DNA of 64,000 bases, from contig NZ_CP099582.1 of assembly GCF_024022995.1 (NCBI RefSeq), positions 1,240,001 to 1,304,000 on the forward strand, written 5' to 3'. A program made the translations under genes and the position numbers. Every line of letters begins with the position of its first letter. Position 1 is the first letter of the stretch. Positions 1 through 64,000 of the stretch are shown here, one piece after another. The notes under the pieces are model-generated. The model was not told where the DNA came from. It saw nothing but the letters and a program-made list of their open reading frames with translations, and searched no databases. The stretch comes from Thermococcus aggregans. GTDB taxonomy: Archaea; Methanobacteriota_B; Thermococci; Thermococcales; Thermococcaceae.

Positions 1-2
1 AA

Positions 3-689
3 TTGGGGGTATTAGTTCCTTCCTCTAATATTACTATGGAGTATGAACTTTATAAGATGGCACCAGACGGAGTGTCGATTCATTTCTCGAGAATACCTCA
101 AACAGAAGATACAGAAGAGCAATTGGCAGCTATGATTGATTATGTTCCCCAAGCTGCCGAATTATTAGCTCATGCAAGAGTTGATGCGATAGCATTCGGT
201 TGTACTAGTGGTAGTTTCATAAAAGGAGTTGGATATGACAAACAAATTATAGAGAGCATACAACAAAACACTGGAATACCCGCAACTACTACAACAACTG
301 CTGTTTTAGAAGCCTTGGACTTAATGGGGTTGAAAAAAATCTCAGTTGGTGCACCATACACTGATCCGATAATGCAGAAATTAAAGAAACTACTGGAAGA
401 AAATGGATTCAAAATAACAAAAATAAAAGGCCTTGGTCTTCTCAAGGGTGAAGGAGACTTACCCATAGATGAAACGTATAAATTAGTCAGAGAAATTGAT
501 ACTCCTGAGTCCGATGGGATCTTTATAAGCTGTACGGATTTCAAAACTGTCGAAATTTTAGAATTGCTAGAAGAAGATCTCGGAAAACCTGTTGTTTCGA
601 GCAATCAAGCAACTATGTGGAAATTGTTGAGATTATCGGGGTTAAAGACCAAAATAAGAGGGTTTGGTGCATTATTACGAGAATTCTGA
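3..689 (+). CDS. Asp/Glu/hydantoin racemase superfamily, maleate isomerase/AMDase-like (5' truncated)
   Basis: The reading frame is open to the left window edge, so the true N-terminus is probably missing; the visible part is 228 residues. It opens with VLVPSSN, the conserved substrate-loop start of maleate isomerase and arylmalonate decarboxylase relatives. Two cysteines in the expected positions, in FGCTSGS (about residue 67) and ISCTDF (about 177), match the paired catalytic cysteines of this superfamily, and PVVSSNQATMW near the C-terminus is also family-typical. Members racemise amino acids or isomerise maleate using cofactor-free cysteine chemistry. It sits 46 bp before an aminotransferase and heads a glutamate-like catabolic cluster, so racemisation of an acidic amino acid or isomerisation of a C4/C5 diacid is an inference; the substrate is not shown by the sequence. 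Confidence 0.75.
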   Translation: MGVLVPSSNITMEYELYKMAPDGVSIHFSRIPQTEDTEEQLAAMIDYVPQAAELLAHARVDAIAFGCTSGSFIKGVGYDKQIIESIQQNTGIPATTTTTAVLEALDLMGLKKISVGAPYTDPIMQKLKKLLEENGFKITKIKGLGLLKGEGDLPIDETYKLVREIDTPESDGIFISCTDFKTVEILELLEEDLGKPVVSSNQATMWKLLRLSGLKTKIRGFGALLREF

Positions 690-735
690 GAAGATGTGGT
701 ATGTTTCATCAAATGGAAAAGATGGGGGGATAAAA

Positions 736-1947
736 ATGAATTATGAAAAATACTATTCGGAAAAAGTGAAAGGTATGAGGCCCTCAATAATTAGGGAATT
801 GTTAAAGAAGTATGTAGGAAAAAAAGGCCTTATCTCTCTAGCAGCTGGCAATCCTAGCCCAGAAACTTTTCCAACAAGGATAATCAAAAAACTTGCAGAT
901 GAGGTGCTTGAAAAGTATGGAAAGGATGCACTCCAGTATGGTCCTACGCCTGGTTATTCGGGACTTATAGAGCAGATAAAGAACTTCATAGAAGAAAGAT
1001 ACAAAATAGATTCCTCAAAAGTGGGCGTGTTGATAACGTCTGGTGCACAACAGGTGCTTGATTTAACTGGTATGACTTTTCTAAACCCAGGAGACGTTGT
1101 AATCATTGAAGCGCCCACATATGTAGCGGCTATTGATGCTTTTGCTCAGTATGGTCCTGAGTTTGTTCAAGTGCCAGTTGATGAGGAGGGGATGAGGGTT
1201 GATGTGCTTGAGGACAAGCTTAAGAAATTGAAAGCTGAAGGCAAAAACGTGAAATTCGTCTATACAATCCCAACATTTCAAAATCCTGGTGGAGTAACAA
1301 TGAGTGAGGAAAGGAGGAAGTACCTTCTTGAGCTTGCAAACAAATACGACTTTTTAATCATTGAAGATGATCCATACCACGAGCTTAACTATTCGGATAA
1401 AGAACCTCCGCTGCCTATAAAGCACTGGGATTCAGAGGGGAGAGTTATCTACTCTGGAAGTTTCTCAAAAATCCTTGCACCTGGCTTTAGAGTCGGGTGG
1501 ATTGTGGCGGATCCGCAGATTATCAGAAAATTTGAGATTGTTAAGCAACGGCGTGATCTTCACACGAGTAGTTTTTGCCAGTACATCGCTGCAGAGTACA
1601 TAAAAGGAGGTTATCTTAGAGAGCATATTCCAAAGATTAGGGCATATTATAAACCAAAGTTAAAGGTAATGCTTGACGCTTTGGAAGAGTACATGCCGGA
1701 GGGATTTGAGTGGACTAAGCCGACAGGAGGCATGTTTGTTTGGGTAATGGGTCCAAGTGAATTGAATACAACTTCCATGCTAGAGAAGGCCGTGGAGAAT
1801 GGTGTAGTGTACGTTCCAGGTGAAGCGTTTTACCCAGACAGAAGTGTAAAGAACGCTATGAGAGTGGATTTCTCGTATCCAAGTGAAGAGGAGATTGTTG
1901 AGGGAATTAAAAGACTAGCAAAAACATGCAAAGAAGAGGGGGTGTGA
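736..1947 (+). CDS. PLP-dependent class I/II aminotransferase (2-aminoadipate aminotransferase-like)
   Basis: A fold-type I aminotransferase of 403 residues. The cofactor lysine lies in SGSFSKILAPGFRVGW, and the conserved TIPTFQNPGG and IIEDDPYHEL segments hold the Asn and Asp/Tyr that contact PLP. The sequence resembles the archaeal LysN/2-aminoadipate and aromatic aminotransferase group. The ATG at 736 is chosen because a G-rich ribosome binding site (724-730) precedes it; an upstream in-frame start would add 24 low-complexity residues. The next gene starts 4 bp after its stop, so it is cotranscribed with the 2-oxoacid oxidoreductase subunits. Its likely role is conversion of an amino acid, perhaps glutamate, to the 2-oxoacid oxidised by the following complex; the amino donor is inferred from context. 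Confidence 0.85.
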   Translation: MNYEKYYSEKVKGMRPSIIRELLKKYVGKKGLISLAAGNPSPETFPTRIIKKLADEVLEKYGKDALQYGPTPGYSGLIEQIKNFIEERYKIDSSKVGVLITSGAQQVLDLTGMTFLNPGDVVIIEAPTYVAAIDAFAQYGPEFVQVPVDEEGMRVDVLEDKLKKLKAEGKNVKFVYTIPTFQNPGGVTMSEERRKYLLELANKYDFLIIEDDPYHELNYSDKEPPLPIKHWDSEGRVIYSGSFSKILAPGFRVGWIVADPQIIRKFEIVKQRRDLHTSSFCQYIAAEYIKGGYLREHIPKIRAYYKPKLKVMLDALEEYMPEGFEWTKPTGGMFVWVMGPSELNTTSMLEKAVENGVVYVPGEAFYPDRSVKNAMRVDFSYPSEEEIVEGIKRLAKTCKEEGV

Positions 1948-1951
1948 CAAG

Positions 1952-3094
1952 TTGAAAGTAGAATTTATGCTTGGAAACCACGCTATTGTGGAGGGTGCTA
2001 TTGCTGCAGGTTGCAGATATTATGCAGCCTACCCCATAACACCCGTTAATGAGATAAGCATATATATGGCGGAAAAGATGCCTAAAGTAGGAGGCATATT
2101 TATTCAGTCTGAAGATGAACTCTTTTCCATCTTTTCTGTAATCGGAGCGTCCTTAGCTGGTATGAAGGCTATGACAGCCACAGCAAGTGCAGGATTTAAT
2201 TACATGCAAGAGGGACTTGGGTACGCTACTGCGGTTGAAGTCCCATTAGTGGTAGTAGACTCGATGAGAACTAGAGGAGAGAATTTCCCAACTCATGCTG
2301 ATATAATGCAAGTTAGATGGGGGCCAAGTGGAGACTACGAAGCAATAGCGTTTGCCCCATCGTCTCCTCAAGAATGCTTCGATTTTATGATTGAGGCGTT
2401 TAATACTGCAGAGAAGTACAGAACTCCCGTTATTATAATTCTCGAAGCCTCTATCGGGCTCATGAGAGAAAAAGTAGTTATCCCAGATGAAGACGAGATA
2501 AAAAAGAAGATAGTCAATAGGAAAATAGCCAAGGTAAATGAAATTCCTCCGGAGGAGTTTTTGCCGTATAAAGGAGATGAAAAAGGAGTACCACTATTTC
2601 CAGTATTGGGAACTGGTTATAGGGTGATTAGGTCCTTAAACCCGCATGATGAAAGAGGATACATTAATTGGAGTCCAGATGTGTTTGAAAGGATGTATAA
2701 CAGGATAATTGGGAAAATAAGAAACAACATAGATGACATAGTAAAATATCGGGAGTTTTATTTGGACGATGCAGATATAGCCGTAGTGGCTTATGGAAGC
2801 ACTGCAAGGGTTGCATTAGGCGCAGTGAAAAAACTCAGAGAAGATGGGGTTAAAGTTGGCTTGCTTAAGTTAGATACGGTGTTTCCAGTACCCGAACAAG
2901 AACTAAAAAAAGTTGCCGAAAGTGTCAAAGGTATTTTAGTTCCTGAACTTAACGTTGGGAAATACGTTCTCGAAGTGGAAAGAGTTGCCGGATGCATAAC
3001 AAAAGTTGAGTCATTGCCCAAGAATAGAGGGGAACAATTCACTTTGAATGAAATTGTTTCTGGAATAAAAAATCTATACCAGGAGGTGTGTTAA
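1952..3094 (+). CDS. korA: 2-oxoacid:ferredoxin oxidoreductase, alpha subunit (KorA type)
   Basis: A 380-residue alpha subunit of a TPP-dependent 2-oxoacid:ferredoxin oxidoreductase. The N-terminus GNHAIVEGAIAAGCRYYAAY with YPITPVNEI is the hallmark of the pyrimidine-binding domain, followed by the transketolase-C-like region (VAVVAYGSTARVA) near residue 280. The separate alpha/beta/gamma organisation matches the four-subunit 2-oxoglutarate/2-oxoisovalerate class. The start is a TTG at 1952 with a purine-rich site about 10 bp upstream. It couples CoA-dependent oxidative decarboxylation of a 2-oxoacid to ferredoxin reduction in the cytoplasm. With SucCD-like genes just downstream, 2-oxoglutarate is the favoured substrate, but isovalerate-type acids are not excluded. 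Confidence 0.88.
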   Translation: MKVEFMLGNHAIVEGAIAAGCRYYAAYPITPVNEISIYMAEKMPKVGGIFIQSEDELFSIFSVIGASLAGMKAMTATASAGFNYMQEGLGYATAVEVPLVVVDSMRTRGENFPTHADIMQVRWGPSGDYEAIAFAPSSPQECFDFMIEAFNTAEKYRTPVIIILEASIGLMREKVVIPDEDEIKKKIVNRKIAKVNEIPPEEFLPYKGDEKGVPLFPVLGTGYRVIRSLNPHDERGYINWSPDVFERMYNRIIGKIRNNIDDIVKYREFYLDDADIAVVAYGSTARVALGAVKKLREDGVKVGLLKLDTVFPVPEQELKKVAESVKGILVPELNVGKYVLEVERVAGCITKVESLPKNRGEQFTLNEIVSGIKNLYQEVC

Positions 3095-3095
3095 T

Positions 3096-3938
3096 ATGGA
3101 GGCTATAAAACATCCAAGATTAAAATATCTTCGAGAAGATTTATTACCACATACTTTTTGCCCTGGTTGTGGAATCGGGCAACTTATGAATTACCTAGCA
3201 AAGGCCTTAGATGATCTTTCGGCAGAAGGAAAAATCGATTTAGATAAAGTTGTGATGGTAACAGGAGTTGGATGTGCAGCAAGGCTTCCAATCTTTATGA
3301 ACTTTGAATGTATCCACGGCATACATGGACGTGAGTTAGCGTATGCAAGTGGAATAAAGCTAGCCAATCCTAAACTCCACGTAATAGCTGTTTTAGGAGA
3401 TGGAGCCGCTGCTAATATAGGTGGTAATCATTTCATACAAGCATGCAGGAGAAACATAGGAGTAACTACAATAGTAATAAACAACAGAATTTTTGCAATG
3501 ACTGGAGGCGAAGTAGCAGCAACTACACCTAAGGGTGTTGTTACATCCACTTCTCCCTATGGAAATATTGAGCGTCCATTCGATCTTTGTAAGCTTGCTG
3601 ACGCTGCTGGAGCATCCTTCATAGCAAGATGGACTACAGCTCATCCATTTCAACTAATAAACACGTTAAAAAAGGCCATAACTCATAAAGGATTCTCTCT
3701 TGTCGAGGTTATTTCCCAATGTGTAACATATTATGGAAGGAGGGTATATGGGGTGGACGATCCCGCAGTTTTATGGAAGAAGCTTAAGGAAGAAAGTGTC
3801 CCCATAGAACAAGCAAGAGAGATAAGTCCAGAAGACCTTGAGAAAAAGATAATTGTAGGTGAGTTTAAGGCCGAAGTGAGACCCACATTTGAAGAGGAAT
3901 ATTACAATATGTTGAAAAAAATAACGGGAGGAAGGTGA
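3096..3938 (+). CDS. korB: 2-oxoacid:ferredoxin oxidoreductase, beta subunit (KorB type)
   Basis: The TPP-binding beta subunit, 280 residues. HTFCPGCGIGQ near the N-terminus and GDGAAANIGGNHF with INNRIFAMTGG form the TPP/Mg2+-binding region seen in KorB and PorB proteins. The start codon ATG lies just after an aggaggtg site (3081-3088) that overlaps the end of the alpha gene, so translation is coupled. The stop overlaps the GTG start of the gamma subunit. It is the catalytic half-partner of the alpha subunit. The length and CPGCG motif are typical of the KorB group rather than a fused pyruvate enzyme. Confidence 0.9.
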   Translation: MEAIKHPRLKYLREDLLPHTFCPGCGIGQLMNYLAKALDDLSAEGKIDLDKVVMVTGVGCAARLPIFMNFECIHGIHGRELAYASGIKLANPKLHVIAVLGDGAAANIGGNHFIQACRRNIGVTTIVINNRIFAMTGGEVAATTPKGVVTSTSPYGNIERPFDLCKLADAAGASFIARWTTAHPFQLINTLKKAITHKGFSLVEVISQCVTYYGRRVYGVDDPAVLWKKLKEESVPIEQAREISPEDLEKKIIVGEFKAEVRPTFEEEYYNMLKKITGGR

Positions 3939-4495
3939 AGAAATTGCCGGAGTGGAATATTCGATTTTTGGGCATAGGGGGTCAAGGTATTGTTTTATCA
4001 TCAGTTATATTAGCTCATGCTGCAGTGTTAGATGGAGTTAATGCCACTCAAACACAAAGATATGGCTCAGAAGTACGAGGAGGAGAAGTTTATGCAGATG
4101 TCAAAATTTCCGATGGAGACATCTATTCTCCTATTATAGACGAAGTGGACTACATGATCGCGTTTGCGTATAGTACTTTGTCAAAATATATAAATACAAT
4201 CAAGGATGACGGGACTCTTTTTATAGATCCAGATCTCGTCCAAAACATTCCTCCCACAACAAAACGTATTGGAACTGTTTACAAGATTCCAGCAGCTCGT
4301 ATTGCTACTGAATTAGGTAATAACAGGGTAGCTAATACTGTTATGCTAGGAGCTATGAGAGCTATTACAAACATTGTTACTGAAGAAAGCCTTCTCAAGT
4401 CTCTGGAAATGCATGTGCCGAAGAAATACCTCGAGATTAACAAGAAAGCGTACTACGCCGGCAAAAACTTTGTTTTAAGTAGTGAGGAGAAATAA
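3935..4495 (+). CDS. korC: 2-oxoacid:ferredoxin oxidoreductase, gamma subunit
   Basis: A 186-residue gamma subunit. FLGIGGQGIVLSS at the N-terminus and TQTQRYGSEVRGGE are the classic motifs of the POR_gamma/KorC domain, which helps bind CoA and completes the oxidoreductase. The GTG start overlaps the previous TGA by four bases, with gggaggaag upstream as ribosome binding site. The cluster then switches to the acyl-CoA synthetase genes before the ferredoxin subunit appears at 6594, an unusual split of a normally contiguous delta-alpha-beta-gamma operon. The assignment to the family is secure; substrate preference is not readable from this subunit. Confidence 0.88.
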   Translation: MKKLPEWNIRFLGIGGQGIVLSSVILAHAAVLDGVNATQTQRYGSEVRGGEVYADVKISDGDIYSPIIDEVDYMIAFAYSTLSKYINTIKDDGTLFIDPDLVQNIPPTTKRIGTVYKIPAARIATELGNNRVANTVMLGAMRAITNIVTEESLLKSLEMHVPKKYLEINKKAYYAGKNFVLSSEEK

Positions 4496-4518
4496 ACAAA
4501 GCTAAGGAGGTATTAACA

Positions 4519-5682
4519 ATGAAACTCTTCGAATTCCAAGCAAAAGAAATATTTAGGAAGTATAATATACCAACAAGTACTTCCAGTTACTTAATTAAAA
4601 ATGCTGAAGAGGTCAATGCAATCTTGGATAAACTACAACTACCTTGTGTTCTCAAAGCCCAAGTTCTTAGTGGTGGAAGAGGAAAAGCAGGAGGTGTCAA
4701 AATAGCAAAAACTAAAGAAGAAATTTCTAAACTAGTAGAACAGATTTTTAATTTAGTGATCAATGGAGAAAAAACTTGCGCAATTCTAATAGAAGATTAT
4801 GTCAATATCGAGAAAGAGCTTTATACTAGTATAACTATAGACACCACAACTAACAACGTTACGATACTTGCTTCTTCTCTTGGTGGCATCGATATTGAAG
4901 AACTAACCCTTAAGCATCCTGAAATGATCTTTAAAATGAATGTAGATCCGTTTGTTGGGATAAAGACATACCAAGCAAGGCTTCTTGCAAGAAAACTTGG
5001 ACTCTCAGGAAGACTAGTTAATGTATATGCACATATTTTGACTTCTATGTATAGAATACTCAGAGACTATGATGCTGAACTCGTAGAAATAAATCCCTTA
5101 GCATTAACGAAATCAGGAGAATTAGTAGCTGTAGACGCTAAAATAGTGCTGAATGAACCTGCCAAATATAGACACCAAGAAACTTTTGAACAGTTAGAGA
5201 AAGAGCAAGAAGCTCTTGGTATTACCAGAAATCTAAAAGAAATCAAGCTAAAAGAGCTAGGGTGCTCTGCATATATTGATTTTGAAAAAGAGGGAATCGC
5301 ACTTATATCTGATGGGGCAGGTATTGGAATGTATGCATATGATACAATTTGTCAATTAGGTGGTTCAGTTGCTAGTTATTGTGAACTTGGATTGGCTAAT
5401 ACTCCCGAAAAGATAAGCCGAGTACTGGAGATAGTTTCAAGTGATCCAAAAACTAGAGTACTTCTAATAAACTGGTTTGGTGGGGCTAATATAATGGATG
5501 AAATGTGTAAAGGCATAATACAATTCAGAGAAAAAAACAATAGCATTCCAATTATAGTGAGAGTAGCTGGAACTAACTTTGACAAAGCACACGAGATGTT
5601 AAAAAATGCGAATATTTTTGTCACAGAAGATATTAACGAAGCTGTAAATAAAGTTATATCTTTCTCGGGAGGGATAAGCTAA
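4519..5682 (+). CDS. sucC: Succinyl-CoA synthetase beta-like ATP-grasp subunit (ADP-forming)
   Basis: Encodes 387 residues, almost exactly the length of bacterial SucC. MKLFEFQAKEIF, the basic SGGRGKAGGVK nucleotide loop, VEINPLALTKSGELVAVDAK and the C-terminal SGGA-type flavodoxin-like domain are all visible. This is the classic SucC layout, not the short ATP-grasp beta subunit of thermococcal ADP-forming acyl-CoA synthetases such as the one at 28861. With SucD it would convert an acyl-CoA, ADP and phosphate to the acid, CoA and ATP. Given the preceding oxidoreductase, succinyl-CoA is the likely substrate; malate-CoA ligase is a related alternative. An aaggagg site lies before the ATG. Confidence 0.85.
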   Translation: MKLFEFQAKEIFRKYNIPTSTSSYLIKNAEEVNAILDKLQLPCVLKAQVLSGGRGKAGGVKIAKTKEEISKLVEQIFNLVINGEKTCAILIEDYVNIEKELYTSITIDTTTNNVTILASSLGGIDIEELTLKHPEMIFKMNVDPFVGIKTYQARLLARKLGLSGRLVNVYAHILTSMYRILRDYDAELVEINPLALTKSGELVAVDAKIVLNEPAKYRHQETFEQLEKEQEALGITRNLKEIKLKELGCSAYIDFEKEGIALISDGAGIGMYAYDTICQLGGSVASYCELGLANTPEKISRVLEIVSSDPKTRVLLINWFGGANIMDEMCKGIIQFREKNNSIPIIVRVAGTNFDKAHEMLKNANIFVTEDINEAVNKVISFSGGIS

Positions 5683-6581
5683 TGGTAATTGAAATAAATA
5701 ATGTTAAATTAGACAGAAATGCTAGAGTAATAGTTCAAGGAATAACTGGTAGAATTGGCTCGTTTCAGAGTAAATTAATGATTGATTATGGTACCAACAT
5801 AGTTGCAGGTGTAACTCCCGGCAAAGGAGGAATGGAAATTCATGGAGTCCCAGTATATGATACAATCTTTGAAGCTAAAGAAGAAAAAGGACCTTTTGAT
5901 GTAGCAGTAGCCTTTGTACCACCTGGTAGTGCCTTGGATAGTTGTATTGAAGCAATTGATGGTGGTGTTAAACTTATTGTGCTTCCAACTGCGGATGTTC
6001 CTTATCTTGATTCAATAAAAATAATACACTATGCTAGCGAGAAAGACGCAAAAATAGTAGGGCCTGAGGCAGCGGGAATTCTCATACCCCATGAGTGCAA
6101 ACTGGGAGTTCATCCTGTACTTCCTGACAAATACTTTACTAAGGGTCCAGTTGGCATTGTGTCTAGAAGTGGTTCTCTCTCATATGACATGTCCAAAGCT
6201 CTCTCTGGGGCGGGGATAGGTCAATCTGCCATAGTATGTATAGGGGGCGGACCAATATGGGGAACTTCAATGATAGACGTGATTGAATCATTAGAACGAG
6301 ACAAGGATACAGAAGTAATATTAATGCTTGGTGAGATAGGGGGTACTATCGAAGAAGAAGCTGCTGAATATGTTAAACAAAATGTATCAAAGCCTGTTAT
6401 AGCTTTAATAGTGGGTCGGTGTGCTCCACCAGGAAAAAGTATGGGACATGCGGCAGCAATTATAATGAAAGGAAGAGGTACGTGGGACACTAAAGTACAA
6501 TTCTTGAGAAATTCTGGCATATATGTTGCCAAAACCTTTGAGGAAGTTATAGAAAATGTTAAAAAATATCTAAAAAGGTAA
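5682..6581 (+). CDS. sucD: Succinyl-CoA synthetase alpha-like subunit
   Basis: The 299-residue partner of the preceding gene; its ATG overlaps the upstream TAA. VIVQGITGRIGSFQS is the CoA-binding start, GPEAAGILIPHECK and VGIVSRSGSLSYDM follow, and APPGKSMGHAAAI carries the phosphorylated histidine at residue 256. Size and motif order match SucD. It binds CoA and relays phosphate between succinyl phosphate and the nucleotide-binding beta subunit. Together with the oxidoreductase it would give substrate-level phosphorylation. A SucC/SucD-type pair beside a Kor operon is not the standard thermococcal arrangement, so lateral acquisition is plausible but unproven. Confidence 0.86.
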   Translation: MVIEINNVKLDRNARVIVQGITGRIGSFQSKLMIDYGTNIVAGVTPGKGGMEIHGVPVYDTIFEAKEEKGPFDVAVAFVPPGSALDSCIEAIDGGVKLIVLPTADVPYLDSIKIIHYASEKDAKIVGPEAAGILIPHECKLGVHPVLPDKYFTKGPVGIVSRSGSLSYDMSKALSGAGIGQSAIVCIGGGPIWGTSMIDVIESLERDKDTEVILMLGEIGGTIEEEAAEYVKQNVSKPVIALIVGRCAPPGKSMGHAAAIIMKGRGTWDTKVQFLRNSGIYVAKTFEEVIENVKKYLKR

Positions 6582-6593
6582 GGAGGTGTCGTG

Positions 6594-6809
6594 ATGAAGT
6601 ATCCTGTTATTAATGAAAACCTGTGTAAAGGATGTGGTATATGTGTCGAGGTATGTCCAAAACAAGTGCTCATAATATCTCCAACTAAGATTAATACAAA
6701 AGGCCTAAATATTGCAGAAGTACAAGCTCCTGAAAAGTGCATAGGTTGCAAGTTATGTGAAATAGTATGTCCCGATTTTGCAATAACAATTGTTGAAGAA
6801 GGGGGCTAA
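6594..6809 (+). CDS. korD: 2x[4Fe-4S] ferredoxin subunit of the 2-oxoacid oxidoreductase (KorD type)
   Basis: A 71-residue ferredoxin-like protein with two CxxCxxCxxxCP clusters: CKGCGICVEVCP and CIGCKLCEIVCP. This is the delta subunit that carries electrons from the TPP site to ferredoxin. ATG at 6594 is preferred over the GTG at 6591 because the aggaggtg site (6581-6588) is then spaced normally. It is separated from the other three subunit genes by sucCD, yet it is the only small ferredoxin in the cluster and most probably completes the complex. A role as free electron carrier is possible. Confidence 0.85.
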   Translation: MKYPVINENLCKGCGICVEVCPKQVLIISPTKINTKGLNIAEVQAPEKCIGCKLCEIVCPDFAITIVEEGG

Positions 6810-6814
6810 ATATC

Positions 6815-7846
6815 ATGGCATCTTATGAGACACTAGGTAAATGGTTGGACACACTTGTAAATATCGATATACTTGGGAGAGGTATAATAGACAAACTATA
6901 TACTGGAGCATATGAGAAAATTGGTGAGCCTTTAATCTATAGAGCAGCAAGAGAAATCAAAGAAGCTGTGGGTAAAAATGATGCAGTTTTGATAATGACA
7001 GGCTTCAGAACACCCCCGTTGTATGTTCAGGAAACAGATGGTCCCTTAGGAGCTGCATCACTTGCCAGAACCATTGACATATGTCTGGGTGGCAAGCCAA
7101 TACTCATAACAGAGCCGGTAGATGCCTCATTAAGGATCTTAAAAGCTGCAGTTAGAGGAGTTGGACTAAGTGTCATGCCTATTGAAGAAATCTGTAAGGA
7201 GTCGTATAAGCATTCTGCTTCAATTGTAGGATTTCCGATAGATGAAGAAAAAGCAAAAGAGGATGCAAAAAGACTTTTGGATGAACTAAACCCCAGGGCA
7301 GTAATAGCTATTGAAAAAGCAGGTCGTAACTCCAAGAATGTGTACCATAATCAGAGTGGATTGGACATTAGTAAATATCATGCCAAGGTTGAACATATAA
7401 TCACTGAAGCTCAAAAAAGAGACATTTTAACTATAGGCATTGGGGATGGAGGTAACGAAGTAGGTATGGGAGTAATAGAGGATGTAGTAAGAAAGCATGT
7501 TCCCTATGGGGATGTGTGCCAGTGCCCTTGTAAGGGAGGAATAGCTGCAACTTCTAAAGTTGATGTGTTGGTGACAGCAGCCATTTCCAATTGGGGTGGC
7601 TATGCTCTTAGTGGCATGTTAGCTAGGATGTGCAATAAACCAGAGGGGTTACATACTCAAGAAAATGAAGATCTAATGTTTACTTTAGTCATAAGCGAAG
7701 GAGCCATTGACGGAGATAAGGGTATTGTTGAAAGATCGGCTGATAACGTAGAACTTGGCATACATAAGTCTGTTTTAGCACTAATCCGCCAGATATTGTT
7801 TCATCGCCCACATCCAGTTATTAGGGGGGAGATAATAAGTGTTTAA
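6815..7846 (+). CDS. Stand-alone D-glutamate cyclase C-terminal domain protein (DUF4392 family)
   Basis: 343 residues that I recognise as the DUF4392 / D-glutamate cyclase C-terminal family. Signature segments are MTGFRTPPLYVQETDGPLG (about 61-80) followed by AASLAR, and IGIGDGGNEVGMG (about 210), a conserved glycine/acid-rich motif. In vertebrate DGLUCY this domain accompanies conversion of D-glutamate to 5-oxo-D-proline; in many bacteria it is fused to a DUF1445 domain, absent here. It follows the ferredoxin gene by 5 bp and ends the cluster. Its presence beside a racemase-like gene and a glutamate-type oxidation pathway suggests handling of D-glutamate or 5-oxoproline. The activity of the lone domain is inference. 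Confidence 0.72.
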   Translation: MASYETLGKWLDTLVNIDILGRGIIDKLYTGAYEKIGEPLIYRAAREIKEAVGKNDAVLIMTGFRTPPLYVQETDGPLGAASLARTIDICLGGKPILITEPVDASLRILKAAVRGVGLSVMPIEEICKESYKHSASIVGFPIDEEKAKEDAKRLLDELNPRAVIAIEKAGRNSKNVYHNQSGLDISKYHAKVEHIITEAQKRDILTIGIGDGGNEVGMGVIEDVVRKHVPYGDVCQCPCKGGIAATSKVDVLVTAAISNWGGYALSGMLARMCNKPEGLHTQENEDLMFTLVISEGAIDGDKGIVERSADNVELGIHKSVLALIRQILFHRPHPVIRGEIISV

Positions 7847-7973
7847 AGTAGATCAGTGTTGTACCAGCTAATAGGTTTGGGAGTGTTTTGTTGTTTTAAT
7901 TGTGGAAGGATAATGAAAATCATGGATTAAGTATAACCTGGTTTTAATTAAATTATCTGGTGGTGGTAAAACT

Positions 7974-9146
7974 ATGAGAGTTGTGATTGATATTAGTGAA
8001 AAATTAAAAAAGGTTGAACCTTCAGCGACGGTAGAGGTTGTTACTCTCGCCCGAAAATTAGAAGAAAAGGGATATGACGTAATTTCCTTTGGTATAGGAG
8101 AACCCGATTTTCACACACCAAGAAAAATAATAGAATGGGCGTATGAGGCAATGAAAGAAGGGTATACTCACTACACACCTCCCGCAGGTTTAAAAGAAAC
8201 AAGAGAAGCCATAGCTGAAAAATACAGAGAGGAAAACAATGTTGACGCTACTTGGGAAAATGTCATTATAACCCCCTCCAAATTTGGAATTTTTACAGCG
8301 ATGGCTTCCGTTCTAAACCCTGGAGATGAAGTACTTATCCCTAATCCTGGCTGGGTATCTTACTGTCAAATGGCAAAACTTTTAGACGCCAAGCCTATAG
8401 GTTACTCTGTGTCCATAAGAGATAGGGCAATTAATGAGGAGGAAATAAAAGAAAAAATAACGAATAAAACAAAAATGATAGTTATCAATTCTCCCTCAAA
8501 TCCCCTTGGAACAGTATTCTCCATTGAGGACATGAAATTCATTAGGGACATTGCTCAGGACAAGAATCTTATTGTGTTATCAGATGAAATTTATGAAAAA
8601 ATCATTTATGAGGGGCGGTTCATATCTCCAGCTTCTTTTGAAGGTATGCTTGAGAGAACAATAATAGTTAATGGATTTTCAAAGATGTACGCAATGACTG
8701 GTTGGAGGATTGGTTACATTATAGCTCCAAAAACCCTAACTAAAGAAATGACGAAATTCCAATCTCATACGCTTACTTGTGCACCAGCTTTTGCACAAGT
8801 AGCAGTTGCAAAGGCTCTAAGGGATGATGAAACTCAAGAGGAAGTAAAGAAAATGATAGAGGAGTATTCAAGAAGAAGAGAACTGGTGTATAATGAACTT
8901 AAAAAGATAGAGCTTTTCGAAGCTTATAAACCAAAAGGTACTTTCTACGTCTTTCCAAAATACAATTACCCAATGAAGTCAAGTGACTTTGCAAGGATGA
9001 TTCTTGAAAAGAAGCATGTTGTAGTTACTCCTGGCTCTGCTTTTGGAAGTTTAGGTGAAGGGCATGTTAGGATATCTTTTGCCACTTCGAGAGAAAACAT
9101 TAAGAAGGGCATGGAAAGAATAAGAGAACTTGTAGAAGAACTTTAA
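7974..9146 (+). CDS. Class I aminotransferase (aspartate aminotransferase-like)
   Basis: A 390-residue fold-type I PLP enzyme. ISFGIGEPDFHTP, INSPSNPLGTVF, LSDEIYEKI and GFSKMYAMTGWRIGY give the substrate, PLP and Schiff-base lysine motifs of the archaeal aspartate aminotransferase group. It is separated from the upstream cluster by 127 bp containing AT-rich promoter-like sequence (tttaattaaatta, 7943-7955) and a GGTGGTGG site before the ATG, so it probably has its own promoter. The broken aspartate racemase gene follows 48 bp later. Transamination between aspartate, glutamate and other amino acids is likely; the exact substrate cannot be read. Confidence 0.85.
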   Translation: MRVVIDISEKLKKVEPSATVEVVTLARKLEEKGYDVISFGIGEPDFHTPRKIIEWAYEAMKEGYTHYTPPAGLKETREAIAEKYREENNVDATWENVIITPSKFGIFTAMASVLNPGDEVLIPNPGWVSYCQMAKLLDAKPIGYSVSIRDRAINEEEIKEKITNKTKMIVINSPSNPLGTVFSIEDMKFIRDIAQDKNLIVLSDEIYEKIIYEGRFISPASFEGMLERTIIVNGFSKMYAMTGWRIGYIIAPKTLTKEMTKFQSHTLTCAPAFAQVAVAKALRDDETQEEVKKMIEEYSRRRELVYNELKKIELFEAYKPKGTFYVFPKYNYPMKSSDFARMILEKKHVVVTPGSAFGSLGEGHVRISFATSRENIKKGMERIRELVEEL

Positions 9147-9194
9147 AGGGAGTGCAAGGTCTGGGGATTAAACTATCCTAAGGGGGTATATATT

Positions 9195-9359
9195 ATGAAA
9201 ACTGAAAAACTCATTGGGATTTTGGGTGGAATGGGTCCGCTTGCAACAGTAGATTTATTCAAGAGGATAGTCCTCAAGACCCCAGCAAAAAGGGACCAAG
9301 ACCATCCAAGGATAATCATCTACAACAACCCGAAAATCCCTGACAGAACTGCTTACATC
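9195..9359 (+). pseudogene. Truncated aspartate racemase
   Basis: Begins as a normal aspartate racemase (IGILGGMGPLATVDLFKRI, then [17 protein letters not shown]), preceded by a good aaggggg site. After about 55 residues the similarity stops abruptly at 9357-9360. The frame continues to 9446, but that part is the antisense of a different gene, the ABC ATPase stump at 9353-9487. More than three quarters of the enzyme, including the second catalytic cysteine region, is missing, so it cannot be functional. A full-length racemase would be about 230 residues. The break is shared with the opposing gene, which points to one deletion. Confidence 0.85.
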
Positions 9360-9487
9360 TCACCGGCAAGTCCTAGGACTTCTCCCTTTTTTAAATCGAA
9401 GCTTATGTCATCAACAGCCCTCACAACACCCCTATTGGTGAAGTAATACATCTTAAGATTGCGAACCTCAAGCACATTCCCAGCCAT
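9353..9487 (-). pseudogene. dppD: 5' stump of peptide ABC transporter ATP-binding protein (DppD/OppD-like)
   Basis: On the minus strand an aggtga site precedes ATG at 9487 and a 44-codon ORF. It reads [39 protein letters not shown]: the start of a dipeptide/oligopeptide ABC ATPase, ending where the Walker A motif (GESGSGKST) should begin. The homology stops at about 9359, exactly where the converging aspartate racemase fragment stops. It lies directly downstream of the amidohydrolase of the peptide transporter operon, the expected place for dppD. No dppF follows. The stump cannot bind ATP. Confidence 0.85.
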
Positions 9488-9520
9488 TCCATTCACCTCA
9501 TAATAAAAAAAGATAGAAGT

Positions 9521-10699
9521 TTATTCAGAATACACAATTTCCCCGTTTATCAGTACCATTTCGGCTTTGTTTCTAATGTCTAGTGGGTCTCCACTGAACA
9601 CTACAAGGTCGGCGTCTTTGCCTTCCTCTATGCTACCTACCCTATCCTCAATACCGAGTATCTTTGCGGGAACTATAGTCATGCTTTTGAGAGCTACATC
9701 AGGAGCAAGGCCCTTCCTTACAGCGATTGCAGCCATAATCGGTAACTCGAAAATCACTTGGCCAAGTGCGTCTGTACTAAGTGCAAATTCGACCCCCGCT
9801 TTTGCAAGTATTACCGGAGATTCAATAGTAAGATTCCTAAGCTCTGGCTTGTGTCTAGGAAGTAAGAGCGGCCCATGAACTACTGGAATTCCTTTCTTTG
9901 CTATTATATCTGCAATCTTATAAGCCTCAGTTCCGTGTTCTATGACTATCTTTACTCCGAACTCTTCGGCAATCCGTATTGCTGTTAAGATATCACTTGC
10001 TCTGTGTGCATGAGCTCTAATTGGGATTTCTCCTTTTAGAACGGCTTCAAGCGCCTCAAGTCTTATGTCAAACTCTGGAGCCTTATCTGGGTCTTCCTTT
10101 GCTTTTTCTTTCTTTTCTATGTAAGTTTTTGTTTTGTACAACCATTCCCTTATTAATGCTGCATTTGCCATTCTAGTTTGCGGCATTTTCTTCTGGGTAA
10201 CACCATAGACGTTTTTTGGGTTCTCTCCAAATGCCATTTTCATACCCATTGGGAATTTAACAAGCATGTCCTCAACTGTTCTACCGTATGTTTTTATTGC
10301 GGCACCCATTCCTCCTATTGGATTTGCACTACCAGGGAGAATTCCAACTGTAGTTATTCCAAATTCTCTTGCCATTTCAAACGCTGGGTCATCAGGTTTG
10401 ATACCATCTATAACACGTAAGTGGGGAGTTATCGGATCAGTCATTTCGTTTCCATCGTTCCCTTCCCATCTAAGCCCTTCTTCAAAGAGCCCTATGTGTG
10501 CGTGAGCATCTACAAGCCCGGGGGTAATTATCTTTCCGCTAACATCTATCACTTCGTAATCTTCTGGAATCTCAAGGTCTTTTCCCCCAACTTTTTCGAT
10601 TTTACCATTTTTTATCAGGATTACACCCTCTTTTACGATTCCCAAACCTGACATAGTATAAATTGTTGCTCCTTTCAATGCAAGTTTTTTATCTTCCAT
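9521..10699 (-). CDS. Metal-dependent amidohydrolase (imidazolonepropionase/prolidase-like)
   Basis: A 392-residue amidohydrolase-superfamily protein. TPGLVDAHAHIGL carries the HxH metal motif, RAHAHRASD and IEHGTEA hold further metal histidines, and LSTDALG holds the catalytic aspartate; the C-terminus GSIEEGKDADLVVFSGDPLD is typical. ATG at 10699 is preferred over a TTG 15 bp upstream because GGAGGTG is then 7 bp from the start. It is transcribed after the permease genes of a peptide importer, so hydrolysis of an imported peptide or cyclic amide is plausible. Related thermophile proteins include Xaa-Pro dipeptidase-like enzymes; substrate unknown. Confidence 0.82.
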   Translation of the reverse strand: MEDKKLALKGATIYTMSGLGIVKEGVILIKNGKIEKVGGKDLEIPEDYEVIDVSGKIITPGLVDAHAHIGLFEEGLRWEGNDGNEMTDPITPHLRVIDGIKPDDPAFEMAREFGITTVGILPGSANPIGGMGAAIKTYGRTVEDMLVKFPMGMKMAFGENPKNVYGVTQKKMPQTRMANAALIREWLYKTKTYIEKKEKAKEDPDKAPEFDIRLEALEAVLKGEIPIRAHAHRASDILTAIRIAEEFGVKIVIEHGTEAYKIADIIAKKGIPVVHGPLLLPRHKPELRNLTIESPVILAKAGVEFALSTDALGQVIFELPIMAAIAVRKGLAPDVALKSMTIVPAKILGIEDRVGSIEEGKDADLVVFSGDPLDIRNKAEMVLINGEIVYSE

Positions 10700-10748
10700 T
10701 TTCAACACCTCCAATTTTGTAAATCTTGTAAAAAATAATAAGAAAGCA

Positions 10749-11633
10749 TCACATCTTCTTGAGTCTCGGATTTACGTACTCTTCAATTGCATAACCAATT
10801 TGAGTAAATCCAAGGACCGTTATTGTTATCATGATACCCGGAGAAGTTATCCACCACCAGAGACCGCTGGAAATAGCTCCTGAATTTCTAGCCCAATAAA
10901 TAATCGCTCCCCATGATTTCTTAGAAGGATCACCCAGTCCTAGGAAGCTAAGTGAAGCTTCTGCAATCATTGCACCTCCGACTCTCATTAATGTAAACGC
11001 GACTAGTAAAGGAAGCAGCTGTGGAAGTATGTGTTTAAACATTATCCTTCTGTCACTGGCTCCAAGTGCGCGTGCCGCTTCTACGTAATCCCTTTCTTTT
11101 AATGACAACACTTGAGATCTAACTAGTCTCGCAATTCCAGGCCAACTGAATATCGCGATTGTTATTATTATGTTTATGTAACCCTGTCCAAGTATGGAAG
11201 CTAATAGTATCATAAAGGGCAATATTGGAATTAGTAGCATGACATCGGTTATTGCCATTAATCCTTCCTCGATTACTCCTCCGTAATACCCTGCTACTAA
11301 TCCAACTAGTGTTCCTATGGTCACTGTAGACACTGCCGCAGTAATACCCACTAATAGGGAAATTCTTGCTCCGTATACGAGCTCACTGAACACGTCTTGC
11401 CCTATGTCGTTTGTACCAAGTGGGTGCTCCCAGGAGGGAGGCAAAAATGGGGTATCTACAATCTCCCAAGGATCATAGGGAGCGATGTATTGTGGAGCGA
11501 TTGCCATTGCAAATGGAATAGCCAGAAGGATTAATCCAATACAACCTCTTTTGTTTGTAAGTATTGCTTTGATGATTTCTAGAGAGGCGAACAATCCATT
11601 ACTTTTCTTTTGTTTTTTAGTTACTTCAGTCAT
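10749..11633 (-). CDS. dppC: Peptide ABC transporter permease, DppC type
   Basis: A 294-residue inner permease with an N-terminal OppC-like segment, about six membrane helices, and the EAA-loop region (YVEAARALGASDRRIMFKHI) that docks to an ABC ATPase. The ATG overlaps the stop of the upstream permease by four bases. GTNDIGQDVFSELVYGAR is the standard DppC family motif. It forms the channel with DppB. No intact ATPase gene follows in this operon, so the permease must either use ATPases encoded elsewhere or be idle. Confidence 0.9.
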   Translation of the reverse strand: MTEVTKKQKKSNGLFASLEIIKAILTNKRGCIGLILLAIPFAMAIAPQYIAPYDPWEIVDTPFLPPSWEHPLGTNDIGQDVFSELVYGARISLLVGITAAVSTVTIGTLVGLVAGYYGGVIEEGLMAITDVMLLIPILPFMILLASILGQGYINIIITIAIFSWPGIARLVRSQVLSLKERDYVEAARALGASDRRIMFKHILPQLLPLLVAFTLMRVGGAMIAEASLSFLGLGDPSKKSWGAIIYWARNSGAISSGLWWWITSPGIMITITVLGFTQIGYAIEEYVNPRLKKM

Positions 11634-12610
11634 TGTGCACTCACCCTCGGATCTATTATTGGATACATGAACTCAACTATTGTCACGAGCACCAGGGTTA
11701 GGAGGGAAGTGTAGACCACAATACCAAGAAGTAACGGGTAGTCAGTCATGTATACCGCGTCGTAAAGGAGTTTTCCTACTCCTGGCAATGAAAAGACAAC
11801 CTCTATCAGCATTGCTCCGCTTACTGACCATCCCAAGTCCATCGCAAGAGCTGTAACTACTGGCAAACTAGCTGGTCTTAATGCGTGTTTGAAGAGTATC
11901 TTTTTGTCCGGCATTCCTTTCGCTTTAGCTGCTAGAATAAATTCTTCTCCTAGAACATCTAACATCGAGTTTCTCATGAGCATAAAGTACCCTGCAAACC
12001 CCAAAATAACAAGAGTCACAAATGGGAGCCATAAATGATGGATTATATCCTTTACAAATTCTATCCAACTAGCATGTTCTGCTCCATATGTGTAAGCCCC
12101 ATATAGGGGTGCTAGTCCGAAATAATAGCCAAATATTATTAATAGCACTATACCCAGCCAGAAACTTGGCATTGACCTTATAAACATGGCGAGAGAAACT
12201 AAGAATGAGTCCGCTAAAGACCCTCTTCTATATGCGGCTATGGCTCCCAGAAAGACACCTATAAGTGCGGATACAATTACGGACGTAGTAACGAGGACAA
12301 TTGTCCAAGGTAACGCCTCTTTAATGACCTTTGTCACTGGTTCAAACCTGCTGAAAGAAATACCAAGATTACCATGAAGGAAAAATTCCTTTATGAATAC
12401 TTTATATTGCTCCCACAATGGCTGGTCTAATTTGAACTCTTTAATGAGTGCTTCTCTCAATTCTGGTGAAATGTTGGGATTCTCAGCCAGATACGCAAAG
12501 GCTCCTCCAGGTAATAGTCTTGGGATGACAAATGTTATACTTACGATTATGTAAAATACAATTGCTCTTATTATTATTTTTCGGGCGACTTTATATACCC
12601 ATTTCCCCAT
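11630..12610 (-). CDS. dppB: Peptide ABC transporter permease, DppB type
   Basis: A 326-residue DppB/OppB family permease with about six membrane helices. The first helix, the long extracytoplasmic loop (LIKEFKLDQPLWEQY) and the EAA loop (EFILAAKAKGMPDKKILFKH) are typical. It partners with DppC and is separated from the binding-protein gene by a 117-bp AT-rich gap that holds a probable attenuating terminator, a common way to make more binding protein than permease. Confidence 0.9.
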   Translation of the reverse strand: MGKWVYKVARKIIIRAIVFYIIVSITFVIPRLLPGGAFAYLAENPNISPELREALIKEFKLDQPLWEQYKVFIKEFFLHGNLGISFSRFEPVTKVIKEALPWTIVLVTTSVIVSALIGVFLGAIAAYRRGSLADSFLVSLAMFIRSMPSFWLGIVLLIIFGYYFGLAPLYGAYTYGAEHASWIEFVKDIIHHLWLPFVTLVILGFAGYFMLMRNSMLDVLGEEFILAAKAKGMPDKKILFKHALRPASLPVVTALAMDLGWSVSGAMLIEVVFSLPGVGKLLYDAVYMTDYPLLLGIVVYTSLLTLVLVTIVEFMYPIIDPRVSAQ

Positions 12611-12684
12611 TTTATCACCTTCTTATGTTGTCTTTAATTTACCAAACCTTATTTCGGAGCATTTTTCTGTTACAAGGCTTTTTT

Positions 12685-12717
12685 CCAAAAACATAAAATT
12701 AAAAAATCAAGAAAAAG
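12685..12717 (-). terminator. Probable U-rich terminator after the binding-protein gene
   Basis: Immediately after the binding-protein stop, the minus-strand transcript runs through several T tracts (TTTTT, TTTTTT, TTTT, TTTTT) within 33 bases. Oligo-T runs without a strong hairpin are the usual archaeal terminator. Its position before dppB suggests partial read-through, giving an excess of binding protein. Confidence 0.5.
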
Positions 12718-12727
12718 GGAATTTGGC

Positions 12728-14551
12728 TCACTTCCTCCTTCTAAGCACTATTGGGATTAGCGCTAGACCTAGGATTGATGCTGGACCGCAGATGCCTCCT
12801 CCTTCTGTTTCAGTTTTAGTTGTGGTCTGAGACTCTGCTGAAGTTTCTGAAGTTGTTGTTTGTTGTTCAGAGGTTGATGTCGAAGGTTGCTTGTTTATTT
12901 CCTTGTTGTAGAGATTCATGAGGCTAAACCAGTTGTCTGGGCCGGTTATATCAGACATTGTCCAGCCATCCCAATTCTTGGTGCTGTATGCATATATGAA
13001 CTGTTGATGAACCATATTTAAGACTGGGACATTTTCTGCTAGTATCTCTTGAATCTCGTATACGATCTTCTTTCTCTCTTCATAATCTACGGTAGATTTC
13101 TGTTTGTCGAGAAGCTCGTCTAGTCCAGGTACCGTACAGTGTCCTTTATTCCAGCCACCGTTTGAATGGAATAACATTCTGAGGATATCCGGATCAAGGG
13201 AGCCAACTCCACCTATTATCAGCATGTCAAAGTTTCCTGAGTCGAGATAGTTTGAAAGTGTTGTCCATTCAAGTGGCTGGTACTTAACATTGACACCGAT
13301 CTTCTTGAGGTTCTCTGCTATCATCTGACCCCATCTAACTCTTAATGGATCGTAAGAGGGAGAGTATAGAGTCAAGGTTACATCTGACCCGTCTGGTGCT
13401 TCCCTCCACCCATCTCCATCAACATCTTTGAATCCGATCTCATCAAGCAATTGTGCAGCCTTTTCGAGGTCATATGGGTACTTTTCTTCTTTTGATGGAA
13501 GATTAGGATTATACCACTTTGCGAGTGTTGGAGGAATTCTTCCAAGTGATCCCGGTAGTGCATGTCCTTGATATACTACCTTAACGACTTCCTCCTGATT
13601 GATAGCGTGATGTACTGCTTGTCTGAACTTCACTTCGCTCATTGGCCATCTCTGGCAGTTAAAATACATATACCTAGCACCAAATTCAGTTACAGCGTGT
13701 AAATGAGCATCGGGAATTTCTTCAACTTGTGGAATGGAGCTGTATGGAATACTCCATGTCATTACATCTACTTCTCCTTTTTTAAATGCCAAGAGCATTG
13801 CATCTGGATTTGATATTATTGGCATTATAATTTCATCAATAAGAGGCCTTCCAAGATGATAGTTTGGATTCACCTTAAGTTTGTAATATTGTTGGGGCTT
13901 ATGTTCGACAAAAATGAACGGTCCGGATCCTATAGGATGTTCATTCTTGTATTGAATGATTTCAGTTTTGTCTATCTCCTTCCAGATGTGCTCTGGGACT
14001 ATGTAAATTGAGGACGCGATCGAGTACAAGAATGGGGCGTAAGGCTCTTTTAGATAAATCTTTACTGTGTACTTATCCACGGCTTCTGCCCTGTCAATTA
14101 CAACAGCATAATCTGCAAATCTTGTTTGGGTACCAATTTCTGCTAGAAGATTGTATGTAAATGCAACATCTTCAGCGGTTACTGGTTTTCCATCATGCCA
14201 TGTGGCATTTGGGAATAACTCAAACGTCCATACTTTACCGTCTTCTGAGACACTCCAATCTTTAGCAAGTCTACCAACGTATTTCATGTCTGGTGTCATT
14301 ATAGTAAGAGTGTCATACACATTGTCCAGAATCATGGCTTCCCATGAAGATGTGTAAGTAAATGGATTCAGTGTGTTCGCCTCACCCAGCATTGGCCATC
14401 TAAACGTTCCTCCAGGTTTCATCCACGGCTCCCTGTGGATGTAGTCAAAGATGTTGGCTTTTTCTGTTGTAGCGGCTTTAGCTCCGGGAAGCAGAGCTGA
14501 TGCTACTAGAACAAATAACAAAACAAAACTGGCTACTTTTTTTCTTTTCAT
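12728..14551 (-). CDS. Peptide/oligosaccharide ABC transporter substrate-binding protein with CGP-CTERM anchor
   Basis: A 607-residue family 5 (DppA/OppA) extracellular binding protein. Residues 1-26 form a signal peptide (VASFVLLFVLVASALLPGAK). The body has the SBP_bac_5 motifs WHDGKPVTAEDVAFTYNLL and VYQGHALPGSLG. A Ser/Thr-rich linker (about 545-580) leads to GGGICGPASILGLALIPIVL plus RRRK, the CGP-CTERM surface-anchoring signal of Thermococcales, so the protein should be attached to the outer face of the membrane. GGAGGTG precedes ATG 14551. It captures peptides or related solutes for the permeases downstream; the actual ligand is not evident. Confidence 0.9.
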   Translation of the reverse strand: MKRKKVASFVLLFVLVASALLPGAKAATTEKANIFDYIHREPWMKPGGTFRWPMLGEANTLNPFTYTSSWEAMILDNVYDTLTIMTPDMKYVGRLAKDWSVSEDGKVWTFELFPNATWHDGKPVTAEDVAFTYNLLAEIGTQTRFADYAVVIDRAEAVDKYTVKIYLKEPYAPFLYSIASSIYIVPEHIWKEIDKTEIIQYKNEHPIGSGPFIFVEHKPQQYYKLKVNPNYHLGRPLIDEIIMPIISNPDAMLLAFKKGEVDVMTWSIPYSSIPQVEEIPDAHLHAVTEFGARYMYFNCQRWPMSEVKFRQAVHHAINQEEVVKVVYQGHALPGSLGRIPPTLAKWYNPNLPSKEEKYPYDLEKAAQLLDEIGFKDVDGDGWREAPDGSDVTLTLYSPSYDPLRVRWGQMIAENLKKIGVNVKYQPLEWTTLSNYLDSGNFDMLIIGGVGSLDPDILRMLFHSNGGWNKGHCTVPGLDELLDKQKSTVDYEERKKIVYEIQEILAENVPVLNMVHQQFIYAYSTKNWDGWTMSDITGPDNWFSLMNLYNKEINKQPSTSTSEQQTTTSETSAESQTTTKTETEGGGICGPASILGLALIPIVLRRRK

Positions 14552-14892
14552 TTTAGCACCTCCACCAGGGGCTTACGTATCTGGCCCCTAGTACTAAGTT
14601 GATGACGTTTTGGGGTTAAATTATTTTTTCTCAAACATTTAGATATATGACAAAGCTCTTATCTTCAGTGCACTTTAGATTGTCATTATGTCAAATTTGT
14701 GTCGTTGATGTTTATAAAGTAGCCCAAATGCCTGAATTTAATGTTCTCTGCAGATATTTTGTTAATGATAGTATAAGTAGCATATAATAAGGTCATATGA
14801 GTATTCACTGAATTCCAAAAATGAGATCAGAATGCAACATAATGAGCAAACATGTAACTTTAGTTATTCTTAGACTTTATTATATGTTGCCA
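14552..14892. other. Intergenic region between the peptide-transporter operon and GDPD
   Basis: About 340 bp, AT-rich. It must hold the promoter of the peptide-transporter operon; the minus strand has AT-rich stretches near 14620-14650 but no single convincing BRE/TATA pair that I can fix. Apart from the leader hairpin I see no gene, RNA signature or repeat in it. Confidence 0.5.
14567..14589 (-). promoter_or_regulatory. Leader hairpin in front of the binding-protein ribosome binding site
   Basis: Inverted repeat AGGGGC / GCCCCT (14567-14572 and 14584-14589) separated by 11 bases. On the minus-strand mRNA it ends a few bases upstream of GGAGGTG and the ATG at 14551, so it could form a hairpin in the 5' leader. 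A role in transcript stability or translation control is inference. Confidence 0.4.
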
Positions 14893-15612
14893 TTAAAGTT
14901 GAAAATACGCTTGGTAGCAATGAGCCAAAAGATTTCTGACCTCTAAAGGGTTGTTGGAAATAAAATAATCTCCCAAATCAGCCACTAAAGGAAGGTATTT
15001 AAGCTCATCCGCTTCATAGCTCCAAAAGCCTATTTTTATTCCCATGCTTTTAATCCACTTAACAAGAAGCCTGAAGTTTGCAATGCCAACGTAGAATATC
15101 CCATCTATGGGGACGTGAAGAGCAAAGATCCCAAGGTGCCTTTTTAAGAAGGGCACCACTGCAACACTGCTTCTGCTTATTATAGAAAAAGCCAGCTTTA
15201 AATTCTCCTCATGTCCTCTTAAAGCTCGGAGTATCTTGATTTTTGTCGTAGATATTACTGCTTTCTCAATTTCATACTGGAGAAGAAGTTCCTTTAAGTC
15301 CTCAACAGCCTCTGAATCTTTTATGTCTACATTGAAAACAGCGTTGGGGAATTCTCTAAAGATGTCTTCTACCCTCGTTACATATTTTCCATAAGGCGCA
15401 AGTGCTTTAAGCTCTTTAAAAGTAAGCTCTTTTACAGAATATTTGTTCCCATCTAGAGTTATTTCCGGGTCGTGGAGTGTTATTAGCTCTTCATCTGCGG
15501 TTTTCCATACGTCGAATTCTATCCCGAATCCTCTCTTAACCGCTCTCCTAAACGAACTCATACTATCCTCAGGATCCCCAAGACCTCTGTGAGCTATTAT
15601 CATAGTTCTCAC
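14893..15612 (-). CDS. Glycerophosphodiester phosphodiesterase family protein
   Basis: 239 residues (236 if the ATG three codons in is used). IIAHRGLGDPEDSMSSF carries the catalytic HR and the E of the GDPD active site; IEFDVWKTADEELITLHDP supplies the metal-binding ExD and second catalytic histidine. The TIM-barrel ends with FISNNPLEV. It should hydrolyse glycerophosphodiesters, probably in turnover of ether lipid headgroups. It lies 28 bp downstream of the small ParB-like gene and could be in the same transcript. Confidence 0.85.
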   Translation of the reverse strand: MRTMIIAHRGLGDPEDSMSSFRRAVKRGFGIEFDVWKTADEELITLHDPEITLDGNKYSVKELTFKELKALAPYGKYVTRVEDIFREFPNAVFNVDIKDSEAVEDLKELLLQYEIEKAVISTTKIKILRALRGHEENLKLAFSIISRSSVAVVPFLKRHLGIFALHVPIDGIFYVGIANFRLLVKWIKSMGIKIGFWSYEADELKYLPLVADLGDYFISNNPLEVRNLLAHCYQAYFQL

Positions 15613-15640
15613 TTATAACTTAAAAGGTAGAAGGAAAAAC

Positions 15641-15949
15641 TTATTCCATCTCCTTTATTCGTTTCTCAACTATGTTCCATAGCTCTGGGTACTTCTCCTT
15701 TATTGCCTTCTCAAGGAGTTTGCTCGCTTCGTTTGAAATGCTGAACTCTGGAATAGTTTTTCTTAAATACCTAAGCACTGCAGTAGCTTCAGGAGACCAT
15801 AGAGTAATCCTCGGATTCTTTAAAGCTTCCTGCAGACTTATTTCAAGCGCTTCTTTATTTATCTCCCCCTTTGGCGGAATTTCCACTTCAGGCATTGGTT
15901 CAGAGATTATAGCTTCCAAACCCCTTCCAAGGGCTTTTTTCTTTCTCAT
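15641..15949 (-). CDS. Small ParA-partner protein with a ParB-like N-terminal peptide
   Basis: A 102-residue basic/helical protein beginning KKKALGRGLEAIISE, which closely resembles the extreme N-terminus of ParB/Spo0J (KxGLGRGLxAL), the segment whose arginine stimulates ParA ATPase. The ParB CTPase and helix-turn-helix domains are absent; the rest is a helical module (KNPRITLWSPEATAVLRYL and KAIKEKYPELWNIVEKRI). Its start overlaps the parA stop by four bases, so the two are translationally coupled. It is therefore a candidate ParA activator or cargo adaptor. That role is inference from the N-terminal motif and coupling. Confidence 0.75.
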   Translation of the reverse strand: MRKKKALGRGLEAIISEPMPEVEIPPKGEINKEALEISLQEALKNPRITLWSPEATAVLRYLRKTIPEFSISNEASKLLEKAIKEKYPELWNIVEKRIKEME

Positions 15950-16695
15950 ACGCCATCAACCTCCTCAGCTAATTTCATATACGCCTTGGCACCTCTGCTG
16001 TCCGGAGCGTAGAGGAAGATTGGCTTTCCATGAGAAGGTGCTTCTGCCAGCTTTACATTTCTTGGAATCATAGTTTTGAACACCTTCTCCCCGAATATTC
16101 TCCTCACTTCTTCTCTGACTTCCTTGGAGAGGTTTGTCCTTTTATCAAACATCGTTATCAGGAATCCCCTAATTTCAAGCGGTATCCCAAGCCTCTCTCT
16201 GACAAGCTTAATTGCCTTCAAAAGAAGCCCTATGCCCTCTAAAGCATAATATTCCGCCTGAATAGGTATTATCACTTCATCGCTGGCAACAAGAGAGTTC
16301 ATCGTTAAAATACCAAGGGACGGAGGCGTGTCTATTATGACATAGTCGTACTCCTCCTTAATTTTAGCAAGCTTGTTTCTAAGGATGTATTCCCTTCCTA
16401 TCTGGCTGCTGAGTTCGATCTCAGCGCCGCTTAGTGCAATGTTGCTTGGAATAAGTTCAAGCCCCTCTATTTGAGTATGTACTATTGCTTCTTCAATATC
16501 TACCTCGTCCAGTATCACATTGTAAATGGTTGGGCTCGCATCTCTAAGTCCAAGTCCAACGGTTGTTGCGCCTTGCGGGTCCATATCAACAAGGAGAACC
16601 CTTCTTCCTTTGAGGGCAAGTGCTGCTGAGAGGTTTATCGCAGTAGTGCTCTTGCCTACTCCACCTTTTTGATTTGCAATACTTATCGTCGGCAT
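15946..16695 (-). CDS. parA: ParA/Soj family ATPase
   Basis: A 249-residue ParA-type P-loop ATPase. The deviant Walker A KGGVGKST (about 10-17), the DMDPQGATT switch and IIDTPPSLG Walker B are intact, as are the C-terminal AEAPSHGKPI residues of Soj proteins. It dimerises on ATP and binds DNA to partition or position cargo. The minus-strand TATA-like gatttataact is about 25 bp from the ATG, so the mRNA may be leaderless. A near-perfect inverted repeat lies just upstream of that promoter. Confidence 0.9.
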   Translation of the reverse strand: MPTISIANQKGGVGKSTTAINLSAALALKGRRVLLVDMDPQGATTVGLGLRDASPTIYNVILDEVDIEEAIVHTQIEGLELIPSNIALSGAEIELSSQIGREYILRNKLAKIKEEYDYVIIDTPPSLGILTMNSLVASDEVIIPIQAEYYALEGIGLLLKAIKLVRERLGIPLEIRGFLITMFDKRTNLSKEVREEVRRIFGEKVFKTMIPRNVKLAEAPSHGKPIFLYAPDSRGAKAYMKLAEEVDGV

Positions 16696-16740
16696 GCCAT
16701 TATCTACGAGATTGGAAGTTATAAATCTTGGCAGTTAAAC

Positions 16741-16764
16741 GTTATAAGTTGTAACTTATAAGTT
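16741..16764. promoter_or_regulatory. Palindromic element upstream of parA
   Basis: Inverted repeat TTATAAGTT-GT-AACTTATAA (16742-16761) that overlaps a perfect 12-bp palindrome AACTTATAAGTT (16753-16764). It sits between divergent parA and the sugar transporter, upstream of the parA TATA box. A related GTTATAAGT core (minus strand) lies at 15612-15622 next to the other end of the par genes. It could be an autoregulatory operator or a parS-like site; function unproven. Confidence 0.45.
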
Positions 16765-16837
16765 AGGCAAACCGAAAGACTAATAACACTCCAGAACGAA
16801 CATTACTAATGCGCTGATGCACTAAGGAGGTGATTAC

Positions 16838-18163
16838 GTGGTTGAGTTCAACTATAAACGCGTTTTTCTGCTTGGATTTGGGTTCTTTGGGATAAGCATA
16901 ATATGGTCCCTATACAACGCATACATCCCGATTTTCCTCCAAGATACATTCAAGATGAGCAGAACCGTGACGGGCTTTGTAATGACAATCGATAACCTCT
17001 TTGCAGTGTTGCTGTTGCCGTTTCTTGGTGCCCTCAGTGATAAAACAAGGACAAGGATAGGACGTAGAAAGCCCTACATTCTCCTCGGAGCTCCTTCAGC
17101 AGCTTTGCTTTTCGCCCTCATCCCAATAGCAAGGAGATACGAGAGCCTTGCACTCTTTATGGGGACGATAATCTTCATGAACTTCTTTATGGCGCTCTTC
17201 CGGTCTCCAGTAATAGCCTTTATGCCGGATATAACCCCAAGTGAAAAGAGAAGCCAGGCTAATGGGATTATAAACTTCATGGGAGGTATTGGAGCCCTAC
17301 TTGCGTACTTTGGTGGAAAGGTTCTCTACGATATTAACTATGCATATCCGTTCTTTACTGGAGCAGTGATAATGCTCATTGCTAACCTCCTCGTTGTTTT
17401 CTTTGTGCCGGAACCTGAGGAATACCGCGTTCCCGGAGAAAAAATGGATATCAAAAAGCTCATAAAAGAAACCTCAAAGAAGAGCTTTGGCGAACTTAAA
17501 GAGAACCTCAAGGATGTATTTGCAAGTAAAGAAAGAAGCCTGCTCTTTATCTTGTTCTCGATCTTTCTCTGGTTCATAGCGTTTAATTCGGTGGAGACAT
17601 TTTTCACAAGCTATGCAAAGTACCACCTTGGAATTGAAGAGAGCACTGGGGCATTCATGATGGGCGTCGTTTCACTCAGCTTTATGCTCTTTGCAATTCC
17701 GGCGGGGTTCATTGGTGGGAGAATTGGAAGAAAAAAGACAATAACCACTGGGTTGATTCTCACAACGGCAGTAATGATATTGGCTTATCTCCTGGGAGAA
17801 ACTTCAAAACCCCAGAGCAGCGCATTAACCGACCCGCTGGTGCTCAAATTCATGGGACTATTTTTCTTCGGTGGTATAGGCTGGGCAATGGTAAACGTCA
17901 ACTCCCTTCCAATGGTTGTTGATATGACAACAGAAGAGAAGCTTGGAGGCTACACTGGACTTTACTACTTTTTCAGCCAAGCTGCAAATCTCATAGCTCC
18001 TCCTTTAGCCGGAGCATTCCTTGATGTTATTGGCTATAGCACTTTGCTCCCCTTCGCGGCAGTGTTCTTCATACTGGCTACTTTAACAGTTCAATTCGTT
18101 AAAAGAGGGGACATAAAACGCGGAGGTGATGACGTCTACGAGCTGATACCGGATATGGATTGA
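16838..18163 (+). CDS. MFS sugar transporter, GPH/SUT-like
   Basis: A 441-residue, 12-helix major facilitator. The motif SDKTRTRIGRRKPYI between helices 2 and 3 is typical of the glycoside-pentoside-hexuronide and sucrose transporter branch, with a second copy-like IGGRIGRKKTI after helix 8. GTG start at 16838 follows aaggaggtga. It should import a sugar or disaccharide by cation symport. The divergent neighbour is parA; the next gene on the same strand is a hydrolase after a 131-bp gap. Confidence 0.85.
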   Translation: MVEFNYKRVFLLGFGFFGISIIWSLYNAYIPIFLQDTFKMSRTVTGFVMTIDNLFAVLLLPFLGALSDKTRTRIGRRKPYILLGAPSAALLFALIPIARRYESLALFMGTIIFMNFFMALFRSPVIAFMPDITPSEKRSQANGIINFMGGIGALLAYFGGKVLYDINYAYPFFTGAVIMLIANLLVVFFVPEPEEYRVPGEKMDIKKLIKETSKKSFGELKENLKDVFASKERSLLFILFSIFLWFIAFNSVETFFTSYAKYHLGIEESTGAFMMGVVSLSFMLFAIPAGFIGGRIGRKKTITTGLILTTAVMILAYLLGETSKPQSSALTDPLVLKFMGLFFFGGIGWAMVNVNSLPMVVDMTTEEKLGGYTGLYYFFSQAANLIAPPLAGAFLDVIGYSTLLPFAAVFFILATLTVQFVKRGDIKRGGDDVYELIPDMD

Positions 18164-18294
18164 TGTGATAAGAATGAAAAGGCTTAACGGAGGCGTGGTA
18201 ATAAACAAGAACTTCCTTCCCCAGTAGGAGCAACTACAGCGCTAGTATCAATGCCAATGAGATGGCACATGAAAGAACTTGAGGTGACCGAAAG

Positions 18295-19155
18295 ATGCTC
18301 TGGGAGATAGTTCTTCTTGCATTGGCCTTGTTTTTTGCCTTTGTCTTCTTTGTGGCCTATAAAATGACTACTCCGCCAAGAAGAGTCAAAAATTGGACTC
18401 CAAAAGATGTCGGGCTTGAGTATGAGGATATTACCATATCAACCACCGACGGACTAAAGCTGAAAGGTTGGTGGATAGACAGAGGGAGCGAAAAAACGAT
18501 AATTCTCCTCCATGGATACGCTTCAAGCCGGTGGAGCTTTTACATTATCCCAATGATAGAAACCCTTGCAAAAAACGGATACAACGTTCTGGCCTTCGAC
18601 TTTAGAGCCCACGGAGAGAGCGAGGGCAAATACACCACAGTTGGAGATAAAGAGCTCATAGACCTTGTCTCCGCTATTGACTGGCTTAAAAGAGAAAAAC
18701 CAAACAGCGCCAACCGTATTGGTTTGGTAGGCTATTCCATGGGTGCTATGGTGGCAATTAGGGCTCTTGCAGAAGATGAAAGAGTTTGCTGTGCCGTTGC
18801 GGATAGCCCTCCCATGCATTTGGACAAAACGGGAACCAGAAGTTTAAGGTACTTTGCAAACCTACCGGAGTGGCTTTATCCCTTTGTGAAGCCCATCTCA
18901 AAAATGATTACCGGGACTAGAGAAGTACACCCAATAACATACGCCGATAAAATCAAAAAGCCTCTTCGTTTGATAGCGGGCAAAAAAGATCCCATAGTTA
19001 AAGTTGAAGAGGTTAGGGAGTTTTACGAAAGAAATAAAGAGATAAACCCGGACGTTGAACTTTGGGTCACGGAGGCAGCACATGTGAGGACAATTCAGCT
19101 TATGCCCGAGGAGTACAAGCAAAGGATTCTGCAGTTTTTCGAGAAATACCTTTGA
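18295..19155 (+). CDS. Alpha/beta hydrolase with N-terminal membrane anchor
   Basis: 286 residues. Residues 3-24 form one hydrophobic helix (VLLALALFFAFVFFVAYKM), then an alpha/beta hydrolase fold: oxyanion region LLHGYASSRW, nucleophile elbow GYSMGA, acidic residue near AGKKDPIVK and catalytic histidine in TEAAHVR. The fold resembles the Bem46/serine-aminopeptidase-like group. It is probably a membrane-tethered esterase or acyl hydrolase of unknown substrate. The 131-bp gap upstream has an in-frame-looking fragment that I cannot assign. Confidence 0.82.
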   Translation: MLWEIVLLALALFFAFVFFVAYKMTTPPRRVKNWTPKDVGLEYEDITISTTDGLKLKGWWIDRGSEKTIILLHGYASSRWSFYIIPMIETLAKNGYNVLAFDFRAHGESEGKYTTVGDKELIDLVSAIDWLKREKPNSANRIGLVGYSMGAMVAIRALAEDERVCCAVADSPPMHLDKTGTRSLRYFANLPEWLYPFVKPISKMITGTREVHPITYADKIKKPLRLIAGKKDPIVKVEEVREFYERNKEINPDVELWVTEAAHVRTIQLMPEEYKQRILQFFEKYL

Positions 19156-19163
19156 TTTTTCTT

Positions 19164-19196
19164 TCTCACTCCCAGTGAAAACAACCTTTAAGTATT
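19164..19196 (+). promoter_or_regulatory. TGM-like operator and promoter of the GAPDH gene
   Basis: TCTCAC-TCCCA-GTGAAA (19164-19180) matches the Thermococcales glycolytic motif TATCAC-N5-GTGATA with two mismatches. It lies directly upstream of a TATA-like ctttaagtatt (19186-19196). Known TGM sites placed upstream of the TATA box mediate activation of gluconeogenic genes by Tgr/TrmBL1, which fits GAPDH. Confidence 0.6.
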
Positions 19197-19226
19197 TCAC
19201 TTGCATAAAATAATCTGGTGAGAAAA

Positions 19227-20231
19227 ATGAAAGTCAAAGTAGGAGTTAACGGCTATGGAACTATAGGAAAGAGAGTTGCCTATGCAGTTTCAAAGCAAGA
19301 TGATATGGAGCTAATAGGAGTTACAAAGACGAAGCCGGACTTTGAAGCATATCGGGCTAAAGAACTTGGAATCCCTGTTTATGCCGCGAGCGAAGAGTTT
19401 TTGCCAAGGTTCGAGAAGGTAGGCTTTGAAGTTGCCGGAACCCTTGATGATCTTCTTAACGAGGTTGACGTCATAGTCGATGCCACTCCTGGAGGAATGG
19501 GTGAGAAGAACAAAGCTCTCTACGAAAAAGCGGGAGTTAAGGCAATATTCCAGGGTGGAGAGAAGGCAAGCGTTGCGGAGGTCTCATTCGTTGCTCAGGC
19601 GAACTACGAGAAAGCTTTGGGCAAGGACTACGTTAGGGTAGTTTCTTGCAATACCACAGGCTTAACGAGAACTCTGAATGCAATAAAGGACTACATCGAC
19701 TATGTATATGCCGTGATGATTAGAAGGGCTGCGGATCCCAATGATAGTAAGAGAGGTCCCGTTAATGCCATAAAGCCCTCAGTTGAGGTTCCTTCCCACC
19801 ATGGGCCGGATGTACAAACTGTACTCCCAATAAACATTGAAACAATGGCGTTTGTTGTGCCGACAACCCTCATGCACGTCCACAGCGTAATGATCGAGCT
19901 GAAGAAGCCTCTCGAAGCAAAGGACGTCGTTGAAATCTTCGAGAACACCACAAGAGTTCTGCTCTTCGAGAAGGAGAAGGGCTTTGACAGCACAGCCCAG
20001 CTCATAGAGTTCGCAAGAGATCTTCACAGGGAATGGAACAACCTCTATGAAATAGCTGTCTGGAAGGAAAGCATTAGCGTAAAGGGCAACAGACTCTTCT
20101 ACATCCAAGCAGTCCACCAGGAGAGTGACGTTGTCCCGGAGAACGTAGACGCGATAAGGGCAATGTTCGAATTGGCAGACAAGTGGGAGAGTATAAAGAA
20201 GACGAACAAGAGCTTGGGGATCTTGAAGTGA
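19227..20231 (+). CDS. gap: Archaeal glyceraldehyde-3-phosphate dehydrogenase (phosphorylating)
   Basis: 334 residues, the usual length of the archaeal type II enzyme. [14 protein letters not shown] is the nucleotide-binding fold, VVSCNTTGL carries the catalytic cysteine at 141, and [11 protein letters not shown] with HVHSVM are conserved substrate-site segments. ATG at 19227 is used because ggtgag lies 5 bp upstream; a GTG three codons earlier is less likely. In Thermococcales this enzyme works in gluconeogenesis, as glycolysis uses GAPOR. The TGM-like site upstream supports that regulation. Confidence 0.93.
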
Positions 20232-20268
20232 TCTCAAAGTTTTTATAACCTTTTGCAAATCTTTTTTC

Positions 20269-20625
20269 ATGGAGACTGAGGAATTCATTATTGTCTTAGG
20301 TCTGCTCTTAATCCTTGCATTCTTATTATATCCCAGTGAAACTATATCCCAGACTTTCTGCGAAGGCAGTTTTGGAAAACTTGACAGCTATGATGTGAGC
20401 GTTCGAGACGGGTTTCTGAGGGTATATTACAAGGGCGAAGAAATCTTCACAGCAAAAGGCGACCAGATACTCGTTAAAAAGACAAACGTGGATTATTCAT
20501 ATTCAAAGGGCTGCTACCAAGTGAGCATAAAAGAAAAGCCCGAGAAAGCTCTCTATATTTTTATTGCCGGAGTTGTCCTAATCGGCGCGGCGTTCTATTA
20601 CATGGCTTTTCTTAAGTATCGATAA
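20269..20625 (+). CDS. Small membrane protein of unknown function
   Basis: 118 residues with a hydrophobic helix at each end (about 7-23, FIIVLGLLLILAFLLYP, and 94-112, ALYIFIAGVVLIGAAFYYM) and a soluble middle of about 65 residues. I recognise no domain. The promoter-like gtttttataa (20239-20248) is only about 25 bp from the ATG, so the mRNA may be leaderless. It converges on the amino acid permease gene. Confidence 0.65.
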   Translation: METEEFIIVLGLLLILAFLLYPSETISQTFCEGSFGKLDSYDVSVRDGFLRVYYKGEEIFTAKGDQILVKKTNVDYSYSKGCYQVSIKEKPEKALYIFIAGVVLIGAAFYYMAFLKYR

Positions 20626-20647
20626 AGCCAATGTTCCCTCCCTCCAT

Positions 20648-22873
20648 TTATCGAATCCACCTCCTGAACCAAGAGCGCCCCCCAAGGTCCTTCTTAACTA
20701 GGAAAACGGTTTTTTCACACTTCTTTGCCACCTCTACGGGTAGCTCCCCGAACAGGCTCTTGGCGAAGAGCGAGCTCTCAGAGGCGCCCATTATAACGAG
20801 GTCGTGGTTGCGGCACTCGGAGAGTATCGCGGCTTTGGGGTCGCTAGAGCGGACGACCTTCAGAGTTCCCTTAGCCCCATTTAAGAGCCTCAGAACCGGC
20901 TCAAGGCGTCGTTCTATCCTTTTTCTCTCCGTTCCTTCTGTATCAACGTACAGTACGGTAACGCTTGCACTATTTTCGAGGGCCAATATCCTCACTATCT
21001 CTGCAGCTAAAAGACTGTGGGGGCCGACAGATGTCGGAAAGAGTATTCTCTTAATTTCTCCACCCTTTCCCGGCTTCACGAGGAGTACATCACAAGGGGC
21101 TTCCACGAGCTTATCCAGGTTGCTACCGAAGATGTATCCCAGCCTCGAACGCCCCCTCCAGCCGAGAACTAGGAGGTCAGCATTCTTGTTCCTTATGGCA
21201 CTCAGTATTCCCCTGTAAACGCTGTGGGCGTAGTAGACCACACCTCTCACGTTCACATCTCCACTGAGCCCTTCCCTTACCTCCTTGAGCAGTTCCAAGG
21301 CGGGGCCCGCAAAGCGGTGCGCCTCCTCAAGGGGTGTCTGCTTCGGAACCGTGACAACGCTTACAAGAGCTAGTTCGCCGTTTTTGGCTCGGGCTATGGT
21401 CTCTCCAACCTTGGCGAGATATTGGGCATTCTTGGGGTTTGAGATGGCTACCAGAACCTTGTAGCCTTCTGGGGACCACGCCCCGAAAACGACCTCCCGC
21501 TCTGGTGCTTCCTCAACTTCCCTCGCTCCCCTGTAGCGGAAGCTGAGTGCTAGTCCTATAGTCACCCACCCAAGCGTTACGAACCACGCCGTCGGGCTTA
21601 CATCGAAGATCCATATTGAGAGAACTCCCTGCAAGGCTATGGCCGCGAGAGGTATGAATGGGAAGTAGGGCATCAGAAAACCATAATCAAGCTCGTCACC
21701 TCTTTCACGCCTTATCTTTATCACAGCAGCATTAACAAGGAGAAATATCAGCAGAAAGACTATGTCCGCGCTCGCGGCGACGTCCTCTATCGGCAGGGCC
21801 ATGGCAACCGTCACGATGATGACTGTGGAGAGGGCAAGCGCTATGTGCGGAACCCTCCTCACGGGATGAACCCTTGATATGAAGCGCGGAAGTTTTCCGT
21901 CGCGGCTTATTGCGAAGAGAACCCTCGTTGATGAGTAGATGGTAGCGTTGAGTGCTGAAGTCGAGGAGAAAATCGCCGCAAGCGTTATCAGAAGACCCCC
22001 GTAGGGCATGAGGTCCTTTATTGCCTCGCCCATGCCAACGGCCCCATGGGAGGCAAACCACGCTGTCAGGTTCTCGGGGGAAACGTCTGCCCCGACTATT
22101 GCCGCGAAGGCGAAGAGGAGGTATGTGGTCGTTACCGCTATGACCGAGTAGAGGATCGCTTTGGGTATGCTCTCCTTTGGGTCAAAGGCCTCTTCACCCG
22201 CGTGTGCTATGACCTCGTAGCCCTCGAAGCCAACGTAGGTAAAGCCCATGGCAGCCAAAACCTTAGCCCACCCGTTAGGAATAAAGTTGCTGAAGTGAGA
22301 GAGCCTCTCTGGGTGGAGGATTGTATAGAACACCGCAAAGATGCCAATAAAGAGTAAGGTTGACATCTGCCCGATGGTTATCAGGTTCTCAATGTTACCT
22401 GTTTCAGAAACACCGATGTAGTTGATAACGACAAAAATCGCTATTATCACGAGCGCAAGGACCTTTATCACAAGTTCGCTCTCAATGCTGAGTGAGGCGA
22501 ACCAGTCCGTCCCTTCGAGGAGAAAGACGGTGTATGTGGCGAAAGTTATGGCGTAGAGGCTCCCCGCGACGGTTAGAGCAAACCAGTTGAGCCAACCGGA
22601 TATGAAGCCGATCAGGCCCTTAAACGCTTCGTCTATGTAGGTGTAAGCCCCTCCTGCCGTTGGAAGTGCGGAGGCAAGTTCCGCGAAAGACATCGCAGAA
22701 AAGAGGGCGACGAGGCCGTTGAGGGCAAAAGCCACGAGAACTCCGCCGGGGCCGGCGAAGCCTATTGAAATTCCTGTTGCCACGAACACTCCAGCCCCTA
22801 TCATCATGCCCATGCCCATCATCATGAGGTGCCACATGGATAGGCCCCGTGAAAGGCCAACTTCGGTCTCCAT
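20648..22873 (-). CDS. APC amino acid permease with C-terminal universal stress protein domains
   Basis: 741 residues. The N-terminal 440 form an APC-superfamily transporter (GIGAGVFVATG-like first helix, PTAGGAYTYIDEAF, GFEGYEVIAHAGEEA). A linker leads to two UspA-like domains: about 455-585, with LVLGWRGRSRLGYIFGSN, and about 595-735, with VIMGASESSLFAKSLFGE. ATG at 22873 is chosen because GGAGG lies about 8 bp upstream. The USP domains bind nucleotide in relatives and may tune transport. Its GC content is visibly higher than neighbouring genes, which may mark a different origin. Confidence 0.88.
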   Translation of the reverse strand: METEVGLSRGLSMWHLMMMGMGMMIGAGVFVATGISIGFAGPGGVLVAFALNGLVALFSAMSFAELASALPTAGGAYTYIDEAFKGLIGFISGWLNWFALTVAGSLYAITFATYTVFLLEGTDWFASLSIESELVIKVLALVIIAIFVVINYIGVSETGNIENLITIGQMSTLLFIGIFAVFYTILHPERLSHFSNFIPNGWAKVLAAMGFTYVGFEGYEVIAHAGEEAFDPKESIPKAILYSVIAVTTTYLLFAFAAIVGADVSPENLTAWFASHGAVGMGEAIKDLMPYGGLLITLAAIFSSTSALNATIYSSTRVLFAISRDGKLPRFISRVHPVRRVPHIALALSTVIIVTVAMALPIEDVAASADIVFLLIFLLVNAAVIKIRRERGDELDYGFLMPYFPFIPLAAIALQGVLSIWIFDVSPTAWFVTLGWVTIGLALSFRYRGAREVEEAPEREVVFGAWSPEGYKVLVAISNPKNAQYLAKVGETIARAKNGELALVSVVTVPKQTPLEEAHRFAGPALELLKEVREGLSGDVNVRGVVYYAHSVYRGILSAIRNKNADLLVLGWRGRSRLGYIFGSNLDKLVEAPCDVLLVKPGKGGEIKRILFPTSVGPHSLLAAEIVRILALENSASVTVLYVDTEGTERKRIERRLEPVLRLLNGAKGTLKVVRSSDPKAAILSECRNHDLVIMGASESSLFAKSLFGELPVEVAKKCEKTVFLVKKDLGGRSWFRRWIR

Positions 22874-22874
22874 T

Positions 22875-23060
22875 CTACCGCCTCCTCTCAACTACAGCAT
22901 GCCTCACAGAGTTAACTTTTTGCTTTATCCTGCGTCTTCTGCGGGATTCCCTTATCTTTTTCATCTCCTCGATTATTTTCTTTGACTTATAGAGGAGAAA
23001 GAGCATGAGCGAGTATGCACCGGTTATTATTCCAACTCCAATTATCTGGGAGCTATTCAA
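22875..23060 (-). CDS. Small membrane protein next to the APC permease
   Basis: A 61-residue ORF from a TTG start preceded by ggggagataa. It has one membrane helix (VGIITGAYSLMLFLLY) and a strongly basic tail (RRRRRIKQK). Its stop codon overlaps the ribosome binding site of the permease, so it is probably translated upstream of it in one mRNA. No family recognised; it could be a permease accessory peptide. Start codon uncertain. Confidence 0.5.
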   Translation of the reverse strand: MNSSQIIGVGIITGAYSLMLFLLYKSKKIIEEMKKIRESRRRRRIKQKVNSVRHAVVERRR

Positions 23061-23305
23061 TTATCTCCCCCCACTTTAATCATTCTACCTCATTAATCCG
23101 AAAATGGAGGTTAAAAAATTGACCCTCATTTGAGCAGGTTTCAGCAGAATATGCGGTAGAAATAGGGAAGGAGTTAAGACCTAACCTCAGCACAAGAAGT
23201 ACTTACTCCCTTGGATATCCACACTCTCCAAGAAGTAGCTCAAAAAATTAGATTGTGAAGCCTAATTCATGCGAAAGCTAATTTTCTGTTCATCCTTTGT
23301 TTGGT

Positions 23306-23596
23306 TTACAGCCCCAGTTTTTTCTTCACTTCCTCTGCTTTCATTCCCCTCACAAGCACATCCTTTTCCCTGCTCGTCTCTCCCCTGACCAGCTCAACTT
23401 CCGCACCCAGAAGTTCCGAGAGAAACTTGACGAGCTCTTTGTTGGCCTTTCCCTCCACTGGTGGGGCCTTGATTTTAACTTTAAGCCTGCCGCGCCACTC
23501 ATCAATCCCTCCAATCTCGTTCTTCTTAGCCTTTGGTTGGACATAGACCAAGAGAAGCGTCCCCTCTTTGGTTTCCTTTAGGAATTTCGCGCTCAT
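23306..23596 (-). CDS. UPF0235/DUF167 (YggU) family protein
   Basis: 96 residues of the DUF167 family: LLVYVQPKAKKNEIG, VKIKAPPVEGKANKELVKFL and LVRGETSREKDV are the conserved blocks. The fold is known from structural genomics but its function is not. ATG at 23596 is preferred, with GGAGGG 6 bp upstream. It follows the HEPN-like gene by 14 bp. Confidence 0.85.
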   Translation of the reverse strand: MSAKFLKETKEGTLLLVYVQPKAKKNEIGGIDEWRGRLKVKIKAPPVEGKANKELVKFLSELLGAEVELVRGETSREKDVLVRGMKAEEVKKKLGL

Positions 23597-23610
23597 GTTA
23601 AACCCTCCAG

Positions 23611-24108
23611 TCAACTAATAACTGGAACTCCAACAATGTATGGGGGCAAACCATTAGGATAGCGTTTCATAAATCGCGCGTAGTTCTTTTTGAATACTTC
23701 GGTATCCTTTACTTCGCGTAACCACTTCTCGACACCTTCAAGGATATCCATCACAAATATGCGGACGTCGATATTCAAAGCATCCTCTAAAATGTTACAA
23801 TGAAAAATATTTGATGTACCAGTTGGTTCAACAAAAATAACTCTAGAATAATTGCTTTTGGGATGTTGAGAGGTGCCCTGATGTACAAATGAACATCTAA
23901 AATAATAGCAATCCTCCCCGGTTAGGCATCCTTTGTACTTCTCTCCCACATACTTGTTAAACCACTCAATATATCGCTGTTTTGTAGCTTTCCCATCTTC
24001 TGAGCTGAGTGCACCACAGATATCTGGGAGCGTCAATGCAGCCAACAACGCAAGATAATACAAATTGTTGTCCAAAGCTTTCTTGATTTGGGATATTAAT
24101 TCTTCCAT
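23611..24108 (-). CDS. HEPN-like protein of unknown function
   Basis: 165 residues, start ATG 24108 with GGAGGG upstream, overlapping the end of the DUF402 gene by 13 bases. The first 80 residues are mostly helical (LALLAALTLPDICGALSS) and contain RCSFVHQG, an R-x4-H motif at 71-76 of the kind that forms the RNase site in HEPN domains. The remainder (IFVEPTGTSNIFHC) is not recognisable. Similar short proteins occur scattered in bacteria and archaea. HEPN assignment rests on this motif and helical context; nuclease activity is inference. It is more AT-rich than its neighbours. Confidence 0.5.
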   Translation of the reverse strand: MEELISQIKKALDNNLYYLALLAALTLPDICGALSSEDGKATKQRYIEWFNKYVGEKYKGCLTGEDCYYFRCSFVHQGTSQHPKSNYSRVIFVEPTGTSNIFHCNILEDALNIDVRIFVMDILEGVEKWLREVKDTEVFKKNYARFMKRYPNGLPPYIVGVPVIS

Positions 24109-24617
24109 CTCAGTCCCTCCAGTCCGTATTCCCAAACTGTTTTCGGTGGGAAGTCATTGCGCTTAAGCTTTTCGAGTATTTCCCCTGCAACCCGATATGC
24201 GAAGTCAAAGGTTTCTTTGTCAATCAGCCCGTAGGTGAGGGCCATCTCAAGCTCGTCTTCATCGAGGAGAAAAGCCCTGCCGTCGGGGAATATGAAAACG
24301 TCTAGGAAGAGGTCGAGCATCTCTATCGTGTTCCCCTCGCGCTTCGTGTATGCTAAAACGTCCACGTAAAGCCCCTTGAAGTTGCCCTCCTCGTCGTAGA
24401 CTTTCAAAACATCATAGTTCTCTCCAGCAAAGGCGAAGTAAACCATGGTGTAGCCGTTCTTGATAACTTCAACACCGTCTACCCTTAGAGGGACGAGCAT
24501 TCCTTCAAAGCGAGATTTAGCTACAACTACCTCTCCCATGTCAGCTATAAGCTCGTCTTCCCTCTCAAGGACTCTATTTGGAATGCGCCTGTAAATAAGG
24601 TGAATTTTCCTAGACAT
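24096..24617 (-). CDS. DUF402 (FomD/FAU-1-like) domain protein
   Basis: 173 residues. YDVLKVYDEEGNFKGLYVDV, EMLDLFLDVFIFPDGRAFLL and DEDELEMALTYGLI are the conserved acidic DUF402 core, found in nucleotide phosphatases such as FomD-like proteins and at the C-terminus of the RNA-binding protein FAU-1. A nucleoside di/triphosphate hydrolase or RNA-related role is possible. ATG 24617 (MSRKIHL) is chosen; upstream codons lack family similarity and overlap the GlyRS end. Confidence 0.75.
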   Translation of the reverse strand: MSRKIHLIYRRIPNRVLEREDELIADMGEVVVAKSRFEGMLVPLRVDGVEVIKNGYTMVYFAFAGENYDVLKVYDEEGNFKGLYVDVLAYTKREGNTIEMLDLFLDVFIFPDGRAFLLDEDELEMALTYGLIDKETFDFAYRVAGEILEKLKRNDFPPKTVWEYGLEGLRWKN

Positions 24618-24717
24618 TTCCCATCCATATCGATATAGCGGGGTTAGTTTAAAAGTTATTGCATCTGTTAATTTGTTTTGGGCACCCAAAGAGAAGTAAT
24701 TCAAAGGGAAGGAATTT

Positions 24718-26421
24718 CTAAGCTTCAAATATCAATTCCTTAAGTTTTCTAGGAAGCTCTTCTATCTTTACTCTTATTTGCTCTCTCGTGTCTCTATCTC
24801 TTATAGTCACAGTATTGTCCTTGGGCGTCTGGTTGTCCACCGTTACGCAGTAGGGAGTTCCTATCTCATCATACCTTGCGTATCTCCTTCCGATGGTGTC
24901 CTTCTCGTCGTAAACTACTATGAAGCCCTCTTTCTGCAGGGTTCTGAAGATATCGTAGGCTATGCTTGTGAGCGGCTCTTTGGCAACCAGAGGCAAGACG
25001 GCAACCTCTATTGGAGCCATGTCCTTCTTTATCTTGAGGTATACCCTTCCATCTTCGTCTGTTGTCAGTGAATTTTCAAGAAGCAGGTAGAACGGCCTGT
25101 CTATTCCAAAGCTCGGCTCCAAGACGTGAGGCACTATCTTTTCACCGGTCACCTTTTCTTCGACCTCTTTGATTATGAAGTCCTCCTTTTCAAGCTCGTA
25201 GCCATCAATAAGGACCTTTCCGATCTGCTCCAGCCCCTCAACTATCTTCTTGAGCTCCTCTTGGCTCATCTCTTGGAGCTTCTGGTTAATTTTCTTTGCG
25301 TCCCCTTTGAGCTTGGGGCCGACTCTCTTCATATTGAGGGAAACTTTGAGCTTCTTAACTATCTTGGGCTCTTTGTAGTGGATCATAACAGTCAGATCTG
25401 CCCCGCTTTCCCTTATGTGTCTGCTAAGGTCATAGTTTCCTCTGTAAGCTATACCAACGCACTCTACCCACCCAAACCTCTCGCTGTGGATTTCCACGTC
25501 CCACGTATCCTTTGAGTAGTGGGCTCTCTCTTCTGGTAGCTGCTGCCTGAACCTGATTTTATCCTCTGGGATGCCGATATCGAGCAGGATTCTCTTTACC
25601 ATAGCCATGTAGTATGCGAAAAAGGTGTTCATTATGTATCCTTTCTTCACAGCCTCTTCGAGAGTAATCTCGATCATACCAAGGTCTTTGAGCTGGTGCT
25701 CTATTGGGTAAAGCCTTACAACCTCGTCCTTGACCTCGTCAAAGTGCGGGTGCTCGGTCTCGTTGGGGTTGAAGAAAATCTCAGCCTCTGCTTGGGTAAA
25801 TTCCCTCAACCTAAGCATTCCCTGCCTTGGTGAAATTTCGTTTCTGTATGCTTTCCCTATCTGGAAGACTCCAAATGGGAGCTGGTTTCTGGCGAAGTTG
25901 TTTAAGCGTTTGAAGTTTACAAATATTCCCTGAGCAGTTTCTGGTCTTAGGTAGCCCTTCTTGTCTTTATAGGGGCCGATATATGTCTCAAACATTAGGT
26001 TGAAGTACCACACATCGCTGAGCTCTCCGCCACACTCTGGGCATTTTATACCATGCTCTCTTATGAGTTGAGTTAAATGCTCCGCACTGAGCCCCTCGGT
26101 GTCGATCCCAAGTGCCTCTTCAATAAGATGGTCAGCTCTAAACCTTGAACCGCATTTTTTACACTCAGTTAAGGGGTCAACAAACTTTTCCACGTGGCCT
26201 GAGGCGATGAAAACTTCCTCAGGCGTAATATCCGGAGTCTCAATTTCAAAGAAGCCTTCTCTTATAAACGCTTCTCTGATTTTCTTCTCAATTTTCCTCT
26301 TTATTGTAGCCCCCAAAGGACCGTAATCGTAAAAACCTCTCGCTCCACCATAGATTTCAAAACTACCCCACGCAAAGCCTCTCCTTCTCATTAGGTCTTG
26401 AAGAACTTCGTACTTATCCAT
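24718..26421 (-). CDS. glyS: Glycyl-tRNA synthetase
   Basis: A 567-residue class II synthetase of the archaeal/eukaryotic alpha2 type. FAWGSFEIYGGARGFYDYGP is the N-terminal signature, a zinc-binding CxxC pair is seen (CKKCGSRF, CPECGGEL), and motif 2 (FRQQLPEERAHY region) and motif 3 (EPSFGIDRPFYLLLE) are present, followed by the anticodon-binding domain (VAVLPLV). ATG 26421 has GGTGGTG upstream. Convergent or overlapping genes are absent; it is followed by DUF402 and preceded by tRNA-Ala on the same strand. Confidence 0.95.
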   Translation of the reverse strand: MDKYEVLQDLMRRRGFAWGSFEIYGGARGFYDYGPLGATIKRKIEKKIREAFIREGFFEIETPDITPEEVFIASGHVEKFVDPLTECKKCGSRFRADHLIEEALGIDTEGLSAEHLTQLIREHGIKCPECGGELSDVWYFNLMFETYIGPYKDKKGYLRPETAQGIFVNFKRLNNFARNQLPFGVFQIGKAYRNEISPRQGMLRLREFTQAEAEIFFNPNETEHPHFDEVKDEVVRLYPIEHQLKDLGMIEITLEEAVKKGYIMNTFFAYYMAMVKRILLDIGIPEDKIRFRQQLPEERAHYSKDTWDVEIHSERFGWVECVGIAYRGNYDLSRHIRESGADLTVMIHYKEPKIVKKLKVSLNMKRVGPKLKGDAKKINQKLQEMSQEELKKIVEGLEQIGKVLIDGYELEKEDFIIKEVEEKVTGEKIVPHVLEPSFGIDRPFYLLLENSLTTDEDGRVYLKIKKDMAPIEVAVLPLVAKEPLTSIAYDIFRTLQKEGFIVVYDEKDTIGRRYARYDEIGTPYCVTVDNQTPKDNTVTIRDRDTREQIRVKIEELPRKLKELIFEA

Positions 26422-26500
26422 GAACACCACCTTAGTGCATGAAGACGGAAGCACCTAAAAAAGTTTTGCTTCTGGAAGGTTGAGTGTAATTTAAATATTG

Positions 26501-26577
26501 TGGTGGACCGGGCGGGATTTGAACCCGCGGCCTACGGCTTGCGAAGCCGTCGCTCTCCCAGGCTGAGCTACCGGCCC
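26501..26577 (-). tRNA. tRNA-Ala (CGC anticodon), CCA encoded
   Basis: The minus strand folds as a full cloverleaf. The acceptor arm GGGCCGG pairs with CCGGTCC and contains the G3-U70 wobble that identifies alanine tRNAs. The anticodon stem ACGGC/GCCGT closes the loop TTCGCAA (anticodon CGC), and GGTTCAAATC is the T-loop region. A genomic CCA is present. A TATA-like ggatttaact lies about 40 bp upstream. No intron is seen. Confidence 0.95.
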
Positions 26578-26915
26578 GCCTCGAAGAGGGAATCACAACC
26601 AACTCAGAGACAGATAGTTAAATCCATATGAATTTTCTCGTTTCTGGCGTTTTTCTTGATAATTGCTCCGTTTTCTGGCGAGTTCCCCCTGTGCGTATCT
26701 GCGAGGCCATATACGTATCATTTAAGTCGGCTTAAAAACTTTACTCTTGAGCATCCCACTAAGAAAAAGTAAAGAAATTAAGCAATGTTCGATTTGGAAA
26801 TTACACTTGACATAATTACTAATTTAAAGAACATAAATAACATGGAACTCTTTTTCTGGTTTAACGCAAATCCATTAGTGCTTTACTGAATTAAGTAGTT
26901 ATGAGTCTTTGATTT
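26578..26915. other. Intergenic region beside tRNA-Ala
   Basis: About 340 bp of AT-rich DNA with the tRNA promoter at its left edge. A short direct repeat TTTCTGGCG occurs at 26640-26648 and again about 30 bp later. I see no gene, no tRNA 3'-end duplication and no guide-RNA boxes. Confidence 0.4.
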
Positions 26916-27674
26916 CTAATCTTCCTTAGGTACTGCAATTCCGCTTAAGGCTTTTTTAATCTTTTCTAATTTTTCCCTCTCTTCGTTTATTATCTCGTTT
27001 AATTTCAGTATTGCATTCTTGATATCTTCGTGTATATTCGGATTGTCCTCAAACCTTAATGCTATGTAATCTGTGAAAATATCTACTCCTTTAAATGATC
27101 TTATTGTGTTTTTTAATTGTTCCCTAATTTCGGATTCATGTATTATCATTTTGTGTTGATCACTTTCGAGAATAAGTTTTGTAGACTCAAGTTTTAACCC
27201 CCACTCTTTTCTTGGATATAACTTTACTCGAAATTCTCCACCTATTCTTTCGACCGTATACCCCCAGAAAATTTCTTCTTCCTTCACTTCTTCCACCTCC
27301 TTTTCGGAGAATTCTTTCACTATCTTTCGCATAAGATCCTCATCTCTTTTATATTCCCCTAGAATGAGATCCGCTCCAGGATGGTGCTTCAAATTGCTTA
27401 TAATTTGTTCTCTAATCTCCGTTGGAAGTTGAGCTAAAATTCCTCTAATTATTTTCACATTGTAATATACCTTGTCGTAGTTTACTCTATTCTCAGTATA
27501 TTCTTTCCACCACAGAACTTCTTTTTCGCCAACTAATGAGGAAACTATATTTGCTAGATGTTTAAAGAGATCAAAATACCTTCGATGCTTTGGATGAGTA
27601 CTAGGCAAGTTGCACAGGGTATTGTCACACCTATCAACAATTTTGGCCAAGAGCACTTTCACTTCTTTATCCAT
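26916..27674 (-). CDS. Uncharacterised AT-rich gene product
   Basis: 252 residues from ATG 27674, with GGAG 6 bp upstream. The protein is charged and largely helical, with an acidic stretch (KEVEEVKEEEIFWGYTVERI, about 130-150) and a C-terminal coiled-coil-like tail (INEEREKLEKIKKAL). No domain recognised. It is divergent from the SAP/nuclease gene at 28001 and separated from it by 326 bp. Lower GC than flanking housekeeping genes suggests an accessory origin. Confidence 0.6.
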   Translation of the reverse strand: MDKEVKVLLAKIVDRCDNTLCNLPSTHPKHRRYFDLFKHLANIVSSLVGEKEVLWWKEYTENRVNYDKVYYNVKIIRGILAQLPTEIREQIISNLKHHPGADLILGEYKRDEDLMRKIVKEFSEKEVEEVKEEEIFWGYTVERIGGEFRVKLYPRKEWGLKLESTKLILESDQHKMIIHESEIREQLKNTIRSFKGVDIFTDYIALRFEDNPNIHEDIKNAILKLNEIINEEREKLEKIKKALSGIAVPKED

Positions 27675-28000
27675 CATTATCTCCTTCCCCTTGCCTCTCG
27701 TTCAATATTCTTTGGCATTAATTCCTAAAAATTTTTCCAATTAGCAAAAATTATCATAAGGAGTATTTGTAAACTCAAATATTGAGGGTTTTGGTGTAAT
27801 TATTGTTTCCAAAATTTGTGGGGGATGCTTCTATGTGAACTTTCTTCCATCCTAAAAGGGTGATTTACCTCTTTTATCCCCATAACTCGAAGAATTTCTC
27901 TGCAACTATCTTAACGTACTCACATTTTCCCATTAACTACGTAAACTATTTCCGAAAATATTTTTAAAGATCGCAACTATGTTCAATTTGGTGTGGAACA
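27675..28000. other. Divergent intergenic region between two orphan genes
   Basis: AT-rich. The right end carries a promoter-like aatatttttaaagatc (27957-27972) for the nuclease gene, whose ATG is at 28001 with GGTGTGG before it. I see no further gene or RNA. Confidence 0.45.
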
Positions 28001-28735
28001 ATGCGAAACATAGATCTTCTGATTGATATTTTAGATACCTATTTTTACAAAGATCAACTTCAACAACTTCTAGAACAAGCAGGACTCAAAAAATCAGGAA
28101 CCAAAATAGAGCTTATCGAAAGGTTACTTACAGAATCAAACTACGATCTTGCATATATTTTCTCTAGGCTAACAAAGGACGAGCTACTTGAAATTCTTGA
28201 ACTCTACTTCGATGAGACACTTCCCAAGTCAACCGTCAAGCAAGAAGTCATAGATAGACTTGTAGAATACTTTGAAGGTACTCAGAAGAAAGACAAACAC
28301 ATTCAAAAGGAACAACGAAAAATGAGTAAAAAGGATGAAATTGCTTTCTCAAAAGTATACGAAATTTTAAATGAGTTTGGACGTGTCATGTATAAAGCAG
28401 ACAATGAGGCAGATTTGGAGAAACAACTTGTTCTTTATCTCCGTAGTAAGCTCCCAAGTAGTCTTGTAACTCCGCAAAAGGCAGGAGCAAAGCGCGGGGG
28501 TGTCTATGTTCCTGACATTGTTATAGGGAATAACTTGGCAATAGAAATCAAATATTTCACACAAAAACGAAGCGACGATTGGCATAGCGCTATTGGTCAG
28601 GTAGTTCGATATAAGGTTGATGGAGAATATGAAAGGATTATCCTGTTCATTCTAGATAAAGCAGATAATGTACCAGAGAACTATAAAGAGTATGAAAAAC
28701 TACTGCCTTGGTTAACTATTGTAGTTAAAAAATGA
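28001..28735 (+). CDS. SAP-domain protein with PD-(D/E)XK nuclease fold
   Basis: 244 residues. Residues about 16-45 (KDQLQQLLEQAGLKKSGTK) resemble a SAP DNA-binding module, and a second helical repeat follows to residue 92. The C-terminal half has VYVPDIVIGNNLAIEIKYF: Pro-Asp at 171-172 and E-x-K at 182-184, the PD-(D/E)XK nuclease core, with a preceding acidic helix near 137-142. This is a likely DNA endonuclease. It stands alone with no methylase nearby, so a restriction-modification role is not supported. Defence or repair are possible; unknown. Confidence 0.7.
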   Translation: MRNIDLLIDILDTYFYKDQLQQLLEQAGLKKSGTKIELIERLLTESNYDLAYIFSRLTKDELLEILELYFDETLPKSTVKQEVIDRLVEYFEGTQKKDKHIQKEQRKMSKKDEIAFSKVYEILNEFGRVMYKADNEADLEKQLVLYLRSKLPSSLVTPQKAGAKRGGVYVPDIVIGNNLAIEIKYFTQKRSDDWHSAIGQVVRYKVDGEYERIILFILDKADNVPENYKEYEKLLPWLTIVVKK

Positions 28736-28860
28736 GAAGCAATAATTGAACTTTCGTAATTTTGACTTTTTATTTTCTTGAAGGCATCAAAACGAAGCGT
28801 TAAAGAAATAAAATTATAGTCTTTGCATATCAAAAATATAAGGCAAAAAGAAGGGAATTT

Positions 28861-29568
28861 TCACTTCAATATGATTCTTGCGTCGGCGATGGCTGCGCCT
28901 TCGCCCTCTGGATAGACAAAGACTGGGTTTAAGTCCATTTCCTTGATGTAGTCTTTAAGATCGTCAACGAGGTTTGAAACCTTCAGCATCATGTCTACAA
29001 TTGCCTTCATGTCCGCTGGGGGTTCTCCCCTTGCTCCAGCGAGGATTGGATAGCCTTTAATGCTCTTTATCATTTCCCAAGCGTCCTTCTCTTCAATTGG
29101 TATTATCCTGAAGGTTACGTCCTTGAGGATTTCCACAAAGATACCGCCGAGGCCGAACATTATTGCGTGTCCGAATTGTGGGTCTTCGGTGACGCCAATG
29201 ATTACTTCTCTTCCGGGCTTGAGCATTGGGGCTATTAGCACACCAAGAATCTCTGCATCGGGCCTGTATCTTCTTGCGTTCTCGTGGATTTCTTCCCATT
29301 TTTGCTTGAGTTCTTCGTCGTTTTTTATGTTGAGCATGACGACTTTTGCATCGCTCTTGTGGAGTATTTGTGGCGACATGAGCTTCATGACGATGGGGTA
29401 GCCGATTTCGTTTGCGTATTTTATGGCTTCATCAAGGGTTTTTGCGAGTTTTTCTTCTGGGACTGGTAAGCCGTAAGCTTTTAGGACTTGTTTTGCCTCG
29501 TATTCAACTAAAGCCTTCCTACCTTGAGCCAAAACATTTTCAATAACTTTCAAAGCCTCCCCCCTCAT
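28861..29568 (-). CDS. ADP-forming acyl-CoA synthetase, beta (ATP-grasp) subunit
   Basis: 235 residues, the short ATP-grasp beta subunit of archaeal ADP-forming acetyl/acyl-CoA synthetase. KALVEYEAKQVLKAYGLP, YPIVMKLMSPQILHKSDAK and FGLGGIFVEILKDVTFRIIP are family signatures. ATG 29568 has GGAGGGG 6 bp upstream. It works with the alpha subunit at 34629 at the head of this operon: the acyl phosphate made by alpha is transferred to ADP, conserving energy of amino acid oxidation as ATP. It is the last gene of the aromatic amino acid cluster. Confidence 0.9.
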   Translation of the reverse strand: MRGEALKVIENVLAQGRKALVEYEAKQVLKAYGLPVPEEKLAKTLDEAIKYANEIGYPIVMKLMSPQILHKSDAKVVMLNIKNDEELKQKWEEIHENARRYRPDAEILGVLIAPMLKPGREVIIGVTEDPQFGHAIMFGLGGIFVEILKDVTFRIIPIEEKDAWEMIKSIKGYPILAGARGEPPADMKAIVDMMLKVSNLVDDLKDYIKEMDLNPVFVYPEGEGAAIADARIILK

Positions 29569-29632
29569 AAAATACCCCTCCAATCAATCCAGCGTGGTCG
29601 TGATATATCTCCATTCATTTGCATCCCTCTGT

Positions 29633-30967
29633 TTACTTCAAAATCCAATAAACCAAGAGAGACGACAACAGTATCAATACGGGGGCTTGTGAATCAAAGC
29701 TGGCAATAGTACATGCGGCGGCAATTATAATTGCAATGATCGTACTTACTATAACAGGCTTGGGTGTTCGTTTACGTGATGAATAGAGACCTACTATTAT
29801 CCCTAGGGCTATGGGGATCCTAAAATTGTTTGCGAAAACTATTCCGTTCAGTATATCGTTTATTGTTAATGCAAGAAGGGTGGATATAATAGCTACAGCG
29901 ATAACTGATTTTCTAGCTTTAGCCAGCAAGAGCTTCTCGTCTGATGTGGAATCCACGTCATAAAAGACTTTTGTGAACAAAGTAGATGTCCCAATCAAAA
30001 CTGGGGCTGCGGTAGATAAAATTGCTGCCCATAATCCGGCTATAAGAAGGCCCCCAATTACCGGATGAAGTGTAGAGACTATCAGTTGAGGTAACGCTTC
30101 AAGCGACGGCATGTTTGGCGCAAGGACTCTTGCTGTCATACCAAGAATTGCTGCGAGTATCCCTGCAGGAGCTACTATAAGCGCTGCAATAAGGCACCCT
30201 TTAAACGCTGTCTCATCATTTTTAGCTGATTTTATTGCTTGCAACTGGGGCTGATTCCCAATTACAGCTGTTGCGGATGTTATAAACCATGAGAGTATTA
30301 CTAGCTTGCCAACTCCGGTTAGTGAGAAGTAATATGGGGGTAAACTTGCTTGCAAGTGAGTGAACCCTCCAACGTTCTTCAGCTCTAGTATAACCCCCAT
30401 GATCAGCCCAAAATACATGGCTACAATATGTATTATGTTAGCAATTCCTGCTGCCCAGACTCCTCCCACGTATATGTACACCGTGAATATTCCAGCAGTT
30501 ATTAACATCATAACGGAAGGCGGTATTTCGGGAAAAAGGACAGATAGTACAGTCCCACCACCAACCACTTGGAGAGATAGGGCAATAACAAAGCTTAGCA
30601 GTAGTACGTAGTTCACTATTTTTACAGCATCTTCCCCAAAGACCTTGCCTATCAGCCCCGGTATCGTTATCACGTCATGCTTCCTTATTTTTCTTGCTAT
30701 TAGCCCCGCAAATATTATTCCAATGGCGATTGTTATCCCGAACCACCCTGCAGAGATGCCCTTAAGGTATGCTCTTTGCGAGCCCCCGATTACTGTAATT
30801 CCCCCAATCCACTGTCCTACAGTTAGAGCAGTGTACACTCCCAGTCCCATTCCTCCTCCTGCTATGAGAAAATCGGAACCTTTTTTTGTACGATTTTGAG
30901 CAATTTTTGTTGCAATGCCAACAAAAAATAAGTAGACTAGGATAATTGCTATGTGGGTTACCCTCAT
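29633..30967 (-). CDS. Sodium:solute symporter (SSS family)
   Basis: A 444-residue, about 13-helix transporter of the SSS family. GSDFLIAGGGMGLGVYTALT and the helix-3 region with IPGLIGKVFGEDA are typical. ATG 30967 follows GGTGAGG and lies 12 bp after the aminotransferase stop, so it is in the same operon. Uptake of an amino acid or an organic acid with Na+ is likely; the context suggests an aromatic amino acid or its fermentation product. Confidence 0.85.
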   Translation of the reverse strand: MRVTHIAIILVYLFFVGIATKIAQNRTKKGSDFLIAGGGMGLGVYTALTVGQWIGGITVIGGSQRAYLKGISAGWFGITIAIGIIFAGLIARKIRKHDVITIPGLIGKVFGEDAVKIVNYVLLLSFVIALSLQVVGGGTVLSVLFPEIPPSVMMLITAGIFTVYIYVGGVWAAGIANIIHIVAMYFGLIMGVILELKNVGGFTHLQASLPPYYFSLTGVGKLVILSWFITSATAVIGNQPQLQAIKSAKNDETAFKGCLIAALIVAPAGILAAILGMTARVLAPNMPSLEALPQLIVSTLHPVIGGLLIAGLWAAILSTAAPVLIGTSTLFTKVFYDVDSTSDEKLLLAKARKSVIAVAIISTLLALTINDILNGIVFANNFRIPIALGIIVGLYSSRKRTPKPVIVSTIIAIIIAAACTIASFDSQAPVLILLSSLLVYWILK

Positions 30968-30978
30968 AAATCCTCACC

Positions 30979-32166
30979 TTAGTTTTCCAAGTATTTCAAG
31001 GCATTTTCGATTCTATCCATGGCTTCTTCCAGTAATTCTCTCTTCGCTAAATACATCCTAATGTATCCCTCGCCATGCTCTCCGTATGCGCTTCCGGGCA
31101 CTACTCCCACGTGAGCTTTTGATAATAGATTTAGTGCAAATGCTTTTGAAGATCCGTATTTTCCAATGTATGGGAACATATAGAAAGCACCTTTTGGTTT
31201 TACACAATGAATATCTGGCATTTCAGAGAGTCGTTTATAAGCGAGATCCCGTCTTGCCTTGTATTCTTCAATTATCCTTTCAACTTCTTCTTCACAGCAT
31301 CTTAATGCTTCTATGCCCCCAATTTGTACCGGCACACACACTCCTGAAGTATTGTAAAGCAACAATTTTGCAAAGTGTTTTGACAATTCTGGGGGGGCTA
31401 CAACATACCCAAGTCTAAGCCCTGTAGCTCCATACGTTTTTGAAAAAGAGAAGATGCTAATTGTTCTTTTTCTAACTTCTTCATCTAATGAGGCAATACT
31501 TACATGCTTGCCTTCATAGACAAATTTTTCGTATGGCTCGTCGGATATTATTGCCAAATCATGTTCAACTGCGAGCTCTGCTATTTCTTCGAGATCTTTT
31601 TTAGCGTAGACTGCTCCCGTTGGATTGTTAGGACTGTTTATTAGTATTGCCTTAGTTTTTTTGGTAAGGTTTCTTTTAATATCCTCTACAAGGGGTCTGA
31701 ATTCGTTCTCCTCGTACAATGGATAATATGTAGGACTGGCACTGATTACTTTAGCTATTGCGCCGTATGTAACAAATCCTGGATCCGGAAGAAGGATCTC
31801 TTCCCCAGGATTTAAAATAGTTAACATAGATAAAAAGAGGCCTTGCTCGGCCCCATTTGTTATCACTATTTCTTCGGGGGTGACATCAATTTTGTTTTCT
31901 GTTTTAACCTTTTTTGCGATCTCTTCTCTGAGCTCATAAACTCCATTGCCCGGAGGATATGCACAAGGACGAGGTGCACCAGTATAGCTTGGCTTATAGA
32001 GCGCCTCTACAATTGCTTTTTTAATGGGTTCAAATGGCTCAAAGTCAGGCTCTCCAATAGTGAGATTTACTGCATCAGGTATCTGCTTAACTTGCCTTAA
32101 CATTGCTCTAATTTCAGAAAAAGGCAGATTACGCACTCTCTCAGCGATGTATTTGTTAATATCCAT
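30979..32166 (-). CDS. Class I aminotransferase (aromatic/aspartate type)
   Basis: 395 residues. VNLTIGEPDFEPFEP, INSPNNPTGAVYAKKDL, ISDEPYEKF and FSFSKTYGATGLRLGY contain the PLP contacts and Schiff-base lysine. It lies between IorB and the SSS transporter with gaps of 4 and 12 bp. In this context it would convert aromatic amino acids to the arylpyruvates used by IorAB. Sequence alone does not fix specificity. Confidence 0.87.
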   Translation of the reverse strand: MDINKYIAERVRNLPFSEIRAMLRQVKQIPDAVNLTIGEPDFEPFEPIKKAIVEALYKPSYTGAPRPCAYPPGNGVYELREEIAKKVKTENKIDVTPEEIVITNGAEQGLFLSMLTILNPGEEILLPDPGFVTYGAIAKVISASPTYYPLYEENEFRPLVEDIKRNLTKKTKAILINSPNNPTGAVYAKKDLEEIAELAVEHDLAIISDEPYEKFVYEGKHVSIASLDEEVRKRTISIFSFSKTYGATGLRLGYVVAPPELSKHFAKLLLYNTSGVCVPVQIGGIEALRCCEEEVERIIEEYKARRDLAYKRLSEMPDIHCVKPKGAFYMFPYIGKYGSSKAFALNLLSKAHVGVVPGSAYGEHGEGYIRMYLAKRELLEEAMDRIENALKYLEN

Positions 32167-32170
32167 ATTA

Positions 32171-32776
32171 TCATTCCCCTTCCCTTTTCAGTTCGTTAGC
32201 TTTGCGCATTCCTGCCTGAAATGCCCTTATGTTGACATTTACGTATTTTTCCTTCACATTGGATATTATAGCATGTTCAAAATTTTCTTGGGATATTGGC
32301 AGTATGTTTAGACCACATAGGACACCTAACATAAACATGTTAAGTGTTCTAACTGTTCCAAAGGCATTGAGAACCTCCTCTGTGGCATTAAGCATGTAGG
32401 ATGTACTGGGCAATTTATTCAGCTCGTCCAAAATTGAATTGAGGTCGGGATATTGAGGAACTCCAGACGTAATTGGTCTTGTATTCACTATTATCTCGGT
32501 ATTAGGACTAGCATACTCACTTGCAACTCTTAGTGTCTCAAGGGGCTCAAAACCTAAGATCACGTCAGTATAACCCTTAGGAACTAATGGACTGTGTACG
32601 TTACTCCCAAATTTGACATGACTAACTACAGAACCTCCTCTTTGAGAAGCTCCATAAGTTTCTCCAACTCGGACGGAAAAGCCTTCGTTAATTGCTGCTG
32701 AAGCTAACACTCGTGAGGCTAGAATGTTGCCTTGTCCTCCTACTCCAGTTATCAGGATATAATAGTTTTGTTTCAT
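32171..32776 (-). CDS. iorB: Indolepyruvate:ferredoxin oxidoreductase, beta subunit
   Basis: 201 residues of the IorB/POR_gamma family: ILITGVGGQGNILASRVLAS and VRVGETYGASQRGGSVVSHV are diagnostic. It partners with IorA encoded just upstream (2-bp gap). The complex oxidatively decarboxylates indolepyruvate, phenylpyruvate and hydroxyphenylpyruvate to aryl-acetyl-CoA, reducing ferredoxin. Confidence 0.92.
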   Translation of the reverse strand: MKQNYYILITGVGGQGNILASRVLASAAINEGFSVRVGETYGASQRGGSVVSHVKFGSNVHSPLVPKGYTDVILGFEPLETLRVASEYASPNTEIIVNTRPITSGVPQYPDLNSILDELNKLPSTSYMLNATEEVLNAFGTVRTLNMFMLGVLCGLNILPISQENFEHAIISNVKEKYVNVNIRAFQAGMRKANELKREGE

Positions 32777-32778
32777 TT

Positions 32779-34626
32779 TTAATCCCTCCTTTCAAGTTCT
32801 TTTATTGCACCAACCGGACATATTTGAGCACAAACACCACATCCAGTACATACTACAGGGTCTATGGTTGCTTTTCCTTCTGAATTGAGAGAAATTGCAG
32901 GACACCCGAATTCATTGGTACATAATTTGCACCCTATACATTTTGTAGTATCAACTGTGTAAGGAACTGCTTTTGATTTCCCTCTCCTAGCTTCATAAAG
33001 TGCACAAAGATGCTTTGCAACAACAACTGCTGGCCCTTCACTTTTTAGGGCATCTTCAAAGACTTTTTCTGTCTGTTTAATGTCATAGGGGTCAGTTTCC
33101 ATTACAAATCTAACTCCCATAGTTTTGGCTATCTCTGAGATACTAATATATTGGCCTGGATTTGGCTGGAACCCTGTCATAGCAGTAGTGCCGTTATCAA
33201 AAACAACCACAAGTACATCCGTATTGGTGTATACAGCGTTTGCTAAAGCTGACAACCCTGCATGGAAGAAGGTTGAATCCCCGACCATAGCAATTGGCTT
33301 AACATCTGGATTTGCTTTTCCAACACCTAGGCCAATTCCTATGGATGACCCCATAGCCCCACTTGTGTCTCTAAGAGATAGCGGAGGTAGCCCAACTAAG
33401 GCATAACAGCCAATGTCACCGTGGTATATCACTTTTATCTTTGATTTACGTGCAGCCATCTTTAGGGCATATCCCGTTGCTCTGTGGGGGCATCCGGGGC
33501 ATAGTGAAATCATTCTTTTTGGAAGCTTCACATTTGTCAATTTGCCTGCTTCAGGTTTCTTTATATCTAAGAACTCGAACACTCTGTTTAAAGCTTCACT
33601 GACTAGTTCGGGAGTTAGTTCTCCCCACCTGGGCAAACTCCCTTCCAACTTACCATGAATCTCAACAGTCTCCTCAAGATCATATAGGATTGTTTTTACA
33701 CCAATTTCAAGGTAAGGTTCTCCTTCCTCTATAACTAATATTTTATTCACATGCTCTGCAAATTCTCTAATAATCTTCGAAGGCAACGGGTAAGCAAAGC
33801 CAATCTTTAAAACTGCAACTTTTTCTGAAATTCCAAGTAACTCTAATGCCTCCACAGTATACTCATAGCCCACACCCGATGTAATGATTCCAAATTCAGC
33901 GTCTTCTGGGAGTTTGATCAGGTTGAACTCCGAATTGTTAGATATCTCTTCAATTTTGCTTAATACTTTTTCATGAAGCTCTTTGTGTCGTTTGATCCCC
34001 AGTTCTCCCGGTATTAACGCATGCTTCTCCGGAATCTTTGGTTTGGTGTCATCTTTCTTAAGTTCACCCAAAATTACATCTTGTCTAGCGTGTCCTACTC
34101 TCGTTACTGATCTTAGCAGCACAGGAATCTTATACTCTTCTGACAATCTAAATGCATACGCACACATATCCTTTGCTTCTTGGGGTGTAGCCGGTTCTAG
34201 CGTTGGAACTTCCATTATGTACGCACCAAAAAATCTCGTATCCTGTTCTGATCCAGAACTATGAGATTGGGGGTCGTCCGCAACTACTATAACTAGTCCT
34301 GCGTCAGTTTTAATGTATGGCGTTTTGGCTAAAAAGTCTAATGCAACGTTTAATCCATAGTGTTTCATAGCCACTAGCGCATTAAGACCGGAAATAGCGG
34401 CTCCATATGCAACTTCTGCTGCAATTTTTTCATTTGTTGACCATTCAGCATATAGCCCTATTTTTTGGGCAAGTGGATACAATGTACCTAAAATTTCAGA
34501 AGATGGCGTTCCTGGATATGCTGTAGCTACCTTTACTCCACCTTCTAAAGCACCTCGTGCAATTGCTTCATTTCCCATTAACAAAAGTCTTTCTCCAGGG
34601 GCATCTTTAAGTATATTTTCTTCCAT
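32779..34626 (-). CDS. iorA: Indolepyruvate:ferredoxin oxidoreductase, alpha subunit
   Basis: 615 residues in the expected order: N-terminal pyrimidine domain (LLLMGNEAIARGALEGGVK, AYPGTPSSEI), TPP domain with LCPGCPHRATGYAL and GDSTFFHAGLSAL, and a C-terminal 2x[4Fe-4S] ferredoxin domain (CIGCKLCTNEFGCP, CTGCGVCAQICP). GGAGGGAG precedes ATG 34626. The first cluster region has the unusual CxxCxxxxxC spacing known in IorA. It is the catalytic subunit of aromatic 2-oxoacid oxidation. Confidence 0.95.
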   Translation of the reverse strand: MEENILKDAPGERLLLMGNEAIARGALEGGVKVATAYPGTPSSEILGTLYPLAQKIGLYAEWSTNEKIAAEVAYGAAISGLNALVAMKHYGLNVALDFLAKTPYIKTDAGLVIVVADDPQSHSSGSEQDTRFFGAYIMEVPTLEPATPQEAKDMCAYAFRLSEEYKIPVLLRSVTRVGHARQDVILGELKKDDTKPKIPEKHALIPGELGIKRHKELHEKVLSKIEEISNNSEFNLIKLPEDAEFGIITSGVGYEYTVEALELLGISEKVAVLKIGFAYPLPSKIIREFAEHVNKILVIEEGEPYLEIGVKTILYDLEETVEIHGKLEGSLPRWGELTPELVSEALNRVFEFLDIKKPEAGKLTNVKLPKRMISLCPGCPHRATGYALKMAARKSKIKVIYHGDIGCYALVGLPPLSLRDTSGAMGSSIGIGLGVGKANPDVKPIAMVGDSTFFHAGLSALANAVYTNTDVLVVVFDNGTTAMTGFQPNPGQYISISEIAKTMGVRFVMETDPYDIKQTEKVFEDALKSEGPAVVVAKHLCALYEARRGKSKAVPYTVDTTKCIGCKLCTNEFGCPAISLNSEGKATIDPVVCTGCGVCAQICPVGAIKELERRD

Positions 34627-34628
34627 AT

Positions 34629-36026
34629 TTACTCCCTCCTTTTCAGATATTGGATATATCTTCCCAAATATCTCCCAGCTTCAGTTGGAAAATCAAAAAC
34701 CGGGATGCCATTTTTATTCAACAATTCTGCAGCTTCGATGATTTCCTTCCTGTTTTTCCCTGTCCAGCAGGCAATTAGCGGCATGTTTACTTCTTCATTG
34801 AGCTGTATCAACGTTTCAACAACATTTACAGCTCTAGAACCTATTAAACAAATCAAAACTATGTCTGCCACTTTTTTAGAGGCAATGTATTTTATGGCCA
34901 TTTCAAAATTTTCAGGTGTAGCTCCTTCAAACGTTAAATCCATCGGATTATCAATAGCGGCATATCGCGGAACAGATAGAAGTTCTTTTAAGTCAGATTT
35001 AATGTCCTCTGGTAGAGGGGTTATCTTAATATTTGCACTTTCCAATCCGTCAGTAGCTAGAACTGCAGCACCTCCAGACCCAGAAATTATTGCTATTTTT
35101 TCGCCCTTAATGGGATGTTTAACAGATAGTAACTTGGCAAAAGATAGCAGTTCTCTCAATGTATTAACTTCAATAACATTCGCTTGATTAAACGCTGCTT
35201 GGTATATTGCATATACCCCCGAAAGTGACCCGGTATGTGATCTAGCAGCTTTACTTCCCGCTTCTGTTTTTCCGGCTTTTAATACAACAATAGGCTTTGT
35301 TTTAGAGACCTTTTTCGCGGTATCAAGGAAAGCTCTTCCCTTGTTCTCTCTTAGTCCCTCCATGTATATAGCTACTAGTTTGATACTCTCTTTCTGATTG
35401 AGATACAAAAGTATGTCAGACTCGTCGATATCAATCTTATTACCGAGTGTGAAAAATTTATCAAAATAGACTCCTTGGGAAGCTGCCTCTAAGAGAACTG
35501 CAGTACTTAAAGCTCCACTTTGAGAAATAAAGGCAGCATATCCTTTTCTTATAATATCCGATGTTATTCCAGGGGAAAATGTTGCATTTAACTTAGCCTC
35601 AGCATTAAAAAATCCCATGCAGTTGGGACCGATTACTCTGATTCCATGTTTTTTTGATATCCTCAAAAGTTCATCTTCGAGTTGACGACCATGCTCAGAG
35701 TACTCTGAAAATCCCGAAGCAAAGATTACTGCTCCCGCTACTCCATGTTCCCCACACTCTTCAAGTGCTTTAGGAACTATACTCGACGGTACAGCAAGTA
35801 TTGCCAAGTCAACGGTATCCGGAACATCTAAAATTGAGTCATAACATTTGAACCCAAGTATCTCATCATAATTAGGATTAATGGGATATATCTTGCCCTC
35901 ATACCCTCCCGAGATGATGTTTTTCAACACCATATTTCCAATTTTTCCAGGCCTAGGGGAAGCTCCGATTATGGCTATAGATTTAGGTTCGAATATCCTC
36001 TCTAGCTGTTTAATATCTTCGTTCAA
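34629..36026 (-). CDS. ADP-forming acyl-CoA synthetase, alpha subunit
   Basis: 465 residues. The CoA-binding domain starts IFEPKSIAIIGASPRPGKIG; VIGPNCMGFFNAEAKLNATF follows; the phosphorylated histidine is His264 in ARSHTGSLSG. The TTG start at 36026 follows GGAGGTG at 8 bp. Thermococcal homologues next to iorAB prefer aromatic acyl-CoAs. With the beta subunit at 28861 it makes ATP, CoA and aryl acetate. A short AT-rich gap upstream (36027-36084) may hold a promoter separate from the NSS transporter genes. Confidence 0.92.
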   Translation of the reverse strand: MNEDIKQLERIFEPKSIAIIGASPRPGKIGNMVLKNIISGGYEGKIYPINPNYDEILGFKCYDSILDVPDTVDLAILAVPSSIVPKALEECGEHGVAGAVIFASGFSEYSEHGRQLEDELLRISKKHGIRVIGPNCMGFFNAEAKLNATFSPGITSDIIRKGYAAFISQSGALSTAVLLEAASQGVYFDKFFTLGNKIDIDESDILLYLNQKESIKLVAIYMEGLRENKGRAFLDTAKKVSKTKPIVVLKAGKTEAGSKAARSHTGSLSGVYAIYQAAFNQANVIEVNTLRELLSFAKLLSVKHPIKGEKIAIISGSGGAAVLATDGLESANIKITPLPEDIKSDLKELLSVPRYAAIDNPMDLTFEGATPENFEMAIKYIASKKVADIVLICLIGSRAVNVVETLIQLNEEVNMPLIACWTGKNRKEIIEAAELLNKNGIPVFDFPTEAGRYLGRYIQYLKRRE

Positions 36027-36084
36027 TATTCCACACCTCCATTTGCAAATTTAAAATAATAAAAAATGGCCAACAAAATAAAAA

Positions 36085-36207
36085 TCATGCCATTGAGGTT
36101 CCTTTCTTATGGTGTTTGAGTGTTAAATACAACCCATAGGCGAATGGACCTGCTGAAATTGCTAAAACCAATAGTGCCACCATAATAACGGTCGCTGTGT
36201 CTGCCAT
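36085..36207 (-). CDS. MetS-like small subunit of the NSS transporter
   Basis: A 40-residue single-helix protein: MADTATVIMVALLVLAISAG then PFAYGLYLTLKHHKKGTS. It starts 4 bp after the stop of the NSS transporter with GGGGTGAT as ribosome binding site. Tiny one-helix subunits in this position (MetS type) are known to be needed by some NSS transporters. The size, topology and coupling match. It is easily missed because of its length. Confidence 0.75.
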   Translation of the reverse strand: MADTATVIMVALLVLAISAGPFAYGLYLTLKHHKKGTSMA

Positions 36208-36211
36208 GTTA

Positions 36212-37492
36212 TCACCCCACAATGTTAAGTAGATATGCAGCCAAGATTCCTACTGGGTATATGTACTTTCCCCAGTATATGAACCAGCGTCCCAATTTTT
36301 TGATAGCTCCCCTGTTAATATCTTCCAAAGTTTCTTCCGGATTACGTACCCAGAATAGTGCTATTGGTGGCAATATGGCTACTATTGGTCCAGTATAGAG
36401 CACTATGTACCTTGCATAGTTCCATATGACGGGATAAAATGCAATTGGGACTGCCAGAAGTGAGAGTAGTACCATCAAGATCACGCTGACTTTTTTCCTA
36501 TCCAGTTTGGTATATTGAAGCAAAGCTTCAGTAGAAACTTCTAGCATTGACACAGTGGATGTAATCCCGGCAAATGCTGCTGCTATAAAGAAGATTAACG
36601 CAATTAATGTGCCGCCAGGCATTTCTGCAAATGCATGTGGGAGCGAGACAAATAATAACCCCGCACCTGCAGAGGGGGAAATTCCAAATGCTAGCACTAG
36701 TGGAAATACAGCAAAACCAGCCAATATGGCTACAGTAGTATCTCCAAATGCCGTCGTGATTGCTGAGACTACGCTATCGGAATCTTTTTTCAGGTAACTG
36801 CCATAAACTACCATTGCAGCTCCTGCAAGACTGCATGAGAAAAACGCTTGAGCCATTGCATTTAAAACAACCCGAGGAGATAATTTGCTAATATCGGGTA
36901 TCAAATAATACTCTAATCCCTTAAGGGCATTTGGCAGTGTTACAGCTCTGAGAACTACAACGATCAACAATGCAAAAAGCGTTATCATCATTCCCTTGAC
37001 AATTGGTTCAATTCCCTTTCGTACTCCTCCCATTACAATTAGTCCCGTGGCTACTATTGCTATCACTGCAAATAATGCTGACTGTCCTGCACTGGAAACT
37101 GTGCTAAAATAGGTTTGAGGATCTTCCCAGAACCCAGACGAAAATGGTGCTATAATATATCGGATAGTCCAACCCACAACACTAGAGTACCATGCAAGTA
37201 CAAGCGATACTCTTAAAACCGCGAGTGCTCCAAGGTATTTACCTCCCGGAACACCAAGTCTTTCGTAAGCTTTGGATGGTCCTGCTTGTGCAATTCTTCC
37301 GGTGTTAAATTCTATTGTCAACCCTACCCAAGCTAGTAGGGCGATTGTTAGTATATATGGTATAAGAAATGCAGCTCCACCATTCTCCCCCACTAACATG
37401 GGGAACATCCAGATATTTCCTAGCCCGACTGCAGATCCTAAAGCTGCAAATATCAACCCCAATTCCCAAGACCAAGATTCACGTTCAGACAC
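36212..37492 (-). CDS. NSS family sodium-dependent amino acid transporter
   Basis: 426 residues, 11-12 membrane helices. LGSAVGLGNIWMFPMLVGEN is the first unwound helix that forms the Na+ and substrate site, and ENGGAAFLIPYIL follows, both diagnostic. GTG 37492 has a GGTGAT site. A TATA-like aagtataaatcc and a 16-bp palindrome lie just upstream. Import of tryptophan, tyrosine or phenylalanine for the following fermentation genes is inferred from context; methionine or alanine are alternatives. Confidence 0.88.
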   Translation of the reverse strand: MSERESWSWELGLIFAALGSAVGLGNIWMFPMLVGENGGAAFLIPYILTIALLAWVGLTIEFNTGRIAQAGPSKAYERLGVPGGKYLGALAVLRVSLVLAWYSSVVGWTIRYIIAPFSSGFWEDPQTYFSTVSSAGQSALFAVIAIVATGLIVMGGVRKGIEPIVKGMMITLFALLIVVVLRAVTLPNALKGLEYYLIPDISKLSPRVVLNAMAQAFFSCSLAGAAMVVYGSYLKKDSDSVVSAITTAFGDTTVAILAGFAVFPLVLAFGISPSAGAGLLFVSLPHAFAEMPGGTLIALIFFIAAAFAGITSTVSMLEVSTEALLQYTKLDRKKVSVILMVLLSLLAVPIAFYPVIWNYARYIVLYTGPIVAILPPIALFWVRNPEETLEDINRGAIKKLGRWFIYWGKYIYPVGILAAYLLNIVG

Positions 37493-37539
37493 AGGAAATC
37501 ACCATAATCAATAGTTACCCTTTAGGATTTATACTTATT

Positions 37540-37555
37540 TTCGAATATATTCGAA
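37540..37555. promoter_or_regulatory. Perfect 16-bp palindrome upstream of the NSS transporter promoter
   Basis: TTCGAATATATTCGAA, identical on both strands. It ends a few bases upstream of the TATA-like aagtataaatcc on the minus strand, the position of an archaeal activator site, about 50 bp before the transporter start. The HTH_10 regulator gene lies just beyond. Binding by that regulator is inference. Confidence 0.55.
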
Positions 37556-37689
37556 TACGCCTTTATTATGGCTTTATTGTCTTGATTTTCCAGTAGAGCT
37601 TTGTTTTTTGTGAAAAGACCTTATTCTTTATCTTTAAAGTAAAGTATTATCAAGAACTTCAACCTTATCTCCTTATCTTGACCACACAC

Positions 37690-38367
37690 TCAAGTAAATC
37701 TATTAATATACCAGTGCAATATTTCCTTTCCAGCTTTTCTTAGATTATAACTGACAGTAGAAGGAGCCAGATTTAGAATTTTAGAAAGTTCTTGCAGATT
37801 TATTTTCCTCGGATAGTCGTAAAACCCAGAATTTAGCGCAACTGATAGAATTCTTTTTTGGCTTTGAGACAGTTGCGGAGGAGTGAATCTATCCTCAATT
37901 CCTCTTCGTACAATTGTAAGACTCTCAGAAGAGTACTTTGGAAAATTAGTAACTGAGATTACTTCATCACTATCAAATAAGATTGAAAATACTTCTGATG
38001 GATCTCTGACAACAAAAAGCCATTTTGCAATGCCTTTCTCTATGGAGGGCAATAATATTGGATAGGCATTTTTTACAACGAACTCTGGAGTTAAATACTT
38101 TTGTTTGTCCCACACTCCTACTATATGGTACTTTTGTGAAAGTGGAAAAATGTCGTAATCTTGAATACTGCTAACATTTGATAAGAAATCATCCAGTGTC
38201 TCTAGAGAGCATCCCGTAACAAGCTGAGTTGAAAAGACTACATTACCGTATGGGAAAATCCCAAGTAAGTCTATTTTACCTTCAGGGAACCGTTTTGTAA
38301 AATCTATACGCCATCCCTGTCTTGTTGTTAGAAATTCAACTATCATTTTTTTATTTTTAGGCCGCAT
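37690..38367 (-). CDS. HTH_10 family transcriptional regulator
   Basis: 225 residues. The C-terminal 60 contain the bacterio-opsin-activator type HTH: LSQSQKRILSVALNSGFYDY, then INLQELSKILNLAPSTVSYN and LRKAGKEIL. The N-terminal 160 residues are a sensor domain found in archaeal HTH_10 proteins, function unknown. A TATA-like ttatataa (38379-38386) lies very close to ATG 38367; the ATG seven codons in is an alternative start. It is immediately upstream of the NSS/acyl-CoA synthetase/Ior genes on the same strand and is the obvious candidate to control them. Confidence 0.82.
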   Translation of the reverse strand: MRPKNKKMIVEFLTTRQGWRIDFTKRFPEGKIDLLGIFPYGNVVFSTQLVTGCSLETLDDFLSNVSSIQDYDIFPLSQKYHIVGVWDKQKYLTPEFVVKNAYPILLPSIEKGIAKWLFVVRDPSEVFSILFDSDEVISVTNFPKYSSESLTIVRRGIEDRFTPPQLSQSQKRILSVALNSGFYDYPRKINLQELSKILNLAPSTVSYNLRKAGKEILHWYINRFT

Positions 38368-38501
38368 TATACCACATTATATAAGTTAAGACACAAAACA
38401 ATTTAAACATTGTGCTGAAAACTTCGGCATGACCTTGTTTGGAGTTCCCAGCTTGATAAGTCTCGGTGATATATCTGATGGCTTCAAGATGGGCATTCCA
38501 G

Positions 38502-38948
38502 TTATCCTGAGAGTATCTCCTTTGATTTCAGCTGGTTTATGATAATTCGAGCCCATATTATAGGTACAGTTGCGGCAGTTAGCACAAAAAGGATTAATCC
38601 TATGTAAGGAATAACTTCTGGCCTCTGATAAGTACAGGCACAAGAGACGTAACTCTTTGATATGCCAAAAATCTCGTACCCAAGCCACATTTCGAAAACC
38701 AAGAGAAACGTGACAGCTACATTTAGAACTAGTGAATTCGCGTTTTCACGGTATAGCCGCGCGAAGAGTAATGTTGTTCCACCTAGCATCAAGAAGAATG
38801 CGGAAGTCCCTAGAGTAATCTCAACTGCGTCAGGATCTTCAAAATATGGATCCTCTTTGTTTAATTGATAATCTACTGCGTACGTTAAACTCAAAAGAAT
38901 TAAAAGAAGCCCTGCAGCTAAAAGGAGGGCTTGAATTAAGTTAGTCAT
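38502..38948 (-). CDS. Four-helix membrane protein of unknown function
   Basis: 148 residues with four hydrophobic segments (LIQALLLAAGLLLILLSLTY; ITLGTSAFFLMLGGTTLLFA; SLVLNVAVTFLLVFEMWLGY; VIPYIGLILFVLTAATVPII). A CAC pair (SCACTYQ) lies before the last helix. No family recognised. A TATA-like aaatataagg sits about 40 bp upstream; a GTG five codons earlier would make the mRNA leaderless. Confidence 0.6.
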   Translation of the reverse strand: MTNLIQALLLAAGLLLILLSLTYAVDYQLNKEDPYFEDPDAVEITLGTSAFFLMLGGTTLLFARLYRENANSLVLNVAVTFLLVFEMWLGYEIFGISKSYVSCACTYQRPEVIPYIGLILFVLTAATVPIIWARIIINQLKSKEILSG

Positions 38949-39052
38949 TTTCAAACTTTGCACCCTTAGGTTAGTACTCTCCCCAACCTTATATTTTTTG
39001 GTGCTTGTTAAAGGTCAAGGAACCTCAATTATAGCCAAAGTGAACGTGATCT

Positions 39053-39163
39053 TTAGAGTACCATTTTATGGAAGTTTGCTGCCTCGTATCTCGCGCACTC
39101 TCTCTGAACTTCAGGCTTCCTCTCGTTTTTCCAAAACTTTCTCAGACTCTCAAAGCTAAACAT
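39053..39163 (-). CDS. Small 36-residue ORF
   Basis: Minus-strand ATG at 39163 with GGTGATG 5 bp upstream opens a 36-codon ORF: MFSFESLRKFWKNERKPEVQ, then RECARYEAANFHKMVL and stop. The composition (aromatic, charged, no low complexity) and good ribosome binding site favour a real small protein in an otherwise empty 350-bp gap. No family recognised. It could also be the remnant of a longer gene. Confidence 0.45.
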   Translation of the reverse strand: MFSFESLRKFWKNERKPEVQRECARYEAANFHKMVL

Positions 39164-39303
39164 TACACATCACCAATTAATAATAGTGTGGTCAACATAC
39201 AAGCCACTAATGGTCAAAAATGAGCAAAAAATTGTTGAAAAGATGTTTTGGCTAACAAGCGGAGACTAAAGTTGTAAAAAGCCCAAAAAAGGTTAAAGTG
39301 TCT

Positions 39304-39963
39304 TTAAGGAAATCTCTCCAAGACAATATCCTTCACTTTCTTTTCCTTTTCATCAAAGTCTATAACCGCATAGTGGCCTCTCGATAAGGGGCCGGGGTTT
39401 ACGATCATGGTTTCTCCTATTTTGTCTATTCCAGTCCCCTCATGTATATGGCCGCATATGACCAGTGGGGGTTGCTTCTCCTCTATAAACTTCCTTAGGG
39501 ATTTGCTTCCTGCATGGGTTCCAACGAAAGTCTTGTCTACATTGGTGTCTTTTGGCGGGACGTGGGAAAGTATTATGTCTCCATCTTTATAGTTCCTGGT
39601 CAGAATTTCCCAGATTTCCTCTTCGCTGAACTCCCATATAGTAGAGAAGGGCGTTATGTTTGAGCCCCCTATTCCAGTAATGCCGACGCCGTTGAACTCT
39701 ACCCTTTTGCCGTGGAGGCCGATATTAAGCTCCTCAAGCAGTTCGAGTACATCTCTGCCGTCGCAGTTCCCCATGACAGCATAGAAGGACTTTCCAAAGT
39801 CCAAGAACTCTTTTAAGATGTTGTAAGCTGATTCTCTGCCCCCGAAATGGGTTATGTCGCCAGCTATCAGAATAAGGTCAAACTCTTGGCCTTTAAGGTG
39901 CTCCAGAAGCTCTCTAACTTTATTAGCCTTACCATGGATGTCTGTTACCGCTATTATCCTCAT
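39304..39963 (-). CDS. Calcineurin-like metallophosphoesterase
   Basis: 219 residues. The metallophosphatase motifs are complete: VTDIHG, LIAGDITHFGGRE, VMGNCDGRD, LSHVPP and CGHIHEGTG. The size and order resemble archaeal YfcE/MJ0936-type phosphodiesterases. ATG 39963 (MRIIAVTD) is preferred, with GGGTGG about 7 bp upstream. Substrate unknown. Confidence 0.85.
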   Translation of the reverse strand: MRIIAVTDIHGKANKVRELLEHLKGQEFDLILIAGDITHFGGRESAYNILKEFLDFGKSFYAVMGNCDGRDVLELLEELNIGLHGKRVEFNGVGITGIGGSNITPFSTIWEFSEEEIWEILTRNYKDGDIILSHVPPKDTNVDKTFVGTHAGSKSLRKFIEEKQPPLVICGHIHEGTGIDKIGETMIVNPGPLSRGHYAVIDFDEKEKKVKDIVLERFP

Positions 39964-40047
39964 TCTCACCACCCTTACAAAAATACACAGGGATGCTTAA
40001 ATGTTTGGTGGTTAAATTTAAAATCATGAATTCCAATTCCTAAACGT

Positions 40048-40377
40048 ATGAGCAAGTGGAAAGAAATCCTGAAGAAAGAAGGCCTTCTTGAGGTGGGAGA
40101 TTTTGTAATCGAGGTTAGCCTAGAGTCTGAATGCCCATGCAAAGATGACAGCATTTACCCCGCGGTTCTTATATATGACACCAAGAACGAAGAAGTTTAC
40201 TATCTCGATGAACCCTTTGAGCCGGTAGGCAACTTCAAGGAAGCCCTTGAGCAGGTCTTTGAATGGTTTGAGCGGTATAAGAACGGAGAGAAGCCTTTAA
40301 TGAAGAGAAGCCCCAAAAAGAGCGCTCCGGAAGAAGTTGTCCGGAGGTTTTTAGAGGCCATAAAATCCCTCGAATAA
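40048..40377 (+). CDS. Conserved small protein of unknown function
   Basis: 109 residues starting MSKWKEILKKEGLLEVGDFV. A CPC motif (SECPCKDDS) lies in the middle, then a mostly helical C-terminal half (NFKEALEQVFEWFERYKNGE). I recognise no domain. It is followed by deoxyhypusine synthase on the same strand after 49 bp. Confidence 0.65.
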   Translation: MSKWKEILKKEGLLEVGDFVIEVSLESECPCKDDSIYPAVLIYDTKNEEVYYLDEPFEPVGNFKEALEQVFEWFERYKNGEKPLMKRSPKKSAPEEVVRRFLEAIKSLE

Positions 40378-40423
40378 AGGGAAAAACTTTAAGTTCTCAT
40401 CTAAATCCTCACTGGAGGTGTAA

Positions 40424-41440
<1,017 letters not shown>

Positions 41441-41462
41441 CTGTATATCCTGCGAGCTCTTT

Positions 41463-42812
41463 TTAAACTTCTTTAAAGTCCTTCAAGTCCCACACGAGCC
41501 AGCCTTCGTCTCTCAGCCCTTCTTTCCCTCTTATCCTTTTTGCCACAAGCCCGTAAAAGTTCTCCCACTCTTCAAGCCCAATGAGTTTTACTTTCCTCTC
41601 CAGATCCTTCAAAATGCCCTTAGCTTCTCCTTCGCTTAGTTCTTTCCACTTAACTTCAACTAGCAACGCCTTCCTCTCGCGCTCGTTCAGAGCCAGCAGA
41701 TCGATTTCCTCACTCTTATGCCACCAACGGCCGATTTTAGTGAACTTGAAGGGAAGCCTTCCAGCCCGGTTCAGCTCGATTAGAAACTCCCGCGCCACCC
41801 CTTCAAAGGCCCTGCCCACGTAGGCGTTGAAGGCGTCCCAGTCCATCTCAAACGTCCCTATCTCTATCCTTCCCCTGTTTGGCTTCACAAAGCGGAACCA
41901 GAACGCAAAGAAGTTGTCGTTGAGGTAGTAGCGCGCCTTTTTGCTCCTCTCCGGCTCAGTGATTGGTACTTCTCGCCTCACAAGTTCGAGCGAGATAAGG
42001 GTTCTCAAGTACTTCGGCATGTCCTTCGTCTCAATCCCGGCAAAGCTCGCAATCTCGCTGACCCTGTGCTTTCCAAGAGCAATCGCCTCAAGTATGAGGT
42101 AGTAGCGGTGGACATCCCCAAGCTCTTCCCGTAGAATGAATTCGGGTTCCTCGTAGAGGATTGAGGTTGGCGAGAACGCCACTCTGGGGAGCTCCTCTTC
42201 AAAGTTCTTCCCCTCAAAGAGCCTGAAGTACATCGGCACGCCGCCCGTCACGGAGTATATCTTCACAACGGTCTCGATCGGGGAGTTCCTGAAGTATTCA
42301 CGGACGTGAAAGAAGTTCAGGGGTTTGAGCTTGAGCTGGGCGGTTCTCCTCCCGTAGAGGGGATTGCTGTAGTCCATGAGGCCTTCCATGAGGCCGATTA
42401 TCGAACCGCTCAGAATGAGGAAGAACCTCTTGTCGAGAACTTCATCTATCACGTACTGGAAAACCGCGGGAGTGTTCTTATCGGTGAGCAGGAGATATGA
42501 AAACTCGTCTATGACAACGACGAGCCTGTCTGGGGCCTTGAGCTTTATGAGCTCGAATGCCTCTCGGAAGTCCTTCACATCAACCTTCGGGAGTCCAAGA
42601 ACCTCAGCCGCTTCCTCATAAAAGCGCCTCGCGTTCGACTCAAGCCCCTCCCTGTCCGCTAGGAAATAGAGGGCAGTTTTTCCTTTGATGAACCTTTTCA
42701 CGAGCTCCGTTTTCCCAACTCTCCTGCGCCCGTAGAGTATGAGAACTTCCTTCTTGCCCGATGAGTAGAGAGACTCAAGGAAGGCGAGCTCATCTTTTCG
42801 GTTGACAAACAT
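41463..42812 (-). CDS. Archaeal ATPase (PF01637-type) with DUF234 nuclease-like C-terminus, copy 1
   Basis: 449 residues. P-loop ILYGRRRVGKTELVKRF and Walker B RLVVVIDEFSYLL define the archaeal ATPase_2 domain; a winged-helix region (HRVSEIASFAGIETKDM) and a DUF234 C-terminal domain follow, whose EEIDLLALNERERKALLVE plus K resembles the D-x-(E)xK core of restriction-like nucleases. ATG 42812 is preferred, with ggtga upstream. Paralogue of the next upstream gene. Such proteins are numerous in Thermococcales and have no established role. An operator-like repeat overlaps its start. Confidence 0.82.
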   Translation of the reverse strand: MFVNRKDELAFLESLYSSGKKEVLILYGRRRVGKTELVKRFIKGKTALYFLADREGLESNARRFYEEAAEVLGLPKVDVKDFREAFELIKLKAPDRLVVVIDEFSYLLLTDKNTPAVFQYVIDEVLDKRFFLILSGSIIGLMEGLMDYSNPLYGRRTAQLKLKPLNFFHVREYFRNSPIETVVKIYSVTGGVPMYFRLFEGKNFEEELPRVAFSPTSILYEEPEFILREELGDVHRYYLILEAIALGKHRVSEIASFAGIETKDMPKYLRTLISLELVRREVPITEPERSKKARYYLNDNFFAFWFRFVKPNRGRIEIGTFEMDWDAFNAYVGRAFEGVAREFLIELNRAGRLPFKFTKIGRWWHKSEEIDLLALNERERKALLVEVKWKELSEGEAKGILKDLERKVKLIGLEEWENFYGLVAKRIRGKEGLRDEGWLVWDLKDFKEV

Positions 42813-42845
42813 TATCTTCACCAAGATAATCTTAGGCAAGATAAT
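42811..42845 (-). promoter_or_regulatory. Operator-like repeats at the start of ATPase copy 1
   Basis: ATTATCTT-CACC-AAGATAAT (42811-42830) is a perfect inverted repeat that covers the ribosome binding site and start codon. A further direct copy AAGATAAT occurs at 42838-42845, next to the TATA-like cttaaatatt. The arrangement suggests repression, possibly self-control; inference. Confidence 0.5.
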
Positions 42846-42893
42846 ATTTAAGCGTTGTGGGTAGGGAAAAGCGCACATAGTAAGGCCCTCAAA

Positions 42894-44231
42894 TTAACCC
42901 CCAAAGTCTCTCAAGTCCCACACGAACCAGCCTTCATCTCTCAGCACTTCTTTCCCTTTTACTCTCCTTACCACGAGTCCATAGCTTTTTTCCCACTCCT
43001 CAAGACCAACGAGTTCTGCTTTCCTCTCTAGATCCCTTAAAATCCCCCTAGCCTCTCTTCTGCTCAGCTCTTTCCACTTTGTCTCAACAAAGAGCGCCTT
43101 CTTCTCCCTCTCATTTAAGGTTATGAGGTCAATCTCCTCTCCTTTCCTCCACCATTTTCCAACCTTCGTAAACCTAAAAGGAAGCTTACCTGCTCTGTTT
43201 AGCTCAATGAGGAATTGTCTGACAATTTTCTCGAAAACCGGGCCAAGGTAGTGGTTATAGCTCTGCTGTATTTCGCTCACGTCAAATATTCCCTCCTCTA
43301 TAAGTGAGAGGTTTGGATAGATGAAGCGGAACCAGAAGGCGAGGAAATTATCTGCAACGTAATAGCGGCCCCGCTTGGAGTTTGGTTTTTCCGTCAGGGG
43401 TACTTCCCTTACCACAAGCCCGGTCTCGATTAAGTTCCGGAGGTATGGGGTTATCTCCGAGTGCTTCATTCCCGTGAAGTCCTTTATCTCCTTGGGCGTC
43501 GTCTTGCCGAGGGCTATTGCCTCAAGTATCCTCCTGTACGTCCTCGTCTCCGTGAACTCGTACCTCAGCAGGAAATCCACTTCGTCGCGGAAGAAGCTCA
43601 CGGGGTTCTTCAGCTCCCTATCGAGCCACTCCCAGAAGGGCAACCTGACCTGTGTTATGTAGAAGGGAATCCCATCCGTCATGCCATAGACCTCTACAAG
43701 CTCTTCCCAGCTCGCGCGAGGAAAGAACTCCTTGAGGTGGAAGAACTTCAGTGGTTTAAGCTTCATGGAACCTGTTCTCCTGCCGTAGAGAGGGCTCTTG
43801 TAGCTGAGGACCTTCTCCGTCATCATGCTCACAGAGGAGCCGAGAAGAATGAGCTTCGTGTTTGAGTTAGCCAGTTCGGTATCGATGGCTCTCTGGAATA
43901 TGCTCAAAATCCCTGGGTCTTCCTTTATCAGGTTCGGGAACTCGTCTATTACGATGATTTTGTCCCTTAAAGCGTGGAGAAGCGCCTCCCAGTCCTCACG
44001 GACATACCTTATCTCCGGAAAGACCCTTTCGGCAGTTTCCTTGAAGTGCCTCAAGTTATCCCCTTCAACGGCGAGGTAATAAACGTGGGGAAAGTCTCTC
44101 ACGGCTTCAAGGACTAAGCGAGTCTTCCCAACACGCCTCCTGCCGTAGATAACGATGAGTTCAAACCCATCGCTTGAGAGCCTCTCTTTAATCGCCTCAA
44201 GCTCTTCTGTCCTGTTCACGAAGTGAGCCAT
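42894..44231 (-). CDS. Archaeal ATPase (PF01637-type) with DUF234 nuclease-like C-terminus, copy 2
   Basis: 445 residues, same layout as copy 1: VIYGRRRVGKTRLVLE P-loop, KIIVIDEFPNLI Walker B, sensor LLGSSVSMM, winged-helix TPKEIKDFTGMKHSEI, and C-terminal EEIDLITLNEREKKALFVET plus K. The two genes are clear tandem duplicates that have diverged, each with its own promoter and a different repeat operator. Proposed roles for the family (mobile elements, DNA processing) are not demonstrated. Confidence 0.82.
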   Translation of the reverse strand: MAHFVNRTEELEAIKERLSSDGFELIVIYGRRRVGKTRLVLEAVRDFPHVYYLAVEGDNLRHFKETAERVFPEIRYVREDWEALLHALRDKIIVIDEFPNLIKEDPGILSIFQRAIDTELANSNTKLILLGSSVSMMTEKVLSYKSPLYGRRTGSMKLKPLKFFHLKEFFPRASWEELVEVYGMTDGIPFYITQVRLPFWEWLDRELKNPVSFFRDEVDFLLRYEFTETRTYRRILEAIALGKTTPKEIKDFTGMKHSEITPYLRNLIETGLVVREVPLTEKPNSKRGRYYVADNFLAFWFRFIYPNLSLIEEGIFDVSEIQQSYNHYLGPVFEKIVRQFLIELNRAGKLPFRFTKVGKWWRKGEEIDLITLNEREKKALFVETKWKELSRREARGILRDLERKAELVGLEEWEKSYGLVVRRVKGKEVLRDEGWFVWDLRDFGG

Positions 44232-44246
44232 ATGATAATCACCATT

Positions 44247-44319
44247 ATGATAATTGGGGTTATCATTTTAAGCTTTTTGGCAGGATGAGAATTGGAATTA
44301 TGATAATTGGGGTTATCAT
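44247..44319 (-). promoter_or_regulatory. Duplicated inverted-repeat operator flanking the copy 2 promoter
   Basis: The 20-bp element ATGATAA-TTGGGG-TTATCAT occurs twice, identical, at 44247-44266 and 44300-44319. A third half-site ATGATAAT lies at 44232-44239 by the start codon. The TATA-like gcttaaaatga lies between the two full copies, so a bound protein would flank and block the promoter. Confidence 0.65.
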
Positions 44320-44413
44320 ATTGGGAGTAAGGTCTTTTAGCAGAGTCCTATAATTTTTAAAAACATAGAACAGAAACAACACCTGTTACAATCTTCCCTA
44401 TCTGAGGATAATG

Positions 44414-45583
44414 TTACCAATAGGTATCTTCTGAAAATATTACACCTGCTTTTTCTTCGACAGGGGCGCTCTCTAGGATACTGTTAGAGGGCAGTATCGC
44501 CACAATGAACACGAAACCATTGTTATCGATTTCCACGGGATAAATTTTTATCTGGATTTTTTCAGACGCTAGGTTCCTATTCAATTGCTCTTGGATTAAG
44601 GTGATATCATCATTTTTTATCTTAAATGGTGAGGGGAAATAGTTGTCATCTAAACCATAGACTAGCGCAAGCCTTCTCAATATCCCGGTTTCAGGATCTG
44701 GTGAAATGTAGCTCCTAATATCATCGAGTATAGCATTAACAATTTTCTCAGGTGACCTGTATTTTGTAATCGTTTTTCCCGATTTTAGATCAATGTATGA
44801 TTCACCTTCTTTGAATATTACAGACCCTAGTTTGGTTTTGAATAAGAGTTTAAGTTCTCTTTCGTAAATTAGATTAGAGAGTTCATCAAATACAAATTGT
44901 AGGTTGAATAACTTGTTTTCCCCGAGCAATTTAGAAATAGTCCCGTACATGACAAGTTCGAGGAGTGCTTTGGCCTTTCTACTATCTGCATCATCGATTT
45001 TTTTAAGTACAGTCTCTATAAACCGTTGAATCCCATCGGCACTATCTGAGACATTATTCCATATCTTGAGATTACCAAAAGTCGTTGGATTGTGAGAGAT
45101 CGCATCCTTGACATTATTGTAATTAAGACTATCACCCACATGGAAAATCTCGATATCCCTTGAGTTTTTTAAAATCGCATTTCGCATATCCCACAAGATA
45201 TCTCTAGAGGGCGCTATTCCAGGTTTCACTCCTGTAGAAAACAGCAACTTGAATCTTGGATGGGTTTTCTCGAAAATAGGATCATGCTCCCCCATCTGAT
45301 GAATCCCATTCCAAGTTTCAATATATTTGGCTTGATTAGATAAGACTTTCTGCGGGCTATTAAGAGCACGAATATAAAGTATATATCCTGGAATTAACTG
45401 ATTAAACACTTTTCTAGAGTGTATCAGATGGGGAATACCAAATGTATATTCCAGATAAAAGTCCTCAAAACTAGATTGTCTCCAATTTCCTTGAATTTCA
45501 TCAAAAAATTTGACATGTTGTATTTCCAGTTGGTTTGAGCCTAATGCTAAGTACCAATTTTTCCCATATTGTAAAGTTTTCCA
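44414..45583 (-). CDS. Uncharacterised protein, frame open upstream without a start codon
   Basis: A reading frame of 331 residues from GTG 45409, but open a further 58 codons to 45583 with no ATG, GTG or TTG. The upstream part reads sensibly (GKNWYLALGSNQLEIQHVKF, FEDFYLEYTFGIPHLI), so the real protein probably enters this frame from the preceding ORF by a -1 shift. It contains LLFSTGVKPGIAPSRDILWD and a mostly helical middle. No domain recognised. AT-rich compared with neighbours, likely accessory. Confidence 0.5.
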   Translation of the reverse strand, partial: WKTLQYGKNWYLALGSNQLEIQHVKFFDEIQGNWRQSSFEDFYLEYTFGIPHLIHSRKVFNQLIPGYILYIRALNSPQKVLSNQAKYIETWNGIHQMGEHDPIFEKTHPRFKLLFSTGVKPGIAPSRDILWDMRNAILKNSRDIEIFHVGDSLNYNNVKDAISHNPTTFGNLKIWNNVSDSADGIQRFIETVLKKIDDADSRKAKALLELVMYGTISKLLGENKLFNLQFVFDELSNLIYERELKLLFKTKLGSVIFKEGESYIDLKSGKTITKYRSPEKIVNAILDDIRSYISPDPETGILRRLALVYGLDDNYFPSPFKIKNDDITLIQEQLNRNLASEKIQIKIYPVEIDNNGFVFIVAILPSNSILESAPVEEKAGVIFSEDTYW

Positions 45584-46017
45584 CTAGCTAAAAGGTCTTC
45601 AAGTTGATCACCACTTATTGGTATGTTCAGGACTTGAAGGCCTAATTCTTTAGCAGATACAGTCAATATGATACTGCCTCCAAAGTCCCAATTTATAGAC
45701 ATGGTGTCTTCGATTCCAGTAAACTCAGACATGGCTTTGCTAATCTCTCTACTTTGCTCGTAAATATATGCATATATTTCATCATCTTTATCTTTCTCGA
45801 ATAGAATCGCTCTAACTACATTCTGAGGAGCCAATAGTATCTTAACAGCCCGAATACTTGTTTTTGGTTGTGCGCTTTGTTCTGCGTTGGGTAGGGTAAC
45901 ATACTTTAACAACGTAGAGTCAATAGATGTATTTGACGTAGCATAGCTATTTAAGCTGGAAGGTATCTCTGCTATTGAAGGTATTCTCTTACAATGTGCT
46001 ATCATTATGATGTTCAC
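45547..46017 (-). CDS. Uncharacterised ORF, N-terminal partner of the frameshifted gene
   Basis: 156 residues from GTG 46017 (or ATG 46005). It overlaps the end of the preceding broken ORF, so translation was coupled. Its last codons ATG GGA AAA contain GGGAAAA at 45559-45565, and a -1 slip there enters exactly the 44414-45583 frame. The sequence includes LLKYVTLPNAEQSAQPKTSI and ISINWDF-like strands; no family recognised. Confidence 0.5.
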   Translation of the reverse strand: MNIIMIAHCKRIPSIAEIPSSLNSYATSNTSIDSTLLKYVTLPNAEQSAQPKTSIRAVKILLAPQNVVRAILFEKDKDDEIYAYIYEQSREISKAMSEFTGIEDTMSINWDFGGSIILTVSAKELGLQVLNIPISGDQLEDLLASGKLYNMGKIGT

Positions 46018-46372
46018 CAGTATGTACGACTAAAACCAGAAACTTTCCATATTCTTTTGACTTAGGATACAAATGAAGACGAAATTCATCTAAGAGTGAT
46101 TCAATAATAGGGTCATACCGTCCCGCTTTAATATCTTCCTCGGTGGCATTGAGAAGGTTTATAATATGGTTACGTCATGAAGGTATCCTTTTAAACATCT
46201 GTGTTAGGGGTATTTTCTTTGTTAATCTCATCTTAAAGCTTTGAAGTATTTTTATGACATCTTCCCTGTTCTCTATAACCGAACGAATAGCTGAATCCTC
46301 GTGGGGTATCGCATCTTTCTCCCAAAAATATGCATAGCTGAAGTATCTTTCTTCCATCTTACTTCCCAACAT
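45989..46372 (-). pseudogene. Uncharacterised small gene interrupted by an in-frame TGA
   Basis: Starts MLGSKMEERYFSYAYFWEKD and runs 65 codons to TGA at 46175-46177. The same frame continues for 61 more sensible codons (RNHIINLLNATEEDIKAGRY, KEYGKFLVLVVHTGEHH) to TAA at 45989. The full product would be about 127 residues. A single nonsense mutation is the simplest explanation. It heads the three-ORF module that ends at 44414. Confidence 0.55.
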
Positions 46373-46616
46373 TATATAGCCTAATCTAATAATTAAAGTT
46401 TTGTGGTTTTTGAAGATCCAAATTCTTTCTTTACTTATAGAAAGTAAAAATCCCTAAGATGGCCGTTTCTTGTGTCCAATGGTACTTTGTGTTTGACTCA
46501 AGAACCACATGAGGTAAAAGAATTTACAGCTGAGTCATACTATCGTAACGCCATAAATTAAATGATAGGCAACTAGATCTATACTAAAAACAGGAAAAAG
46601 GAGTGAGTAAGAGCTT

Positions 46617-47807
46617 TCAGTACAACACCACCCAGACTTCTTCCCCTTCTTTGTATCCTTCGCTGTCCTCGGGGATCTCAAGGTAAGCGTTGCTCTTAAC
46701 TAGTGCGCTCATTATTCCGCTTCCCTTCTTTTTGATCGGCACTGCCTCGCCGTTTTCATAGGAAACCTTCACGAACTCGTGCCTTCCCAAGGATGAAGGG
46801 ACTTTTTCTTTGAGCCTTGCCCTAACTTTTATGGGCTTGTAGTTCGCTCCGGAGAGCTTTGCGAGGGCATATTTAACGTAAAGGTGGAACTGGGCAAAAA
46901 CCGCTGCCGGATAGCCGCTCATTACGAAGACCCTCTCACCGTAGCCTATCGGCCTTCCCGGTTTTATTGTCGTTCCATGAAAGAGCAGTTTAACGAATTT
47001 GTGGGCGTAATCTTTTTCTCCAAACGCACTGCCCCCGGTTATGAGGACGAGGTCGCATTCGCGCTTTGCCTTTTCAAGAGTTGCTCCAATTAGCTCTTCA
47101 TCATCTGGTATTACACCGTAAAAGATGGGCTCGCCAAAATACTGCCTAACAAGGGCTTTTAGCATTGCAGAGTTGCTCTCTAGGATTTTCCCTTTGTTTA
47201 AGGCCTCTTCATCAAGCTCCTCTATTAACTCATCTCCGGTAACTATTATCCCAACTTTGGGCTTTCTCTTTACCTTAACGCTCTTTACCCCAATCCCCTT
47301 GAGAAGCCCGATATCTTGAGGCCTCAGAATCTGTCCCTTCTTGAGAACGACTTCCCCTTTCTTCACATCTTCCCCCTTGAAGGCAACGTTCTGTCCCGGG
47401 GCTACGGGCCTAAGGACGTAAATCTTATTGCCTTCTCTCTTCACTTTCTCTTGCTCGATGACCGCATTGGCACCTTTTGGCATTTTACTGCCCGTCATGA
47501 GCTTTATCGCCTTTCCATTGGTAACTTCCTTTTTGCTCTCCATTCCTGCAGTTATTTCGTCAATAACTTCAAGCTCTACGGGGGAGTATTCCCTAGCTTG
47601 AAAAGTGTCTTCCGCCCTAACTGCATATCCATCAACTGCGGAGCGATCAAAGGGTGGCAGGTCTATTGGAGAGACAACGTCCTCCGCAAGGACTCTCCCA
47701 AGAGCGTCATCGAGAGGAACTTCTTCAATTTCTTCAATCTCTTCTATGTCGTTTAGTATCATCTCAAGGGCTTTTCTATAGGGTGTTAACTGTTTGAACT
47801 CTCTCAT
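46617..47807 (-). CDS. moeA: Molybdopterin molybdenumtransferase
   Basis: 396 residues. [19 protein letters not shown], the [14 protein letters not shown] block, IVTGDELIE and [17 protein letters not shown] are MoeA signatures in the right order, and the C-terminal beta-barrel domain is present. It inserts molybdenum or tungsten into molybdopterin; in Thermococcales tungsten serves AOR-family enzymes. The TATA-like ttataactt lies about 25 bp before the ATG, so the mRNA may be leaderless. moaB is just upstream on the same strand. Confidence 0.93.
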
Positions 47808-47857
47808 ATAATCACCTTCTAACGTTTAAGTTATAAGTTAAACCTCAAAACTTCCAA

Positions 47858-48367
47858 CTATTCCCTTGCATGCTTAAGGATGTGGTAGGCCTCTTTTTTG
47901 ATAATCTCAACTGCCGTCTTAACTGCATTCAAGCTACCCGGGAGGCAGAAGACAACTTTGCTCTCCTTGTCCCTTATTATTCCAGCCGTCGCTCTGCTTA
48001 GAACTGCTGCAGTTCCAACTTCTTCGTAGCTCTTTAGCCTAAAAATCTCACCAAAGCCCACAAGCTCTTTATCGAAAAGGGGTCTAAGAGCCTCTATCGT
48101 TACGTCTCTCCTCGTTATCCCGGTGCCACCGGTTGTGATAACAACATCGGCCTTTTCTAAAGCTTCGATAGCCGCCTTTATTATCTTGAGCTTCTCATCA
48201 GGGACAACCGCATAATAAACGTTTTCATTTCCTTCTTTTTTCAGCTCATCAATAATGTAATATCCGCTCAAGTCTTCCCTCTTCCCGAGGCTTGCCGTGT
48301 CGCTAACGGTTATAACTGCGAACTTAAACTTCTTTGGGGCTTTTGCCTTGTGTTCCTCGTGAGACAT
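47858..48367 (-). CDS. moaB: MoaB/MogA molybdopterin adenylyltransferase family
   Basis: 169 residues. FAVITVSDTASLGKREDLSG, VVITTGGTGITRRDVT and VFCLPGSLNAVKTAVE are the MoCF-fold motifs. It adenylylates molybdopterin before metal insertion by MoeA. ATG 48367 has GGTGGTG upstream. Confidence 0.92.
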   Translation of the reverse strand: MSHEEHKAKAPKKFKFAVITVSDTASLGKREDLSGYYIIDELKKEGNENVYYAVVPDEKLKIIKAAIEALEKADVVITTGGTGITRRDVTIEALRPLFDKELVGFGEIFRLKSYEEVGTAAVLSRATAGIIRDKESKVVFCLPGSLNAVKTAVEIIKKEAYHILKHARE

Positions 48368-48471
48368 TTTTACACCACCGTTTAACATTTTGCAGAAAGG
48401 TTAATAACTTTTTAGCTCCTTCTGGCTTAAATTTTTTATAAGAAGAGGATTTCATAAATTAAGGTGGTTCT

Positions 48472-49221
48472 ATGCACGAACTTTACACCGTCTTGGCTGA
48501 ATACTACGATGTTATTTATCGAAAACGGGCTGAGAGAGTCAAAGATGAGATTGACTTTGTTGAGGGAATATTCAAGACGGATGCCAAGCGGGATGTGAAG
48601 AGGATTTTAGACTTGGCCTGCGGCACGGGAATTCCAACGCTGGAACTTGCAAAGAGAGGTTACGAAGTTGTGGGTGTTGACCTGCACGAGGAAATGCTCG
48701 AAGTTGCAAAGAGAAAAGCCGAAAAAGAAGGCTTAACAATCGAGTTCATTCAGGGAGATGCCCTTGAGATAAATTTTGAAGAAGAATTTGATGCAGTGAC
48801 GATGTTCTTCTCCAGCATTATGTACTTTGACGAAGAGGACATCAAAAAACTGTTTAGCTCAGTGATCAAGGCCCTTAAGCCCGGAGGAGTCTTTGTTGCG
48901 GATTTCCCCTGCTGGTTCTATGGAGGAAGCGACGGCCCGATAGTGTGGGACGAGAATACAGATGAGGAGAGATTAGTGATTACGGACTGGCGAACGGTAG
49001 AACCTGCTTTCCAGAGACTCCACTTCAAGAGGCTCGTGCAGATAGTAAAGCCCGACGGGAGTGTTAGGGCATTTATGGTGGACGATGAGCTCAACATATA
49101 CATCCCAAGGGAGATGCGGCTTCTTGCTGATGAATTCTTCAATGAAGTCAAAATCTACGGCCACTTAAAGAGGAGACTTGATCCAAAGGACAGAAGATAC
49201 TGGCTTGTCGCAGTAAAGTAA
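48472..49221 (+). CDS. Class I SAM-dependent methyltransferase
   Basis: 249 residues. SAM motif I is ILDLACGTGIPTLELAKRGY with GVDLHEEML (motif II), then FDAVTMFFSSIMYF. The C-terminal cap (LRLLADEFFNEVKIYGHLKR) resembles ubiquinone/menaquinone-type methyltransferase relatives. The substrate is not evident. A GGTGG site precedes the ATG; it is divergent from moaB. Confidence 0.82.
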   Translation: MHELYTVLAEYYDVIYRKRAERVKDEIDFVEGIFKTDAKRDVKRILDLACGTGIPTLELAKRGYEVVGVDLHEEMLEVAKRKAEKEGLTIEFIQGDALEINFEEEFDAVTMFFSSIMYFDEEDIKKLFSSVIKALKPGGVFVADFPCWFYGGSDGPIVWDENTDEERLVITDWRTVEPAFQRLHFKRLVQIVKPDGSVRAFMVDDELNIYIPREMRLLADEFFNEVKIYGHLKRRLDPKDRRYWLVAVK

Positions 49222-49250
49222 ACTTTTTAAACTTCAATCCCTCTTTCTTT

Positions 49251-49348
49251 TTGGTGGTGCATATCGTCAATCGGAACACCTATTGTTGAATTTAATGAAA
49301 AAAGATTCTTGTTTTTCTGGTTAGTGAACTTTCTGCCGGCACCACCAA
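49251..49348. repeat. Perfect 10-bp inverted repeat upstream of ValRS
   Basis: TTGGTGGTGC (49251-49260) and GCACCACCAA (49339-49348) are exact inverted copies 78 bp apart in the gap before the valyl-tRNA synthetase gene. The enclosed DNA has no convincing gene. It could be a pairing structure in a leader or a small element; function unknown. Confidence 0.5.
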
Positions 49349-49411
49349 GAGGATTAACCTTTTTAAGCTCCGCTTTTGATAGGTTAAACATCTCCAAAAG
49401 AGGTGAGAAAA

Positions 49412-52072
49412 ATGCTTCCCAAGACCTATGACCCAAACGAGATAGAGCCAAAGTGGCAGAAGTTCTGGCTTGAGGAAAAAATCTACAAATACGAACTCGA
49501 CGAAAAGAGACCGGCTTATTCTATAGACACTCCGCCCCCGTTCACGAGCGGAACCCTGCACTTAGGTCACGTGCTCAGCCACACATGGATTGACATAGTG
49601 GCGAGATACAAGAGAATGAGGGGCTACAACGTTCTCTTCCCGCAGGGTTTTGACAATCACGGCTTACCAACAGAGCTTAAGGTAGAGAAAGAGTTCGGAA
49701 TAAGTAAAGACCAGCCAGAGGAGTTCCTTAAGAAGTGTGTGGAATGGACATGGCAGGCAATTGAATCCATGAGAAACCAGTTCATCAGGATAGGCTATTC
49801 CGCGGATTGGGACTTAGAGTACCACACAATGGATGACGAGTACAAGGCTTTAGTGCAGAAGTCCCTGCTGGAGTTCTACAAGAAAGGCCTCCTCTATCAG
49901 GACAAGCACCCGGTTTACTGGTGCCCGAGGTGTAGAACCAGTTTGGCAAAAGCAGAGGTAGGCTATGTTGAGGAGGACGGCTACCTCTACTACATCAAGC
50001 TCCCAATAGCTGGAGAAGATGATTACATCCCAATAGCCACCACAAGACCTGAACTCATGCCCGCGTGTGTTGCTGTTTTTGTTCACCCAGAGGATGAGCG
50101 CTACAAGGATAAGGTAGGTAAGAAGGTAAAGCTCCCGATATTTGAGAGAGAGGTTCCAATACTAGCTGATGAAGATGTGGATCCAAACTTCGGTACCGGA
50201 GCGGTGTACAACTGTACCTACGGTGATGAGCAGGACGTTGTCTGGCAGAAGCGCTACAACTTGCCCGTGATTATAGTTATAGATGAAAACGGTAGAATGA
50301 ACGAAAATGCCGGCAAATACAAAGGCCTAACGACTGAAGAAGCCAGAAAGGCAATAGTAAAAGACCTTGAGGAGATAGGGCTTCTCTACGACAAAAAGAA
50401 AATCCGCCACCGTGTGCTCAGACACACAGAGAGAAGCTCATGTATGGCTCCAATTGAGCTCTTGCCGAAGAAGCAATGGTTCATAAAGGTGAAGGACTAC
50501 ACAGATGAGATAGTTAAAGTGGCCGAGCAGATCAAGTGGTATCCCAAGGACATGTTCCTTAGGCTCAAGGACTGGGCAGAGAGCATGGACTGGGACTGGG
50601 TAATAAGCAGACAGCGTGTTTTTGGAACGCCCATCCCATTCTGGGTCTGTAAGGACTGTGGAGAGATAATTCCCGCAAGAGAGGAAGACCTCCCAGTTGA
50701 CCCAAGGTTTGACAAGCCACCCGTTGAAAAGTGTCCCAAGTGTGGAAGCAAGAACTTAGAAGGAGTAAAAGACGTCCTCGACTGCTGGGTAGATTCGAGC
50801 ATAACCCCCCTCGTGATAAGCAAATGGCAAAAAGATGAGAAGTGGTTCAAGCACAACTTCCCAACATCCCTAAGACCACAGGGAACTGACATCATAAGAA
50901 CATGGGCGTTCTACACAATCTTCAGGACTTACATGCTGACTGGACAAAAGCCATGGGATAATGTTCTCATAAACGGCATGGTAGCGGGTCCAGATGGAAG
51001 AAAGATGAGCAAGAGCTATGGTAACGTGGTCTCCCCAGAAGAAGTCATTCCAAAGTATGGAGCAGATGCACTAAGACTCTGGACTGCCTTGGCTCCACCG
51101 GGAGAAGATCACCCCTTCAAGTGGGAGATAGTCGACTACAACTACCGCTTCCTCCAAAAGCTGTGGAACATCTTCAGGTTCGCTGAAAGGCACATTAAGG
51201 GCTTTGACTACGAGAAGCACAAAGACATTGAACTGGAACCCCTCGACAGGTGGATACTTTCAAGGCTCCACCGCTTAATCAAGTTCGCAACAGAAGAGCT
51301 TGAAAAGTACCGCTTCAACCTGCTCACAAGAGAGCTTATGACGTTCGTATGGCACGAAGTTGCAGATGACTACATAGAGATGATAAAGCACCGCTTATAT
51401 GGAGAGAATGAAGAGAGCAAGCTCAAGGCCAAGGTGGCTCTCTACGAGCTCCTATACAACATAACACTGCTCCTCGCACCTCTTGTGCCCCACATAACGG
51501 AAGAGCTCTACCAAGAGATGTTTAAAGACAAGGTTGGAGCCAAAAGCGTGCACCTCCTAGAGTGGCCAGAATACAGAGAAGATAGAATAGATGAGGAAGC
51601 AGAAAAGCTCGGAAAGTTCGCCAGTGAGATAATCGGGGCAATGAGAAGATACAAGAACTCCCACGGATTGGCTTTGAACGCCAAACTCAAGCACGTGGCA
51701 ATTTACGCAACGGACAGCTATGAGATGTTAAAAGCCCTTGAAAGAGACATTGCTGGAACAATGAACATCGAAAAGCTCGAAATAATCAAGGGCGAGCCTG
51801 AGCTTGAGGAGAAGATTGCCGAAATCAAGCCAAACTTTAAGACCGTTGGGCCAAAGTACGGAAAGCTCGTGCCAAAGATAACGGCTTACCTCAAAGAGAA
51901 TGCTGAAGAGGTTGCAAAGGCCCTCAAGGAGGCAGAAAAGGTAGAGTTCGAAGTCGACGGACAGAAGGTAGAGCTTGGCAAGGACGACATCGTGCTCAGG
52001 AAGGCGGTGTTCAGCGAGGGAGAAGAGGTAGAAACGGCAGTGGTTAGAGACGCCGTTATTCTCTTCTTCTGA
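49412..52072 (+). CDS. valS: Valyl-tRNA synthetase
   Basis: 886 residues. The HIGH-type motif is in PPPFTSGTLHLGHVLSHTW, the editing domain contains TTRPELMPACVAVF, a zinc-type CPKCGSK is seen, and KMSKS is in DGRKMSKSYGNVV. The anticodon and C-terminal domains follow. ATG 49412 is used with ggtgag just upstream rather than a GTG 9 bp earlier. It charges tRNA-Val. Confidence 0.96.
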   Translation: MLPKTYDPNEIEPKWQKFWLEEKIYKYELDEKRPAYSIDTPPPFTSGTLHLGHVLSHTWIDIVARYKRMRGYNVLFPQGFDNHGLPTELKVEKEFGISKDQPEEFLKKCVEWTWQAIESMRNQFIRIGYSADWDLEYHTMDDEYKALVQKSLLEFYKKGLLYQDKHPVYWCPRCRTSLAKAEVGYVEEDGYLYYIKLPIAGEDDYIPIATTRPELMPACVAVFVHPEDERYKDKVGKKVKLPIFEREVPILADEDVDPNFGTGAVYNCTYGDEQDVVWQKRYNLPVIIVIDENGRMNENAGKYKGLTTEEARKAIVKDLEEIGLLYDKKKIRHRVLRHTERSSCMAPIELLPKKQWFIKVKDYTDEIVKVAEQIKWYPKDMFLRLKDWAESMDWDWVISRQRVFGTPIPFWVCKDCGEIIPAREEDLPVDPRFDKPPVEKCPKCGSKNLEGVKDVLDCWVDSSITPLVISKWQKDEKWFKHNFPTSLRPQGTDIIRTWAFYTIFRTYMLTGQKPWDNVLINGMVAGPDGRKMSKSYGNVVSPEEVIPKYGADALRLWTALAPPGEDHPFKWEIVDYNYRFLQKLWNIFRFAERHIKGFDYEKHKDIELEPLDRWILSRLHRLIKFATEELEKYRFNLLTRELMTFVWHEVADDYIEMIKHRLYGENEESKLKAKVALYELLYNITLLLAPLVPHITEELYQEMFKDKVGAKSVHLLEWPEYREDRIDEEAEKLGKFASEIIGAMRRYKNSHGLALNAKLKHVAIYATDSYEMLKALERDIAGTMNIEKLEIIKGEPELEEKIAEIKPNFKTVGPKYGKLVPKITAYLKENAEEVAKALKEAEKVEFEVDGQKVELGKDDIVLRKAVFSEGEEVETAVVRDAVILFF

Positions 52073-52108
52073 AACTTTTTTTATGTTGTCCTATTTTATT
52101 TGGTGGTA

Positions 52109-52125
52109 CCGTAAGTTACTTACGG
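52109..52125 (+). terminator. Hairpin after ValRS
   Basis: Perfect stem CCGTAAG-TTA-CTTACGG, about 37 bases after the valS stop and preceded by T-rich DNA (ctttttttatg, tattttattt). It could support transcription termination or protect the 3' end. Confidence 0.35.
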
Positions 52126-52165
52126 GGGCATAAGTTACAGCTTTTAGAAAAAGTTAAATGACAAA

Positions 52166-53302
52166 TTAACAGTTATAACAAAGCATCATGGCTTTTTTCA
52201 GTAGAATAACCCTATAGAGCTTGCCGTTGATTATTCTCGGCGTTGAGATCTTGTTTAGGTGCTGGATTCTCTTCCTCTCAAGGGCCACAAAGTTGAGCTC
52301 CCTTAAAACCTGGACAAAATCCTCCCACCTTATGTTGAGCCACTTTGAGTATTCATCGAAGAGCTCCTTTTCAACGACCAAGAACTTCTTTCCGTTTATC
52401 AAGAACCTTTTCTTGTGTTTTGGCAGCTCTTTTCTCAACCTCCACTTTGCGTGAAGGGGTGATTGAACTTCCAAAACTGCATCATCCATGGGCTTGCCCT
52501 CCAGAATCATTTTGAGCACAATCTCAAGAATGAGGTTTATTCTATCGGGGACACCGATTATATCCCCTCTCAGCGAAATCTTTCTTCTCAGGACTTTTAT
52601 TCCCCTCTTTTCAAGCTCTTCTCCTATTTTAGGTGTGGTCTTCTTCTTTGTTCCTCCAGTGTCAACGATTCCACCGATTATAAATGCCCCGGCAGAGAAG
52701 TCCTCCTCATTAAGGTCTTCCCCAGCCCATGGGTCGAGAAGAACGACCTCTTCTATACCTTCTTTTTTGAGGAACTCCCACGTTGACCCCTCATAAGCGG
52801 TAACTTTCTCCAGCGGGAAGTTTGAGAGTTTTTTGAACTCCTCGTTAACCCACGTTACGGCTAAGCGGTCCCCCCACAAATAGTCCCTAATCACGCCATA
52901 GCTTTGAGAGGCTTGGAGGGCTACTTTTCTCTTCTCTTTCTCTGTGTGCTTTTCCCAGTGCATGAGGTCAATTATGAAATAGGGGAATCTATACTGGGAG
53001 AGCTTTTCTTTGAGGTCTTTTCCTTCGATAACAACTTCAAACTTGTCAAGGTGTGATGAATTTAATGGCAGATATGCAAAAAGGGCGCCCTTTGTTGGCT
53101 TTCCTTCCAAATCCCAGGCTATCGTCGTTGGCTCATTTACCTTCACGATTACGCCTTTTCCCTCAAGAACCGCTATGGCTATCTCCTGCAATGGTCTGCT
53201 GGAGTCTCTCTTGGGGATTCTCCTCGATAGGCTCCCGATTTTATCTATGCCCTTCTCCTTCAGAAGTTCTTTGAAAACATCACTGAGCTTCTTCATGGCC
53301 AT
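52166..53302 (-). CDS. trm10: tRNA m1A9/m1G9 methyltransferase, archaeal Trm10
   Basis: 378 residues. The C-terminal half is a SPOUT fold: AGAFIIGGIVDTGGTKKKT, LRRKISLRGDIIGVPDRINL are the Trm10 SAM-knot segments; the N-terminal half (SSRPLQEIAIAVLEGKGVIV) is the archaeal extension. The Thermococcus homologue methylates both A9 and G9 of tRNAs. The TATA-like ccttaaaaac about 27 bp upstream suggests a leaderless mRNA. Confidence 0.87.
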   Translation of the reverse strand: MAMKKLSDVFKELLKEKGIDKIGSLSRRIPKRDSSRPLQEIAIAVLEGKGVIVKVNEPTTIAWDLEGKPTKGALFAYLPLNSSHLDKFEVVIEGKDLKEKLSQYRFPYFIIDLMHWEKHTEKEKRKVALQASQSYGVIRDYLWGDRLAVTWVNEEFKKLSNFPLEKVTAYEGSTWEFLKKEGIEEVVLLDPWAGEDLNEEDFSAGAFIIGGIVDTGGTKKKTTPKIGEELEKRGIKVLRRKISLRGDIIGVPDRINLILEIVLKMILEGKPMDDAVLEVQSPLHAKWRLRKELPKHKKRFLINGKKFLVVEKELFDEYSKWLNIRWEDFVQVLRELNFVALERKRIQHLNKISTPRIINGKLYRVILLKKAMMLCYNC

Positions 53303-53355
53303 CGTTTTGAGCTTGGAAGAGAGTTTTTAAGGCTTTCTCTCGGGATGCTGAATAC

Positions 53356-54360
53356 CTATTCATTCCTAAGCACTATTGCCTGAACGTATTCTCCAAAATC
53401 TTCTTCTACTTTTTGGAGGGTCTCTCTGGTGAAGTTTGGGACGTAAACAAATACCAGATGTTCTTTCTCTTCTGCGAGGTATCCTTTTTCCTTTGCAATT
53501 GCCAGGATTTCTTGATTAAGCTTTGTCCAGTTGTGTCCATACTTTTCAAGAAGCTCCCATGGGTAAAGGTAAACATAGGGGTTGCCAATTACTTCGAGTG
53601 CTTCTTTTGAGGGAGCCGCGTAGAGAACTCTAACCCAACCATCTCTGTAAATATACATCTCCTCTCTTTTCTCAGAGTCTTCATAAAGAACCCAGAGAGG
53701 CTTGTAGGAGAGGTCAAAAGTGTATACACCTGTTCTTTTTCCTTTCCAGCTATCTGCCAGAACGGTTACCTTAACTCTTTGGTAGTCCTTCAAAAACTTG
53801 ATTTCAAATTTTGGGAACGTAAGATCATCGGTACACATAACGGATGCAGGATTGCACTTCCACAGCTTAAAGGTGAGCTTTAGCTCGCTTCCTTCTTCTT
53901 CACACGCCAGCAGCTTGAGATAGTACATCCCGCTTGTTCCAAAGCTTGTGTGTATTATAACCTCTCCATTAATAGCCCCGGCCCGAGTGTGGGTATAATT
54001 AATAGGGCAAGCAGGTTCGGGGGCTGTGAAGTCCTCGTCGTATTCTCCCCGGACTTCTATTTTAACGGCCTCTGGAGGAATGCCCAGCTCTTCAATGGCT
54101 TTCATTAAAGCTTTTTTGTCTCCATATGGACTTATCGCAATATGAATGTAATTGTCCCTTGCAAGGCTATCCTTCCCAAGCCATATAGCGCCGATTCCAT
54201 AGCTCGAATTCGCTGCTAAACGTTCAATCTTCACCCTCCAGAGAGCAAGATCGTTCTCGTCCCATGGCTGAGAGTTATCAGTATTGGAAGACTCCCTAAT
54301 TGCATAATATGCTGGGAGAATGAGCAACGCTAAAATGACTACTAACACCAATCGGTTCAT
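53356..54360 (-). CDS. Secreted or membrane-anchored protein of unknown function
   Basis: 334 residues starting with a signal-anchor (MNRLVLVVILALLILPAYYA). The rest is soluble and predicted extracellular; cysteines (SVMCTDD, ACPINY, LACEEE) may form disulphides. FKIWKCNP-type segments match no family I know. Good gagga site before ATG 54360. Confidence 0.6.
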   Translation of the reverse strand: MNRLVLVVILALLILPAYYAIRESSNTDNSQPWDENDLALWRVKIERLAANSSYGIGAIWLGKDSLARDNYIHIAISPYGDKKALMKAIEELGIPPEAVKIEVRGEYDEDFTAPEPACPINYTHTRAGAINGEVIIHTSFGTSGMYYLKLLACEEEGSELKLTFKLWKCNPASVMCTDDLTFPKFEIKFLKDYQRVKVTVLADSWKGKRTGVYTFDLSYKPLWVLYEDSEKREEMYIYRDGWVRVLYAAPSKEALEVIGNPYVYLYPWELLEKYGHNWTKLNQEILAIAKEKGYLAEEKEHLVFVYVPNFTRETLQKVEEDFGEYVQAIVLRNE

Positions 54361-54435
54361 TGTTATTCCTCAATAGAAAAATCTCCCCCCAAATATAAAG
54401 GGGTTTCGATGGCTTCAAGAAAATTAGAAATGAAA

Positions 54436-55314
54436 TCAGAAAGCAATCCCCATTTCCTCTGCGATCTTCCTGAGCCTCTCGATTCTCTTTTGAGTTGGTG
54501 GGTGTGTTGAGAACAGCTCTGCAAAGCTGATTCCCCTGAATGGGTTTACTATAAACATGTGTGCCGTTGCGGGATTGCCCTCTTTAAGGGGTCTCATTGA
54601 GACGGCGTATTCAATCTTTTCTAATGCCCTTGCTAGAGCCCATGGCTTTCCGCTTAACTTTGCACCGGTTTCATCTGCCAAGTACTCTCTGGCTCTGCTT
54701 ATTGCCATCTGGATGAGCATCGCAGCTATTGGGGCTAAGACTATCAGGAGTATGGCACCCAGAGCACTGCTCGCATCTCTATCCCTGTCCCTTCCTCCAA
54801 ATCCTCCAAGCCAGAGCATCCATCCTGCCCATCTTGCCACCATGATTATTGCTCCCGCCAACACAGCAGCTAAGGTTTGAATGAGTATGTCCCTGTTCTT
54901 TATGTGGCTTATCTCGTGGGCAATTACGCCTTCAAGCTCATCCCTGTTTAGTAGCCTCAAAAGTCCCTGTGTAACGGCAACTACAGCGTGCCTTGGGTTT
55001 CTACCAGTTGCAAAGGCATTTGGTGTCTCAGTTGGCACTAGTGCCACCTTTGGCGTGGGGATTCCGGCTTCTTGGGCAAGGCTCCTCACTATCTCATAAA
55101 GCTCTGGGGCTTCATCCTCCTCTAGGATTCTTGCCCTATACCACGTTAGGACGATTTTATCGCTGTACCAGTAGCTGAAGAAGTTCATCATTAGGGCAAA
55201 GATGAATGCAAAGAGCATTCCGGTCTCATTGCCCAGAACGTAGCCTATTGCCATTAGCAGACCGGTGAGGAAAGCCATTAAAACTCCTGTCCTAATCCAC
55301 AGGCCTAGACCCAC
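54436..55314 (-). CDS. htpX: HtpX-like membrane zinc metalloprotease
   Basis: 292 residues. Two N-terminal helices, the zinc motif [10 protein letters not shown] (HEISH at 133-137), two further helices, and the third ligand in [11 protein letters not shown]-terminal [14 protein letters not shown] is typical. It degrades damaged membrane proteins. GTG start 55314 lies inside the end of the kinase gene (10-base overlap) with GGAGGTGAT upstream. Confidence 0.93.
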
Positions 55315-55859
55315 TCCTCATCACCTCCGAGCTTTAGATATGGTACTATCTCGTCGTAAAATTTTGTCCAGTCAACTATTCCGATTCTTCTTTTTATTCC
55401 CTTGTTAAGAATGTCCAAGATTTCGTTTACAACTTCCTCTGGGGATTTATCTGTGGTGTCAACCTCTATAATGTTTTCGTTTTCTTCTATTGCCTCCAAG
55501 AGGCACACATCCACAAGCTCTGCTTCGACGTTTTCGGCTATCTTTTCTTCACTGTAGCCTCTTTCTTTTAAACGTTCACCTATCAGCTTTGGATGGGCGC
55601 GGAGGATTATAACTTGGTCGGCTGGCATGAGGTGGCTTAGGTGACCATCAAGCACTACGTTTTTGTCTTTGAGCTTCTTCTCAACGTAGTACGCGAGTTC
55701 GTCAACCTCGACCTCAAGCTCATCCCCCTTCATCTCGCCTACACCGTGCTTTAAGGCAAACTCCCTTAAATCCACGTAAGCGTAACCCAATTTTTTCGCT
55801 AGAAGCTTTGCCACAGTTGTTTTTCCAACTCCGGGTGTCCCACTCACAGCGATTATCAT
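55305..55859 (-). CDS. AK6/Fap7-like adenylate kinase
   Basis: 184 residues. Walker [13 protein letters not shown] (about 7-18), [11 protein letters not shown] and the lid region ([18 protein letters not shown]) match the archaeal Fap7/AK6 family, which has adenylate kinase/ATPase activity and assists maturation of the small ribosomal subunit. It is cotranscribed with htpX. Confidence 0.88.
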
Positions 55860-55994
55860 TTTCTCTCACCTCATTAAATTTATTAACCCGAGGTTTTTAA
55901 AGATATAGTTTTTTCCGTCTATTGCCGATACAAACTTAGACATTAATCGGAAAGTTTTTAAGGAAGGAATGCGTATACTTTTTGGTGATTTCCT

Positions 55995-56123
55995 GTGGCG
56001 GATGATAAGCTTTTGCAAAAGAAGCTTGAAATCATTAAGAAGCAAAAGGAAAAACTATTGCTTGAGGAAGCCAGAATTTTGAGGATTCTTATGCAAGAAA
56101 AGATGAAAAAAAGCGCCAGCTAA
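55995..56123 (+). CDS. 42-residue coiled-coil microprotein
   Basis: GTG at 55995 follows GGTGAT by 5 bp and opens a 42-codon ORF: MADDKLLQKKLEIIKKQKEK, then LLLEEARILRILMQEKMKKS and AS. It is an uninterrupted charged amphipathic helix with heptad-like leucines. A promoter-like aagtttttaag is about 35 bp upstream. The stop lies one base from the convergent SAM synthetase stop. A regular promoter, ribosome binding site and helix pattern support a real gene; function unknown. Confidence 0.6.
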   Translation: MADDKLLQKKLEIIKKQKEKLLLEEARILRILMQEKMKKSAS

Positions 56124-56124
56124 A

Positions 56125-57342
56125 TCAGAATACGTTGATCTTGTCCTCTAATATCATTTTTTGGATTTTTGTTATGTTCGCAAGCCACTCGTCCGCTATC
56201 TCATAGGCCTGTCTCTCGAACTGCTCTACTTTATAGCCGGACTTTGGAATCACCTGAATGCTTGCTACGAGGGGCTCATCAATTGGCTTTCCGATCTGGC
56301 TTAGGATTCTCACGTAAACTTCCTGTACTCCCTCTACCTGCTCGGCGATGTCGTTTGCTATTAAGTTAGCAAGGATGTTGTAGATCTTACCTACGTGGCT
56401 GACGGGGTTCTTACCGGCAGATGCTTCCATACTCATGTGCCTGTTTGGTGTGATTAGACCGTTTACTCTGTTTCCTCTTCCAACGCTACCGTCGTCTCCA
56501 GCCTCTGCTGAAGTTCCAGTGACTGTTATGTAGTATATGTCCCTTTCTGGGTCATCTGCGGTGTTTACGTAAATGTTGACTTTTCTGTCTGTGTACTGAG
56601 AAACAAGTTCTTTAACCGCGTTGTATATTCCCTCTTTAACTTCCATGTATTCCCGGGGGTTTTGAACTTCGCTGTCAACTATGGCAGCAGCGATTGTTAA
56701 GTCTATTTCATCGTCTTTCCTAAGACCCATTACCTTGATGTCTTCACCAACAGCTGGCCACTCTTTCTTGAACTTCTCGCTGTTAAGGAGCCTCTCAGTT
56801 TCAAGGACTATTCTTTCGGTCTCGCTCAATGGTGCGTAACCAACACCGAAGGAGGTGTCGTTTGCCAGAGGTATTGGGTTCTCCTTGATCTTATTGAAAA
56901 CTCCAACAAGGTCAACGCTTCCCTGTCCTATTCTTGAGTCAATTATGACATGCTCGTTTACGTCCAAGTGTCTAACGGCCTTTCTTAGGTATTCTTTGGC
57001 AGCTTTGATGGCAACTTCATGAACTGGAAACATCTCCTTATCAACAAACTCAACTGCTCTACCTGAGAGAAGAATGTATATTGGCTTTATCACTTCACCG
57101 CCACCGAATCTTGGGTAAGCCCTTCCTCCCACGACTTCAACCTGGTCAGTGTTGTGGTGCAGAATAATACCATAGCGCTTTATGTACTCCCTTGAAAGTG
57201 CCCTGCTGACGGCCTCAGCTATTCCATCGGCTATGCTATCTGGATGACCGATACCCTTTCTCTCTACGAGTTCTACTCTCTGCATCTCTACCGGAGTTCT
57301 TACGAGCTCCTCAACAACGATATTTCTCTTCTTTTCAACCAT
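56125..57342 (-). CDS. mat: Archaeal S-adenosylmethionine synthetase
   Basis: 405 residues of the archaeal MAT family. [60 protein letters not shown] and [15 protein letters not shown] are signatures. ATG 57342 has GGGGTGAT upstream. It makes SAM from methionine and ATP. A strong promoter (57388-57402) lies upstream. Confidence 0.96.
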
Positions 57343-57387
57343 GATCATCACCCCGAATGAATTCTTACGTGCATAGTCTGAGGGTTC

Positions 57388-57402
57388 CTTTATATACTTT
57401 TC
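57388..57402 (-). promoter_or_regulatory. Strong BRE/TATA promoter of the SAM synthetase gene
   Basis: Minus strand reads gaaaagtatataaag: a purine-rich BRE followed by TATATAAA, about 50 bp from the start codon. This is the best TATA box seen in the window. Confidence 0.7.
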
Positions 57403-57481
57403 GGCATGATATCATGGCTAAGATATAACTGCTAGTTATTCCGGGGAGAAAAGTTAAAATCTGTATCTGTGGAATATCTTA

Positions 57482-57640
57482 GTGGCATCCGACGTGCCCG
57501 GTAGCCCGACCGGAGGAGCGTTTGGGCAGCTATGAATCTGGGGGACGATACCGGGCATACAGGGCTTGGCCTCCGGGGCCGCTCGAGGTTGCCGAAAGGG
57601 CTAACGATGAAGGCGGTAGGATACGCCAAGCCCACATGGG
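57482..57640 (+). ncRNA. Two-hairpin H/ACA guide RNA
   Basis: GC-rich stretch in an AT-rich gap, with a TATA-like aagttaaaatc (57448-57458) at the right distance. Hairpin 1: TGCCCGGTA pairs with TACCGGGCA, followed by ACA at 57559. Hairpin 2: GGGCTTGG (57562-57569) pairs with CCAAGCCC (57626-57633), followed by ACA at 57634. Each has an internal loop about 15 nt before the ACA (pseudouridylation pocket) and a kink-turn-like GA/AUGA upper region. This is the archaeal H/ACA layout; targets are not determined. Confidence 0.75.
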
Positions 57641-57683
57641 AAGGTTTTTATCCTCAGGAGCAAACGTTTCCTTGGTGGTAAAG

Positions 57684-58304
57684 GTGAACATTTCTGAGGT
57701 AATAGCGGAGATAAGAGAAGTTCTTGATAAGAAGGACGAATTAAGAGAAGAGGCCCTCAAGCTTACTCGGGAAATCGTGAGGCTAAGTGGAGACTCAATA
57801 AAAGCCCTGCACAGGGGAGAGTTCAAGACTGCGGAGGAGAGGCTGAAAAAAGCCGAAGAGCTTGTTAAACAGCTAAAAGAAGAGCTCAAAGGCCATGAAG
57901 ACCTATACTTTACAGGCTATGTTCAGAGTGCTCATCAGGAATATGTAGAAGCACTGCTATTTTACCGCTACCTTCTTGGGGAAGAGTTTCCGTCTCCTAA
58001 AGAAATTGGAATCCCCGAGGCCGATTATGCTCTGGGAATTGGGGACTTCATAGGGGAGCTAAGAAGGTATTTTCTGACGCTCTTACTGAAGGGAGAAATA
58101 GAGAGGGCTCAAGAAGTTTATGCGTTTATGGAGAAAGTTTACGACGAGCTTGTTACCCTTGAGTATCCAAAGGGTCTTGTAAATGTCAGACAAAAGCAAG
58201 ACCAAGCAAGGTATATTTTAGAGAGAACTCTGGAGGATTTAACAAGGGCAAAAATTAACAAAGATCTGGAAAAAAAGCTCGAGGAGTTGAAGAATGAAAT
58301 TTAA
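57684..58304 (+). CDS. Translin family protein
   Basis: 206 residues from GTG 57684, with GGTGGT upstream and a TATA-like ggtttttatcc (57643-57653). All-helical: [39 protein letters not shown] and [18 protein letters not shown] are translin motifs. Archaeal translins bind nucleic acid and resemble the C3PO RNase partner Trax. It overlaps the endonuclease V gene by 11 bases. Confidence 0.85.
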
Positions 58305-58854
58305 GAAGCTTGCAGATGTTCAAAGAAAGCTGAGCAAAAAAATAGTGGAAAAGCCCTTAGACATCTCAAAGGTCAAAACTATTGCCGCGGTTGATGTGTC
58401 TTACAAAGGAGACCGAGCAAGAGGTGCTTTTGTTTTGTGCTCCTTTCCCTCCTGTGAAGTTTTAAAAACAAAAGTCATTGAAACAGAAGTCAGCTTCCCC
58501 TACATCCCCACGTACTTCTTTTTGAGGGAAACAAGGCCAATATTACTGCTGTTAAAGGGCGAGGAGTTTGATGTTCTCCTTGTGGAGGGGCACGGAAAGG
58601 CGCATCCAAGGGGATATGGCTTAGCATCGCATATAGGTTTGCTGATCAACAAGCCCACAATAGGGGTCGCCAAAAAGCCTTTACGTGGAACCAAAGATTT
58701 CGTGAAGGTGGGAAAAGCTTATGTAAGTGTTGGCAATTTAATTGATCTTGACTCTGCGAAGAAGATTGTTGAGGCCATTAACGAAAATGGTTACCCAAAG
58801 CCTTTGAGAATTGCAGACAAACTTTCCAAGGGTGCTGAAAATGGAGGATATTAA
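58294..58854 (+). CDS. nfi: Endonuclease V
   Basis: 186 residues. [10 protein letters not shown] (catalytic Asp34), [12 protein letters not shown] (wedge region), [20 protein letters not shown] and GVAKKPL are the conserved motifs. It cleaves next to deaminated bases such as inosine in DNA or RNA. It is shorter than many bacterial relatives (about 220) but retains the core. Overlaps both neighbours. Confidence 0.9.
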
Positions 58855-59476
58855 ACTGCTAATTTCCCTTGCCAAGAAAGGTGCCATCGGGGATAAAGTC
58901 AAGATAACTCTTAGAGAGCTTTCCAAGGAAATAGGGGTTTCTCCCCAAACAGTGCTGAGAAAGCTCGATGCCATGGAAAAAATGGGTTATATAAAGCGCG
59001 AGGTTTCTGGAAAGAAAACTTTCGTAGAGATAACCCCCGAGGGATTAAAACTTCTTGAGGATATATTTGACGAAATTGGAAAAATTCTGTACGGTAACTA
59101 TATCCTAGGTGAAGTCGTTTCTGGAATTGGAGAAGGGAAGTATTATGTGGAGCAGTATAAAGACAGAATAAAGGAGTACCTCGGCTTTACTCCCTATCCG
59201 GGAACTCTAAACATTTTAATAATCTTCCCCAAGACGATTTATGATGCCCTCTACAACGTAGAGCCCATAATAATCCCTGGCTTCACTAAAGGAGGCAGGA
59301 CTTTTGGAGACGTAAAGGCTTACAAAGTTAGGATAGACGGAATTGAGGGAGCTATAGTTATACCCTCTAGAACAATACATCCTCCAAGAATTGCAGAAAT
59401 AATAGCGCCCGTATGTCTTAGAGAAAAGCTTAATCTAAAGGACGGTTCAAGGGTTAAAGTTGAGGTTGTGAAATAA
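58841..59476 (+). CDS. ribK: CTP-dependent riboflavin kinase with N-terminal winged helix (DUF120)
   Basis: 211 residues from ATG 58841. Residues about 1-85 are a winged-helix DNA-binding domain ([20 protein letters not shown]); residues 90-211 are the RibK domain ([40 protein letters not shown]). It phosphorylates riboflavin with CTP and may control riboflavin genes itself (RbkR type). Overlaps the endonuclease V end. Confidence 0.9.
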
Positions 59477-59572
59477 ATAGAACCCGAAACCTCGAATTAT
59501 CCCTTGAGAACACTGCCGAGATGAGTAAGAAAATTTAAAAGGAAAACTCCCCAATTTCAAACGGTGAGTAAT

Positions 59573-59782
59573 ATGGTAATGAGGTTGTCAAAACTTTATG
59601 GAAAACAGATATACAACACCAAGGGATATTACATCGGTTACGTTGATGAGGTTCTGATAGAGATCGACAAAGGATACGGAAGAATACTGGCACTTGGGCT
59701 CCCGGGAGAAAAAGTCGGAATCCCCTATGAAAGGGTAACTGCAATTGGAGATATAGTGTTGATAGAGGCAAAGAAGGACTAA
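59573..59782 (+). CDS. PRC-barrel domain protein
   Basis: 69 residues from ATG 59573, with GGTGAG upstream. MRLSKLYGKQIYNTKGYYIG and VDEVLIEIDKG, ending in VGIPYERVTAIGDIVLIEAK, is a single PRC-barrel, a fold found in RNA-processing and partition proteins. Its stop overlaps the convergent DHH gene by four bases. Confidence 0.85.
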   Translation: MVMRLSKLYGKQIYNTKGYYIGYVDEVLIEIDKGYGRILALGLPGEKVGIPYERVTAIGDIVLIEAKKD

Positions 59783-61242
59783 GCCTCTTTGGCATTTAAT
59801 GCCTCTAAGAATTTCTCTGTTATTGCCTCTTCTACTAATTTTAGGAGTGAATCTTTGTCTTTAGCGAGTTTGAAGATTCCTAATGGTATCCTTGCTCCTC
59901 CTGATTGCGGATGCCCTCCGCCACTGCCAATCTCTCCAAAAGCCTCCTTCAAGACCTTGCCTATGTTTATCCTAACGTCCCTCGTTCTTGCGGAAATCTC
60001 AATTCTGTCGTCAACTATTCCAAAAACTAAGACAGTGGTAACTCCCTCCAGCCTAAGCAAAAAGTCTGCAGACTCTGCAATTGCATCCCTGTTGGTTATA
60101 AAGCCCACGTTTGATATGACGATGTTTTTGTACATCTTTCTGTTTAGGATTGCCCTAGCTAAGATTTCAGCGGTTTCGGTTGAAATGTCTGGAGACTCAA
60201 TCTTTTCCAGAAGGTCATAATCCACTTTTCCTGCTAAAAATGCTAGTGCTTTAAGATCGGTATGGTTAAGCTTTGAGAATTTCTTCGTATCTACGTAGAT
60301 GCCATAGAAGAGGCTGGTGCCAAGCAGTTCGTCGACCTCAATATTGAGGTGCTTCAGGTATTCCACCATTATTGAAGAAGTTGCGTTGACCTCTGGCCTA
60401 ATGTCAAAAAATGCATTTTTAGGAAGCTTTTCTTCCAAATTTTGAAGGAGCTGATGGTGATCTATCAGTATTTCTATCTTCTTAAGGTCTTCATCGTCTA
60501 AAATGCTCAAATTCCCGTTGGGCTGACAGTCTACCAAAGCTATAGCAGAATGCCTTTTAATTTCATAGGAACCTGGAGAAACTTTTCTCATATCCAGCCC
60601 GAGAAGATTCACAAAAGCTCTGTTTTCATGGTGCGTTATTTCGCCCCCATAAACAATCGTAGTCTTTAGCCCCATGTTTTGAGCTATGGCTTGAAGTGCA
60701 GCAGCACTGGCCATGGCATCTGGATCGGGATTATCGTGCATGACTATTAAGAGTGAATCCGTCTTTTGTTTTATTTCCGAGAGCTTTTTGGTAAGTAAAA
60801 CTGCGTTTTTCCTCTCTCCTATATCCTCCACCATTTCAACGATTGCTTTGATAAGAGCATCCCTTGGAGAGATAGCGTAGTCTATTTTAATGTCGGTTTC
60901 AAATTCCTCCTTTAGCTGAGAAGTTAGTTCTTCAACGGTCATGTCGTCTGGAAGTATAACTAAAACAGGAACTTCTGGAGTATTGTTTTTAATTGTCCGT
61001 ATTGTTCTCTTTATCTTATTTACGTCCCTTGTTGTTATTATGGTTAAATCCGCTTTGTCAATGCCAGCTTTCAACAAAGATGCCGTATATGAGAAATCAC
61101 CGTGAATAACACGAAATCCACTTTCGCTGAGGGACTGTGCTCTAATATCATCTTGCTCTATAATAACAACCTCGAACTCCCCTTTAAGCATCTGGGCAAT
61201 ACTTCTCCCTATGGTTCCTCCACCAAGTATCAACACTCTCAT
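59779..61242 (-). CDS. DHH family phosphoesterase with N-terminal TrkA-N domain
   Basis: 487 residues from ATG 61242 (GGTGGG upstream). Residues 1-115 are a Rossmann TrkA-N/RCK domain (VLILGGGTIGRSIAQML). The DHH domain follows: MHDNPDPDAMASAAAL, ALVDCQPNG, LIDHHQ; and DHHA1 at the C-terminus with GSGGGHPQSGGARIP. Likely a nucleotide-sensing phosphodiesterase/nanoRNase or cyclic-dinucleotide hydrolase. Conserved in Euryarchaeota. Confidence 0.87.
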   Translation of the reverse strand: MRVLILGGGTIGRSIAQMLKGEFEVVIIEQDDIRAQSLSESGFRVIHGDFSYTASLLKAGIDKADLTIITTRDVNKIKRTIRTIKNNTPEVPVLVILPDDMTVEELTSQLKEEFETDIKIDYAISPRDALIKAIVEMVEDIGERKNAVLLTKKLSEIKQKTDSLLIVMHDNPDPDAMASAAALQAIAQNMGLKTTIVYGGEITHHENRAFVNLLGLDMRKVSPGSYEIKRHSAIALVDCQPNGNLSILDDEDLKKIEILIDHHQLLQNLEEKLPKNAFFDIRPEVNATSSIMVEYLKHLNIEVDELLGTSLFYGIYVDTKKFSKLNHTDLKALAFLAGKVDYDLLEKIESPDISTETAEILARAILNRKMYKNIVISNVGFITNRDAIAESADFLLRLEGVTTVLVFGIVDDRIEISARTRDVRINIGKVLKEAFGEIGSGGGHPQSGGARIPLGIFKLAKDKDSLLKLVEEAITEKFLEALNAKEA

Positions 61243-61307
61243 AGTGCCCACCTTGTAAATACAATGCCTAAATGTATGCTCATGATAAACTTTAACTCTA
61301 GTGGTTC

Positions 61308-61325
61308 GCTGAATCTTCATTCAGC
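61308..61325. promoter_or_regulatory. Inverted repeat upstream of the DHH gene
   Basis: GCTGAAT-CTTC-ATTCAGC, perfect 7-bp arms. It lies about 25 bp upstream of a TATA-like agtttatcat on the minus strand and next to TATATATA on the plus strand. It could be an operator for the DHH gene or a plus-strand unit. Confidence 0.4.
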
Positions 61326-61346
61326 CTTTGATTATATATATCTAAT

Positions 61347-61545
61347 GGTGGTGGAGATGTAGCTCTCAAACGTCGCACTTCCAAAGCCAAACAGTATATA
61401 GGTCAGCAAAGAGTGATTGCCTGAAATTAATTTACAAAGCCCTTTCCAACCAAGAATGTGTTAAGCTCTTTTTAAAGATATTCACAAAAGAGGTATCAAC
61501 AGAACATCCCGTAAAACTTAGAAGCGCAGGGATTAGCTCATGTAA
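61347..61545 (+). pseudogene. Possible decayed small gene
   Basis: After gattatatatat (61327-61338) and a GGTGGTGG site, the first ATG is followed at once by TAG. A neighbouring frame is open for 60 codons and reads like protein (SDCLKLIYKALSNQECVKLF, LKIFTKEVSTEHPVKLRSAG), but has no start codon. A frameshifted remnant is likely. No family recognised. Confidence 0.35.
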
Positions 61546-61603
61546 GGTCAGCACTCAAGATCGTCATCATAGCAGCGCTCAGATCTGCCGAGGTCATCAC
61601 CAC
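61545..61603 (-). ncRNA. C/D box guide sRNA
   Basis: Minus strand: box C GTGATGA (61594-61600), 11-nt guide cctcggcagat, box D' CTGA (61579-61582), spacer, box C' TGATGA (61564-61569), 12-nt guide cgatcttgagtg, box D CTGA (61548-61551). Spacing is exact for an archaeal dual-guide 2'-O-methylation sRNA. A TATA-like gcttaaaaac lies about 25 bp upstream. Target sites not determined. Confidence 0.85.
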
Positions 61604-61703
61604 TTATCTTTTAATAGCGAAGTTTTTAAGCTCTCTGGTGAGCACGGGGTAAGATAACTTTCGAAACGTTAAGCTTTTAAGCTGAGCGACCCTTCTTATC
61701 ATC

Positions 61704-62570
61704 ATGAGCACGTTACTTGGAGCACTGCTCGCATTGATTTCGGCATTTGGGTGGGGAACAGCTTCAGTTCTAGTGAAGATTGGAATGAGAGAAAAAAGTG
61801 CTGTTACTGTTAATATAATCCGGCTATACCTCACAGCAATATTCTATACCTTGCTCTTCCTAATCACTGACAGATACAAAGAGATATTGTCCCTTTCCCC
61901 CGAAATAATTTTGGTAACATTTATTTCAGGTCTCTTCGGTTTTGTTATAGGAGATTACTTTTATTTTAACGCGCTTAAGCTTATGGGAGTGTCCAGGACA
62001 GTCCCAATTACTTCGTCATACCCACTCTGGACGATGCTTTGGGCTTGGATGTTCTTTGGAAAGAAGATTACTGTGCAAACTCTCCTTGGAGCACTTCTCA
62101 TATTTCTGGCAATTGTTATTGTTAGAAAGGGCGGATTAGATGAACGTCTTGACCCTAAGGGCTTTGTATATGCTATTTTAGCCCCAATTTCTTGGAGCAT
62201 TGCGATAGTTTTGCTCGATCTCTTGTCTTTATATATCAGCCCCCTTTCGCTTGCAGGGTTTAGAATGATATGTGCTGCACTAGGAATTAGTATCTTCTTA
62301 CCAAAGTATTCAAAGGAACTCAAAAGAGTTACTAAAAATGAAATAAAGGTTCTTTTAGGAGTTGCGCTGCTTGGATTAATAATTGGGCAATACGCTTTTG
62401 TAAAATCGGTTAGTCTTGTCGGTTCCCATATCTCAACACCTATCAGCGCCATAAATCCAATAATATCTTCTCTTCTGGCAGTTACGCTCTTAAAGGAGCC
62501 GCCGAACACCAAGATAATTCTGGGTCTTATACTTGCCGTTGCAGGTGTGGTCTTAATAACAACGGCGTAA
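61704..62570 (+). CDS. EamA/DMT family transporter
   Basis: 288 residues, ten helices in two EamA repeats (LLGALLALISAFGWGTASVL; FVYAILAPISWSIAIVLLDL). VPITSSYPLWTMLWAWMFFG and TPISAINPIISSLLAV are the repeated signature. Exports or imports metabolites such as amino acids; substrate unknown. TATA-like gttaagcttttaag precedes it. Confidence 0.85.
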   Translation: MSTLLGALLALISAFGWGTASVLVKIGMREKSAVTVNIIRLYLTAIFYTLLFLITDRYKEILSLSPEIILVTFISGLFGFVIGDYFYFNALKLMGVSRTVPITSSYPLWTMLWAWMFFGKKITVQTLLGALLIFLAIVIVRKGGLDERLDPKGFVYAILAPISWSIAIVLLDLLSLYISPLSLAGFRMICAALGISIFLPKYSKELKRVTKNEIKVLLGVALLGLIIGQYAFVKSVSLVGSHISTPISAINPIISSLLAVTLLKEPPNTKIILGLILAVAGVVLITTA

Positions 62571-62599
62571 AGGATTTAACCATTGAACCCTACTTTAGA

Positions 62600-62765
62600 A
62601 TGCCGACAGCGAGGGGACAATCAGTCTCCTCGCATGGGCTTGGTCGAACCCGCCTCCGCGAGATATCGGGCTCTATGAGCGGAGCGTGCTCACGCCAAGC
62701 CCACAGGGCCGGTGCATCCACCCGCGTGAAAAATGAACGCGGGCCTCTGTTGCCGGCCCACAATT
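62600..62765 (+). ncRNA. Three-hairpin RNA with two H/ACA units
   Basis: TATA-like ggatttaacc (62571-62580) precedes a GC-rich region. Hairpin A: GCGAGG (62609-62614) with CCTCGC (62628-62633). Hairpin B: GGGCTTGG (62636-62643) with CCAAGCCC (62695-62702), then ACA 62703. Hairpin C: GGGCCGG (62706-62712) with CCGGCCC (62753-62759), then ACA 62760; its apex cgTGAaaaaTGAacg is a K-loop. Pockets lie about 15 nt before each ACA. Targets not determined. Confidence 0.8.
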
Positions 62766-62813
62766 TCCAAAAAATTCTTATACCTCTCTTCTAAAGCAAC
62801 CAAGAGGGATATC

Positions 62814-64000
62814 ATGACTACGCTCATAATTGCAGAGAAGCCCAACGTAGCCAGGAAAATAGCCTATGCTCTCGCAGAGGGCAAACCAATAAGGAAAACT
62901 ATTGGTAAAGTTCCATACTATGAGCTAACAAGAGATGGGAAGAAAATAATAGTGGCTCCAGCTGTTGGGCATCTATTCTCCCTCGCACCCAAAGAAAAAA
63001 CCTATGGCTACCCGGTTTTTGATATAGAGTGGGTTCCCGTTTATGTTGCCGAAAAAGGAAAAAGCTACGCAAAGGAGTATATAAAAGCCCTGAGAGAGCT
63101 TGCAAAGAGAGCAGATGAGTTTGTCGTTGCATGTGACTACGACACCGAAGGAGAGGTTATAGGATATACAGCCTTAAAGTATGCTTGTGGAGTTGACCCT
63201 GCAAAAGCTAAGAGAATGAAGTTCTCCGCCCTTACAAAAAAAGACCTGCTAAGAGCTTGGTACAACTTAGAGCCGACTATTAACTTTGGGATGGCGGATG
63301 CTGGGATAGCGCGCCATGTTTTGGACTGGTACTGGGGAGTCAACCTTTCGAGGGCATTGAGCTCGGCCGTGAGAAAGGCCAGCGGTAAGTGGATAATTCT
63401 TTCCACCGGTAGAGTTCAAGGGCCAACCTTGAAGTTCCTGGTTGAGAGAGAGAAGGAAATAGAGAACTTCGTTCCCACGCCCTACTGGGTCATAAAAATG
63501 GTTCTCGAAAAGAACAACCAGCAGTACACTGCAACCTACGAGAAGGACAGAATATTAGACGAGGAAGAGGCCAAGAGAATCGTCCAGGAAGCTAAGAAAG
63601 GACCTGCCTTCGTCGAGAAAGTTGAGGTAAAACAGCAGCAGAGAAATCCTCCTCACCCCTTTGACCTTGGAACGCTTCAAAGGGAAGCATACTCCGCTTT
63701 TGGCTACAGCCCAAAGAAGACTTTAGACATAGCACAGAGACTTTATGAGATGTCTTTGTGCTCTTACCCGAGAACCTCGTCTCAAAAGCTCCCCAAGAAC
63801 CTAAACTTCCGCTCTATAATTCAAAACCTCGCCAAGATTTCGGATTACAAACCCTTTGCACACGAGCTTTTGGGGAAAGGGGAACTCAAACCTGTAGAGG
63901 GAAAAAAGGAAGACCCTGCGCATCCAGCTATATATCCAACTGGAGAGCTACCTAAACCCGGAGAGCTAAGCAAAGAAGAGCAGAACCTTTATGACCTGAT
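62814..64000 (+). CDS. topA: DNA topoisomerase I (type IA), cut by window end
   Basis: ATG 62814, open to the window edge (395 codons visible). [17 protein letters not shown] begins the Toprim domain, which continues with [15 protein letters not shown] (acidic Mg2+ site). The active-site tyrosine is Tyr318 in [29 protein letters not shown] and [16 protein letters not shown] are also diagnostic. It relaxes negative supercoils. The C-terminal zinc domains would lie outside the window. Confidence 0.95.

Follow-up and report, generated by a model that had tools for sequence, protein, structure and literature searches.

A candidate operon for the catabolism of 5-oxoproline and glutamate in Thermococcus aggregans

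An operon of ten genes was found at the left edge of the window (the whole stretch of 64,000 nucleotides of Thermococcus aggregans DNA that was analysed); the edge cuts through the operon and most of it lies inside. The order was a PutP-type symporter, a two-cysteine protein of the AMDase/racemase family, a class-I aminotransferase, KorABC, SucCD, a KorD-like ferredoxin and a long-type DUF4392 protein, here called GLUCM (Table 1). From symporter to GLUCM the intergenic gaps were 34, 49, 4, 1, -4, 23, -1, 9 and 5 bp; since none exceeds 49 bp, the genes form one tight unit, while 127 bp separate the end of GLUCM from the following gene. An earlier note on this DNA had described the gene set, its order and its tight spacing on the + strand, and these were as stated, every named gene being intact. 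Its statement that the motifs are intact also held, for GDG...N of the TPP site (KorB), the pair of CxxCxxCxxxCP motifs of the ferredoxin, the GHA histidine region of SucD, the PLP-lysine motif SGSFSK of the aminotransferase and the two family cysteines (C74, C184) of the racemase-like protein. Its four-part 2-oxoacid:ferredoxin oxidoreductase (KOR) had all its parts, with the reservation that the ferredoxin follows SucD, away from KorABC. The TTG at position 3 is not the start codon of the racemase-like gene; the window edge truncates this gene, which begins 19 bp to the left (G000:1239982, G000 being this genome) and encodes 235 aa. A membrane ORF of 35 aa overlaps the start of the symporter, and an ATG at 6594 is a possible alternative start for the ferredoxin.

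Table 1. Genes of the operon, with positions in the window unless another locus is named
Feature	Position	Strand	Evidence or remark
PutP-type symporter	L004:10445-11947		First gene of operon, upstream of window, 34 bp 5' of racemase-like gene
AMDase/Asp-Glu racemase-family protein, two-cysteine type	1..689	+	PF17645 130 bits; PF01177 33 bits
Class-I aminotransferase	736..1947	+	PF00155 148 bits; PLP lysine motif
KorA, 2-oxoacid:ferredoxin oxidoreductase alpha	1952..3094	+	PRK08659 431.7 bits, cutoff 411, passed
KorB, beta subunit (TPP)	3096..3938	+	Top NCBIfam 2-oxoglutarate ferredoxin oxidoreductase beta 230.5 bits, cutoff 364; TPP motif
KorC, gamma subunit	3935..4495	+	PF01558; TIGR02175 89.6 bits, cutoff 81.1
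SucC-like succinate-CoA ligase beta	4519..5682	+	TIGR01016 324.9 bits, cutoff 375.6; PDB SucC matches
SucD-like succinate-CoA ligase alpha	5682..6581	+	TIGR01019 334.2 bits, cutoff 353.2; GHA histidine region
2x[4Fe-4S] ferredoxin, KorD/OorD-like	6591..6809	+	Top NCBIfam OorD 65.9 bits, cutoff 93
Long-type DUF4392/GLUCM (D-glutamate cyclase-like), CxCPC motif	6815..7846	+	PF14336 265.6 bits, full model

A block further upstream, comprising M29/NicX-like, first symporter, M24 and ThrC-like genes, was not assigned to the same operon: its gaps are mostly 248–441 bp, a gap of 363 bp precedes the second symporter, and M24-ThrC is a separate pair. M24 and ThrC-like genes were also seen near GLUCM in two Chloroflexota loci, and they may have a functional link with the operon.

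The KOR and SucCD genes of the operon agree with known systems that convert 2-oxoglutarate to succinate and ATP (KorABCD/OorDABC plus SucCD). All subunits are present; the alpha, beta, gamma and ferredoxin subunits of KOR carry the TPP and [4Fe-4S] motifs and have their best matches among oxidoreductases for 2-oxoglutarate or for 2-oxoacids in general, while SucCD matches succinate-CoA ligases best and has the ATP-grasp, CoA-binding and ligase domains (PF08442, PF02629, PF00549) with the phosphohistidine GHA region. The arrangement differs from those systems in the ferredoxin placed after SucD and in a SucCD of bacterial type. KOR alpha passed the general 2-oxoacid model only, and the curated cutoffs for 2-oxoglutarate-specific equivalogs were not reached by KOR for the beta subunit, OorC (108.9 against 216) or OorD; SucC and SucD were close to their curated family cutoffs yet below them (Table 1). 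KOR was interpreted as a 2-oxoacid oxidoreductase whose substrate is probably 2-oxoglutarate. The step from 2-oxoglutarate to succinate proposed previously is therefore supported by family matches, most of which fall under the curated equivalog cutoffs.

The aminotransferase is related to PH0207 of P. horikoshii and to 1wst, a 'multiple substrate aminotransferase' (PDB matches 1x0m, 3aov and 1wst, E < 1e-150). Enzymes of this family are expected to use L-amino acids, and for this reason a racemase step is required. The racemase-like protein has the two cysteines of its family, C74 in GCTSGS and C184 in SCTD, and shares both Pfam family and two-cysteine isomerase/racemase pattern with maleate isomerase, arylmalonate decarboxylase (AMDase) and EutA. 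The last two names were rejected, given that the protein scored far under the equivalog cutoffs for AMDase (125 against 225) and the ectoine enzyme EutA (120.6 against 318). Maleate isomerase was also set aside as a name, since the genomic links of the relatives point to 5-oxoproline; the activity itself may apply. In two Thermococcales genomes (G021, G006) the closest relatives (49–50% identity) are encoded immediately 5' of pxpABC, and one of these two loci also carries a transporter of the Nramp type, a family that serves 5-oxoproline uptake (PMC13274462). A firm clade of the window protein with these pxp-linked paralogues was unsupported, the window protein being a long branch.

GLUCM matched PF14336 over model positions 1–290 of 291, against a cutoff of 27.9 bits. 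Its fold is shared with TON_0340 of Thermococcus onnurineus (DUF4392; PDB 4DWZ, 4FC5, 5GL2–5GL4, 5GKX), with a TM score of 0.80 by target length and 26–27% identity in the structure alignment. Six acidic metal ligands are kept, E73, D75, E167, D211, E215 and D310 corresponding to E59, D61, E115, D157, E161 and D246 of TON_0340, the sixth being assigned by alignment column. Unlike TON_0340 (268 aa), the window protein (343 aa) has a CxCPC motif and is located in a putatively catabolic operon. The DUF4392 domain and the proposed chemistry are also shared with mammalian D-glutamate cyclase (9030617O03Rik/DGLUCY), in which DUF4392 is joined to DUF1445, whereas GLUCM stands alone; the mouse DUF1445+DUF4392 protein is a D-glutamate cyclase, in whose description catalysis is not assigned to DUF4392 alone (PMC5339696).

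Short GLUCM genes of the TON_0340 type are universal in Thermococcaceae (74/74 good genomes), as is an AMDase-like paralogue (also 74/74), while the long copy is unique to T. aggregans; because both members of this pair are so conserved, the operon genes represent second copies of them. No SucC homologue was found in 93 other Thermococcaceae genomes, so the SucC-bearing segment of the operon was acquired. The gene cluster is real. It is also more than a chance array, because an independent contig (L042, binned as Aerophobetes) has KorABC, SucCD and GLUCM in this order too, at 77–88% identity. A search for the AMDase family in the MAGs behind L041–L044 was empty, these MAGs being incomplete and the query lacking a positive control there. 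Elsewhere, KOR genes adjoin GLUCM in one Thermoproteota locus (L083) and a racemase-family gene does so in loci L084 and L046, while in Dehalococcoidales GLUCM lies ~6 kb from DUF1445-PxpABC on the same contig. Across 39 GLUCM loci surveyed, KOR was a neighbour in three, the racemase family in three and PxpABC in one, and about half had no such partner. The association of GLUCM with the other genes thus held in part: the core order was found on one other contig, accompanied by partial links, and it did not extend to the partnerless half.

PxpA (PF03746) had no match in the T. aggregans genome, but was present in 23 of 24 other sampled Thermococcaceae. At the site where sister genomes carry pxpCBA, these genes were absent save for a short 3' remnant of pxpC, and a pyroglutamyl peptidase gene (pcp), DUF979 and DUF969 were found instead. 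Pyroglutamate transport has been reported for DUF979/DUF969. As a substitute for pxpABC, pcp was rejected, another member of the family (G009, locus L168) having both pcp and pxpABC within 6 kb. PxpA was lost only once, a point that weakens the catabolic reading given below.

The operon was interpreted as serving the breakdown of 5-oxoproline (pyroglutamate) and of D- and L-glutamate to succinate with a yield of ATP, a reading given a probability of roughly 45%. Substrate would enter through the PutP-type symporter or the DUF969/DUF979 transporter encoded at another place in the genome, or be released from peptides by pyroglutamyl peptidase. The two-cysteine enzyme would racemise 5-oxoproline (or glutamate) and a Mn-type GLUCM would interconvert 5-oxo-D-proline and D-glutamate without ATP, the two together connecting 5-oxo-L-proline with L-glutamate. 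The operon aminotransferase, or the usual glutamate dehydrogenase, would then supply 2-oxoglutarate, from which KorABC and the ferredoxin would produce succinyl-CoA and reduced ferredoxin, and SucCD succinate and ATP. This catabolic reading draws on activities predicted for every operon protein from sequence, and all substrates, the stereochemistry, the net direction and the sequence in which racemase and GLUCM act are likewise predicted. Three independent observations support the involvement of 5-oxoproline: the link of racemase paralogues to pxpABC, the link of GLUCM to DUF1445 and PxpABC on one contig, and the site of PxpA loss. They lend independent support to the glutamate/5-oxoproline half of the earlier note's pathway, whereas the survey of GLUCM loci was mixed, and the pathway as a whole is partly upheld. 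The equilibrium lies against opening of the ring (Keq [Glu]/[5-OP] ~0.035; PMC13274462), which counts against catabolism. A narrower version, in which a dedicated 5-oxoproline (or glutamate) racemase and a Mn-dependent ring-opening hydrolase (GLUCM), pulled by KOR and SucCD, replaced the lost ATP-dependent 5-oxoprolinase in an ATP-independent fermentation, is conceivable and on balance rather unlikely. The operon has no Pxp gene, and where PxpABC consumes ATP the proposed route would not.

The same enzymes could serve a general fermentation of L-glutamate or peptides, for which the aminotransferase, KOR and SucCD suffice to take glutamate to succinate; the racemase-like protein and GLUCM would then have no role beyond the salvage or repair of damaged glutamate and D-glutamate, and 5-oxoproline would be exported through DUF969/DUF979 instead of being fermented. 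The equilibrium on the side of 5-oxoproline (PMC13274462) fits this, as does the housekeeping status of the short GLUCM and AMDase-like paralogue in all good Thermococcaceae genomes, but second copies of both inside the operon, and their coincidence with PxpA loss, would go unexplained, and this account was judged unlikely.

Another account, considered improbable, makes GLUCM a Mn-dependent phosphatase of a small phosphate ester that performs no glutamate cyclisation, in an operon for another 2-oxoacid. GLUCM shares metal ligands and fold with TON_0340, for which weak Mn-dependent phosphatase activity has been published; that activity was, however, very low and unselective (PMC5132392), the related mouse protein cyclises D-glutamate (PMC5339696), and no kinase or phosphorylated intermediate was evident among the operon genes. 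More improbable still is a biosynthetic operon running in reverse, in which SucCD would activate succinate, KOR would reductively carboxylate succinyl-CoA, the aminotransferase would form glutamate and GLUCM would cyclise it to 5-oxoproline, for instance as a solute. All steps are reversible in principle, the Keq favours cyclisation, and 5-oxoproline is an osmoprotectant in some bacteria (PMC13274462); against this, the operon is headed by an uptake-type symporter, and the pyroglutamyl peptidase and DUF969/979 at the old pxp site indicate release and transport of 5-oxoproline.

Glutamine and glutamate give rise to 5-oxoproline spontaneously, and peptide fermenters living in hot environments must therefore handle it. 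The widespread enzymes of its disposal, PxpABC and the eukaryotic type, consume ATP. The locus offers a specific candidate for a 5-oxoproline route that is free of ATP cost and tied to energy gain and, if the ATP-independent route is true, a hyperthermophile would obtain net ATP from pyroglutamate. Functions are thereby proposed for the ill-understood prokaryotic DUF4392 proteins, the AMDase-like proteins of Thermococcales and the long CxCPC GLUCM proteins, and the proposal bears on the DUF4392 domain of human DGLUCY, whose thermococcal relative now carries a phosphatase label.

The gene cluster of the earlier note was confirmed, every gene being present and intact, in a Thermococcaceae genome (G000, T. 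aggregans) comprising one contig of 1,889,107 bp and estimated to be 99.67% complete; the window spans G000:C1:1240001-1304000. The first operon gene in the window (AMDase/racemase-family) was truncated by the left edge, and the rest was read from the upstream stretch L004. The full order was a PutP-type sodium symporter, the AMDase/racemase-family protein, a class I aminotransferase, KorA, KorB, KorC, SucC, SucD, an OorD-like ferredoxin and GLUCM (the DUF4392 protein), with intergenic gaps of 34, 49, 4, 1, -4, 23, -1, 9 and 5 bp. A 35-aa membrane ORF preceded and overlapped the symporter gene. Gaps were larger in the upstream block, where the M29-like protein is a relative of the 2,5-dihydroxypyridine dioxygenase NicX and the symporter is a further one of PutP type. 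Elsewhere in the window, an intact AspAT-like gene is followed by an 83-aa piece resembling aspartate racemases, apparently what is left of a truncated gene.

Coordinates of features in the window and in the T. aggregans genome (G000)
Feature	Stretch position	Genome position	Remark
HTH_10 regulator, M29-like protein, PutP-type symporter, M24/ThrC-like pair	L004 3408-10084	G000:1231408-1238084	upstream of operon
Operon GLUCM (long type)	window 6815-7846
CxCPC motif of GLUCM	window 7048-7534		residues 234-242
Aspartate racemase-like piece	window 9195-9446
Short TON_0340-type GLUCM		about G000:87,362-88,177
DUF969-DUF979-pcp	L171 5779-9357	G000:1700778-1704356	position of pxpCBA in sister genomes

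The operon is a new combination of known enzyme kinds, and most likely encodes a route from 5-oxoproline or glutamate through succinyl-CoA to ATP, with inferred direction, stereochemistry and substrates. The racemase-like enzyme and GLUCM would interconvert 5-oxoproline and glutamate; glutamate would yield 2-oxoglutarate, to be oxidised to succinyl-CoA by KOR (KorABC plus ferredoxin), from which SucCD would make ATP. Class I aminotransferases use L-amino acids and the operon enzyme belongs to this class; for the D-to-L step, the racemase would therefore have to work on glutamate or 5-oxoproline.

The PF14336 match of operon GLUCM spanned the whole model, and all six metal ligands of TON_0340, the short homologue from T. 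onnurineus, were kept. Its predicted structure (pLDDT 75.5, pTM 0.84, from an alignment of only five sequences) had TON_0340 as its sole strong match in the PDB (TM 0.80 by target length). Short TON_0340-type proteins occur throughout Thermococcaceae and shared about 29-41% identity with the long type over the matching stretch. They lack the CxCPC motif, possibly a metal or redox site, that is present in most long-type proteins of archaea, Aerophobota and Chloroflexota. Two different activities have been published for members of the family: D-glutamate cyclase for the mouse DUF1445+DUF4392 protein 9030617O03Rik (PMC5339696) and, for TON_0340, a weak phosphatase activity that depends on Mn (PMC5132392).

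The prokaryotic 5-oxoprolinase PxpABC depends on ATP (PMC13274462), and its genes are reported to be highly conserved in Thermococci (PMC9258230). Of 24 other Thermococcaceae sampled, 23 had PxpA and the remaining genome was 78% complete, whereas G000 gave no match in the same search; thus, the sole genome with the operon has lost PxpA, a single instance of loss. The counterpart of the sisters' pxp site, located through a flanking gene, retained about 45 bp of the 3' end of pxpC (13 residues, EEVIAFTKVEKKR) and a decayed M24 peptidase fragment within ~1.25 kb of non-coding DNA. The pcp gene now there encodes pyroglutamyl peptidase. In B. subtilis, DUF969/DUF979 are reported to have a part in the transport of pyroglutamate (PMC6904757), and the genes at this site would release 5-oxoproline and probably transport it.

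The closest Thermococcales relatives of the racemase-like gene (49-50% identity) lay directly upstream of pxpA-pxpB-pxpC in two genomes (G021 and G006), although the window protein did not group firmly with this pxp-linked clade in the tree. The G021 locus also carried an Nramp-type transporter; Nramp-type PxpT/YcsG is needed for 5-oxoproline use (PMC13274462). In another Thermococcaceae genome (L133, G064:C206), a racemase-like paralogue adjoined an Nramp fragment and HyuA-like, S-Me-THD (DUF917), putative permease and Asp/Glu racemase genes, a possible hydantoin or oxoproline locus.

The segment KorABC-SucCD-Fd-GLUCM is most clearly foreign, because SucC had no homologue in 93 other Thermococcaceae genomes searched and KorABC, SucCD and GLUCM genes occurred, at 77-88% protein identity, on L042, a 5-kb contig (scaffold B47_Guay16) binned as Candidatus Aerophobetes. 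Its order was KorA-KorB-KorC-SucC-SucD, a 240-bp interval, then GLUCM; the interval had no called ORF of at least 70 aa and its length would fit a ferredoxin gene. L042 is an independent copy, though its bin assignment could be wrong. A Fervidicoccus GLUCM was 64% identical, with no such partner genes on its own contig or in a near relative's longer stretch. The aminotransferase and racemase-like gene fall outside the clearest foreign segment, since the former has a relative with 58% identity elsewhere in the genus and AMDase-like paralogues are universal in Thermococcaceae.

Among 39 GLUCM loci from Thermoproteota, Aerophobota, Chloroflexota and proteobacterial plasmids, KOR-type, AMDase/racemase-family and aminotransferase genes were each nearby in 3, PxpABC, a ThrC-like gene and an M24 gene each in 1, and a second GLUCM gene in 7; these counts are lower bounds, given a small reference set and many loci stopping at contig ends. 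About half had none of these partners. In the Dehalococcoidales contig L043, GLUCM lay ~6 kb from a DUF1445-PxpA-PxpB-PxpC block (families named by sequence reading, the Pxp genes also by homology to Thermococcales copies). The exact gene set is therefore rare, whereas some of its links reappear in several phyla. Bacterial GLUCM pairs (L048, L050, L052, L053, L110, L111, L114), several with a SelA-like PLP enzyme, an aldehyde dehydrogenase and a hydroxyisobutyrate dehydrogenase-like gene, are a recurrent uncharacterised cluster.

Fermentation of (D-)glutamate or 5-oxoproline to succinate, as originally proposed, was thus partly supported: the 5-oxoproline side gained from the racemase relatives beside pxpABC, the loss of PxpA and pcp-DUF979-DUF969 at the old site, while SucCD and most KOR subunits scored below curated cutoffs. 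A literature search, with subscription journals largely outside its coverage, found no such thermococcal pathway. With Keq([Glu]/[5-OP]) about 0.035 (PMC13274462), ring opening without ATP was calculated to cost roughly 8-9 kJ/mol, and so downstream oxidation must pull it. PxpABC would use up the one ATP made by SucCD; if ring opening is ATP-free, 5-oxoproline would instead give a net substrate-level energy gain.
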